DNA from: Candidatus Rokuibacteriota bacterium
GTDB taxonomy: Bacteria; Methylomirabilota; Methylomirabilia; Rokubacteriales; CSP1-6
Assembly (NCBI GenBank): GCA_030647435.1
Contig: JAUSJX010000042.1
Span: forward strand, 1-41,066
Direction: 5' to 3'
DNA length: 41,066 nucleotides
A program made the position numbers and the translations under genes. Below, in pieces: positions 1-41,066 of the stretch. The notes beneath the pieces are model-generated. The model searched no databases. It was not told the DNA's origin and worked only from the letters and a program-made list of their open reading frames with translations. Every line of letters begins with the position of its first letter. Position 1 is the stretch's first letter.

Positions 1-2
1 AC

Positions 3-107
3 ATCCGTGCGATGCTGCGCCGGGGCCGGGGCTACCGGGACCACGAGTACCTCCTCCTCAAGGTCCAGAAGGCCACCGCCTCGCGTCGCCTCTGTCAGAG
101 CGCGTGA
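3..107 (+). pseudogene. C-terminal fragment of an ISL3-like transposase
   Basis: An open frame enters from the left edge and stops with TGA at 105-107, giving 34 residues. The stretch GYRDHEYLLLKVQ resembles the extreme C-terminus of ISL3-family DDE transposases, where a Gly-[YF]-R-[DN]-x-E-Y-x-x-L-K pattern is common. No catalytic residue lies inside the window, so it cannot be said whether the gene upstream is intact. The family call rests on this short tail alone. Its stop overlaps a possible GTG start of the next small frame. Confidence 0.4.
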
Positions 108-235
108 ATACAGGGCCCGCTACAGATTCCGGTGAAGACCGGTTCTTCCGGGACCGGGCGACGGCCGGGGAGATCATCGTGCAGACGCAGCGCATGCTCG
201 GCAACGAACCGCTGCTGTCGAAGAGCGACAAATAG
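104..235 (+). CDS. Small hypothetical protein, 43 aa
   Basis: A GTG at 104 overlaps the stop of the transposase fragment (GTGA) and opens a 43-residue frame ending in TAG at 233-235. The product is hydrophilic, rich in Arg, Glu and Gln, with no membrane segment or recognisable motif. The ribosome-binding site of the next gene (AGGAGG) starts in its stop codon, so the two would be translationally coupled. No family is recognised. It may be a real small gene, the 3' end of a longer gene cut by the insertion sequence, or a chance frame. A mirror-image arrangement (small gene followed by a related membrane protein) occurs at 833-970 and 621-830 on the other strand, which slightly favours a real gene. 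Confidence 0.35.
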   Translation: MNTGPATDSGEDRFFRDRATAGEIIVQTQRMLGNEPLLSKSDK

Positions 236-245
236 GAGGACAGCC

Positions 246-587
246 ATGTCAGAGTGGAACCCTTGGAAGATGACGACGATCGGAATGTCGCTAGTCATCG
301 CGACGGCGCTCGTCACCGGGCTCGTGGTTGCCAGCTGGAAGAGTGACCGCGTCGAGCCCACGGCCCAGTCCACCTCCCAGTCTGCCGCCCAGCCCACCGC
401 TCCGCGCGGCGCGGCGCGGCAGGTCGCGGCGGCCGGGCCGACTCAGGCCGACACCGAAGCGTGCAACCTCCAGGCTCGCAACTCCGTGGGCGACAAGACC
501 ACCGAGGTGATCAAGGATGCGGCGATCGGCGGCGTCGCATCCCTCCCCAGGCTGACCGAGGGGTGGGCGCCGCCGGCCCGGGCGTGA
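246..587 (+). CDS. Small single-pass membrane protein, possibly a truncated glycine-zipper protein
   Basis: The 113-residue protein begins at ATG 246, which has an AGGAGG site seven bases upstream; the longer GTG-started frame from 132 is not needed. Residues about 9-30 form one membrane helix, followed by a Ser/Thr/Ala/Pro-rich linker. Then comes a Cys-containing segment (ACNLQARN..GDKTTEVIKDAAIGG) that looks like the lead-in to a glycine zipper (YMGG/2TM type). At the point where the Gly/Ala zipper would be expected the sequence turns into an unrelated 16-residue tail, suggesting a 3' truncation or frameshift. The N-terminal helix is clearly related to the protein encoded on the opposite strand at 621-830 (shared TGLVVA-x-W at the helix end). 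The glycine-zipper assignment is inference from memory of the family; function is unknown. Confidence 0.6.
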   Translation: MSEWNPWKMTTIGMSLVIATALVTGLVVASWKSDRVEPTAQSTSQSAAQPTAPRGAARQVAAAGPTQADTEACNLQARNSVGDKTTEVIKDAAIGGVASLPRLTEGWAPPARA

Positions 588-620
588 AGTCTTACAAGCT
601 TGTTCCCGCGGGCGAGACGG

Positions 621-830
621 CTAAGGAAGGGCAGACGGCCGAGCCGAGCACGTTGCCGGCGCCGTCTGCGGGCCGGCCGCCCAGCCCTGGCACACCTCGA
701 CGACCTTCCTGTCGCTGTTCTTTGCAGTCCATTGGGCCACGACGAGGCCGGTCTCGAGGGCGCTCCCGATCGCGAAAGCCATGCCGACGGGCATAAGCTT
801 CCACCGCACGTTCCGCTTTCCGTCGGTCAT
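621..830 (-). CDS. Small single-pass membrane protein, paralogue of the one at 246-587
   Basis: This 69-residue protein starts at ATG 830, preceded by GGGAGGA about eight bases upstream, inside the end of the preceding small gene. Residues about 9-33 contain a membrane helix ending in TGLVVAQW, matching TGLVVASW of the protein at 246-587, and both have a Trp-Lys pair before the helix and an Asp-Arg after it. The C-terminal half after Gln33 is short and shows no domain. As with its paralogue, the part beyond the helix appears cut short. It forms a two-gene unit with the gene at 833-970, separated by two bases. The function is unknown. Confidence 0.55.
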   Translation of the reverse strand: MTDGKRNVRWKLMPVGMAFAIGSALETGLVVAQWTAKNSDRKVVEVCQGWAAGPQTAPATCSARPSALP

Positions 831-832
831 GG

Positions 833-970
833 TCAGGATCCTCCCTTGACTCTGCGCGGGGACCTCCGGTGGTCCCCGGGCCGCACGTCATGAGAGAAGA
901 CCCCCACCATGAACCACAGCACCGCCACTCCCAGGAGCAGCGCGATCAGATCTCCGATCGAGTCGGGCAT
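833..970 (-). CDS. Small membrane protein, 45 aa
   Basis: ATG at 970 is preceded by a strong GGAGGTG ribosome-binding site, and the frame runs 45 codons to TGA at 833. Residues about 5-26 are almost entirely Leu, Val, Ala, Phe, Trp and Met and make one membrane helix; the tail is Arg/Lys-rich, which would place it in the cytoplasm. The next gene on this strand starts two bases after the stop, and its ribosome-binding site lies within this gene. This arrangement supports a real two-gene operon of tiny membrane proteins. No family is recognised. Confidence 0.55.
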   Translation of the reverse strand: MPDSIGDLIALLLGVAVLWFMVGVFSHDVRPGDHRRSPRRVKGGS

Positions 971-1181
971 CGCTCCACCTCCGTCCTGAGGTCCGACAGA
1001 CCCGGACACTCCTGCTGCCTAGTTAGAGCAGGAAACGTGCCGGAGGCGCCTCCGTGCCGGATCCACGCGGACTTCCGTGGGAGCGGGGACAGGGGAACGA
1101 CTGCAGTGGGGATCGGGAGGATAAGTCCTACGCGTTCAGTGTGTAACTTCTTCGCAGCGGAGGCGCGTCGACTGACTTCGC

Positions 1182-2573
1182 TCAGAGCTGGCCGGAGTCG
1201 CCCCAGTTCTCGAGGAGCTTCGCGAACGCGGGGTCGTCGTAGCGGTCGAGGCGGAAGGCCGGAGCGTAGCGGGGCAGGGGGCGCTCGGCGATGTAATCGG
1301 CGAGGAGGTCGGCCGCGCCGTTGGACGCCATCATGCCGTAGCCCGAGAGCGCGCCGATGACGTATGCGCCCTCGACGGGCAGGGGACCCGCGAGGAAGCG
1401 GTTCTCCCGCGTCTTGGTATAGTAGCCGCCGTCCACGAAGCAGCGCGGCATGCGATCCAGGTACGGCGCCATCGCGGGGATCATCCGCTGGAGTCCGCGC
1501 AGGACCACCTCCTGGTACGCGGGATCGAAGGCCGGCGGAAAGGCCGGCTCCACCGGCTCGACGTCGTACGTCCAGATGCCGAGGACGGAGGTGCTCTCGC
1601 CCGCGCCGTCCGGACGGCCGTGCGCGCCCGGCGGCAGCTCCTCGACCAGGCGCCGGTGCTTGGCGGAGGCGGCCAGCTCGGCGCGCTCCTGCGGAGACCA
1701 GTTGATCTTCATCGGATCGGCCCAGAGTGTCATCGGCGCGCCGCGGGGCATGGCCCCCAGCGTGTCGTTGAAGGCGATCTTCGCGTGGAGCTCGCAGAAG
1801 ATCGGCAAGTCGACGCCGAGCATCCGCCCCGCATCCTTTAACAACGGCCCGGCGGCCAGGACGGCGCGCGACGTCCCGATGGTCTGCATGCCCCCCGCTC
1901 CTCGCACCTCGACGCCGCGCACCCGGCCTCCCGCGGTGTCTATCCGCTCCACGCGCCCCTCGACGAGCCGGACTCCGTGCTCGCGCGCGCGCTCGAGCAG
2001 GCACATGCCCAACTGCTGACCGCTGAACCACCCGCAGCGGCGGGCATGGAGCAGCGCCACCGTGTCGGGGGCGAGCCATGGATAGTAGCGCCTGATGAGC
2101 GACGGCTCCGTGATGACGTCCGTGCCGGTGAGCGTCGAGTCGAACCCTTCGGCCGCCGCCGGCCGGTAATCGCTCGCCGCCGTCGCGTGCAGGCGCAGGG
2201 GGCCCGCGCCCAGGACGGCGGCAACCGAAGCCGCTCGCTCGAACTGCGCAACGCGCCCGGCCTCGGCGGTGGCGAAGAGATAGCCGCGGCGGTTGAGCCG
2301 GAAGACGTTGCCGCTCTCGCGGGCCAGCTCCTCGAGGAGGTCGATGCTCCGGTTCATGAGGGCGACCTGGTCGTCGCCGGGCCCGGGCCACCAGTTCCTG
2401 TAGCACTCGGTGGATTTGTCGCTCGTCAGCGTGAGCGGCGGCCGCTCGTCGACGAGGACTACGCCGCGCACTCCGCGCCGCACCGCCAGGTGATAGGCGG
2501 CGGCGACGCCGGCGATCCCCGCGCCGCAGATTACGACCTCCGCCGACGTCCGTCCCATGGCGCTCGTCAGCAT
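1182..2573 (-). CDS. FAD-dependent oxidoreductase, DAO/sarcosine-oxidase-like
   Basis: A 463-residue flavoprotein of the D-amino-acid-oxidase fold (DAO family, as in sarcosine oxidase beta, glycine oxidase and FOXRED1). The dinucleotide-binding motif GAGIAG is at residues 17-22, followed by an acidic residue at the end of the second strand. The C-terminal region ends with GYYTKTRENRFLAGPLPVEGAYVIG-like sequence that closes the FAD site (the GALSGYGMMASNGAADLLADY region). Such enzymes oxidise an amine or N-methyl amino acid and pass electrons to oxygen or an acceptor; the substrate cannot be told from sequence. Start: ATG 2573 is used, but ATG 2558 is equally possible because neither has a convincing ribosome-binding site. 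It diverges from a degraded transport gene at 2628 and is followed after about 210 bases by two tiny genes. Confidence 0.85.
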   Translation of the reverse strand: MLTSAMGRTSAEVVICGAGIAGVAAAYHLAVRRGVRGVVLVDERPPLTLTSDKSTECYRNWWPGPGDDQVALMNRSIDLLEELARESGNVFRLNRRGYLFATAEAGRVAQFERAASVAAVLGAGPLRLHATAASDYRPAAAEGFDSTLTGTDVITEPSLIRRYYPWLAPDTVALLHARRCGWFSGQQLGMCLLERAREHGVRLVEGRVERIDTAGGRVRGVEVRGAGGMQTIGTSRAVLAAGPLLKDAGRMLGVDLPIFCELHAKIAFNDTLGAMPRGAPMTLWADPMKINWSPQERAELAASAKHRRLVEELPPGAHGRPDGAGESTSVLGIWTYDVEPVEPAFPPAFDPAYQEVVLRGLQRMIPAMAPYLDRMPRCFVDGGYYTKTRENRFLAGPLPVEGAYVIGALSGYGMMASNGAADLLADYIAERPLPRYAPAFRLDRYDDPAFAKLLENWGDSGQL

Positions 2574-2627
2574 ACCTCAACCCCGGCGCTCGACGCCCTC
2601 AGGACGCTATGTTAGCCTACCCCCCTC

Positions 2628-2886
2628 ATGGTCGGGACGAATACAGGGGGAACTGCGGTCACTCCTTGGCAGTGGAGTCTCGACCCCGCCCCGGATGGCA
2701 TCGTCCTCCGCCTCTCCGGCTCCTGGCGCATGCAGGACCGCCTGCCGACCTCCGCCGTCGGCCGAGCGCGCTTTAGGCGCGTGGACCTCATGCTTAACAT
2801 TCAGCGCGACGGTGTCGGCGATGAGCCGGGTGCTGGCGGCCCTCAGCCGCGACGTCGCCCAGGCCCTGGCGGCGTTGCCCAAGTAG
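2628..2886 (+). pseudogene. Debris of an Mla/Mce lipid-transport operon: MlaE-like N-terminus joined to a PqiC-like C-terminus
   Basis: The frame from ATG 2628 reads about 45 residues resembling the STAS-like N-terminal extension of MlaE-type permeases (PWQWSLDP..GIVLRLSGSWRMQD..PTSA), then loses sense. From about 2757 a different frame, ending with TAG at 2884-2886, reads SATVSAMSRVLAALSRDVAQ and ends ALAALPK. That resembles the C-terminus of the auxiliary lipoprotein (PqiC/ABC-type transport auxiliary component) found at the end of such operons. The simplest reading is that a large internal deletion removed the permease core, ATPase and MCE genes. Both assignments rest on short stretches. 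A TATGTT -10-like box lies 14 bases before the ATG, so the promoter may survive. Confidence 0.45.
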
Positions 2887-3000
2887 CGGCCGCCTCGCGA
2901 GCCGCGGCTTGTCAACCCGGCGAAAATCCCGTAGAGTCACGCCCGGCTCGAGCAGTCCCAATCCACATTCTCATCAGCGCAGCGCAAGGAGGCAGGCGCC

Positions 3001-5076
3001 ATGGCAACGAAGCCGACCCGACGTGAATTTCTCCGCGACGCGGCTGTAGTGGCGGGCGGAGCGGCCCTGGCGGGCGCGCTCCCCGCGGTGACGGCGAACG
3101 CGCAGGGCGCCAAGGCGCCCGAGGCCAAGATCGGATCCCAGCTCATCGGCAAGCTCGAGGGGCCCGAGCTCGTCCTCGACGCCGCCAAGTGGCCCAAGAA
3201 GTTCGCCGAGGCGCCGATGCTGGCCGACATGGTCAAGGCGGGGAAGCTGCCCCCCGTCGAGAAGCGCGTGCCCGACGAGCCCATGGTGGTCAAGCCGCTG
3301 CAGTCGATCGGCCGCTACGGCGGCACCTGGCGGCGCGGCTTCACCGGCCCGGGCGACAGCGAGAACGGCAACCGCATCGTCTCCACCGACAAGATCCTCT
3401 TTTGGGATTACACGGGCACCAAGGTGATGCCCTGTGTCGCCAAGGAATGGAAGCAGAGCGACGACGGCAAAAGCGTGACGATCTCATTGCGCAAGGGCAT
3501 GAAGTGGTCCGACGGTGCGCCGTTCACGGCCAATGACTTCGTGTTCTGGTACGAGGAGGTCTACCTCAACAAGGATCTCGTGCCCACCCGGCACCCCGAC
3601 TTCATGGCCAATGGCAAGTCGGGCGCCATCCGCAAGGTGGACGACGCCACGGTGGTCTTCGAGTTCCAGGACCCGAACTTCCTCTTCGTGGACATCCTGG
3701 CCGGCAGCACCGCCATCGGCGGCGGACAGGCGACCCAGGCCCAGGGCGGGCGCAGCATGGGCGCCTATATGCCCGCGCACTACATCAAGCAGTACCTGCC
3801 GAAATTCTCCTCGAAGGAGGAGGTCGAGAAGAAGGCCAAGGCCGCCGGCTTCGACGGCTGGGTCAGCTATATCAAGAACCGCTGGGACTGGGGGCTCAAC
3901 CCCGAGCTGCCCGTGCTGACGCCGTGGAAGACGGTCAGCCCCATCAATACGCCGACGTGGGTGCTCGAGCGCAACCCCTATTATATGGGCGTCGATACGG
4001 CGGGCAATCAGCTGCCGTACATCGACCGCATCAGCATGACGCTGGCCGAGAACCTCGAGGTCCTCAACCTCCGCGCCATCGCGGGCCAGTACGATCTGCA
4101 GGAGCGGCATACGGCGCTGAACAAGCTGCCGGTGTTCCTCGAGAACCGCGCCAAGGGCGGCTACGACGTCCGTCTCGATCCGGCCCTCAACGGCTCGGAC
4201 GCGACGCTCCAGACCAACCAGGCGTACGAAGCGGATCCCGAGATCGCCAAGTGGCTCCACACCTCCGACTTCCGGCGCGCGCTCTCGATGGGCATCGATC
4301 GGGACCAGCTCAACGAGACCTTCTGGGTCGGCGTGGGCACGCCGGGCTCGGTGGCGCCCGCCGAAAGCCTGCCGTACAGCCCGGGGCCCGACTGGCGCAA
4401 GAAGTGGTCCACGCTCGACGTCAAGCAGGCGAACGCGCTTCTCGACAAGATCGGGCTCAGCAAGAAGGACGGCGAGGGCTACCGGCTGCGCACCGACGGC
4501 AAGGGCCGCCTGCGCCTCGAGCTCCAGACCTCGGCCGGCGCCTTCGTGCCGCATACGCAGATCGCCGAGATGATCAAGGAGCAGTGGAAGAAGATCGGGA
4601 TCCAGGCCGACGTCAAGGAAATGGAGCGCAGCCTCTTCTTCACCCGCGCCGCCAGCAATGAGCACCAGATCGCGCTCTGGGCCAATGACGGCTCGGAAGT
4701 GCTCTTCCTCTTCCCGCGCCACGCCCTTCCGCTCGACCCGATCCAAGCCCTGCTCGGCACACCCATCGCCCGCTGGTTTGCCTCGAACGGCGCGCAAGGC
4801 AAGGGCCCCAAGGACCCGCGGATGATCTCGGCGCTCGAGCTCTACCGCTCGGCCAATGGCAAGAAGACGCAGGAGCGGTACAAGATCGCCCAAGACATCT
4901 GGAAGATCCTGGTCGACGAGCAGTACTCGATCGGCACCGTGGGGCTGTCGCCGGCGACCATGGGCGTGCGCATCGTAAGCAACAAGCTGGGCAATATCCC
5001 GTCGCGGCAGACCAATGCCCAGCACGCGCGGACGCCCTGCTCGTCGCACCCGACGACGTTCTTCTACAAGGCCTGA
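3001..5076 (+). CDS. ABC transporter substrate-binding protein, family 5 (peptide/nickel type), Tat-exported
   Basis: A 691-residue periplasmic binding protein of the SBP_bac_5 (DppA/OppA/NikA) superfamily. The start at ATG 3001 has AGGAGG nine bases upstream. The N-terminus carries a twin-arginine signal (TRREFLRDAAVV) followed by an Ala-rich hydrophobic stretch and an Ala-x-Ala-type cleavage region near residue 32, so it is expected to be exported folded. The family hallmark is seen as RKGMKWSDGAPFTANDFVFWYE near residues 163-184. It is longer than the usual 500-550 residues, as in a subgroup with an extended N-terminal region. It heads a five-gene transporter operon, and the permease gene follows after 15 bases. 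The ligand is not predictable; oligopeptides, opines or other organics are all possible. Confidence 0.9.
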   Translation: MATKPTRREFLRDAAVVAGGAALAGALPAVTANAQGAKAPEAKIGSQLIGKLEGPELVLDAAKWPKKFAEAPMLADMVKAGKLPPVEKRVPDEPMVVKPLQSIGRYGGTWRRGFTGPGDSENGNRIVSTDKILFWDYTGTKVMPCVAKEWKQSDDGKSVTISLRKGMKWSDGAPFTANDFVFWYEEVYLNKDLVPTRHPDFMANGKSGAIRKVDDATVVFEFQDPNFLFVDILAGSTAIGGGQATQAQGGRSMGAYMPAHYIKQYLPKFSSKEEVEKKAKAAGFDGWVSYIKNRWDWGLNPELPVLTPWKTVSPINTPTWVLERNPYYMGVDTAGNQLPYIDRISMTLAENLEVLNLRAIAGQYDLQERHTALNKLPVFLENRAKGGYDVRLDPALNGSDATLQTNQAYEADPEIAKWLHTSDFRRALSMGIDRDQLNETFWVGVGTPGSVAPAESLPYSPGPDWRKKWSTLDVKQANALLDKIGLSKKDGEGYRLRTDGKGRLRLELQTSAGAFVPHTQIAEMIKEQWKKIGIQADVKEMERSLFFTRAASNEHQIALWANDGSEVLFLFPRHALPLDPIQALLGTPIARWFASNGAQGKGPKDPRMISALELYRSANGKKTQERYKIAQDIWKILVDEQYSIGTVGLSPATMGVRIVSNKLGNIPSRQTNAQHARTPCSSHPTTFFYKA

Positions 5077-5091
5077 CGCGGAGAGGCCCTC

Positions 5092-6084
5092 ATGCTCGCG
5101 TACCTGCTGAGGCGGCTCGGCCTGGCCGTGCTGACAGTCTGGGCCGTCTCCGTGCTGTCGTTCGTCGTCATCCAGCTGCCTCCGGGCGACTACATCAGCT
5201 CCTACATCGCCCAGATGACGGCCTCGGGCAGCTTCGTCTCCCAGCAGGAGGCGGAGGCCCTCCGCCAGCAGTACGGCCTCGACAAGCCCATCTGGGTCCA
5301 GTACATGCGCTGGATGGGGATGGTGATGCAGGGCAACTTCGGCATGGCGCTCGAGTGGCACCGGCCGGTCTCCGAGGTCATCGGCGACCGGCTGTGGCTG
5401 ACCATGGCCGTCTCCGGCGCGGCCATCCTCCTGACCTGGCTCTTGGCGCTGCCCATCGGCATCTACTCGGCGGTGCGCCAGTACTCGGTGGGTGACTACG
5501 TCGCCACTTTTATCGGCTTCATCGGCCTGGCCGTGCCGTCCTTCATGCTGGCGCTCGTCCTGATGTATCTCGGCTTCACGCTCTTCAACATGAATATCGG
5601 TGGCCTCTTCTCAGACGAGATGGCGCAGGCGCCATGGAGTTGGGCCAAGGCATGGGACCTCATCAAGCACCTGCCGCTGCCCGCCGCCATCCTGGGCCTG
5701 GCGGGGACGGCCCAGCTGATCCGTATCATGCGCGCGAACCTCCTCGACGAGCTCCGCCGGCCCTATGTGGTGACGGCCCGCGCGCGGGGTTTGGGCGAGT
5801 GGCGACTCATCCTCAAGTACCCGGTGCGCGTCGCGCTCAACCCCTTCGCGAGCACCATCGGGTATCTCCTGCCCTATGTCGTTTCGGGCAGCATCATCGT
5901 CTCGCTCGTGCTGTCCCTCCCGACTGTCGGGCCGCTCCTGCTCCGCGCGCTGATCGCGCAGGACATGTTCCTGGCCGGCACCATCGTGCTGCTGCTCGGA
6001 GTCCTCACGGTCATCGGCACCTTGCTGTCGGACATCCTCCTGATGTGGATCGACCCGAGGATTCGGCTGGAGGGCAGGAAATAG
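5092..6084 (+). CDS. ABC transporter permease, DppB/OppB type
   Basis: The 330-residue protein is the first inner-membrane permease of the transporter. An N-terminal helix (residues about 9-29) and an extracytoplasmic loop with the LRQQYGLDKPIWVQYMRWM signature typical of DppB/OppB are followed by five further helices. The cytoplasmic EAA loop, which docks on the ATPases, reads TARARGLGEWRLILKYPVRVALNP. The C-terminus ends in DPRIRLEGRK, normal for the family. GGAGAGG precedes ATG 5092. It follows the binding-protein gene by 15 bases and probably overlaps the second permease gene. Confidence 0.9.
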   Translation: MLAYLLRRLGLAVLTVWAVSVLSFVVIQLPPGDYISSYIAQMTASGSFVSQQEAEALRQQYGLDKPIWVQYMRWMGMVMQGNFGMALEWHRPVSEVIGDRLWLTMAVSGAAILLTWLLALPIGIYSAVRQYSVGDYVATFIGFIGLAVPSFMLALVLMYLGFTLFNMNIGGLFSDEMAQAPWSWAKAWDLIKHLPLPAAILGLAGTAQLIRIMRANLLDELRRPYVVTARARGLGEWRLILKYPVRVALNPFASTIGYLLPYVVSGSIIVSLVLSLPTVGPLLLRALIAQDMFLAGTIVLLLGVLTVIGTLLSDILLMWIDPRIRLEGRK

Positions 6085-7184
6085 CCGAGCGGGACGAGGA
6101 GCGGATCTCCGTCGCGACCCAATGGCAGCTCATGTGGTGGCGCTTCCGCCGCCACCGCCTCGCCATGGTGGGCACGGTCGTCGTCTTGCTGTTTTACTCT
6201 TCGGTGGTCTTCGCCGACTTCCTCGCGTACGCCGACCCCGGCGCGTCGGAGGCGCAGCGCTCGCTGCTCCCGCCCCAGCGCATCCATCTCTTCCAGGACG
6301 GCCGCTTCGCGCCGTTCGTCTATGGACTCACGGGCAAGCGTGACCCGATGACCTTCAAGCGCGTCTATACTCCCGACCCGGACAAGAAGATCCCGGTCCG
6401 CTTCTTCGCCCGCGCCTTCGAGTACCGCTTCCTCGGCCTCTTGCCGACCGACCGGCACCTGATCGGCCTCGAGGGGGCGCGGGCCGAGGACGCGCTCTTT
6501 GTCCTCGGCACCGACGAGCAGGGGCGCGATCTCTGGTCGCGGCTCATGTACGGTACGCGCACCTCCCTCAGCATCGGTCTCCTGGGCGTCGCCATGAGCC
6601 TCGTGCTCGGCGTGGTGCTGGGCGGCATCTCGGGGCTCTGGGGCGGTGTCGTGGACACGGTGATCCAGCGCGTGATCGAGATCCTCCGCTCCATCCCGAC
6701 CATCCCGCTCTGGATGGGCCTGGCGTCGGCGCTGCCGAATGACTGGACGGTGATGCAGGTCTACTTCGCCATCACGGTCATCATCTCGCTCGTGGGTTGG
6801 ACCGAGCTGGCGCGGGTGGTGCGGGGGCGCTTCCTCTCGCTCCGCGAGGAGGACTTCGTGATGGCCGCCGAGCTGGCGGGCTGCTCGCGCGCGCGCATCA
6901 TCGTCAGCCACCTGATCCCGTCTTTTCTCTCCCACATCATCGCAGCGACGACGCTGGCGATTCCCGCCATGATCATCAGCGAGACGTCGCTCTCCTTCCT
7001 GGGACTGGGCCTCCGGCCGCCTGCCATCAGCTGGGGGGTGCTGCTCCAGCAGGCTCAGAGCATCCAGGCGCTCGCCATCTCGCCGTGGCTGCTGACGGCC
7101 TCCGTGCCGGTCATCATCGTCATCCTGGCGCTCAACTTCATGGGCGACGGCCTCCGCGACGCCGCCGACCCCTACGGCCAGTAG
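6045..7184 (+). CDS. ABC transporter permease, DppC/OppC type
   Basis: This is the second permease. An N-terminal OppC_N segment (ERISVATQWQLMWWRFRRHRLAM) leads into the first helix. A long periplasmic insertion follows, with the GTDEQGRDLWSRLMYGTRTSL signature and then the permease core. The EAA loop reads MAAELAGCSRARIIVSHLIPS. The start is uncertain: the conserved ERISVA segment lies upstream of the first in-frame ATG (6132), and the only ordinary start codon covering it is GTG 6045, inside the end of the previous gene, without a clear ribosome-binding site. With GTG 6045 the protein is 379 residues. Its TAG stop overlaps the GTG start of the next gene. Confidence 0.85.
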   Translation: MDRPEDSAGGQEIAERDEERISVATQWQLMWWRFRRHRLAMVGTVVVLLFYSSVVFADFLAYADPGASEAQRSLLPPQRIHLFQDGRFAPFVYGLTGKRDPMTFKRVYTPDPDKKIPVRFFARAFEYRFLGLLPTDRHLIGLEGARAEDALFVLGTDEQGRDLWSRLMYGTRTSLSIGLLGVAMSLVLGVVLGGISGLWGGVVDTVIQRVIEILRSIPTIPLWMGLASALPNDWTVMQVYFAITVIISLVGWTELARVVRGRFLSLREEDFVMAAELAGCSRARIIVSHLIPSFLSHIIAATTLAIPAMIISETSLSFLGLGLRPPAISWGVLLQQAQSIQALAISPWLLTASVPVIIVILALNFMGDGLRDAADPYGQ

Positions 7185-8200
7185 TGCCCTCTGCCGCTCG
7201 GCCGATCCTGGAGGTGCGCGACCTGCGCACGTACTTCTTTCCGGAAGAGGGCACCGTCAAGGCCGTGGACGGCGCGGCCTTCGACGTCTACCCGCGAAAG
7301 ACGCTCGGCATCGTCGGCGAGAGCGGCTGCGGCAAGAGCGTGACGGCGCGGTCCATCCTGAGAATCGTCGAGCGGCCCGGGCGCATCGTCAACGGCTCCA
7401 TTCTCCTGCGCCGCGAGGGCGACGAGGCCGGCATTGACCTAAGCCGGCTCGATCCCGACGGGCGTGACATCCGGCGGATCCGGGGCGAGGAGATCGCCCT
7501 GATCTTCCAGGAGCCCATGACCTCGTTCAGCCCCGTCCACACCGTCGGCAGCCAGATCGTCGAGACCATCCGGCTCCACCAGGACGTCGGCAAGCGCGAG
7601 GCGCGCGAGCGCGCGGTGGACATGCTCCGCCGGGTCGGCGTGTCCAGCCCCGAGCGGCGCGTGGACCAGTACGCCTTCGAGCTCTCGGGGGGTCTCAGGC
7701 AGCGGGCCATGATCGCGCTCGCGCTGTCCTGCCATCCGCGCATCCTGATCGCCGATGAGCCGACCACCGCGCTTGACGTCACCACGCAGGCCCAGATCCT
7801 CGACCTCCTCATGGCGCTCCAGGAGCGCGAGGGGATGGCGATCATTCTCATCACCCACAACCTGGGCGTGATCGCGGAGATGTGCGACGAGGTCGCGGTC
7901 ATGTACCTCGGCCGCGTCGTGGAGCAGGGGCCCGTGGACGCGATCTTCCACAACCCGAAGCATCCGTACACGCGGGCGCTGCTCCGCTCCATGCCGAGCA
8001 TCAACGCGCGCGTGCGGTCGCGGTTGCCCGTCATCGAAGGCTCGATCCCGCATCCGTACAATCGCCCATCCGGCTGCGCCTTCCATCCGCGCTGCCCGGA
8101 CGTCATGCCGGGCCGCTGCGACAAGGAGGAGCCGGCCACCCGTCCCGTTGGAACGGCGCAGGAGGCGGCCTGCCTGCTCTACGGTGAGGGAGCGCGATGA
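7184..8200 (+). CDS. ABC transporter ATP-binding protein, DppD/OppD type
   Basis: A 338-residue ATPase that powers import with its partner encoded next. GTG 7184 is chosen because it overlaps the previous stop (TAGTG) and gives the usual short lead into the ABC domain. Walker A GESGCGKS is at residues 45-52; the Q-loop (IFQEPMTSF), signature (LSGGLRQR), Walker B ([12 protein letters not shown]) and H-loop (THNLG) are all present. The C-terminal oligopeptide-transporter domain has the Cys-containing GCAFHPRCP motif, typical of OppD/DppD and associated in some members with an iron-sulfur cluster. The stop overlaps the next start as ATGA. Confidence 0.92.
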
Positions 8201-9207
8201 GCGAGCGCCTCCTCGACGTCAAGAACCTCCGAAAGCACTTCCCGATCCGGAAGGGCATCCTGCGCCGGGTGGTGGGGCAGGTGCGCGCGGTGGACGACGT
8301 CTCCTTCCACGTGGACCGCGGCGAGACGCTGGCGCTGGTCGGCGAGAGCGGCTGCGGCAAGACCACGACGTCGCGCTGCATCCTGCGGGCGCTGTCGCCG
8401 ACCGGGGGGCAGATCCTCTTCCGCGCCGAGGGCGGCCACGTGCTCGACGTCGCGGCGCTCGGGCGCCGTGACCTCCGCCCGCTTCGCCGGCAGATGCAGA
8501 TGATCTTCCAGGATCCGTTCTCCTCGCTCAACCCGCGGCGGACGCTTCTCGACATCGTGGCCGAGCCGCTCGTGGCCAACGGCATCGGCACCAAGCAGGA
8601 GCGGGTGGACCGCGTGGTCGAGCTGCTGCGGCTGGTGGGCCTGCGGCCCGAGTACATGCGCCGCTACCCGCACGCCTTCAGCGGCGGCCAGCGCCAGCGG
8701 GTCGGCATCGCGCGCGCACTCGCCGTCAACCCGAGCCTCGTCGTCGCCGACGAGCCCGTCTCGGCGCTCGACGTGTCGGTGCAGGCGCAGATCCTGAACC
8801 TGCTCCAGGACCTCCAGGCGAAGCTCGGGCTGACGTACCTCTTCGTGGCCCACGACCTCTCCGTGGTCAGGCTCGTCAGCGACCGCGTCGCCGTCATGTA
8901 CGTGGGGCGGATCGTTGAACTAGCACCGACGGAGGCTCTCTTCGCCGCGCCCAAGCATCCGTACACCGAGGCGCTGCTCGCCGCGGTGCCGAAGCCGGAT
9001 CCGCGCCTCCGGGCCCGCCGTATCCTCCTCGAAGGCGAAGTCGCGGATCCGTCCAACCCGCCGGCCGGCTGTCACTTCCACCCGCGCTGCTCGTACGCGG
9101 TGGAGCAGTGCCGCGTGGAGACCCCGGCGCTTACGGAGATCGCGCCTGGGCATGCCGTCTCGTGCCACCGCGCCCAAGAGCTGTCGCTGCGCGGGGTCGT
9201 GGAGTAG
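8197..9207 (+). CDS. ABC transporter ATP-binding protein, DppF/OppF type
   Basis: The 336-residue second ATPase of the same transporter. Walker A GESGCGKT is at residues 49-56; the Q-loop reads [13 protein letters not shown], the signature [15 protein letters not shown] and Walker [13 protein letters not shown]. The C-terminal oligopeptide domain with [11 protein letters not shown] follows. The start ATG 8197 overlaps the preceding TGA by four bases. With the four genes upstream this completes a canonical binding protein-permease-permease-ATPase-ATPase operon, so the transporter is probably functional. Confidence 0.93.
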
Positions 9208-9216
9208 GGTAGGGCC

Positions 9217-10266
9217 GTGGCGGACGGCAGCCAGGCGTTTCCCGTCGCAGACATCCCGAGGCTCCGCGCGCGCCTCATCCTGCCGCTTTCGCTCGTGGCG
9301 GCCGTGGTGGTCGGGGGGACGCTCGGATACTTCTGGCTCTGGCGCGACCTGGGCGGCACGTGGCTCGACGCGCTCTTCATGACGGTGACGACCATCACCA
9401 CGGTCGGGTACGGCGAGGTCAAGCCGCTCGACTCGGCCGCCCGCATCTTTACGATGTTCATCGCGATCGTCGGGGTCGGCAGCCTCTTCTACACCTTCGG
9501 CGTGGTGATGGAGTACCTCGTCGCGGTGCGGCTGGCCGATCCCACGGGGAGACGCAAGATGGAGAAGCACATCGAGGCGCTGAGCGGACACATCATCCTG
9601 GCCGGCCTCGGCCGCGTGGGACGGCAGGCCGCGCAGGAACTCCACGAGGCGCGCATGCCGTTCCTCGTGGTCGACCCCGCCGATGCGACCGTCCACCAGG
9701 CCGAGGAACACGGCTGGCTGTGCCAGCAGGGCGACGCCACCGACGACGCGGTGCTCGAGCGGGCCGGCGTCCGGCGCGCGCGCGGGCTCATCGCCACCAC
9801 GGCCAACGACGCCACGAACATGTACATCGTGCTCTCGGCGCGGGTGCTCAACCCGAAGCTCTACATCGTCTCGCGCGCAGTGGACGAGTCGAGCGTGTCC
9901 AAGCTCACGCGCGCCGGCGCAGACCGGGCGATCAGCCCGTACGCCATCGGCGGTCACCGTCTCGCGCACCTGATCCTGAGCCCCACGGTCGTGGACTTCT
10001 TCGAGACGGCCCTGCGCCGGGGCAACGAGGCGCTCAACATCGAGGCACTGGCCGTGGGCGCCGAGAGTCCGGCGGCGGGCCGCACGCTCGAAATGCTTGC
10101 CGTCCGACAGGCCACGGGGGCGACGGTGCTGGCCATCATGCGCGACGGCAACCCCGTGGTGAACCCGCCGGGCGACATGACGCTGGCCGCCGGCGACCGG
10201 CTGCTGGCGCTCGGCACGCGGGAGCAGCTCGAGCGCGTCGAGCGCGTGCTCGCCGGGCGGAGCTGA
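9217..10266 (+). CDS. Two-helix potassium channel with RCK (TrkA-N/TrkA-C) regulatory domain
   Basis: A 349-residue ion channel subunit. Two membrane helices (about residues 20-42 and 76-103) flank a pore loop with the K+ selectivity filter TTVGYGE (residues 61-67). A TrkA-N/RCK Rossmann domain follows with GLGRVG at 130-135, then a TrkA-C domain to the end (PAAGRTLEMLAV..ATGATVLAIMRDG..VVNPPGDMTLAAGDRLLALGT). This is the MthK/Kch-like plan: tetrameric inner-membrane channels gated by ligand or nucleotide binding to RCK rings. GTG 9217 lies nine bases after the ABC ATPase stop, so it may be co-transcribed, although no functional link to the transporter is evident. The next gene starts four bases later. 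Confidence 0.9.
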   Translation: MADGSQAFPVADIPRLRARLILPLSLVAAVVVGGTLGYFWLWRDLGGTWLDALFMTVTTITTVGYGEVKPLDSAARIFTMFIAIVGVGSLFYTFGVVMEYLVAVRLADPTGRRKMEKHIEALSGHIILAGLGRVGRQAAQELHEARMPFLVVDPADATVHQAEEHGWLCQQGDATDDAVLERAGVRRARGLIATTANDATNMYIVLSARVLNPKLYIVSRAVDESSVSKLTRAGADRAISPYAIGGHRLAHLILSPTVVDFFETALRRGNEALNIEALAVGAESPAAGRTLEMLAVRQATGATVLAIMRDGNPVVNPPGDMTLAAGDRLLALGTREQLERVERVLAGRS

Positions 10267-10270
10267 TTCC

Positions 10271-10882
10271 ATGCGAGGCATGATCGCGCTGGCGGGAGCC
10301 ATCGTGGTCGCGGGAGCCGCATGGGGGGCGTCGCTCGCGCCGACTCCGGAGCAGACACTCGGGCCCTTCTATCCGAGCGTGCTGCCCGAGGACCGCGACG
10401 CGGACCTGCTCGTGATCAAGGGCCGGGCCGACCGGGCGCAGGGCACCGTGCTTCACCTGACGGGGCGCGTGACCGACACGAGCGGCGCCCCCGTCGCCGA
10501 CGCGCGGATCGAGATCTGGCAGAGCGACGTCTATGGCCGCTACCTGCCCCCCAAGGATGGCGCCCCGGGGCAGCGGGACCCGAACTTCCAGGGCTACGGG
10601 CAGACCCGCACCGATGCCGCGGGCGCGTACAAGTTTCGGACGATCCGCCCGGTGCCCTACGAGTCCCGTCCTCCTCACATCCACGTCCAGGTGACGCACC
10701 CGCGCTTCCGTGCCCTCGTGACCCAGATGTACGTGGTGGGCGAGCCGGGACGCGAGAATCCCGCCTACTTCGGAGGCCAGCGGGTCCGCGACGCGCTCTC
10801 GGTGACGCTCTACCCCGCCGACGGCGCGGAGCCCGGCACCCTCAGCACGCGCTTCGACATCGTGCTCGTCCCGGCGCGGTGA
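10271..10882 (+). CDS. Exported intradiol ring-cleavage dioxygenase-like protein
   Basis: A 203-residue protein of the protocatechuate 3,4-dioxygenase beta/catechol dioxygenase fold. After a probable signal peptide (residues 1-20, ending Ala-Trp-Gly-Ala) comes the TLGPFYP motif, then IEIWQSDVYGRY and RTIRPVPYESRPPHIHVQV. By comparison with PcaH the four non-haem Fe(III) ligands correspond to Tyr91, Tyr130, His136 and His138, and Arg133 matches the catalytic arginine, so it should be active. Oxidative opening of catechol-type rings is the family reaction. The predicted export is notable because classical enzymes are cytoplasmic; extracytoplasmic members are known but their substrates are poorly defined. 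It lies four bases after the channel gene, and a large hairpin follows it. Confidence 0.85.
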   Translation: MRGMIALAGAIVVAGAAWGASLAPTPEQTLGPFYPSVLPEDRDADLLVIKGRADRAQGTVLHLTGRVTDTSGAPVADARIEIWQSDVYGRYLPPKDGAPGQRDPNFQGYGQTRTDAAGAYKFRTIRPVPYESRPPHIHVQVTHPRFRALVTQMYVVGEPGRENPAYFGGQRVRDALSVTLYPADGAEPGTLSTRFDIVLVPAR

Positions 10883-10916
10883 GCGCCTCGCGCCGCGTCG
10901 AAGCCACCTTCACCCG

Positions 10917-11056
10917 CTAGCAGGCGGCTCAAAAAGGTCCAGATGCGAGGCGGCGCCCGACGGCCGCACGCGAGGCGTAGTCTCTCTACGTTGAGCGTGC
11001 GGTCGAGGGCGCCAACGAAGCAGATGGGCCTTTTTCAGCCGCCTGCCAGCCTGCTA
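10917..11056. repeat. 140-bp imperfect hairpin (MITE-like palindromic element)
   Basis: A single long inverted repeat fills the gap between two convergent genes. The outer arms read CTAGCAGGCGGCTCAAAAAGG from 10917 and its near-complement ending CTAG at 11053-11056. The right arm has an extra 8-base piece (GCCTGCCAGCC instead of GCCTG). Inner arms pair around GGCGCCC and CGCACGC down to a small stem CGTAG/CTACG with a TCTCT loop. Both ends are CTAG, and the right-hand CTAG supplies the TAG stop codon of the carboxyltransferase gene. It could act as a bidirectional terminator, but the length and boundaries look more like a mobile palindromic unit. Confidence 0.75.
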
Positions 11057-12598
11057 GAACTTCGTCGGCCAGTTGGCGAGGTGGTGCTGGCCGATGGTGC
11101 CGCGGCTCTCCCACGTGTCGAGGAACTGGATGATCACGTCGCGGGTCTGCGCCGGCGCGATGACCTCGTGGACGAGGTGCCGGGCCGCCGCGCCGTAGGG
11201 CAGCGTGTCCCACTCCCACTGCTCGAGCAGCTCCTTCCGGCGCGCCGCCCGCTCCGACGGGTCGAGGGCGCCGAGCGCCGCGCCGTGGACCACGTTGACG
11301 CCCGTGTCCGGGTCCATGAAGGACATGTCCGCCGTCGGCCAGGCCAGCAGCAGATCCGAGTAGTCGCCGCCGCCCATGTTGAAGTAGGCCTGCCCGTAGG
11401 TCTTGCGCACGATGATCGAGATGCGCGGCACGCTGACCTGCCCCAGCGCCTCCATCCAGTTGATGATCTTGCCCGGCACGCCCCGGCGCTCGGCCTCGCG
11501 GCCGATGAAGAACCCCGGGATGTCGTGCAGGAAGAGCAGCGGGATGTTGAAGGAGTCGCAGAGGCAGAGGAACGAGATGACCTTGTCGCAGCCGTCGGCG
11601 TCGCAGGCGCCGGCCTTGTACATGGGCTGGTTGGCGACGACGCCCACCACCCGGCCGCCGATGCGCGTGAGGCAGGTGAGGATCGCGCGGCCGAAGCGGG
11701 GCTTGAGCTCGAAGACGAAGCCAACATCGGCCAGGCGCTCGATGACCCGGCGCATGTCGTAGGCTCGCGAGCGCGACTCGGGCACGAGGTCGGCGATGGT
11801 CTCCATCTCCGATCCCGAGCCCGTGGGCACGGCCGCGGGGGGCGGCGCCTGCCCCGCGGGAGTGGGCAGGTAGGAGAGCGCCCGTTGGACCAGCGCCAGG
11901 CACTCCTCATCCGTCTCGCCGACGAGGTCGGCGAAGCCCGTCTCCTCGGCGTGGACCTTGACGCCGCCGAGATCCTCGGCGGAGACCCGCTCGCCCGTCG
12001 CCAGCTCGAGCACGCGCGGGCCGGAGACGGCCATCGAGGCGCCCGTCCACATCACGACGATGTCCGACAGGCAGGCGTTCCACGTCGGCAGGCCGTAGGA
12101 CTGGCCGAGCACGGCCGTCACCATGGGCACCTGCCGGCGCCGCGTGCCGTAGTAGGTCGAGTTGCCGAAGGAGGCGATGCCGGCCGAGCCCATGATGTCC
12201 GGCATGCGCGCGCCGCCGGCCTCGGCGAGGTAGACGATGGGCACGCCGCGCTTCGTCGCCAGCGCCTTGAGCTCCGCCTCCTTCTGCGAGGCGACGCGGC
12301 TCGACGTGGCGGCCATCACGGTGAAGTCGTTGGAGGAGACGGCGACGGGGCGGCCGTCGATCTTCGCGAGCCCCGCGACCTTGGAGTCGGCCGGCGTTTT
12401 CTCCTCGTCGCCCGGCATGTCGGAGACGTTGAAGGTACCGAGCTCCATGAAGGAGCCCGCGTCCACCAGCCGCTCGATGCGCTCGCGGGCGTTGAGTCTT
12501 CCCTCGGCGCGGCGCTTGGCCAGGCGCTCGGGCCCGCCCATCGCGCGGGCCCGAGCGCGGCGCGCCTCGAAGTCCTTCATCCGTTCGTCCCAACTCAC
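11054..12598 (-). CDS. Acyl-CoA carboxylase carboxyltransferase subunit (PccB/AccD-like)
   Basis: A 514-residue biotin-dependent carboxyltransferase that moves carboxyl from carboxybiotin to an acyl-CoA. It begins ERMKDFEARRARAR and GRLNARERIERLVDAGSF, as in propionyl-CoA carboxylase beta chains. It has both crotonase-fold halves, with the usual GGARMPDIMGS region in the N-terminal half and DIPGFFIGREAERRGVPGK and FNMGGGD..LAWPTADMSFMDPD in the C-terminal half. The acyl-CoA is not predictable; propionyl-, methylcrotonyl- or geranyl-type substrates are all possible. The GTG start overlaps the stop of the upstream permease (GTGA), making it the last gene of a transporter operon. No biotin carboxylase or biotin-carrier gene is nearby. 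The stop codon lies in the end of the hairpin element. Confidence 0.9.
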   Translation of the reverse strand: MSWDERMKDFEARRARARAMGGPERLAKRRAEGRLNARERIERLVDAGSFMELGTFNVSDMPGDEEKTPADSKVAGLAKIDGRPVAVSSNDFTVMAATSSRVASQKEAELKALATKRGVPIVYLAEAGGARMPDIMGSAGIASFGNSTYYGTRRRQVPMVTAVLGQSYGLPTWNACLSDIVVMWTGASMAVSGPRVLELATGERVSAEDLGGVKVHAEETGFADLVGETDEECLALVQRALSYLPTPAGQAPPPAAVPTGSGSEMETIADLVPESRSRAYDMRRVIERLADVGFVFELKPRFGRAILTCLTRIGGRVVGVVANQPMYKAGACDADGCDKVISFLCLCDSFNIPLLFLHDIPGFFIGREAERRGVPGKIINWMEALGQVSVPRISIIVRKTYGQAYFNMGGGDYSDLLLAWPTADMSFMDPDTGVNVVHGAALGALDPSERAARRKELLEQWEWDTLPYGAAARHLVHEVIAPAQTRDVIIQFLDTWESRGTIGQHHLANWPTKF

Positions 12599-13476
12599 GT
12601 GGAGGCCTCTGTCCGTGCGTGCTTGGGGTCGAGGGCGTCGCGCAGGCCGTCGCCCACGAAGTTGAAGGCGAGCGCTGTCAGCAGGATGGCGAGCCCCGGC
12701 ATGAAGACGAGCCAGGGCGCGAGCCGCATGAATCGGTAGCCGCGCCCGACGTCCGCGCCCCAGGAGGGCGTGGGCGGCTTGATGCCGATGCCGAGGAAGC
12801 TCAAGCTCGTCTCGGCCAGGAGGGCGAAAGCGATGGACACCGAGACCTGAACGATGATGGGCGCCGACACGTTGGGCAGGATGTGGCGGAGGAGGATGCG
12901 GCCGTGCGTGGCGCCGGCGGCGCGCGCCCCCTCGACGAAGAGCTCCTCGCGGAGCGCGAGCGTCTGGCCACGCACGAGCCGCGCGAAGCGCGGCATGTAG
13001 ACGACGCCGACGGCGACCATGACGTTGCCGAGCCCGGGACCGAGCGCCGCGGCGATGGCCATGGCGAGCACGAGGGCGGGGAAGGCTTGGACCGCGTCCA
13101 CGAGGCGCATCAGAAAATCGTCGAGCCGGCCGCCCGAGTAGCCCGCCGCGAGGCCGACCGGGATGCCGGAGAGCGCCGCGATGGCCACGGCCAGGCAGGC
13201 GGCCGAGAGCGACAGCCGCGCGCCGTGGAGCAGGCGCGACAGCACGTCGCGTCCGAGGTCGTCGGTGCCGAGCAGGTGATGCTCAGAGGGCGCGGCCAGC
13301 GCGTCCGAGAGGTTCTGCTTGAGCGGATCCCACGGGGCGACGATCGGCGCCAGCGCAGCCCCGCCCAGCAGCGCCACGAGGAAGCACGCGCCCGCTGAAG
13401 CTGTGCGGCTTCGCCCGAAGCGCCGCGCCGCCCTGCGCGCCTCAGGAAAGGCGGATGCGGGGATCGACCCAGCCAT
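12595..13476 (-). CDS. ABC transporter permease, DppC/OppC type (second system)
   Basis: The 293-residue inner-membrane permease has an N-terminal helix (about 29-50), the signature LLGTDDLGRDVLSRLLHGARLSL and an EAA loop VEGARAAGATHGRILLRHILPN. The C-terminus VGDGLRDALDPK is typical. The start ATG 13476 lies 35 bases inside the previous permease gene; no later ATG preserves the N-terminal region. It pairs with the DppB-type permease just upstream. No ATPase genes accompany this set, so it must borrow ATPases, perhaps those at 7184-9207 or others outside the window. Confidence 0.9.
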   Translation of the reverse strand: MAGSIPASAFPEARRAARRFGRSRTASAGACFLVALLGGAALAPIVAPWDPLKQNLSDALAAPSEHHLLGTDDLGRDVLSRLLHGARLSLSAACLAVAIAALSGIPVGLAAGYSGGRLDDFLMRLVDAVQAFPALVLAMAIAAALGPGLGNVMVAVGVVYMPRFARLVRGQTLALREELFVEGARAAGATHGRILLRHILPNVSAPIIVQVSVSIAFALLAETSLSFLGIGIKPPTPSWGADVGRGYRFMRLAPWLVFMPGLAILLTALAFNFVGDGLRDALDPKHARTEAST

Positions 13477-14389
13477 AGACGACGTCGGAGACGAGGTTGA
13501 CCGCGATGACGATCAGCACCATGACGAGCACGGCGCCCTGGAGCATGGGGAAGTCGCGGGTGAGCACGGCTTCGAGATTCAGGCGCCCGAGCCCCGGCAG
13601 GGCGAAGATGGACTCGACGACCACCGTGGCGCCGACCAGGCGCGAGATGGTCAGCCCCGAGACCGTGATCATCGGGATGAGGGCATTTCTGAGCGCGTGC
13701 TTCCAGATCACCCCGCGCTCGGCGAGCCCCTTGGCGCGCGCCGTGCGCACGTAGTCCGTGTTGAGCGTGTCCTGGAGCGCCGAGCGTAGCTGGCGCGTAA
13801 TCTCGGCGACGGCGGAGGCGCCGAGGGTGAGCGTGGGCAGGATCGCGTGGCGGAGCCCGTCCCACGGCGCCTCCAGCGGGCTCGCGTAGCCCGTCGCCGG
13901 CAGCCAGCGCAGGTGGAGCGCGAGCGCCAGCACCAGCATGGAGCCCAGCCAGAAATTCGGCACCGCCACGCCGAAGGCGGCGATGCCGCTCGCGCAGCTG
14001 CCCATGAACCCGCCGCGCTTCGAGGCCGCGACGACGGCAAGAGGGAAGCCCAGGAGGAGCCCGAAGGCCGTGGCCGCGACCGCGAGCCCGAGCGTGACCG
14101 GCAGGCGGTCGCGCAGCGCCTCGATGACGGGCTGGCCCGTGCGGAGCGAGGTGCCGAGGTCGCCGCGCGCGGCGCGCGCGAGCCAGAGGCCGTACTGGAC
14201 GTACAGCGGCCGGTTGAGGCCCATCCGCTCGCGGATAGCGGCGAGCTTCTCCTCGGTGACGTTCTCGAGGCCGACCAGCGCGACGGCGGGGTCACCCGGC
14301 AGCAGCAGGACGAGCGAGAAGACGAGAGAGGTGACCAGCAGCACCAGCGGGATGACGGCGAGGAGCCGCCGCCGGAGGAAAGCGCCCAC
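13442..14389 (-). CDS. ABC transporter permease, DppB/OppB type (second system)
   Basis: This 315-residue permease starts MGAFLRRRLLAVIPLVLLVTSLVF and has the family signature IRERMGLNRPLYVQYGLWLARAARGDLG. An EAA loop RTARAKGLAERGVIWKHALRNAL and the C-terminal WVDPRIRLS follow, with six predicted helices. ATG 14389 is one base from the stop of the binding-protein gene, and the 3' end overlaps the DppC-type gene by 35 bases, so translation is probably coupled along the operon. Confidence 0.9.
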   Translation of the reverse strand: MGAFLRRRLLAVIPLVLLVTSLVFSLVLLLPGDPAVALVGLENVTEEKLAAIRERMGLNRPLYVQYGLWLARAARGDLGTSLRTGQPVIEALRDRLPVTLGLAVAATAFGLLLGFPLAVVAASKRGGFMGSCASGIAAFGVAVPNFWLGSMLVLALALHLRWLPATGYASPLEAPWDGLRHAILPTLTLGASAVAEITRQLRSALQDTLNTDYVRTARAKGLAERGVIWKHALRNALIPMITVSGLTISRLVGATVVVESIFALPGLGRLNLEAVLTRDFPMLQGAVLVMVLIVIAVNLVSDVVYGWVDPRIRLS

Positions 14390-14390
14390 G

Positions 14391-15911
14391 CTAGCGGCTC
14401 GGGCGGAGCCAGACCCCCCGGAAGGCGGGCTTGCCGAGGAGGTTCGGCTGATAACCCTCCACGTTGGTCGCCATGCCTTCGAGCACCGGGGCTACATAGA
14501 GCGGCACGTCCACCGCCTCCTGCTGAATGATCTCGTCGATCTTCTGGTAGAGCGCGCGGCGCTCCTCGAGCTTGTACACGCTCTTGGCCTGGTCCATCAG
14601 CTCCTCGAGGCGCGCGACCTGGTACTTGCCGGGATTGTAAAAGCCCGTGCTGTGGAACATGCCGCGGACGGACTGGTCGGGGTCGGGACGGCCCGTCCAC
14701 CGGTAGTTGGCCGCCATGAACTCCTGGCCGCGGAAATAGCCCTGCACGCCCTTGGCGAGCTCCATCGGCTTCAGGTCCACCTTGATGCCGACCGCGGCCA
14801 GCTGCGCCTGGATCGCTTCCGCGCGACGCACGTGCTCGGGCGCGGGCTCGACCACCATGTCGAAGGTGAAGCCATTGGGCAGCCCCGCCTCGATGAGCTT
14901 GGCTTTCGCGCGCGCCGGGTCGTGCGGCCACGGCTTGAGCGCGGGGTTCGACGCCCAGTAGACGGACGGGAACGGAGTCACCGCGACGTCGGTCAGCCCG
15001 AACATCACCGTGCGGACCAGCGCGGCCCGATCGATCGCGAGGTTGATCGCCTCGCGCGCCGCCTTCTTGTCGAGCGGGGGCTTGGACATATTGAGGTAGA
15101 TGCGCCAGTAGGCGAGCGACGGCCCCTCGTAGGTCTTGATGCCCTTCTCGCCCTTGAGCGACGCGAAATCCTGGGTCGGGATCTCCATGATGAAGTCCAC
15201 CTGGCCGCTCCGGAGCGCGTTCACCCGTGTGTCGCCATCGGGCATGATGCGTATCAGGATGCCGTCCAGGTAGGGCCGCCCAGGCTCCCAGTACTCCTGG
15301 AACCGATCGAGCCGCACGGAATCTCCCGGCGTCCACTTGGTCAGCCGGTACTCTCCCGCGCCCACCGGCGTGCGCCCGAACTGGTCACCCAGCTTCTGCA
15401 CGGCGGTGGGCGAGACCATCATGCCGGCCCTGTCGGTGAAGGCCAGGACCAGCGAGGCGTCTGGGCGCTTGAGGCGCAGCCTGACGGTGAACGCGTCCAC
15501 GACCTCGACGGCCTCGATGTTGATGAGCTCCGAGACCATGCTCGACACCGTCTTGTCCTGGGCCCGCAGCAGGTTGAACCGGACGGCTTCCGCGTTGAAG
15601 GGCGTGCCGTCATGGAACTTGACGTTCTTCCTGAGGCGCAGGATGAGCGTCTTCGGATCGGGCGTTTCCCAGGACTCGGCGAGCCCCGGGCGCGGCTGGA
15701 GCTTGTCGTCGAAGCGGACGAGGGTGTCGAAGACCGGGTAGAGGTACATGTGGTCGGTGCCGGAGGCGCCCTTGTGCGGGTCGAAGGTCGAGACCTCCGC
15801 CCGGAGCGCCACCCGGAGCACGCCGCCCGCCCGCGGCTGGGCCAGGGCCGGGTCGGCGCCGAGCCAGGCGGCCAGCAGCGCGCATATCGTCACCACGCCG
15901 ATCCGCTTCAT
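14391..15911 (-). CDS. ABC transporter substrate-binding protein, family 5 (second system)
   Basis: A 506-residue SBP_bac_5 protein that captures ligand in the periplasm for the two permeases encoded downstream. ATG 15911 is chosen over an upstream TTG (15950) because it starts directly with a Sec signal peptide (MKRIGVVTICALLAAWLGADPALA) and because the TTG lies inside a -35 box. The family motif RLRKNVKFHDGTPFNAEAVRFNL is present, with the usual two-lobe layout to the C-terminal PAFRGVWL. The only sequence between promoter and ATG is about ten bases, with no ribosome-binding site. Confidence 0.9.
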   Translation of the reverse strand: MKRIGVVTICALLAAWLGADPALAQPRAGGVLRVALRAEVSTFDPHKGASGTDHMYLYPVFDTLVRFDDKLQPRPGLAESWETPDPKTLILRLRKNVKFHDGTPFNAEAVRFNLLRAQDKTVSSMVSELINIEAVEVVDAFTVRLRLKRPDASLVLAFTDRAGMMVSPTAVQKLGDQFGRTPVGAGEYRLTKWTPGDSVRLDRFQEYWEPGRPYLDGILIRIMPDGDTRVNALRSGQVDFIMEIPTQDFASLKGEKGIKTYEGPSLAYWRIYLNMSKPPLDKKAAREAINLAIDRAALVRTVMFGLTDVAVTPFPSVYWASNPALKPWPHDPARAKAKLIEAGLPNGFTFDMVVEPAPEHVRRAEAIQAQLAAVGIKVDLKPMELAKGVQGYFRGQEFMAANYRWTGRPDPDQSVRGMFHSTGFYNPGKYQVARLEELMDQAKSVYKLEERRALYQKIDEIIQQEAVDVPLYVAPVLEGMATNVEGYQPNLLGKPAFRGVWLRPSR

Positions 15912-15921
15912 GGGTGAGGCG

Positions 15922-15950
15922 ACTCTAGGGGTAAGCGCCGACGCTGTCAA
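15922..15950 (-). promoter_or_regulatory. Sigma-70-type promoter giving a near-leaderless mRNA
   Basis: On the minus strand TTGACA (15950-15945, perfect consensus) is followed after 17 bases by TAGAGT (15927-15922, 4 of 6 consensus). The ATG of the binding-protein gene begins ten bases after the -10 box. Transcription starting about seven bases after the -10 would leave a leader of only a few bases, and no Shine-Dalgarno sequence is present. Confidence 0.6.
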
Positions 15951-16007
15951 GCGGCGTGGCGGCAGCGGTTGCGTTCCTCACCGCCGTGGCCCGACAATGG
16001 CGGCTCC

Positions 16008-16694
16008 ATGCCACGAGCGCGCGGCGTCACGGTGAGGCGGCTCGTCCTGCTGGCTGTGCTCCTGGCCGGCATCGCCTGCGCCGTCATCTGGCGCCGCTAC
16101 CTCACGGTGCCCCAGATCCAGGTCTTCGTGGCGAGCTTGGGCCCCTGGGGGCCGCTGGTCTTCATGCTCGCCTACACGGTCGGCCCCGCCTTCCTCGTGC
16201 CGGGCCTGCCCCTCGACCTGGCGGCCGGCGTCCTCTTCGGGCCCGTCTGGGGCACGGTCTATTCCCTCGTCGGCGCCACGGCCGGCGCCACCGTCGCCTT
16301 CCTCGCCGCGCGCACCGTCGGGCGGGACTGGACGGAGGAGAAGCTCTCGGGGCCCCTCAAGAAGCTCAAGGAGGGCGTGGACAAGGGCGGCTGGGAGTTC
16401 GTCGCCTTCGTGCGCCTCGTGCCCGTCATCCCCTTCAACCTGCTCAACTACGCCCTCGGCCTCACGCGTATAAGGCTCGTGCCGTACGTGCTGGCCTCGT
16501 TCGTCTTCATGGCGCCGGCCGCCGCCGTGTACGTCTACGCGGGCTGGGCGGGGGGCGAGGCGATCGCGGGCGAGGGGGCGATCTCGCAGACGCTCGTGCG
16601 GGTGCTCGTCGCGCTGACCGCGCTCGGGATGCTCGCGGTCCTGCCGCAGCTCGCCGTGCGCTTCGCCAAGAGCAGGCGAAAGCTTCGATCGTGA
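16008..16694 (+). CDS. TVP38/TMEM64 (VTT domain, DedA-like) membrane protein
   Basis: The 228-residue integral membrane protein begins at ATG 16008 with a basic stretch and a helix (about 11-27). The VTT/SNARE-associated domain follows: LGPWGPLVFMLAYTVG, VPGLPLDLAAGVLFGPVWGTVYSLVGATAGATVAFLAAR and, after a charged loop, FVRLVPVIPFNLLNYALGLTRI. Pro- and Gly-containing re-entrant segments of this kind are typical of DedA-superfamily transporters or scramblases. The specific substrate is unknown. It diverges from the binding-protein operon, with about 95 bases between starts, and its stop overlaps a small degraded frame (TGATG). Confidence 0.85.
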   Translation: MPRARGVTVRRLVLLAVLLAGIACAVIWRRYLTVPQIQVFVASLGPWGPLVFMLAYTVGPAFLVPGLPLDLAAGVLFGPVWGTVYSLVGATAGATVAFLAARTVGRDWTEEKLSGPLKKLKEGVDKGGWEFVAFVRLVPVIPFNLLNYALGLTRIRLVPYVLASFVFMAPAAAVYVYAGWAGGEAIAGEGAISQTLVRVLVALTALGMLAVLPQLAVRFAKSRRKLRS

Positions 16695-16875
16695 TGGGCC
16701 CGGGCATCCGCGGGTTCGCCTGCTGCAACGAGCTGTACGAGAACCTGCCCGTCGTCGAGGGCTTCCGCGCGCTGCGGTCGAGGCCTTCGACTTCACGCCG
16801 GGGCCTGAGCGGATCGCGACGGAGAGCCTGCGCAATCTCACGCAGGTGTGGGGCGCCGCAGACGGCCGAACCTAG
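16694..16875 (+). pseudogene. Frameshifted small gene remnant, unrecognised
   Basis: ATG 16694 overlaps the previous stop and reads about 29 sensible residues (MGPGIRGFACCNELYENLPV, then VEGFRALR). The sense then continues in the next frame as VEAFDFTPGPERIATESLRN and LTQVWGAADGR, ending in TAG at 16873-16875. Joined by one frame correction near 16780, the product would be about 60 residues. As written, the uncorrected frame continues as arginine-rich nonsense to 16900. No family is recognised; it could be the C-terminal piece of a larger enzyme. Confidence 0.35.
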
Positions 16876-16916
16876 ACACGGTGCGGCACGCATGGTATAA
16901 ATCTGTCTCCCACTGT

Positions 16917-16994
16917 GGGCTCGTGGTGCAGCCTGGTTAGCACACTGGACTGTCAATCCAGAGGTCGCGGGTTCAAATCCCGTCGAGCCCGCCA
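16917..16994 (+). tRNA. tRNA-Asp (GTC)
   Basis: A full cloverleaf can be drawn. The acceptor stem GGGCTCG/CGAGCCC lies at 16917-16923 and 16984-16990. The D-arm contains GGTTAG. The anticodon stem CTGGA/TCCAG encloses loop CTGTCAA with anticodon GTC at 16952-16954. The T-arm is GCGGG-TTCAAAT-CCCGT. Discriminator G and an encoded CCA end at 16994. Its 3' 46 bases recur at 21090-21135, marking it as the attachment site of the island that follows. Confidence 0.97.
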
Positions 16995-17004
16995 TAAAAT
17001 CAAC

Positions 17005-17042
17005 CATTTCGGTGGCGGTCATTTCTGATTGTCACCGAAATG
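17005..17042 (+). terminator. Inverted repeat just after tRNA-Asp
   Basis: Perfect 10-base arms CATTTCGGTG (17005-17014) and CACCGAAATG (17033-17042) enclose an 18-base loop. A short T-rich run (CCTTCTTTGC) follows. It may terminate tRNA transcription in the present arrangement, or be an island-end structure such as a recombinase arm site. Confidence 0.4.
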
Positions 17043-17264
17043 CCTTCTTTGCTGTCATTGAGCGCTCAGGATAGAGCACGATCTTGTATGCGCCGAGGCC
17101 CCTGTCGCGATCCATGGGCGCCGGTCGAGCCTCCTTCCCGCGGACCCCACGCTACCGATCGCCTTGTGGAGCGCACTCGCGGCCCACGCCAGATCCCGCC
17201 GAATGGAATCGGACACCTTTGGGCGTCGAGCATGGCGGCAGCCGGCGTGCTCAAGCGCCTGCTG

Positions 17265-19892
17265 TCACATGGGGGCTTGCGGCGGGGTGGCGACGCGCGG
17301 GTTGGGGGCGGGCGGTGCGGCCGCGGCCGGTGCCGCGGCCTGGAGGAGCTGGGCTATTCCGGAGAAGAGGGCGGCGAGCGTCGAGGCGGTCTCGGGGGGC
17401 GCCTCGATCACGAGACCGCCGTGTGCCGCCCGCTGTACCGTGAGCCCAGCGAAGAGCCGCTGCACCTCGGCCGCCGAGGGCAGCGGCCCCGGACCGGACA
17501 CGGCCGGGGCTGGCGCGTCGCCGGACTCGTCCCCCGCCGTCACGAGGGCATCGATCTCGCGCTCGGCGGCGGCGTCGTCCGACGCGAGTGCGTCCGACTC
17601 GGTGGTCGCACCCTCTCGCCCCGGAAGCGCGAGGGCGGGGCCGACCAGCCGCTCGATCCGGGCGAGGAAGCTGCCCGAGCGCTCGAAGGTCACCTCGTCG
17701 GTGGTCCCATCGAAGAGCCCCGCGAACAGGGCCTGCTTGGTGCCCACGAGGTCGGCGATCCGTGACTCGATGCCCGGCTCGCTGATCAGGTGGTAGACGT
17801 CGATGGGTCGGCGCTGCCCCAGACGGTAGATCCGCCCGATCCGCTGCTCGAGCACGGCCGGGTTCCACGGCAGCTCGATGTTGATGCAGACGCTCGCGGC
17901 GCGCTGCAGGTTGAGGCCCACGCCGCCCGCATCGGTGGCGAAGAGGACGCGGCAGGCGGGATCATCGTGGAACTCAACAATGTTCTGGGTCCGGCGCTTC
18001 TGGCCCTCGCCGCCGGTGAAGAACGCCGCCCGGACCTGGCCCCGGGCAAGGACGTCGCGGGTGGCCCAGTCCGCCAGGCGGAGCATGCGGCGCCACTGGC
18101 TGAACACGACCACCTTGCGTTCCTGGTCGAGGACGATCTGCCCGATCAGCTCCCGCAGCTCGAGGAGCTTCGGGCTCGCCAGCCCCTTGAGCGTGGCCTC
18201 CGTGGGCCGCGGCAGCCGCGAGAGGTCAGGCCAGATTTCCTCGAAGCGCAGCTGTGCCAGACCGTTCGCGATGATGCGCTGGGTGGTGAGCAGCGACATG
18301 AGCCTGAGGAACTCCGCCTGGGTGAGCGGCCGGCGCTTCCCCCGCGCCAGGATCTGGGCGATCGGCTGGTTGAGGGCGTCGTGCTCCTCGACCTGCTCGG
18401 CCGTCATCTCCAGGGGGATCCGCGTGTCCGTGCGCGCCGGGAGCTGGGGAAGCACCTCGCGGCGGACGCGACGGATCATGCAGCCGGCCAGCCGGAGGCG
18501 CAGGGTGTCGAGGTGCCGCGCGCCGCCGATCTCGGTCCTGCCGTCCACCGGCGTCGTGTGCCAGGGGACCAGCCGCCATTTCGGCTCCAGCGCGAGATCG
18601 TCCACCCACTCCACGATGGACGCGAGCTCGTCGAGCCGGTTCTCCATCGGCGTCCCGGTGAGCACGAGGCGATAGGGCGGATCGAGCTGCTTCACCGTCA
18701 GCGCGGTCTTGGTGGCCCAGTTCTTGATCCGCTGCGCCTCGTCGAGGACGACGAGATCCGGTCCCCAGGCGCGGACGAGATCCAGATCGCGGACGAGCTG
18801 CTCGTAGTTCGAGACGAGGAACCCGCGGCGGCACGCCTCGAACGCCGCCCGGCGCTGGGCGGGGTTGCCGTCGACCACGGCTGCGGGCGCGTCGGTGAAG
18901 AGCTGCCACTCGCGCAGCCACTGGGGCTTGAGCGCGGCCGGGACGACCACCAACCCCCGGCGGACGCGGCCGGTGCGCCACAGGGCGTGGCAGGCGGCGA
19001 TCGCCTGCGCGGTCTTGCCGAGGCCCATGTCGTCGGCGAGCAGGAGCCGCCCGTTCGAGAGGAACCGCTCCACGGCCTCGCGCTGGTAGGGGTAGAGTGG
19101 CTGCTTGAGAGAGCGGATCGCCTGCGTGAAGCGGTGCAGATCCCGGCCGCCCTGGACGGCACGCGCGGTGCGCCGTCGATCCTCCAGGAGCAAGGCGTGG
19201 AGCGCGGGCTCGCCCTGATCGTTCCCGAGCACGCCGAGGAGGTTGTCCACGAGCTCGAGCCGCCGCGCCGGCGCCTCGGGGATCTCGGTCGTGAAGCCAC
19301 CCTCCGTGGCCGGGCGCAGCCATCGCCGGAGACGGGGCGCGGGGAGCCCGTCCATCCAGCGGATCCGCGCCAGCCAGTCGCCCCCGCCTGTGAGGGGGCG
19401 AATCGGATCCCAGCGCAGCGGCCCTGCATCAGGAGCGGCCGCGCGCCGGGCCCGCTCGACGGCGCGCGGCTTCGAGGCGATGTCCTCCAGCACGGCGAGG
19501 AGGTGCTTGCACAGGCCGAGCGAGCTGCGGAGGAAGTCGGGGCAGCTGCAGCTGCCCTCGATGGGCTCCACGCACCGGAGCAGGGTGCGGTAGGGGCGCG
19601 CGGGCGAGCCCTGCCGTCGCGTCGCGTAGAGGCCAAGGGGTCCCCCGCCGCCCGGCCGGGTAACGATCTGCAGCCTGTCGGCCTGTCCGAAGGCGAACCG
19701 GCGGAGCAGCGCCTCGAGCGCTTCGCGCCGCACGGGCCAGTCCGCTCCCGCCGTGACGGCCAGGACGTGCCGGACGACCAGCTCCGGGGGAATGGCTCCC
19801 GTCTTCCGATGCGCCCGCGCGAGCAGCATCTGATACGCCTCGGACTCGGCAGGGGAGGTCGCGAGGGTCACGAGCGCAGTCGTCTCATCCAT
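17265..19892 (-). CDS. SWIM zinc-finger SNF2-family helicase/ATPase
   Basis: An 875-residue SF2 ATPase. Near residues 113-135 a SWIM zinc motif (CSCPDFLRSSLGLCKHLL, Cys-x-Cys then Cys-x-His) is seen. The N-lobe has Walker A as LADDMGLGKTAQAIA (about 285) and motif II as LVVLDEAQRIKNW (about 380, DEAQ in place of DEAH), with LTGTPMENRLDEL as motif III. The C-lobe has VVFSQW, FATDAGGVGLNLQ and QRIGRIYRLGQ (about 684). A low-complexity C-terminal tail follows. Such proteins translocate on duplex DNA and remodel protein-DNA complexes. GAGAGAGG precedes ATG 19892. Stand-alone SWIM-SNF2 genes may be housekeeping, but SNF2 ATPases are also part of several phage-defence systems; here it is the main cargo of a tRNA island. 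Confidence 0.9.
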   Translation of the reverse strand: MDETTALVTLATSPAESEAYQMLLARAHRKTGAIPPELVVRHVLAVTAGADWPVRREALEALLRRFAFGQADRLQIVTRPGGGGPLGLYATRRQGSPARPYRTLLRCVEPIEGSCSCPDFLRSSLGLCKHLLAVLEDIASKPRAVERARRAAAPDAGPLRWDPIRPLTGGGDWLARIRWMDGLPAPRLRRWLRPATEGGFTTEIPEAPARRLELVDNLLGVLGNDQGEPALHALLLEDRRRTARAVQGGRDLHRFTQAIRSLKQPLYPYQREAVERFLSNGRLLLADDMGLGKTAQAIAACHALWRTGRVRRGLVVVPAALKPQWLREWQLFTDAPAAVVDGNPAQRRAAFEACRRGFLVSNYEQLVRDLDLVRAWGPDLVVLDEAQRIKNWATKTALTVKQLDPPYRLVLTGTPMENRLDELASIVEWVDDLALEPKWRLVPWHTTPVDGRTEIGGARHLDTLRLRLAGCMIRRVRREVLPQLPARTDTRIPLEMTAEQVEEHDALNQPIAQILARGKRRPLTQAEFLRLMSLLTTQRIIANGLAQLRFEEIWPDLSRLPRPTEATLKGLASPKLLELRELIGQIVLDQERKVVVFSQWRRMLRLADWATRDVLARGQVRAAFFTGGEGQKRRTQNIVEFHDDPACRVLFATDAGGVGLNLQRAASVCINIELPWNPAVLEQRIGRIYRLGQRRPIDVYHLISEPGIESRIADLVGTKQALFAGLFDGTTDEVTFERSGSFLARIERLVGPALALPGREGATTESDALASDDAAAEREIDALVTAGDESGDAPAPAVSGPGPLPSAAEVQRLFAGLTVQRAAHGGLVIEAPPETASTLAALFSGIAQLLQAAAPAAAAPPAPNPRVATPPQAPM

Positions 19893-20088
19893 GTTCCTCT
19901 CTCCGGCAGACCGCGGTTTGCTCTCCGCGATGGCCCGTTGACGGGTGCAGGTGCCCGGACGCGATACTGGGCCGGGACGGCGGCGGCGTCAAGGGAGGCC
20001 TCACTCCGAGGCGGCGGCCTACCGCCTCGGGGGGAGGCCGGAGGCCGCGAACCAGGAGGAAGCCGCGGTGGGGTCCTTGCCGTGACCC

Positions 20089-20117
20089 TTGACCGTCCCT
20101 CCCAACATGGCTAACAT
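20089..20117 (+). promoter_or_regulatory. Promoter of the toxin-antitoxin pair, apparently leaderless
   Basis: TTGACC (20089-20094) and TAACAT (20112-20117) are separated by 17 bases. The antitoxin ATG follows only six bases after the -10 box, so the transcript would start at or next to the ATG. The spacer and -10 contain a tandem AACATGGCTAACATGGCC repeat overlapping the promoter, a plausible operator for autoregulation by the Phd-family antitoxin. Confidence 0.55.
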
Positions 20118-20123
20118 GGCCAT

Positions 20124-20423
20124 ATGAAGAAGGCCAAGATCGCCGAGCTCAAGAACCACCTGTCCCGCTACCTCGATCACGTCCGGAGCGGAGAGTCCGT
20201 GCTGGTCCTGGACCGGAATCAGCCCATCGCCCAGATCGTTCCCCTCGCGCGGCCGACAGGGGGTTCCCGCGGCCACGACGGGCGGCTGGCGCGGCTCGAG
20301 CGGCGGGGCCTGATCCGGCGCGGGTCTGGGGGCCTCCCCGAGTGGCTCGGGAAGCGCAAGCCTCCCCGCCTGCGGGGCAGCGTGCTCAAGGACCTGCTGG
20401 CCGAGCGCGGGGCGGGGTGGTGA
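20124..20423 (+). CDS. Phd/YefM-family antitoxin
   Basis: The 99-residue protein has the Phd/YefM N-terminal DNA-binding fold (KKAKIAELKNHLSRYLDHVR, then SGESVLVLDRNQPIAQIVPL). A C-terminal tail rich in Arg, Gly and Leu (LLAERGAGW at the end) normally wraps the toxin and blocks its active site. The antitoxin is expected to repress its own promoter through the repeat overlapping it. No ribosome-binding site is visible, in line with leaderless expression. The stop codon overlaps the GTG start of the toxin (GTGA), the usual coupling. Confidence 0.88.
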   Translation: MKKAKIAELKNHLSRYLDHVRSGESVLVLDRNQPIAQIVPLARPTGGSRGHDGRLARLERRGLIRRGSGGLPEWLGKRKPPRLRGSVLKDLLAERGAGW

Positions 20424-20848
20424 GGTTCTGGGACACCTCCGCCCTCATCCCGCTGGTCGTGGCCGAGCGCGGCACCGCGCTGGCGGAGCGTCTGCTCCGT
20501 GCCGATCCCGCCGTCGTGGTCTGGACCCTGACCCGCGTCGAGCTGCTGTCAGCGCTGGCGCGCCGCCGGCGCGAGGAGCCAGCCGCCGCGCGGCGGCTCC
20601 TGGGGGCCAAGCGGGAGATCCTGGCGGCCTGGCCGCGCTGGTCCGAGGTGACCGCGGTGGAGGTCGTTCGGCGGCACGCGGAGCGCGTGGTGGACACCCA
20701 TGCGATCAGGGCTGCCGACGCGCTGCAGATCGGCGCGGCCCTCGTCGTTGCCGGCGACGATCCCGCCGCGCTGGAGTTCGTCACCTTCGACCAGCCCCAG
20801 GCTGCGGCCGCGGAGCGCGAGGGATTCCGCGTGCGCGGCGCGAGCTGA
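20420..20848 (+). CDS. VapC-like PIN-domain ribonuclease toxin
   Basis: A 142-residue PIN-domain protein. The acidic residues that bind the catalytic metal are all visible: Asp5 (FWDTSAL), Glu41 (TRVELLSAL), Asp100 (RAADALQIG) and Asp124 (TFDQPQ). The family cleaves RNA, often initiator tRNA or the sarcin-ricin loop, when the antitoxin is degraded. GTG 20420 is used because it forms the 4-base overlap with the antitoxin gene; GTG 20417 is one codon upstream. Its place in the island suggests a role in stabilising the island or in abortive defence; both are inference. Confidence 0.9.
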   Translation: MRFWDTSALIPLVVAERGTALAERLLRADPAVVVWTLTRVELLSALARRRREEPAAARRLLGAKREILAAWPRWSEVTAVEVVRRHAERVVDTHAIRAADALQIGAALVVAGDDPAALEFVTFDQPQAAAAEREGFRVRGAS

Positions 20849-21089
20849 AGTCGCCTCCCATCAGCGCCCAGGCACGCCCCCGCGGCGCCGGCACGCCATC
20901 AGAACTGGATCCGCCGGAGGGCTGGGCCGGCAGGGACATCGGCCAGTGCAGATTGCCCCTGTCACCGGGATTGTCACCCACCCCGCGTGACAAGGCGCAA
21001 CTGGCCGTCACTTGCCGCTACACAGTCCAGGCGCCGGCGAGGGAGCAACTCGTTGAGAAGGCGGGCACCGGCCGCGATCGGCGGTGCGA

Positions 21090-21135
21090 ACTGTCAATCC
21101 AGAGGTCGCGGGTTCAAATCCCGTCGAGCCTGCCA
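21090..21135 (+). repeat. Distal attachment repeat (copy of tRNA-Asp 3' half)
   Basis: These 46 bases match tRNA-Asp positions 16949-16994 except for T instead of C at 21131. They start within the anticodon stem and run through the T-arm, acceptor 3' strand and CCA. The 5' half of the gene is missing, so it is not a functional tRNA. This is the expected att footprint of tRNA-directed integration. Confidence 0.9.
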
Positions 21136-21147
21136 TTCAGATTCAAC

Positions 21148-21174
21148 GAGGGGGCGGCGCCCTGTCGCCCCCTC
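21148..21174 (+). terminator. GC-rich hairpin, probable original tRNA-Asp terminator
   Basis: A perfect 9-bp stem GAGGGGGCG/CGCCCCCTC (21148-21156 and 21166-21174) has a 9-base loop, without a following T-run. It lies 12 bases after the distal tRNA copy, the position expected for a tRNA terminator. Confidence 0.5.
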
Positions 21175-21219
21175 TGACGTGCCTCGAACTTCTTCTCTGT
21201 CGTCTTAAGGAGAGTGCCC

Positions 21220-21633
21220 ATGTTTGGCGAGAAGCTCGAATACGGACTCAAGGTTGTTGGCTCCGTCGCGGCGTTGGGCGGACTGCTGTTGGCGGGCGCT
21301 CAGTTCGTGGTGAACCACTCAGTCGAGGCCGCCAAGCCCTACCTCGAGAGAAAACTGAAATTGTGCGAGGAGGCCGTCGTGACCGCTGCCTTCATCGCGA
21401 CGGCAGACGCCGGCGCCGCTGCCGCTGAGGCCAAGACTCTGCAGTTCTGGCAGCTCTACTGGGGCGTCATGGGGCTGGTTGCGAACCAAAAGGTGACTCA
21501 CGCCATGGTTGCCTTCGGGGCAAAGCTTCGCGCAAAGGAGTCGTCCAGCTCGCTCCAAGTAGGGGTGCTCGAGTTGGCCAGTGCGTGCCGCCAGGAGATG
21601 GCGGCTTCGTGGTCACCGATCTGGCGGCGATAG
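21220..21633 (+). CDS. Hypothetical membrane-anchored protein
   Basis: ATG 21220 is chosen over GTG 21214 because AAGGAG sits six bases upstream of it. The 137-residue product has one N-terminal helix (about residues 9-29, VVGSVAALGGLLLAGAQFVV). A soluble, probably helical domain rich in Ala, Lys and Glu follows, with a LKLCEEAVVTAAFIATADAG segment. Codon use is less GC-biased than in its neighbours, which may indicate transfer. It lies just outside the distal island repeat. No family is recognised. Confidence 0.6.
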   Translation: MFGEKLEYGLKVVGSVAALGGLLLAGAQFVVNHSVEAAKPYLERKLKLCEEAVVTAAFIATADAGAAAAEAKTLQFWQLYWGVMGLVANQKVTHAMVAFGAKLRAKESSSSLQVGVLELASACRQEMAASWSPIWRR

Positions 21634-21679
21634 CTCGGCTCGATTGAGAAACGCCAAGCGCGTGACAACCAACTAGCCG

Positions 21680-22888
21680 ATGCCACGCTCCGAGCCCGAG
21701 AGCTGGCAGCGCAACGTGTGGGCGCTGGCGCTCGTTGTCTTCACGGCCTTTCTCGGGTTCCAGTTCTTCTCCCCGTTCCTGCCGCTCTACGTCCACGAGC
21801 TGGGCGTCACCGACCCGGCGCAGATCGCCGTCTGGTCGGGCGTGCTGCTGGCCGTCACGCCCGCCGTGTCGGCCCTGCTCGGCCCGCTCTGGGGCCGGCT
21901 CTCGGATCGCGTCGGCCGCAAGCTCATGCTGATACGGTCGCTCGCGGGCTTCGTCGTCATCATCGCCGCCATGGGGCTCGTGACATCCGTCTACCAGCTG
22001 TTCATCGCGCGACTGCTCCAGGGCGTCTTCGCGGGCTTCTCGGTGATGGCGATGGCCGTCGCGAGCGTGTCATGTCCTCGCGACAAGGTGCCGGTAGCGA
22101 TCGGGAGGGTCCAGTCGGCCCAGCTCTTGAGCGTGGCCGTGGGACCTGTCGCCGGCGGCTACGTGGCCTCACACTTCGGGATCCGCTTCGCCTTCTTCGT
22201 GACGGCGGGCCTGTGCGCCCTGGCGCTCGTCGGGCTGATCGTCCTCTTCAAGGAGGAGAGGCCCGGAGGGACGGGGGAGGCAAGGCAGCGGCCGCCCCAC
22301 CTTTCCCTTCGAGAGCTCTTCCGCCTGCCGCATCTCCCGCTCGTTCTGGCGTTGCTCTTGATCTGCCAGTTCATCGACCGGGGGCTCGCCCTTCTGATTC
22401 CGCTGAAAGTCGCCGACCTGCCCGGTGTCGGGCAGATCGCCGCGATCTCGGGCGTCATCATCTCGGTTTCCGCCGTGTGCGGGACGATCTCGGCCAGCGT
22501 GGCCGGGCGGCTTGCTCAGCGCTGGCCGATCGCGCGGCTGCTCTTGCTCGGCTGCGTGACGGGCGGGGTCCCGTGCGCGCTCATGGCGTGGTCGGACACG
22601 TGGATCCACCTACTCGTCCTGCGCTGCCTAGTCGGCTTCTCGCTGGGCGGCGCGGTGACGCTGGCCTACTCGCTCGGCGGCCACCTGGCTCCGAGCGAGA
22701 CCCGCGGCGCCGCCTTCGGCTGGCTCGCGCTCGGTGTCCAGTTCGGCACGGCGCTCAGCCCGCTGGCCACCGGTGGTCTCGCCGCGCTGAGCCTGCCCGG
22801 GGCCTTCGTCTTCGACGGCGCGCTCGCCTGGATCGCCGCCGCAGTGCTGTTGCTCGCGGCGCGCGACCTCGTGAACCGCCGCCTCTAG
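21680..22888 (+). CDS. MFS transporter, drug-efflux-like
   Basis: A 402-residue major facilitator with about 12 membrane helices. Helix 1 (ALALVVFTAFLGFQFFSPFLPLYV) and the loop 2-3 motif A (GRLSDRVGRKLML) are typical of the MdtG/multidrug exporter branch. LLQGVFAGFSVMAMAVASVSCPRDKVPVAIG follows in helix 4-5. Proton-coupled export of small molecules is the likely role, and the substrate is unknown. The start ATG 21680 has no strong ribosome-binding site. Confidence 0.88.
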   Translation: MPRSEPESWQRNVWALALVVFTAFLGFQFFSPFLPLYVHELGVTDPAQIAVWSGVLLAVTPAVSALLGPLWGRLSDRVGRKLMLIRSLAGFVVIIAAMGLVTSVYQLFIARLLQGVFAGFSVMAMAVASVSCPRDKVPVAIGRVQSAQLLSVAVGPVAGGYVASHFGIRFAFFVTAGLCALALVGLIVLFKEERPGGTGEARQRPPHLSLRELFRLPHLPLVLALLLICQFIDRGLALLIPLKVADLPGVGQIAAISGVIISVSAVCGTISASVAGRLAQRWPIARLLLLGCVTGGVPCALMAWSDTWIHLLVLRCLVGFSLGGAVTLAYSLGGHLAPSETRGAAFGWLALGVQFGTALSPLATGGLAALSLPGAFVFDGALAWIAAAVLLLAARDLVNRRL

Positions 22889-23190
22889 TAACCGTCCAGT
22901 CCTGCGCGCCGACGAAGCGATTCAATGATGGATCGCCCTGTGTACGTAGCTGGATACACCAAGGCCGTTGTGCTGGTTCCGCGTTTTTCCGCTTGACAGC
23001 TTCTGCGGGGCCGATTGCTCACGTGGCGGCAGCGCTCTGAAAGTGCCGCGCCAGCGGCCCATACTCGCTGCGCTGCGCACAATCGCGCAGGGCCGATGGG
23101 AAAATAATTCCCCGTCTCAAGAACGCATGTCCAGGGCGCTCCACGGAGGCGCGGAAACCGGGGTGTAGAGTCAGCGCAGGAGGGCTCGCC
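22889..23190. other. Intergenic region with no supported gene
   Basis: These 302 bases contain no credible open frame. A TTGACA hexamer occurs near 22993, but no good -10 box lies at the right distance. An AGGAGG site just before 23191 serves the next gene. Nothing else is recognised. Confidence 0.5.
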
Positions 23191-24573
23191 ATGCAGAGCC
23201 ACGAGTCAACTGTCTTCCCCACTCCGGATCGCGTCGCGGCGCTCGACCGGCTCGGCGACGAGATCGCCGAACTCTCCGCGCACCTCGACGCCGCCACCGC
23301 GCGCCTGCTCGCCCTGATCCGGGAGTTCGACGCACGCGGAGGTTGGAACACGGGCTTCCGCTCCTGTGCCGCCTGGCTCTCCTGGCGGGTGGGGCTCGAC
23401 CTTGGCGCGGCCCGTGAACGGGTCCGGGTCGCGCGCTCCCTCGAGACGCTGCCGCTCCTCGCCCAGGCCCTTGCCGGCGGGCAGCTGTCGTACGCCAAGG
23501 TCCGCGCCCTCACCCGGGTGGCCACGCCCGAGACGGAAGCGCGGCTCCTGGGGGTGGCGCGCGCGGGCACGGCCGCTCACGTCGAGCGGATCGTCCGCGG
23601 CTGGCGGTGTGTAGACCGGCGGGCCGAGGCTCGGGAGACCACCCTGCGGCATGCGAGCCGAGCCCTCCACGTGCACCAGGACGAGGACGGCATGGTGGTC
23701 CTCAGGGGGCGGCTCGAGCCTGAAGTGGGGGCGCTCCTCATCCAGGCGCTGGCCGCCGCTCGGGAGGCCCTGTACCAGCGGGCCCGCGTGCCGGAGGGAG
23801 AGGCTGGGGGCGGAAACGTTTCCGCGGAAACGCCCACGATGACCCAGCGTCAGGCCGACGCGCTGGCCCTCCTCGCGGAGACGGCCCTGCACCACGGGCT
23901 CGATCCGGGCGCCCCGGGCGAGCGCTACCAGGTGGTGGTCCACATCGACGCCCAGGCCCTGGCCGAGCCGGATCAGCCGGGCCAGTCCGTCCTCGAGGAG
24001 GGCGCGCGCGTTTCCGCGGAAACGTCGCGGCGCCTGGCCTGCGACGCCAGCCGGGTGGTGATGCGCCATGACGAGGAGGGCCGCGTGGTCGAGATTGGGG
24101 CCCGGACCCGGACGATTCCCCCCGCCTTACGGCGGGCGCTCCACCATCGGGACCGTGGCTGCCGCTTCCCGGGCTGCGGCGTGAGCAATGGCCAGGGGCA
24201 TCATCTCCGCCACTGGGCGCACGGCGGGCCGACGACGCTGTCGAACCTCGCGCTCCTCTGCCGCCGGCATCACCGAGCGGTGCACGAGGAGGGCTTCCAG
24301 GTCGCGCGCGGGCCCGACGGGGCGCTCCGGTTCCTGCGGCCGGACGGCCGCCCGCTGCCCGAGGTGCCGCCGCCTACTCCAGTACCCGCTGATCCCGTCG
24401 AAGCTCTCCGCGCGTGTCACGACTCCCAAGGCCTGCGCCTCAATCCGCGGACGGCGTGTCCCGGCTGGCTCGGGGAGCGGTTGAATGTAGCGTGGGCGAT
24501 CGACGTCCTGCACCCGCGAGCGCAGAATCCTCCCAGGACGGTCCTGCTCCGCGCGGATGAGATCATCCAATGA
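23191..24573 (+). CDS. DUF222-HNH endonuclease-like protein
   Basis: A 460-residue protein with an N-terminal DUF222 domain (about 10-260: helical, including FRSCAAWLSWRVGLDLGAARERVRVA and LSYAKVRALTRVA). The C-terminal HNH nuclease motif lies at about 317-368 (RDRGCRFPGCG, GQGHHLRHWAHGGPTTLSN, LLCRRHHRAVHEEGF). The paired Cys, His-His, Asn and final His of the nuclease are present, so it should be catalytically competent. DUF222-HNH genes are abundant and often repeated in actinobacteria (the 13E12 repeat family) and some uncultured phyla; their DNA target and role are not established. AGGAGG precedes ATG 23191. The gene carries two in-frame copies of a 16-bp palindrome. Confidence 0.88.
   Translation: MQSHESTVFPTPDRVAALDRLGDEIAELSAHLDAATARLLALIREFDARGGWNTGFRSCAAWLSWRVGLDLGAARERVRVARSLETLPLLAQALAGGQLSYAKVRALTRVATPETEARLLGVARAGTAAHVERIVRGWRCVDRRAEARETTLRHASRALHVHQDEDGMVVLRGRLEPEVGALLIQALAAAREALYQRARVPEGEAGGGNVSAETPTMTQRQADALALLAETALHHGLDPGAPGERYQVVVHIDAQALAEPDQPGQSVLEEGARVSAETSRRLACDASRVVMRHDEEGRVVEIGARTRTIPPALRRALHHRDRGCRFPGCGVSNGQGHHLRHWAHGGPTTLSNLALLCRRHHRAVHEEGFQVARGPDGALRFLRPDGRPLPEVPPPTPVPADPVEALRACHDSQGLRLNPRTACPGWLGERLNVAWAIDVLHPRAQNPPRTVLLRADEIIQ
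23812..23832. repeat. Overlapping palindromes inside the HNH gene, copy 1
   Basis: GGAAACGTTTCC (23812-23823) overlaps CGTTTCCGCGGAAACG (23817-23832); both are perfect palindromes. They encode the residues NVSAET between the two parts of DUF222. The 16-base palindrome recurs at 24009-24024 and was not seen elsewhere in the window by eye. Confidence 0.7.
24009..24024. repeat. 16-bp palindrome inside the HNH gene, copy 2
   Basis: CGTTTCCGCGGAAACG is repeated exactly, in the same reading frame, again encoding VSAET. Palindromic symmetry plus conservation of frame suggests a short inserted unit or a recognition sequence. Confidence 0.7.
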
Positions 24574-24582
24574 TCCCATCAA

Positions 24583-24599
24583 TGGGGCAGCTTGCCCCA
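24583..24599. terminator. Hairpin between convergent genes
   Basis: TGGGGCA-GCT-TGCCCCA forms a 7-bp stem with a 3-base loop in the 43-base gap between the HNH and carboxyltransferase genes. It could terminate transcription from both sides. No clear T-run is present. Confidence 0.5.
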
Positions 24600-24616
24600 C
24601 ACGTCCTCGCTGCGAT

Positions 24617-26170
24617 CTAGGGGCGCATGCCGTGCGAAGAAGGGCCGGGGCGGCGGAGCGGGGCCGCGAGCTCGGCGAAGTCGCAGAGCAGCGGTCGGGT
24701 GTCGCGGGGGTCGACGATCTCCTCGATCCAGAACGTCTCGGCCGAGCGGAACGGCGAGCGGAGCTTGTTGAGCCGCGCCGCGATCTCGGCCATTTTCTTC
24801 TCGCGGTCGGGCGCAGCGTCGAGGTCGGCGCGGTAGGCCGCCTCGATCCCTCCCTCGAGGGGCAGCGAGCCCCAGCGGCCGGACGGCCACGCGTAGCGCG
24901 TACAGTAGCGCCGGCCGTTTCGATGCGCCGCCCCCGCGACGCCGAAGGCGTTCCGCACGATCACCGCGCACCAGGGCACGGAGGTCTGCCACATGGCCGA
25001 CATCGCGCGCACGCCCTGCTTGATCGTCCCCGTGCGCTCGGCCTCGAGGCCGATGAGGAAGCCCGGGCAGTCCACGAGGTAGACCACCGGCAGGTGGAAG
25101 GTCTGCGCCGTGTCCACGAAGCGCTCGACCTTCTGGCAGGTGTCGGCCGTCCAGGCGCCGCCGTAGTGCGTCGGGTCGCTCGCCATGACGGCGACCGGCC
25201 AGCCGTCCAGCCGGGCGAGCCCCGTGATGACCGCGCGGCCGTAGAGCGGGGCGATCTCGAAGAACGAGCCGCGGTCCACCACGGCCTCGACGATCGGGCG
25301 CATACGGTACGTCTTGCGGATGTTGCGCGGGATCGCGCCGAAGAGCCAGTCTTCACGGCGGCTCGGGTCGTCCGTGCGGGGCCCGCGGGGCGGCACGTCA
25401 TCGATCGATGACGGCAGGTAGGAGAGGAAGCGTCGCGCGCGCGCGAAGGCCTCCTCCTCCGTGTCGACGGCGTCGTCGACGGCGCCGGCCTTGAGCTGGA
25501 TCTCCCAGCCGCCGAGCTCCATCTTGGTCAGCTTCTGGCCGATCCGCTCGACAACGGGCGGGCCCGCGACGAAGAGCGCGGACGTGCCCTTGACCATCAG
25601 CGAATAGTGCGCTGCGGCCAGGTGCGCGGCGCCGAGCCCCGCCACGGAGCCGAGACCGAGCGCCACGCGGGGGACGATGGCCATGTTGTCCACCACGGTC
25701 TCCCAGCCATCGACGCCGGGGACGTTGGCGCGGCCCGTGGTCTCGATCGTCTTGACCGAGCCGCCGCCGCCGGAGCCTTCGACGAACCGGATGAGTGGCA
25801 GCCGCAGCTCCTGCGCCATCCGCTCGCACATGAGGTGCTTGCCCTTGATGGTCGCGTCGGCCGAGCCGCCGCGCACGGTGAAATCGTCCCCGCCGACGAC
25901 GACCGGCCGGCCGTCCACGCGCGCCCGGCCGAAGATGAAGTTGGACGGCGTGAGGCTCTCGAGCTCATTGTCCGCGTCGTACGCCGCCGTGCCCGCGATC
26001 TTGCCCACCTCGTGGAAGGTGTCCGGGTCGACCAGGCGCGCGATGCGCTCGCGGATGGTCAAGCGTCCCTCGTCGTGCTGCCGCTTGACGCGCTCCGCGC
26101 CGCCGAGCCGCTCGGCAAAGGCCTCACGGCGTCGCAGCTCGTCGAGTTCGGGTTGCCAGTCGTCAGCCAC
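24617..26170 (-). CDS. Acyl-CoA carboxylase carboxyltransferase subunit (second)
   Basis: A 517-residue carboxyltransferase of the PccB/MmdA family, only distantly similar to the one at 11054. GTG 26170 has GGGAGGG seven bases upstream and is preferred to TTG 26188. The N-terminal half has EGRLTIRERIARLVDPDTFHE, the oxyanion-forming RFVEGSGGGGSVKT and DNMAIVPRVALGLG. The C-terminal half has YGRAVITGLARLDGWPVAV, LVDCPGFLIGLEAERTGTIKQG and AGAAHRNGR. It carboxylates or decarboxylates an acyl-CoA together with biotin carboxylase and carrier proteins that are not in the window. It stands alone, convergent with the HNH gene. TATCAT (5 of 6 to consensus) about 20 bases upstream of the ribosome-binding site is a likely -10 box. 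Confidence 0.9.
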   Translation of the reverse strand: MADDWQPELDELRRREAFAERLGGAERVKRQHDEGRLTIRERIARLVDPDTFHEVGKIAGTAAYDADNELESLTPSNFIFGRARVDGRPVVVGGDDFTVRGGSADATIKGKHLMCERMAQELRLPLIRFVEGSGGGGSVKTIETTGRANVPGVDGWETVVDNMAIVPRVALGLGSVAGLGAAHLAAAHYSLMVKGTSALFVAGPPVVERIGQKLTKMELGGWEIQLKAGAVDDAVDTEEEAFARARRFLSYLPSSIDDVPPRGPRTDDPSRREDWLFGAIPRNIRKTYRMRPIVEAVVDRGSFFEIAPLYGRAVITGLARLDGWPVAVMASDPTHYGGAWTADTCQKVERFVDTAQTFHLPVVYLVDCPGFLIGLEAERTGTIKQGVRAMSAMWQTSVPWCAVIVRNAFGVAGAAHRNGRRYCTRYAWPSGRWGSLPLEGGIEAAYRADLDAAPDREKKMAEIAARLNKLRSPFRSAETFWIEEIVDPRDTRPLLCDFAELAAPLRRPGPSSHGMRP

Positions 26171-26372
26171 GCGTCTGCCCTCCCACAATCCCGGTATGAT
26201 AAGTCAAGATCCGGCCGCACGTCCCGCTTTGTACGCGGGGGACTTCGTCGCATGCGCTGCGCGGCCGCGCTACGCCCGTCGAGGTCTACGCCTGCGCGGA
26301 GGGGCACGCGCGTCTGTGACCGCGCGGCTCGGATTGCCCCCGCTCCCGCTGTCCTGCTACTCTAGCCGCGTC

Positions 26373-26876
26373 ATGGACGGCGAGCGCGGGCCCACTGATT
26401 CTGAGGTTTCTGCCGGCGCGGTCCGGCGGCTGGTCCAGGCCCTCCGCGAGCACCTGACTCTGTCGCGCTTCCATGCCATCGTCGGGATCATTGCCGGCTT
26501 CATCTCCATCAGCGTCGGGCTCTATACGTATCTCCACTTTTCCAGGCCTGGATCGCCCGTGATCGGTGAGATCGTGGTTATTCTGCAGGACGCTCGGACG
26601 GGCAAGCCCGTCACGGACGCGACGGTGGAGATCCTGACTCTCAAGGACGCGGTGGTGACCACGCTGACGCCGGGGGCCGAGGGGCAGGCCCGCGGGAGGC
26701 TCAAGGAGGGCACCTACCGCCTTCGGGTCATTCACCCTCGCTTCGTGGCCGATGCGCGTCAGGTGCAGATCGTCGCCGGGCAGACAGCGGAGGTACGCTT
26801 GAAGCTCGTCCAGCCGGCCCCGAAGACCGGCCCGATCGACGACGCCGTGGGAGCCGTCAAAAGGATCTTCAAGTGA
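26373..26876 (+). CDS. Membrane-anchored protein with an Ig-like / carboxypeptidase-regulatory-like domain
   Basis: The 167-residue protein begins at ATG 26373; the longer upstream frame is a shadow of the carboxyltransferase gene. A charged cytoplasmic N-terminus precedes one helix (about 33-54, VGIIAGFISISVGLYTYLHF). An extracytoplasmic beta domain follows with the pattern GEIVVILQDARTGKPVTDAT and KEGTYRLRVIHPRF, then VQIVAGQTAEVRLKL, as in carboxypeptidase regulatory-like and PEGA-type folds. Function is unknown. No Shine-Dalgarno is visible, and a TACTCT box nine bases before the ATG is another possible leaderless promoter. The MsrB gene follows after 21 bases. Confidence 0.65.
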   Translation: MDGERGPTDSEVSAGAVRRLVQALREHLTLSRFHAIVGIIAGFISISVGLYTYLHFSRPGSPVIGEIVVILQDARTGKPVTDATVEILTLKDAVVTTLTPGAEGQARGRLKEGTYRLRVIHPRFVADARQVQIVAGQTAEVRLKLVQPAPKTGPIDDAVGAVKRIFK

Positions 26877-26897
26877 AGCTCCGTGGAGGGGGCAGAC

Positions 26898-27302
26898 ATG
26901 TCGACGACCGAAGCGTTCGAGATCACCAAGACCGAGGCCGAGTGGCGAAAGATTCTGACTCCCGAGCAGTTCCATGTCCTGCGCAAGCATGGGACGGAGC
27001 GCGCCGGCACGAGCCTGCTCGACAAGGAATACGGTGGCGGCACATTTGTCTGCGCCGCCTGTGATCTGCCCCTCTTTGCGTCAGACACGAAGTACGACAG
27101 CCGCACAGGATGGCCCAGCTTTTGGACCCCGATCGAGGGGGCGACCCGGAACTCCACGGACCGGAGCTTCTTTTCCGTGCGTACGGAGGTGCACTGCCGC
27201 CGCTGCGGAGGGCATCTGGGCCACGTGTTCGACGATGGGCCCAAGCCGACGGGCCTTCGGTATTGCATGAACGGCGTTGCTTTGCAGTTCCGGCGCGGCT
27301 GA
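26898..27302 (+). CDS. msrB: Peptide-methionine (R)-S-oxide reductase MsrB
   Basis: A 134-residue enzyme that reduces the R-epimer of methionine sulfoxide in proteins. ATG 26898 has GGAGGGGG just upstream. Zinc-binding pairs Cys52-Cys55 (CAAC) and Cys100-Cys103 (CRRC) are present, with the substrate motifs TGWPSFW and HCRRCGGHLGHVFDDGP. The catalytic cysteine is Cys123 in RYCMNGVAL (usually RYCINSASL). No signal peptide is visible, so it acts in the cytoplasm. The N-terminal 45 residues are normal for the family. Confidence 0.95.
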   Translation: MSTTEAFEITKTEAEWRKILTPEQFHVLRKHGTERAGTSLLDKEYGGGTFVCAACDLPLFASDTKYDSRTGWPSFWTPIEGATRNSTDRSFFSVRTEVHCRRCGGHLGHVFDDGPKPTGLRYCMNGVALQFRRG

Positions 27303-27352
27303 GCCAAGAAAAGTCCTGCACACGTTTGGCAACTAGACTACCCTTCCGGCGT

Positions 27353-28513
27353 ATGCGGGCCCGGCGATCCGGAGTGTTCGCTCTCGTTGCGGGGCTTGGG
27401 CTGGCCGTGGCCCAGCCCGCCCTCGCGACGTCGCCAACCGCAGTGCTGGAAGCCTTCTTCGAGGGTGCCAACGCGGTCCTGAAGGTCGTGGATCCGTTCG
27501 GCGATCTGGAGCAGCCCCGCCAAGCCGTTCGCGAGCTGGTCAATGAGATCTTCGACCTCCGGGGGGCCTCCGCGCTCGCGCTCGGCTCCGCGTGGCTTTC
27601 GAGAACTCCGGACGAGCAGGACGAGTTCGTCCGGCTGTTCGCCGCCTACCTCGAGCGCGGCTTCATCGGGATGATCGGCGCGAAGGCCAGCGTATCCGAC
27701 GGCGTGAAGATCCAGTACGTCGACGAGTCGATCGGCGACGAGTGGGCAGGCGTCGCGACCTCGCTGCTGACTCGGAACGGTTTGGAGCTTCCCGTCGACT
27801 ATTGGTTCGTTCGCCGTGGCGACCGCTGGAAGGTGCAGGACGTGGTCATCGATGGGGTGAGCCTCATCGCGAACTACCGGTCGCAGTTCACCCGGGTCCT
27901 GGCCGCCTACCCGTATTCGGAGGTCCTCGCGAGGCTGGGAGGCAGCCAGTCTGACGCGCCCGCCATGGTCGCGGCGCCTGCACCGCAGGTCGCGGGAATT
28001 GTTCCGGCCGCGCAGGCGGCGCCGCCAGTACCGCAGGTCCCGCAGATCCCGAGGATTCCGCCGGTGACGCAGAGCCCATGGAGCGCGAATGCGGCAGCCA
28101 CGCCGCCGGCGGCTGGGACGGCTCTGTCGCCGAGGACCTTCCAAGAAATCCATCTCACGGCGCTCCCCAGCGAAGTGTCGTCCTCGGAGCGAGTTCGGGC
28201 CCCCGTGGCGGCGCAGGTCTCCGAAATCCGCGAGAGGTCTGGGCCGGCGCGCGGTGGCCGGGCGGCGGGCGCCTACTGGATTCAGCTGGGCGTCTTTCAA
28301 TCGGTAGATGCCGCGGCTCACCTGGCGGAGCGATTCAGCCGTGACGGCGCGACGATCTCGAAGACCCGGCTCACGAACGCCGCCGGGAACCGGGTGGGTG
28401 TGTGGGCGCGGGTGCGCGTGGGCCCATTCGCCAATCGCCCGGAGGCCGTGTCGAAGCTCCAGGACCTCTCGGCGCGCGGGCAGGCGGGGTTCATCGCCGA
28501 GGCCCGCGACTGA
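27353..28513 (+). CDS. MlaC-like (Tgt2/Ttg2) periplasmic protein fused to a SPOR domain
   Basis: The 386-residue protein starts at ATG 27353 with a Sec signal peptide (residues 1-26, ending ALATS). Residues 30-197 form an MlaC/Ttg2 phospholipid-shuttle domain (PRQAVRELVNEIFDL, EFVRLFAAYLERGFIGMIG, PVDYWFVRRGDRWKVQDVVIDGVSLIANYRSQF). Residues about 201-305 are a Pro/Ala-rich linker. Residues about 307-386 form a SPOR domain (AYWIQLGVFQSVDAAAHLAERF, RVGVWARVRVGPFANRPEAV), which binds denuded peptidoglycan at division sites. The fusion would tether a lipid carrier to septal peptidoglycan; that role is inference. A TAGACT box lies 13 bases before the ATG, with no ribosome-binding site. A stand-alone MlaC is encoded at 38128-38724. 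Confidence 0.8.
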   Translation: MRARRSGVFALVAGLGLAVAQPALATSPTAVLEAFFEGANAVLKVVDPFGDLEQPRQAVRELVNEIFDLRGASALALGSAWLSRTPDEQDEFVRLFAAYLERGFIGMIGAKASVSDGVKIQYVDESIGDEWAGVATSLLTRNGLELPVDYWFVRRGDRWKVQDVVIDGVSLIANYRSQFTRVLAAYPYSEVLARLGGSQSDAPAMVAAPAPQVAGIVPAAQAAPPVPQVPQIPRIPPVTQSPWSANAAATPPAAGTALSPRTFQEIHLTALPSEVSSSERVRAPVAAQVSEIRERSGPARGGRAAGAYWIQLGVFQSVDAAAHLAERFSRDGATISKTRLTNAAGNRVGVWARVRVGPFANRPEAVSKLQDLSARGQAGFIAEARD

Positions 28514-28717
28514 CTTCGCTCGCTTCACTGTCTCCGTTCGCGCCCGGCTTCCACGCGTAAGCTCGCCCCTCTGACGTCGCCGAAAGCGCCCCCGCTCGCC
28601 GGCGCGATCTTCGCCGGCTCCGCCCCGCATCGGTTGCCGATCAAGCCGGTTGTCTTTATCATGGAGCGCTCTGGAGCAGATGCGACGGCCGCTGGGGCAG
28701 CCGCCGCCCACCGCTTT

Positions 28718-28745
28718 CCGACCACCCCTTACCGACCACCCCTTA
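28718..28745 (+). repeat. Perfect 14-bp tandem duplication before a ribosome-binding site
   Basis: CCGACCACCCCTTA occurs twice head to tail, ending three bases before the GGAGGAGG site of the DinB-like gene. The rest of the 246-base gap (28514-28759) contains no gene. A TTGTCTTTATCAT stretch near 28650-28662 may belong to its promoter. Confidence 0.7.
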
Positions 28746-28759
28746 CCGGAGGAGGCAGC

Positions 28760-29242
28760 ATGGGAGCGCGCGCCGAGCAGCTGGCCAAGAAGTTCGACGA
28801 ATCGTGTGCCGAGTTCAACAAGGTCGTCGAGGGCCTGAGTGATGCGGACTGGAAGAAGGAGACGTCGGCGGAGAAGTGGCCGGTCGGAGTCGTGGCCCAT
28901 CACCTGGCCGAGGGGCACGCGAACGTTGGCGGCCTCGTCCACCTGGTGGCCAAGGCGCAGCCCTTGCCGGGCCTGACGTGGGAGATGATTCACGCGAACA
29001 ACGCCAAGCACGCGAAGGAGCAGGCCGGCGTCACCAAGGCGGCCGCGCTCGCGCTCTTGAAGGCGAACGGGGAGAAGACCAGCGCCCTCGTCCGCGGGTT
29101 GAGCGACGCCGAGCTCGACCGCAGCGCGAGCGTGCTCGCCGGCATGCCGGCCATGACGGCCGCGCAGGCGATCGAGGGGATCCTGATCAACCACGTGCAC
29201 GAACACCTGGGCAGCATCCGGGCCACCATCGGCGCGAAGTAG
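28760..29242 (+). CDS. DinB/DUF664-family protein
   Basis: A 160-residue four-helix-bundle protein of the DinB/YfiT superfamily. ATG 28760 has GGAGGAGG seven bases upstream. Metal-type histidines are visible in the usual places: GVVAHHLAEGHANV after the first helix (about residues 42-55) and NHVHEHLGSIRATIG at the C-terminus. The N-terminal FDESCAEFNKVVEGLSDADW, then KWPVGVVAHH, is characteristic of the maleylpyruvate isomerase/DinB group. Members are often thiol-dependent transferases or isomerases, but no specific reaction can be assigned. It starts a run of plus-strand genes that look catabolic. Confidence 0.75.
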   Translation: MGARAEQLAKKFDESCAEFNKVVEGLSDADWKKETSAEKWPVGVVAHHLAEGHANVGGLVHLVAKAQPLPGLTWEMIHANNAKHAKEQAGVTKAAALALLKANGEKTSALVRGLSDAELDRSASVLAGMPAMTAAQAIEGILINHVHEHLGSIRATIGAK

Positions 29243-29256
29243 CGCCAGCGCGCGCC

Positions 29257-30138
29257 ATGAGGGTGTGCATCGTCGGCGCCGGGGCGATCGGCTCCTTCCT
29301 CGGCGCGCATCTCTCGCGTAGCGGCTCCGAGGTCGCCGCGCTCGCGCGGGGGGCCACCGCGGCGGCGCTCCGGGCTCATGGGTTCCGGCTGGAGCAGGCC
29401 GGAGCCCTCGTGACTGCGCCGGTTCGCGTCGTTGAAGACACCGCCGGGCTCGGCGAGCAGGACCTGGTTGTGCTCGCCGTCAAGGGGGCCGTCGCTGACC
29501 CAGGTCGCGGAGAAGATCCTGCCTTTGCTCGGCGGCGAGACCATGGTGCTGACCGCGGCTGCGTGGTCCATGCGACCTGCTCCGTGGTGGAGCCGGGCCG
29601 GGTCCGCCACGGGTTCGGCAACGAGCTGATTGTTGGCGAGCTGGGCGGGGGGGAGCCCGCCGGGGGCGAGCGCGGCGCGCCGCTCTCGGCCCGGGTCACG
29701 GCGCTCGCTTCGCTCCTGCGATCGGCCGGGTTCAAGGCGACTGTTTCCGCGCGCATCCAGGCCGACATCTGGTACAAGCTGTGGTGGAACATGACGATGA
29801 ACCCTCTCTCGGCGCTGACCGGGGCGACGTGCGATCGCATGCTGGACGACCCGCTGCTCAACCACTACAGCGTCTCCATCATGGCGGAGGCGGCGGCGAT
29901 CGGCGAGCGGCTCGGCTGCCCGATCAGCCAGAGCGGCGAGGACCGCAACGCCGTCACGCGCAAGCTCGGCGCCTTCAAGACGTCCATGCTGCAGGACGCC
30001 CTAGCGGGCAGACCCCTCGAGATCGACGCGCTCGTGACCGCCGTGACCGAGATCGGCGGCATGGTCGGCGTGCCGACACCTCACACCGACGCCCTGCTGG
30101 GTCTGATCCGCGTCTATTTGGAGGCTCACCTTGGCTGA
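29257..30138 (+). pseudogene. 2-dehydropantoate 2-reductase-like gene with a frame disruption and internal deletion
   Basis: The open frame of 293 residues starts with a Rossmann motif (MRVCIVGAGAIGSFLGAHL) and ends with a normal KPR C-domain (IWYKLWWNMTMNPLSALTG, PHTDALLGLIRVYLE). After LVVLAVK the correct continuation PSLTQVAEKILPLL and GGETMVLTA is in the next frame (about 29488-29554), consistent with one extra G in GGGGG at 29484-29488. Sense then returns to the original frame at GCVVHATCSVVEPGRVRHGF, skipping about 25-30 residues that in the family contain the conserved substrate-binding Asn. The frame is thus open throughout but the protein is probably inactive. An assembly error at the G-run is possible but would not explain the deletion. 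Confidence 0.7.
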
Positions 30139-31249
30139 TTCGCGTTCGCCGTTCCGTGCCGATCACGTCGGCAGCCTGCTGCGTCCGCCCGCGCTCAAGG
30201 CGCTTCGCCTCGAGAGGGAGTCGGGCAAGGTGAGCGCGGCCGAGCTGAGCAAAGCCGAGGACGCGGCGATCCGGGACGGCGTGAAGCTTCAGCAGGACGT
30301 CGGCCTCCAGGGGATCACCGACGGCGAGATGCGCCGGAAGTCCTGGCACATGGACTTCCTGCTCCAGCTGAGCGGTCTCTCCAGCGAAGGCGAGCTGCTG
30401 CCCGTCACGTTCCACGGGCGCGAGGGCGACCGCTTCTTCACGCGCCCCGACCTCCGGATCGCCAGCCGGGTGACGCGGCCCACGCCGATCTTCGTCGAGG
30501 CCTTCAAGTTCCTGAAGTCGGCGACCACGCGCACGCCCAAGCTGACTATCCCGTCGCCCTGCATGCTCTACACCCAGGTCGGGCGCGCCAATATCGATCC
30601 GGCGGTCTATCCTGACCTCGACGTGTTCGTCGAGGACCTGGCCGCCGCCTATCGCGCGGAGATCGCCGACCTCTACGCGGCCGGCTGCCGCTATCTGCAG
30701 CTCGACGACGTCAGCCTCGCCTACCTGTGCGACGACGAGATGCGCGCGCGGGGACGGGCGCAGGGCGAGGACCCCGACGCGCAGCTCGCGCTGTCGGTCG
30801 AGCTCATCCGGGCCACGCTGCGCGACCGGCCCAAGGACCTGACCGTCTGCACGCATCTTTGCCGGGGCAATTTCCGCTCCGCGTGGCGCGCCCAGGGGGG
30901 CTACGCCGGGATCGCCGAGACCATCTTCAACCAGCTGCCCTACGACGGGTTCTTTCTCGAGTTCGACGACGCGCGCTCGGGGGATTTCTCGCCGCTCCGC
31001 CACGTGCCCAAGCACGTGCGGGTGGTCCTGGGCCTCGTGACGTCGAAGGTGGGCGCCCTCGAGAAGAAGGACGACCTCAAGCGGCGTCTCGACGAGGCGT
31101 CCAAGTACATCGCGCTCGAGCAGCTCTGCGTCAGTCCCCAGTGCGGCTTCTCCTCGACCGTCGAGGGCAATGACGTGGCGGTCGAGGACGAGCGGGCGAA
31201 GCTCTCGCTCTGCGTCGAGCTGGCGCGCGAGGTGTGGGGCAGCCTATGA
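30131..31249 (+). CDS. Cobalamin-independent methionine synthase C-terminal-like protein (MetE-like)
   Basis: A 372-residue UROD/MetE-like TIM-barrel protein. A TTG start at 30131 is supported by GGAGG six bases upstream, and it overlaps the previous stop by eight bases. The start FRADHVGSLLRPPALK and the DGEMRR, LQLDDVSLAY, FLEFDDARSGDFSPL segments are typical of MetE_2/COG0620 stand-alone proteins. Zinc ligands of MetE are represented by His242 and Cys244 (THLCRGN) and Cys338 (SPQCGFSS). The N-terminal half of true MetE is absent, so these proteins transfer methyl groups between unidentified donors and thiols. It overlaps the hydrolase gene downstream (ATGA). Confidence 0.85.
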   Translation: MADSRSPFRADHVGSLLRPPALKALRLERESGKVSAAELSKAEDAAIRDGVKLQQDVGLQGITDGEMRRKSWHMDFLLQLSGLSSEGELLPVTFHGREGDRFFTRPDLRIASRVTRPTPIFVEAFKFLKSATTRTPKLTIPSPCMLYTQVGRANIDPAVYPDLDVFVEDLAAAYRAEIADLYAAGCRYLQLDDVSLAYLCDDEMRARGRAQGEDPDAQLALSVELIRATLRDRPKDLTVCTHLCRGNFRSAWRAQGGYAGIAETIFNQLPYDGFFLEFDDARSGDFSPLRHVPKHVRVVLGLVTSKVGALEKKDDLKRRLDEASKYIALEQLCVSPQCGFSSTVEGNDVAVEDERAKLSLCVELAREVWGSL

Positions 31250-32079
31250 CTGGCCCGCGGGACCACTCGAAGACCGTCGGCGGTCTCACCTTTCACTACG
31301 TCACGTGGGGGCCGGAGTCGGCGCCCCCGCTCGTGCTCCTCCACGGCCTGACCAGCCACGCCCGCAGCTGGGATGCGCTCGGGCGCGAGCTCTCCGCGAA
31401 TCGGCGCGTCATCGCCCTCGACCAGCGCGGCCACGGCGACAGTGACCGCGCGCCGGACGGCGACTACCGCGTCGCGACCATGGCTGGCGACGTCGCGGGG
31501 TTGGTGGACGCGATCGGGCTCGAGCGCTTCGAGCTGCTGGGGCTCTCGATGGGCGGCCGGGTCGGCATCGCGTACGCGGGCGGGCACGCCGCGCGGATCG
31601 AGCGGCTCTGCATCGTGGACATCGGGCCCGAGATACACCTGCCGGGGATGGAGCGCATCCGGCAGATGATGGCGGCGTCGCCGGAGCGGATCGGGTCGGA
31701 AGAGGAGGCCATCGAGTACGTGCGCCGGGCCAACCCGCGCGCGCCCGAGGCGGGACTGCGCGAGCGCGTGCGCCACGGGATGCGGCTTCACCCCGACGGC
31801 GGGCTCGAGTGGAAGTACGACAAGGCGCTCCGCGACATGATGCGGCAGGGCGGCCGGCGGGAGACGCTCGACCTCTGGGAGCCGCTCCGCCGGATCACCG
31901 CCCCGACACTGCTCGTGCGCGGGGCCGACAGCGACGTCCTCTCCGCCGACGTCGCCAAGCGGATGCTCGATGCCCTGCCGGACGGCCGGCTCGTGGAGAT
32001 TCCGGGCGCCGGTCACCCGGTGCCGCTCGACCAGCCCGAGGCCTTCGCGTGCGCCATCCGCGCCTTCCTCGAAGTCTAG
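31246..32079 (+). CDS. Alpha/beta hydrolase with serine nucleophile
   Basis: A 277-residue alpha/beta hydrolase. ATG 31246 overlaps the preceding stop as ATGA and is preferred to the GTG-type start four codons upstream. The oxyanion-hole motif LLHGLTSHARSW, nucleophile elbow GLSMGG (Ser101), acid in RGADSDVLS and His in GAGHPVPLDQPE complete a catalytic triad. Typical reactions are ester, lactone or C-C bond hydrolysis; the substrate is unknown. A tandem 20-bp duplication follows the gene. Confidence 0.88.
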   Translation: MTGPRDHSKTVGGLTFHYVTWGPESAPPLVLLHGLTSHARSWDALGRELSANRRVIALDQRGHGDSDRAPDGDYRVATMAGDVAGLVDAIGLERFELLGLSMGGRVGIAYAGGHAARIERLCIVDIGPEIHLPGMERIRQMMAASPERIGSEEEAIEYVRRANPRAPEAGLRERVRHGMRLHPDGGLEWKYDKALRDMMRQGGRRETLDLWEPLRRITAPTLLVRGADSDVLSADVAKRMLDALPDGRLVEIPGAGHPVPLDQPEAFACAIRAFLEV

Positions 32080-32100
32080 CGCCGGCCGCGCGGCCTGCTG

Positions 32101-32140
32101 TGCACGACGGAAGCCCTTCCTGCACGACGGAAGCCCTTCC
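32101..32140 (+). repeat. Perfect 20-bp tandem duplication
   Basis: A unit starting TGCACGACGG and ending AAGCCCTTCC is present twice with no mismatch, between the hydrolase stop and the AGGAGG site of the SDR gene. It lies in the 5' leader of the SDR gene if that gene is transcribed from upstream. Confidence 0.8.
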
Positions 32141-32166
32141 TGATCGATGAGGAGGATATCTTCGAG

Positions 32167-32925
32167 ATGACGTCATCCAATAGGGTCGCGATCGTTACGG
32201 GCGCCGGCACCGGCATCGGCAAGCACTCCGCGCTGGCGCTCCTCAAGGAAGGCTATGCCGTCACCTTGGCGGGACGCCGCAAGGATCTGCTGGAGGCGAC
32301 GGCCGCGGAGGGGAAGTCGACCGGCTCGCGGGCGCTCGTCGTGCCGACCGACGTCAGCGATCCCGCGTCGGTTCGAGCGCTGTTCGCCAGGACGAAGGAG
32401 GCCTTCGGCCGGCTCGATCTGCTGTTCAACAACGCAGGCATCGGCGCGCCGCCCGTGCCGCTCGAAGACCTGCCGTACGAGCAATGGAAGGCGGTGGTCG
32501 ATATCAACCTGACCGGCGCCTTTCTGTGCACGCAGGAGGCCTTCAAGATGATGAAGAGCCAGCAGCCCCGCGGCGGGCGCATCATCAACAACGGCTCCAT
32601 CTCGGCGCACGCCCCGCGGCCGAACTCGGCCGCGTATACGTCGACGAAGCACGCGATGACGGGCCTGACCAAGTCGACCTCGCTCGACGGGCGAAAGTAC
32701 GACATCGCGTGCGGCCAGATCGACATCGGCAATGCCGCGACGGAGATGACGGCGAGAATGAGCAAGGGCGTGGCGCAGGCCAACGGGTCCATCGAGGTCG
32801 AGCCGACGATGGACGTCCAGAACGTGGCGCGGTCGGTCGTGTACATGGCCAGCCTCCCGCTGGATGCCAACATTCAGTTCCTGACCGTCATGGCGACGAA
32901 GATGCCCTTCGTCGGCCGCGGGTAG
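32167..32925 (+). CDS. Short-chain dehydrogenase/reductase (classical SDR)
   Basis: A 252-residue NAD(P)-dependent oxidoreductase. The cofactor motif TGAGTGIG is at 11-18 and NNAG at 88-91. Asn114 (DINLTG), Ser144, Tyr157 and Lys161 (YTSTK) supply the catalytic residues. An Arg pair after strand 2 (AGRRKD) suggests NADPH preference. The substrate alcohol or ketone is unknown. GAGGAGG lies about 12 bases upstream of ATG 32167, a rather long spacing. Confidence 0.92.
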
Positions 32926-32930
32926 TCCTG

Positions 32931-32939
32931 TGCTACAGT
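32931..32939 (+). promoter_or_regulatory. Possible extended -10 promoter
   Basis: TGCTACAGT has the TG-x extension and a -10 hexamer (TACAGT) five bases after the SDR stop, in the 70-base gap before the aldolase gene. No -35 box is recognisable. It would give a leader that contains the AGGAGG site of the next gene. Confidence 0.3.
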
Positions 32940-32995
32940 ACCCTGCGCTGCGCCAGGTGTGAGTGCTCCGAACCCATCGACAGGAGGCGGTTCCC

Positions 32996-33775
32996 ATGGC
33001 CGATCCGGCTCTCGACATCCCGTCGCTGCGGGACAAGGTCTCGCCCGAAGAGTGGGCGGTGCGGGTGGATCTCGCCGCCTGCTACCGGCTCGTGGCGCGC
33101 TACGGCTGGGAGGACCTGGTGTTCACGCACATCACGGCCCGGGTGCCGGCCACGCAGGACCAGTTCCTGATCAATCCGTACGGCGTCTTCTTCGACGAGA
33201 TGACGGCCTCGAGCCTGGTCAAAATCGATCAGCAGGGGCAGAAGCTCCAGGACTCGCCGTTTTCGGTCAACCCCGCGGGCTTCGTCATCCACAGCGCTAT
33301 CCACGCCGCCCGGCACGATGCCAAGTTCGTCCTGCACACGCATACGCTCAACGGCGTTGCCGTCTCGACGCAGCGGGCGGGACTGCTCCCCATCTCGCAG
33401 CACTCGATCTCGGTGCTGGCGAGCCTGGGCTACCACGACTTCGAGGGCCCGGCGCTGCGTGACGACGAGAAGCCGCGCCTCGTGGCGGACCTCGGCGACA
33501 AGACCTCGCTCATCCTGAGAAACCATGGGCTGCTGACCGTGGGCGAGACGGCCGCCGAGGCGTTCGTCTCGATGTACTACCTCGAGACGTCCTGCGCGAT
33601 CCAGGTGCGCGCGCAATCGGGCGGTGGCGAGCTGATCCCGGTGCCGAAGGAGATCATCGAGAGCGCCTACGGGCAGGTCATGGCGGGCGCGAGACCGGGG
33701 CAGGGAAGGGGCGCCCTCGTGTGGCCGGGCTTGCTCCGGCGCCTCGATCGCCTTGATCCCTCGTACCGGACCTGA
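32996..33775 (+). CDS. Class II aldolase/adducin-domain protein
   Basis: A 259-residue protein. ATG 32996 has AGGAGG nine bases upstream, so the ATG-like start eleven codons earlier is not used. The fold is that of L-fuculose-phosphate aldolase: RYGWEDLVFTHITARVP, FLINPYGVFFDEMTASSLVKID, the metal site HTHTLNG (His114, His116) and LRNHGLLTVGETAAEAFVSMYYLE with the third His. Such proteins cleave or decarboxylate hydroxy-acid substrates using a divalent metal; the non-phosphorylated group seen here is common in soil bacteria and not well characterised. The C-terminus ends LLRRLDRLDPSYRT. Confidence 0.9.
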   Translation: MADPALDIPSLRDKVSPEEWAVRVDLAACYRLVARYGWEDLVFTHITARVPATQDQFLINPYGVFFDEMTASSLVKIDQQGQKLQDSPFSVNPAGFVIHSAIHAARHDAKFVLHTHTLNGVAVSTQRAGLLPISQHSISVLASLGYHDFEGPALRDDEKPRLVADLGDKTSLILRNHGLLTVGETAAEAFVSMYYLETSCAIQVRAQSGGGELIPVPKEIIESAYGQVMAGARPGQGRGALVWPGLLRRLDRLDPSYRT

Positions 33776-33831
33776 GAGGCCGCGCCGCTGGGGACCGCGC
33801 CGGGCTTCGGCCCACTCACGCCGGGAACGAG

Positions 33832-34092
33832 ATGAACGAGCGCGAAATTCGCGAGAGGATCCGGGAGTTGATGGTGGCGGGCGCGCTCCCGCCGACCTTG
33901 GCCGATAGCTCACTCGTGAGCGAGAGCGGGCGGGGCGTGCCGGCGCAGGTCCACGTCGGCACGGTCGATCTGGAGTCGTGCGCCATCTGCGGGCAGCCGG
34001 GACCTCAGCTGTCGTACTACTACCCCGGCGGCCAGATCCTGCGTTTCCATGCGTACTGCGACCTGCTCTGGCAGGAGGAGCGAGCCCGATGA
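33832..34092 (+). CDS. Small Cys/His-containing hypothetical protein
   Basis: An 86-residue protein from ATG 33832. The first 30 residues are a charged helix (NEREIRERIRELMVAGALPP). The C-terminal half has CAICGQPGPQLSYYYPGGQI and RFHAYCDLLWQEER, where Cys-x2-Cys and His-x2-Cys could bind one zinc. The stop overlaps the next gene as ATGA, which suggests co-translation with the dehydrogenase. Its role is unknown; a small zinc-binding regulator or chaperone is possible. Confidence 0.7.
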   Translation: MNEREIRERIRELMVAGALPPTLADSSLVSESGRGVPAQVHVGTVDLESCAICGQPGPQLSYYYPGGQILRFHAYCDLLWQEERAR

Positions 34093-34940
34093 CCAGCCAC
34101 ACGATCGGCGTCCTGCACCCGGGAGAGATGGGCGTCACGGTAGGAGCCTCGGCGCGCGCCGGAGGTTCCCGCGTGCTGTGGGCCTCCGAGGGGCGGAGCG
34201 CGCAGACCCGGGAGCGCGCCGCCGCGGCCGGGCTCGATGACGCTAAGACGCTCGCGTCGCTCTGCGCCGCCTGCGGCGTGATTCTCTCGGTCTGCCCGCC
34301 GCATTCGGCCCTCGATCTTGCGCGCGTGGTGGCGGCCCAGGGCTTCTCCGGCGTCTACGTAGACGGGAACGCCGTCTCCCCGGGGACAGCGCGGGACATC
34401 GGCCGGATCATCGAGCGCGGCGGCGCCACCTTCGTGGACGGCGGCATCATCGATCCTCCCGCTCGGGCGCGCGGTACCACGCGCCTGTATCTCTCGGGTG
34501 AGCAGGCCGGGCGGATCGCCCGCCTGTTCGCGCAGGGGCCGCTCGAGGCCATCGCGCTGCACGGCGGACCCGGCGCGGCCTCCGCGCTCAAGATGGCCTA
34601 TGCCGCGTACACGAAGGGCACGGCGGCGCTCCTCGTGAGCATCCGGGCGCTGGCGATCCGGGCCGGCGTCGACCAAGCGCTGTTGGACGAGTGGGCGCGG
34701 AGCCAGCCGGAGCTGGGAGCCCGCTCCGAGCGCGCCGCCGGCGAGACCGCGCGGAAGGCATGGCGATTCACGGGTGAGATGGCGGAGATCGCGGCGACGT
34801 TCGATGACGCCGGGCTTCCCGACGGCTTCTTTCGGGCCGCCGCGGAGATCTACGAATCTCTCGCCGGCTACAAGGACGCGCCCTCAAGGCCCTCGGTGGC
34901 GGAGGTCGCGAAGGCGCTGGCGGGACGGCCTCGCGACTGA
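34089..34940 (+). CDS. NAD(P)-dependent dehydrogenase of the 6-phosphogluconate/3-hydroxyisobutyrate superfamily with DUF1932
   Basis: A 283-residue enzyme. The N-terminal Rossmann domain starts TIGVLHPGEMGVTVGA and includes SVCPPHSALDLARVV and YVDGNAVSPGTARDIG, followed by the GGIIDPPARARGTTRLYLSG motif. The C-terminal helical domain fits DUF1932 (ALKMAYAAYTKGTAALLVSIRALA). The motif position that usually carries the catalytic Lys is represented by Lys in SALKMAYAAYTKG. Oxidation of a beta-hydroxyacid is the family reaction; the substrate is not known. ATG 34089 overlaps the previous stop by four bases. Confidence 0.85.
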   Translation: MTSHTIGVLHPGEMGVTVGASARAGGSRVLWASEGRSAQTRERAAAAGLDDAKTLASLCAACGVILSVCPPHSALDLARVVAAQGFSGVYVDGNAVSPGTARDIGRIIERGGATFVDGGIIDPPARARGTTRLYLSGEQAGRIARLFAQGPLEAIALHGGPGAASALKMAYAAYTKGTAALLVSIRALAIRAGVDQALLDEWARSQPELGARSERAAGETARKAWRFTGEMAEIAATFDDAGLPDGFFRAAAEIYESLAGYKDAPSRPSVAEVAKALAGRPRD

Positions 34941-34960
34941 TCGCCGACGGGGGAGCGAAC

Positions 34961-35845
34961 GTGCTGTTCTTCGTTTCCCTGTTCGTGGATGGGGTGCTGG
35001 CCGGTGTCGTCTACGCCCCGATCGCCCTCGCCTTCGTGGTCGTGTACAAGGCGTCCCGCATGATCAATTTCGCGCTGGGCGAGTGGGCGATGGTCGCCTC
35101 GCGGCTGGTGGCCACAGGGCTGCACGCGCTGGGGCTCGGCCTGGCCGGAGCCCTCGGCTCCGCGTGCGCCGGCATGGTGGCGCTGGCCTTCGCCTTCAAC
35201 CGATTGATCCTGCGCCGGCTCGGCGGTCGCCCGCTGATCTCCCTGATCATGGTCACGCTCGGGCTCGGCGCCTTGATGCGCGGTGCGGCTGCCCTCGTGT
35301 TCGCGGACATCCCCGCCGCGATCCCGCTTCCGATCCCCCAGGAGCCGCGGGTCGTGCACGGCGTGCCGGTGGCGGTCGGCAAGGTCGTCGGGGCGGGGGT
35401 CGCTCTGGTCTGCGTCGCCGCCGTGAGCTGGTTCTTCAGCCGGAGCAGGACCGGGGTCGCGCTGCGAGCCATCGCGGACGACCAGCCGGCCGCCATGGCG
35501 GTCGGCATCGATCTCAACCGTCACTTCGCCCTGACGTGGGCCATGGTGGGCGTTCTCTCGGTCTGCGCGGGCACGCTGTGGACGGTCGTGTCCGGCGGCG
35601 GCTTCGGCATGGCGCTCGTCGGGCTCAAGGTGTTCCCGATCGTCATCATCGGCGGGCTCGACAGCATTCCCGGCACCCTCGCCGGCGCCGTCGTCGTCGG
35701 CGTGCTGGAGAGCTTGGCGGCGGGGTATGTCGATCCGCTCCTGGGCGGGGGCTTCAGCAACGTCGCTTCCTATCTCGTGCTCATCGCGATGCTGTTCGTG
35801 CGCCCCTACGGGATGTTCGGCCGGCCTGACGTGGAACGGGTGTAG
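34961..35845 (+). CDS. Branched-chain amino-acid-type ABC transporter permease (LivH-like), orphan
   Basis: The 294-residue permease begins at GTG 34961, with GGGGGAG before it. Eight or so helices are visible. Family motifs include VYKASRMINFALGEWAMV at the N-terminus and TGVALRAIADDQPAAMAVGIDLN (the ATPase-docking loop). IVIIGGLDSIPGTLAGAVVVGVLE is near the C-terminus. No LivM, LivG, LivF or LivK gene is adjacent, which is unusual since this permease works only as a heterodimer with ATPases. Partners must be elsewhere, or the gene is a relic. The TAG stop overlaps the next GTG start. Confidence 0.88.
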   Translation: MLFFVSLFVDGVLAGVVYAPIALAFVVVYKASRMINFALGEWAMVASRLVATGLHALGLGLAGALGSACAGMVALAFAFNRLILRRLGGRPLISLIMVTLGLGALMRGAAALVFADIPAAIPLPIPQEPRVVHGVPVAVGKVVGAGVALVCVAAVSWFFSRSRTGVALRAIADDQPAAMAVGIDLNRHFALTWAMVGVLSVCAGTLWTVVSGGGFGMALVGLKVFPIVIIGGLDSIPGTLAGAVVVGVLESLAAGYVDPLLGGGFSNVASYLVLIAMLFVRPYGMFGRPDVERV

Positions 35846-36738
35846 TGACGCTCACGGTCCTCACACCCGGCTTGGAGATCGCCTACGAGGCGCACGGCGA
35901 TCCGCGAGGTTTCCCCGTCGTCCTCCTGCACGGGTTTCCCGACGATGTGCGCGCCTGGGACGGCGTGGCTCCGGCGCTCGCCGCAGCCGGCCACCGCGCG
36001 CTCGTGCCCTACCTGCGCGGCTACGGACCGACCCGCTTCCTCGACCCCACGGCGCTGCGCATGGCCCAGCAGGCGGCGATCGGACAGGACCTGCTCGACT
36101 TCATCGACGCCCTCGCGCTGCCGCGCGTCGCGCTGGCCGGCTACGACTGGGGCGGTCGCGCGGCGTGCATCGCCGCGATCGTGGCGCCGGCCCGCGTGCG
36201 CGCGCTGGTAACCATCGGCGGGTACAACGTGCAGAACACGACGGCGCCGTCGCGCCCCGCGCCCGCCGCCGAGGAGCGGGCCAAGTGGTACCAGTGGTAC
36301 TTCAACACCGAGCGCGGCCGCCGGGGACTCGAGCAGAACCGGCGCGAGATCTGCCGGCTCCTGTGGCACGAATGGTCGCCGAGCTGGCGCTTCGACGACG
36401 CCACCTTCGACCGCACGGCGCAATCATTCGACAGCCCCGACTTCGTCGAGGTGGTGATCCACTCCTACCGCCACCGGCACGGCCATGCGCGAGGCGACGC
36501 GCGCTTCGACGCTCTCGAGGGGCACCTCGCGGAGCGGCCCCCGATCACCGTGTCGACCACGGTGCTGCACGGGGCCGAGGACACGGTAGACCCGGCGCGG
36601 CAGTCCGAGCGCCACATGCCGCTCTTCCCGGCCGGCACCGAGCGCCGGGTCGTGCCGGGCGGCGGTCACTTCCTGCCGCGCGAGCAGCCGGCGGCGGTCG
36701 CGGAGGCGATCCTGGCGCTGCTGGCGCGGACCGGGTAG
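35845..36738 (+). CDS. Alpha/beta hydrolase, epoxide hydrolase/dehalogenase-like
   Basis: A 297-residue hydrolase. GTG 35845 overlaps the LivH stop (TAGTG). The oxyanion motif is VVLLHGFPDDVRAWDG. The nucleophile elbow is GYDWGG with Asp101, as in epoxide hydrolases and haloalkane dehalogenases, and not Ser. His in PGGGHFLPREQP completes the site, and a cap region rich in Arg and Trp (about 140-215) covers it. Hydrolysis through an aspartyl ester intermediate is expected. Substrate unknown. It ends the plus-strand cluster and is followed by the repeat element. Confidence 0.88.
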   Translation: MTLTVLTPGLEIAYEAHGDPRGFPVVLLHGFPDDVRAWDGVAPALAAAGHRALVPYLRGYGPTRFLDPTALRMAQQAAIGQDLLDFIDALALPRVALAGYDWGGRAACIAAIVAPARVRALVTIGGYNVQNTTAPSRPAPAAEERAKWYQWYFNTERGRRGLEQNRREICRLLWHEWSPSWRFDDATFDRTAQSFDSPDFVEVVIHSYRHRHGHARGDARFDALEGHLAERPPITVSTTVLHGAEDTVDPARQSERHMPLFPAGTERRVVPGGGHFLPREQPAAVAEAILALLARTG

Positions 36739-36753
36739 GCGCGGCTCCGTGCG

Positions 36754-37015
36754 GGTACTGGGCCCATTTGCTTCGCCAGATTTACTCAGCCCTCGCCTCG
36801 CGGCGGGCCGCTCAGCTCGAACTTCCACGTTCTCGGTCGCCAGCGACGCTCAACGTACAATTGTCTCAGCCCTCGCCTCGTGGCTGCGCCACTCAGCTCG
36901 AACTGCCACGTACGCTAGGCAAAGCTGGCTCCCTCGGGCGTGGCCGTTCGAGCTGAGGGGGCGTAGCCACGAGGCGAGAGCTGAGTTGGTCTGGCTCGCA
37001 ACTTGGCCCAGTACC
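36754..37015. repeat. Inverted-repeat-bounded intergenic element with three internal repeats
   Basis: Perfect 11-base ends GGTACTGGGCC (36754-36764) and GGCCCAGTACC (37005-37015) bound 262 bases. Inside, a 45-47-base unit (CTCAGCCCTCGCCTCG...CTCAGCTCGAAC..CCACG) occurs at 36785-36829 and 36865-36910 in direct orientation and at 36939-36985 inverted. Copies 2 and 3 can pair into a long hairpin. There is no credible open frame. It lies in a 418-base gap (36739-37156); the remainder, 37016-37156, holds no gene, only AT-richer sequence that might contain the promoter of the Rho-like gene. Confidence 0.75.
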
Positions 37016-37156
37016 GATTACTCGGAAACCCGCGTTTTGAGTTAGACTGTTAGCTACCCCGAGCGCAGTGCTGCGGGGAGCACTCCAGCCCGTGTGCGAG
37101 CCGGGCTCGTCAGCCTACCCATGCAGCCATGAGGTCTTCAGATATGAGCGTTACAG

Positions 37157-38119
37157 TTGAGTAGACGGTCTCACCACTCCCACCGGCCGGGAGGGCACCA
37201 GCCCGGCGGGTCGCGCGGGCCGGGTCCATCACGGATGCCGCCGCCGGCTGCCGCGACCTCGGGCTTCGAGAGTCTCACCGCGGTCCAGCCCTACGAGCGG
37301 CTGAAGCTCGAGACCACGGCGTCCGAACTGTCCATGCGCGCGATGGACCTGGTCGCGCCCATCGGCCGGGGCCAGCGCGGGCTCATCGTCGCCCAGCCGC
37401 GGACGGGGAAGACCATGCTGCTGCAAGGCATCGCCAAGGCAGTGCTCGCCAACCACCCCGAAGTAATCGTCATCATTCTCTTGGTAGACGAGCGCCCTGA
37501 GGAGGTGACGGATTTCCGGATGACCATCGGCAAGGCGGCGGAGATCGTCGCCTCGAGCAACGACAACCCCTACCGCCGCCACATCGAGGTGACCGAGCAG
37601 GTCCTCGAGAAGGCCAAGCGCCTGGTGCTCGAGAAGCGGGACGTGCTCGTCCTCTTCGACTCCCTCACGCGCATGACGCGCGCGTACAACAACGAGCTGA
37701 GCTCGCGCGGGCGCACCATGACCGGCGGCATCGACAGCCGCGCCTTCCAGATGCCGCGCGCCTTCTTCGGCGCCGCCCGCAAACTCGAGGAGGGCGGGTC
37801 GCTCACGATCGTGGGGACGGTCCTGGTCGAGACGGGCTCCCGGATGGACGACATCATCTTTGAGGAGTTCAAGGGCACCGGGAACATGGAGCTCCATCTC
37901 ACCCGGGAGCTGGCCGACCGCCGCATCTTCCCGGCCATCGACATCCTCCGCTCCGGCACCCGCCACGAGGAGCTCCTCTTCACCGAGGACGAACTGAAGA
38001 AGATCCATCTCCTCCGTCGCGCGCTCTCCGGCACCAAGCCGGTGCAGGCCATGGAGGCCATGCTCGAGCGCCTCCGCCTCACCGCGACCAACGCGGAGTT
38101 CCTGAAGTCCCTCGGGTAG
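37157..38119 (+). CDS. Rho-like hexameric ATPase lacking the N-terminal RNA-binding domains
   Basis: A 320-residue protein matching the ATPase half of transcription termination factor Rho. It has LVAPIGRGQRGLIVAQPRTGKT (Walker A at 81-86), LLVDERPEEVTDF, VLVLFDSLTRMTRAYN (Walker B) and TGGIDSRAFQMPRAFFGAAR. The R-loop/arginine-finger region EEFKGTGNMELHLTRELADRRIFPAID follows. The first 36 residues are a His/Arg/Gly/Pro-rich tail (RRSHHSHRPGGHQPGG). E. coli Rho has about 97 more residues before Walker A, forming the Rho_N and cold-shock primary RNA-binding domains, which are absent. The start TTG 37157 has no ribosome-binding site and is tentative. It may be a specialised paralogue, or a truncated copy next to the repeat element. 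A full-length rho would be expected elsewhere. Confidence 0.85.
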   Translation: MSRRSHHSHRPGGHQPGGSRGPGPSRMPPPAAATSGFESLTAVQPYERLKLETTASELSMRAMDLVAPIGRGQRGLIVAQPRTGKTMLLQGIAKAVLANHPEVIVIILLVDERPEEVTDFRMTIGKAAEIVASSNDNPYRRHIEVTEQVLEKAKRLVLEKRDVLVLFDSLTRMTRAYNNELSSRGRTMTGGIDSRAFQMPRAFFGAARKLEEGGSLTIVGTVLVETGSRMDDIIFEEFKGTGNMELHLTRELADRRIFPAIDILRSGTRHEELLFTEDELKKIHLLRRALSGTKPVQAMEAMLERLRLTATNAEFLKSLG

Positions 38120-38127
38120 GGCTCCGA

Positions 38128-38724
38128 TCAGGGCAGGCGGGCCCTGACCTTCTTGACGAGCTCTTCGTAGGACGACCTTTTGATGACGGAGTCGAACTGG
38201 GAGCGGAAGTTCCGCACGAGGCTGGTGCGCTCGACCAGCACGTCGGAGATCATCCACCGGGTGCCCTGCCACGCCATCCGGTAGTCCACGCCCACTTCCC
38301 AAGTGGGCTTGAGGGTGACCCGGGTGCGCACGATGGTGTCGTCGCCGTCCGGCGATTCCTCTACGTAGGCGACGGTCTCGGCGCCGTACTGCTCGATCTT
38401 CCCGAGCAGCGCGCGCTCCAGCAGCTCGCGGAAGAGAGGGATGAACTCCGCGCGCTCGTCCGCGGTCCGCGCTTCCCAGTGGGCTCCCAGGGCCCGCTTG
38501 GACATCGCGGTCCAGTCGAAGATGCGGGCCGTGATGGCCCGGACGGCCTGGCGCCGATCCGCGGTCCTGGATTCGGCCTGCAGCGCCGGATCCTCGATGG
38601 CGGCGATGACCCGGTCGATCTCGGGCTTGAGCTGGTCGGTCGCCGGGCCGGCGAACGCGTCGGCCACCGTTCCCAGCACCAGCAGCGCGAGCGCCGCGCC
38701 CTTGATAAATAAGCGATACCGCAT
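38128..38724 (-). CDS. MlaC/Tgt2-family periplasmic phospholipid-binding protein
   Basis: A 198-residue protein with a Sec signal peptide (residues 1-25, ending AFAGPA) and an MlaC/Ttg2 domain over the rest. Segments include RRQAVRAITARIFDWTAMSKRALGAHW, EFIPLFRELLERALLGKIEQY, VGVDYRMAWQGTRWMISDVLVERTSLVRNFRSQFDSVI. Members carry phospholipids between the outer-membrane complex and the MlaFEDB ABC complex. GAGGAG precedes ATG 38724. It is convergent with the Rho-like gene with only eight bases between stops. No other mla gene is adjacent, but mla-like remnants lie at 2628-2886. Confidence 0.85.
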   Translation of the reverse strand: MRYRLFIKGAALALLVLGTVADAFAGPATDQLKPEIDRVIAAIEDPALQAESRTADRRQAVRAITARIFDWTAMSKRALGAHWEARTADERAEFIPLFRELLERALLGKIEQYGAETVAYVEESPDGDDTIVRTRVTLKPTWEVGVDYRMAWQGTRWMISDVLVERTSLVRNFRSQFDSVIKRSSYEELVKKVRARLP

Positions 38725-38826
38725 GCCTTCTCCTCTGTGTAAGCGGTGAATTGAGCCCCGGAGCGGAGCGACAGGAAGAGCCCGGCGAAGACCGAGGCCC
38801 AGGATCGTGCTGAATCCACTTGGTGG

Positions 38827-38852
38827 GTGTGAAGACTGTCTTCAGTCTACAC
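38827..38852. other. Hairpin between the receiver and MlaC genes
   Basis: GTGT-(GA)-AGACTG-TCTT-CAGTCT-ACAC forms a ten-pair stem with a two-base bulge and four-base loop. It lies between the stop of the receiver gene and the start of the MlaC gene, both on the minus strand. It could be a weak terminator or an operator; no T-run follows. Confidence 0.4.
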
Positions 38853-38900
38853 GGCTCCTGCGTTGGCCGCTATCGATCGTTGTGGCGGGAGAAGTGCTTA

Positions 38901-39308
38901 CTACGCGGCGCTCAGGACTTTCCGAACCAGCTCCAGCAGCTCGACGACATTGAAGGGCTTTCGCAGCAGCGGCAGACCGGTTTCTTGCACGAGGCGATGC
39001 GCCTCTGAGGTCCCCGCGGTGCCCGTGAGGAAGATGATCTTCTGCGGCGGATGTGTCTGACGCTTCGCCAACTCCCGGTAGAGGCCGGCGCCGTCCAGCT
39101 CGGGCATGTGGAGGTCGGTCAGGATGAGGTCGTAGCGCCGGCCCTCGATCTTCGCCAGCGCCGCGACGCCGTTGGGCGCGGTCTCGACTTCATACCCGTC
39201 GAGACTGAGCATGTCGGTGATGAGCTGGGTGATCATGGGATCGTCGTCGACGAGCAAGATGCGAGCGCGGGCGTCCGGCGCGGGCGAAGGGGCTCCGATC
39301 GTGGGCAT
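38901..39308 (-). CDS. Stand-alone response-regulator receiver domain (CheY-like)
   Basis: A 135-residue single-domain receiver. Acidic pocket Asp21-Asp22 (VDDDP), phosphoacceptor Asp65 (LTDLHMPE), switch Thr95 (FLTGTAG) and Lys117 (LRKPF) are all present, so it can be phosphorylated. No output domain or adjacent histidine kinase is seen. It probably acts by protein-protein contact in a phosphorelay. The start ATG 39308 gives an unstructured 14-residue lead; no ribosome-binding site is obvious. Confidence 0.9.
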   Translation of the reverse strand: MPTIGAPSPAPDARARILLVDDDPMITQLITDMLSLDGYEVETAPNGVAALAKIEGRRYDLILTDLHMPELDGAGLYRELAKRQTHPPQKIIFLTGTAGTSEAHRLVQETGLPLLRKPFNVVELLELVRKVLSAA

Positions 39309-39451
39309 AGTGCGCGTCCTGCTTCATCACGGAGCAAAGGTCGGGCCACTTCGCGCGGGTCAGAGAATCGTGTACTTACGAGGCATGGGGCGCCCCGGGC
39401 CCCCAAAATTGTCGGGTGCGAGGCGGAAACGGGTAGTGACCGGGGCGCCCG

Positions 39452-39868
39452 CTAGGACTCCATGCGCCGGGGAGCGGCGGATTTCGTCGGGCCGATGAAC
39501 TCCACCATGTTGCCGTCCGGATCCTTGACGAAGACCTGGCGAAGGCCCGTCGGCCCGGAGACGACGTCGCGGCAGGGCAGCCCCAGGTCCGAGATCTGAC
39601 GCGCGGTCCTGTCGGCGTCCTCGGTCCACAGGGCGAAGTGCGCGTAACGCGCCAGGATCTTCTCCCGCTCGACCGCCGGGCGCACGAGCTGGTCGTTCAG
39701 GATGATGTGCAGCGAGAGGCCGCCGCCGAGGCTGTACCAGATGCCGGGGAAGTCGAAGGCCGGCCGCGGGATCTCCTCGAGACCGAGCAGGCCGGTGTAG
39801 AACTCTCGCGCCTTGGCGACGTCGGTGACGGTGATGCTCACGTGGTTCAGCTCCTTGAACAGGCTCAT
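39452..39868 (-). CDS. VOC-family protein (glyoxalase/dioxygenase-like)
   Basis: A 138-residue vicinal-oxygen-chelate protein with two beta-alpha-beta-beta-beta modules. The first starts LNHVSITVTDVAKAREFYTGLLGLEE (metal-type His9) and the second ARYAHFALWTEDADRTARQ (His77), ending VFVKDPDGNMVEFIGP (Glu123). This His/His/Glu pattern fits a metal enzyme such as a glyoxalase, fosfomycin-resistance-like transferase or extradiol dioxygenase; the reaction is not assignable. AGGAGA lies seven to eight bases before ATG 39868. It diverges from the ABC binding-protein pseudogene. Confidence 0.88.
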   Translation of the reverse strand: MSLFKELNHVSITVTDVAKAREFYTGLLGLEEIPRPAFDFPGIWYSLGGGLSLHIILNDQLVRPAVEREKILARYAHFALWTEDADRTARQISDLGLPCRDVVSGPTGLRQVFVKDPDGNMVEFIGPTKSAAPRRMES

Positions 39869-40032
39869 GGCGATCTCCTCATGTCGACCTCACAGGGTCC
39901 GCGGCTCACCGACCGGTATCCTAGCACGGGACGGCAGCGTGGCTGGCACGCACCGCGCGCCTGGTCCCTTCCGCCACGACCCGGACTTGCGGCTGTTCCA
40001 ACTGTCGGATAAGGTCGCCGTGGCCTATCCTC

Positions 40033-40970
40033 ATGCCGAAGGCTGCCGTGCAGATAGTAGTGGCCCTCGCTGTCCTGGCGCTCATCGCGGCGCCGCTCGC
40101 TGCCGATGCGCAGCAGCCGGTGAGGACTCCTCGCATTGGGTTCCTGGGCCCCACCTCCGCGTCCGGTATCGCGAACCGGTTGGAGGCACTGCGGGCGGGC
40201 CTCCGTGACTTCGGGTACGTGGAAGGCAAGAACATCGTCATCGAGTACCGGTGGGCCGAGGGGAACTATGACCGGCTCCCTGATCTTGCCGCCGAGCTGG
40301 TTCGCCTCAAGGTTGACGTCCTCGTGACCTCAGGGACGCCAGGAACCCTTGCGGCCAAGCGCGCGACCACGACGATTCCCATTGTGTCATGGCAGCCTCC
40401 GGCGACGCCCTTGCCGTGGGCGCTGTCGCCAGTCTCGCACGGCCGGGCGGGACCGTCACCGGATCCACCTTCTTTGGCCGGGAGCTCTATGGCAAACGGC
40501 TCGAGTTGCTCAAGGCGGCAATGCCGCGCCTGACCCATGTGGCCGTCCTCTTGAATCCGGACAATCCCACGTACGTGTCGGAGCTCAATGACATGGAAGG
40601 GGTCGCGAAGTCAATGAAGGTGAGTCTGTCGCGCTTCGAGGAGCGCCAGCCGGACGAGTTCGACGGCGTCTTCACGGCGATGGCCCAAAGGCGCGTTGAC
40701 GCAGTCGTGATCACCAACGAAGCGGTATTTACTGCCAACAGCGCGAGGATTGCGGATGTCGCGGCGAGGAGGCGGCTCCCCTCGGCCGGAAGCAAGCAGT
40801 TCGTCGAAGCTGGCGGCCTGATCGGCTACGACCACAACACTCTCGAGCTATATCGCCGCGCCGCCTACTTCGTGGACAAGATTCTCAAAGGCGCCAAGCC
40901 CGGCGATCTGCCGGTCGAGCGGCCGACCAAGTTCGAGCTGGTCATCAACCGTGCGTCCAGAGAAAGCTGA
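40033..40970 (+). pseudogene. ABC substrate-binding protein gene (PF04392-type), frameshifted and interrupted
   Basis: The first frame (from ATG 40033) has a signal peptide (about 1-26) and a type 1 periplasmic-binding fold of the ABC_sub_bind family (PRIGFLGPTSASGIANRLEAL, RDFGYVEGKNIVIEYRWAEG). It reads to TTTIPIV, after which the continuation MAASGDALAVGAVASLARPG is in another frame starting at ATG 40389. Two extra bases (TC at about 40387) explain the shift. The second frame continues normally (GKRLELLKAAMPRLTHVAVLLNP) to KFELVIN at 40949. In the family LKTAKALG and about 25 more residues follow; here it changes to RASRES and stops. The break coincides with GTGCG at 40951, the start of a probable group II intron. 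Confidence 0.75.
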
Positions 40971-41066
40971 CGTGTTCAGCGGGAGGCAGTCCCGCCGGGG
41001 TAAGAGCCAGAGCCCCGTAACTTGGGTGGCAGGGTGGAGGGAAACCAAGACTCTGAAGCCCACCGA
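40951..41066 (+). mobile_element. 5' end of a probable group II intron
   Basis: The sequence changes from binding-protein coding to non-coding exactly at GTGCG, the conserved 5' boundary (GUGYG) of group II introns. Compact stems follow as expected of domain I: GCGGGA-GGCAG-TCCCGC and CGGGG...CCCCG, then GGTGGAGGGAAACC-type elements and GAAGCCC. The intron continues past the window edge, so domains V-VI and any reverse transcriptase cannot be seen. Confidence 0.55.

Follow-up and report, generated by a model that had tools for sequence, protein, structure and literature searches.

Classic MlaC is a single soluble domain, encoded in E. coli together with mlaFED. Among SPOR proteins, FtsN, DedD and DamX carry an N-terminal membrane anchor, and RlpA carries an N-terminal lipid anchor and a lytic domain; to our knowledge, none of these four is a lipid carrier. 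In the field, it is still an open question at which sites of the envelope phospholipids cross from one membrane to the other. Passages of a 2026 paper describe polar accumulation of bridge-type lipid transporters in E. coli and binding of one of these to the SPOR protein DedD (PMC12977461).

The gene described here encodes both domain types in one protein. It lies in a 41,066-nucleotide stretch of DNA from a Candidatus Rokuibacteriota bacterium (hereafter the window), in which the original prediction had recognized a signal peptide, MlaC, a Pro/Ala linker and SPOR within one open frame; all four were confirmed, both Pfam domains scoring over their cut-offs in an uninterrupted frame of 386 aa. 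The features of the gene, and of a second MlaC gene in the window, are as follows:

27353–28513, + strand: MlaC-SPOR fusion gene, 386 aa plus stop, in a single open frame; homologous fusions in at least 25 genomes
27353–27430, + strand: Sec-type signal peptide, residues 1–26, without lipidatable Cys, from sequence
27434–27952, + strand: MlaC lipid-carrier domain, residues 28–200 (Pfam stretch 50–195 = 27500–27937), from PF05494 and structure match
27953–28264, + strand: disordered Pro/Ala-rich linker, residues 201–304, from pLDDT <50 at 200–304 and composition
28265–28510, + strand: SPOR domain, residues 305–386 (Pfam stretch 305–381), from PF05036, structure match to RlpA SPOR and conserved Q311, F315, R353 and R355
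38128–38724, − strand: solo MlaC paralogue without tether, separate from the fusion (PF05494, E 6.2e-38)

Architecture and predicted structure

PF05494 (MlaC) matched residues 50–195 of the window protein (E 7.8e-30; 104.3 bits against a curated cut-off of 26), and PF05036 (SPOR) matched residues 305–381 (E 1.4e-9; 38.6 bits against a curated cut-off of 21). The linker between them spans ∼100 residues (104 aa by our boundaries; 22% Ala, 17% Pro), and linker length ranged from 57 to 181 residues across 31 fusions when measured by domain-model ends. Lipoprotein anchoring of the window protein was ruled out, there being no Cys beyond residue 20; in the 30 aligned homologues, starts that give a charged and hydrophobic N-terminus were picked by a simple heuristic and not by a signal-peptide program. 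Two more specific NCBIfam models fell short of their cut-offs on the window protein, namely NF011697, the Mla-pathway MlaC equivalog (22.2 bits vs. 195), which was also missed by 10 other Rokubacteria MlaC proteins scanned, and TIGR03481, HpnM (56.5 bits vs. 160.1). Because both the equivalog score and the mla gene cluster are lacking, we class the window protein with the MlaC-domain proteins and with the SPOR proteins, but not as Mla-pathway MlaC proper. A promoter and terminator scan of positions 26800–28800 returned one promoter-like site at 28634 (0.1 expected), 3′ of the fusion gene, one terminator-like site at 28629–28650 (1.2 expected), and no site 5′ of the fusion gene.

An AlphaFold2 model of the window protein, with an alignment of 14 fusions as input, was confident over the MlaC part (ten-residue pLDDT means of 85–96 over residues 31–190), moderate over the SPOR part (ten-residue means of 48–82), and below 50 over linker residues 200–304. 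The modelled MlaC part showed the extended NTF2-like fold of MlaC (Z 16.5–19.2 against ten MlaC-type entries): the top match was 8dte (Z 19.2), the lipid-bound structures 2qgu, 11hy, 11if, 5uwb, and 6hsy scored Z 16.8–18.7, E. coli MlaC (5uwa) scored Z 17.7, and two MlaC complexes scored Z 13.1 and 12.2. Phospholipid is present in several of the solved structures among these closest folds. The modelled SPOR part matched the SPOR domain of RlpA, both free (6i05) and with denuded glycan (6i09), at Z 9.1 over 75 residues and 2.5 Å, and matched CwlC at Z 7.5. Structure prediction, proposed at the outset as a check on the fusion, thus agreed with both domain assignments.

A conserved family in Rokubacteria

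The window protein served as query against 99 related genomes, and a 30-row profile was run against 95 genomes from the phylum, after which the matching regions were fetched and domains were detected in each. In this way, 32 distinct MlaC-SPOR proteins were recovered from at least 25 genomes, all among the 57 examined genomes of the window’s family; the number of fusion-bearing genomes is a lower bound because follow-up was confined to the best matches and many of the genomes are not complete. With the same two limits, no fusion was found in 32 of the 57 genomes, and the fusion may therefore not be indispensable. The original prediction had allowed that a profile search might fail to support one of the two domains, but PF05494 and PF05036 were each present in 30 of the 30 intact fusions scanned (E ≤ 0.01). 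Further Pfam matches in these 30 were all weak, specifically DUF4864 (12 members), 4HBT_2 (2), DUF1967 (1), and DUF1633 (1). One of the 32 fusions, in genome G039, is truncated where its contig ends, at the start of the SPOR domain, and the alignment of 30 fusions omits L049 (contig end) and L051 (start codon missing).

A near relative (G001) carries the same gene with 92% protein identity and identical gene order. Two or three fusion copies were present in six genomes, and the second fusion in the window’s own genome, on contig C106, is 51% identical to the window protein. At least 16 matches to the fusion profile were seen in genome G047, a number that may include SPOR-only matches. The named fusion homologues, among the best 80 of 183 relatives, were all from Candidatus Rokubacteria/Rokuibacteriota, which fits the original prediction's guess of Rokubacteria as the source group. 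Elsewhere in the phylum (38 genomes), the top score among the matches listed was 251 bits, below the weakest fusion (303 bits). Outside the family, where a fusion was scored as one match spanning both the MlaC and SPOR parts of the profile, none was found among the matches listed for 45 genomes, chosen mostly for good matches and including six from the same phylum, and none in five genomes of one other phylum, two of which were also among the 45. The MlaC-SPOR protein is a real, conserved family in Rokubacteria.

Within this family, the SPOR part is more constrained than the rest of the protein. In four comparisons, its dN/dS was 0.29, 0.34, 0.15, and 0.27, in each case lower than that of the MlaC part (0.84, 0.52, 0.27, and 0.39) and of the linker (0.60, 0.42, 0.46, and 0.67); the MlaC part of the window gene was weakly constrained relative to G001 (dN/dS 0.84). 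A profile of 23 SPOR parts matched CwlC, FtsN, RlpA, and DedD among solved structures. The contacts of RlpA with a synthetic glycan include Q270, F274, R309, and R311, according to sections of PMC6895207, and from the alignment and the RVR motif we assign these to Q311, F315, R353, and R355 of the window protein, conserved in 29, 28, 27, and 26 of 30 fusions, respectively; the Gln is lost in L052. Since the glycan-contact residues of RlpA are kept, the natural reading of the sequence is that the window protein would be anchored at amidase-processed, mainly septal glycan.

Phylogeny, tail variants, and gene surroundings

An unrooted IQ-TREE phylogeny was computed for 105 MlaC domains, with identical domains merged, three MlaC frames running off contig ends and matches of <120 profile positions excluded, and solo MlaC proteins represented by a sample (the best 80 of 183 relatives). 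A branch with support 96/92 divided the tree into groups of 41 and 64 rows. On the 41-row side were all 32 SPOR fusions, all four members of a C-terminal-transmembrane class, three proteins with a Pro-rich tail alone, and two short proteins; the 64-row side comprised 63 short proteins and one with a longer tail. Not visible to the original prediction was that the fusion belongs to a whole clade, which also includes a variant apparently tethered by a transmembrane stretch. The variants without SPOR include:

L058:7013–7984: MlaC, Pro/Ala linker, and apparent C-terminal transmembrane stretch, no SPOR
L061:9284–10402: MlaC, Pro/Ala linker, and apparent C-terminal transmembrane stretch, no SPOR
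L063:3890–5155: MlaC, Pro/Ala linker, and apparent C-terminal transmembrane stretch followed by a basic tail, no SPOR
L064:9239–10942: MlaC, Pro/Ala linker, and apparent C-terminal transmembrane stretch followed by a basic tail, no SPOR
L072:2923–3942: close homologue of the window gene, Pro-rich tail without SPOR
L076:1969–3294: close homologue of the window gene, Pro-rich tail without SPOR

The transmembrane class was defined by hydropathy, with a cut-off of 1.6 that is also exceeded by the Ala/Val-rich linkers in the SPOR fusions L068 and L074; the four tails of the class were additionally judged by eye. These four (L058, L061, L063, and L064) shared a supported sub-branch of seven with the SPOR forms L056 and L060. 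A search for a hidden SPOR in any frame gave no match in L058, L061, L063, L064, L072, L076, or L127. The tail of L076 contains a stretch (WAVQLGA) that resembles a decayed SPOR start. On the sequences compared, the long leash seems to have arisen once, in one tethered clade with SPOR as its apparent common anchor, and SPOR seems to have been replaced or lost later in places, gain and loss being read from numbers in the unrooted tree. Because SPOR was swapped for an apparent transmembrane helix in a sub-branch, the tether itself may be under selection and may be what selection keeps.

In the window, the neighbours of the fusion gene encode a carboxyltransferase, a carboxypeptidase-regulatory-like protein, MsrB (SelR), a DinB_2 protein, ApbA, and a Meth_synt_2 protein, in an order that is kept in G001; together they suggest no pathway familiar to us. 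MsrB was considered as a partner and rejected, since its gene lies ∼50 bases upstream in the window and ∼560 in G001 and was not found in the eight further loci that were compared, including three on contigs shorter than 7 kb. No neighbourhood common to all fusions was found, and neighbours were shared within sub-branches only. Elsewhere in the window, an open frame at 23191–24573 (+) presumably encodes a DUF222/HNH endonuclease-like protein, and the solo MlaC at 38128–38724 (−) was placed on the same side of the tree as the other solo proteins and has a long branch. The latter gene adjoins one with an ATP-synthase alpha/beta-type nucleotide-binding domain.

Partner-type genes are present in the window’s genome (two MlaE, two MlaD (MCE), one MlaA, one Amidase_3, and one TolB_N), on contigs that differ from those of the fusions, with TolB on a contig other than the window’s. 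This genome’s MlaE and MlaD gave no match in any of the 32 fusion loci (3.5–41 kb each), the window included, and a separate MlaE-MlaD-MlaC cluster is located on contig C141. As the fusion genes look like orphans and such a separate cluster exists, the fusion may not use MlaFED. Against 2 MlaE and 2 MCE matches, the genome has 12 to MlaC (8 nearly full length), that is, many periplasmic carriers without matching transporters.

In four loci from three genera (L052, L056, L059, and L060), the fusion is followed on its own strand by a glycosyltransferase-like gene and then, 3.9–7.6 kb downstream, by tolQ, with tolR and tolA next; the tol genes span 3.9–8.6 kb downstream of the fusion, and tolB is among them in L059 and L060. 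The Tol-Pal system has been linked to outer-membrane constriction and phospholipid balance in passages of three papers (PMC7391070, PMC7066135, PMC6013679). This neighbourhood is confined to one sub-branch (4 of 32 loci) and therefore counts as one event, so that the proximity of fusion and Tol genes may reflect a single historical event.

Proposed function, alternatives, and known systems

Our main reading, to which we give roughly even weight, is that MlaC-SPOR is a septal, wall-leashed periplasmic lipid carrier. After Sec export, the C-terminal SPOR domain would bind peptidoglycan strands that have lost their stem peptides to amidases, mainly at the division septum, and the flexible linker of ∼100 residues would let the MlaC domain reach both membranes from the wall. 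The domain would then ferry a diacyl lipid, in either direction, between a putative MlaA-like partner in the outer membrane and a putative MlaFED-like MCE/ABC complex in the inner membrane, and lipid traffic would be focused on the site at which constriction and remodelling of the outer membrane are required. The periplasm is narrower than ∼360 Å; because the estimated reach of the linker exceeds this width, the carrier could touch both membranes from the wall. That reach is an estimate for the 104-residue linker, which could extend to ∼360 Å at the rate of the MlaA linker, given as 88 Å per 25 residues in a section of PMC10719372. The MlaA-binding charges of E. coli MlaC described in the same section (K84/R90; PMC10719372) could not both be placed together in the MlaC alignment.

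A wider proposal, which we advance only tentatively, is that Rokubacteria turned free MlaC into leashed shuttles, held by SPOR on septal denuded glycan and, in a derived form, anchored to the inner membrane through a tail helix. Traffic of phospholipids would thus be located at the division site alongside Tol-Pal, and selection would preserve the leash rather than a particular type of anchor. If true, a covalent union of shuttle and septal-wall binder would provide independent evidence tying lipid transport to division, and the SPOR part can be cleanly removed, which makes the transport-division link testable. Beyond the main reading, the weight falls mainly on unspecific wall anchoring, another cargo, or a lipid-sensing role.

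SPOR might keep the carrier in the peptidoglycan layer without septal enrichment, the transmembrane form being another way to limit diffusion, and we regard this as rather unlikely. It would account for the apparent exchange of SPOR for a transmembrane stretch in one sub-branch, which would not target the septum, and for the presence of Tol genes, the sole division genes sought, near only 4 of 32 fusions; however, the fusions conserve the residues that contact glycan in RlpA, and sections of PMC6895207 state that every known SPOR protein has a role in division or morphogenesis.

It is unlikely that the MlaC domain carries a hopanoid or other lipid in place of a glycerophospholipid. The HpnM model did outscore the E. 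coli-type MlaC model on the window protein (56.5 vs. 22.2 bits), but both scores are far under their cut-offs, and the same preference was shown by 10 of 10 other Rokubacteria MlaC proteins scanned, including the member of the MlaE-MlaD cluster; because it is so widely shared, the preference is uninformative, and the argument from it for a hopanoid carrier was dropped. Several of the closest folds were also solved with phospholipid.

A quite improbable alternative is that transport was lost and that the protein regulates the divisome as a lipid sensor, MlaC reporting the lipid state of the outer membrane to septal wall enzymes. The absence of MlaE and MlaD near all 32 fusions, the excess of MlaC matches (12, with 8 nearly full length) over MlaE matches (2) in the genome, and the weak constraint on the MlaC part of the window gene would all suit such a role, whereas a Pfam scan of 30 fusions showed no known wall-enzyme or signalling domains, and the fold of a lipid-holding MlaC appears to be retained in the model. 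An artefact, in which a frameshift, as raised with the original prediction, or a sequencing or assembly error joined two genes, has a negligible chance of being correct, given 32 distinct fusions in 25 genomes, all in one frame with the same domain order and linker type.

The original prediction also held the arrangement to be one not known as described, and this stood: no description of an MlaC-SPOR fusion was found in the open-licence literature searched for MlaC, Ttg2D, or SPOR paired with partner terms. In excerpts of PMC7507113, PMC10853773, and PMC12839542, “mlac” is a program option and not the protein, and in part of a table of PMC6851124, MlaC and SPOR stand in different proteins. The fusion is thus apparently undescribed in the literature, and an unremarked MlaC-SPOR entry in domain-architecture databases is likely.

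As a septal, wall-leashed lipid carrier, the fusion would combine features of several known systems. It is like MlaC/Ttg2D, the Mla phospholipid shuttle, in its PF05494 family, fold, and signal peptide, and differs in its disordered linker, its SPOR domain, and the absence of a nearby MlaE or MlaD gene. HpnM, the hopanoid-associated MlaC-like protein, is the best NCBIfam model for the window protein, far below cut-off, and also for the solo Rokubacteria MlaC proteins scanned; that model describes a single-domain protein of 200 positions. With FtsN, DedD, DamX, and RlpA, the fusion has in common a C-terminal SPOR domain behind a low-complexity linker, and it keeps the glycan-contact residues of RlpA. 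In function, its closest known counterpart is the YhdP-DedD interaction of E. coli, in which, as in the fusion, a putative phospholipid transporter is physically tied to a SPOR protein, as passages of PMC12977461 describe it. According to those passages, YhdP is polar independently of DedD and the two apparently do not co-localise; they are two separate proteins, and YhdP is a bridge, whereas in the Rokubacteria fusion the link is covalent and the putative transporter is a shuttle (PMC12977461).
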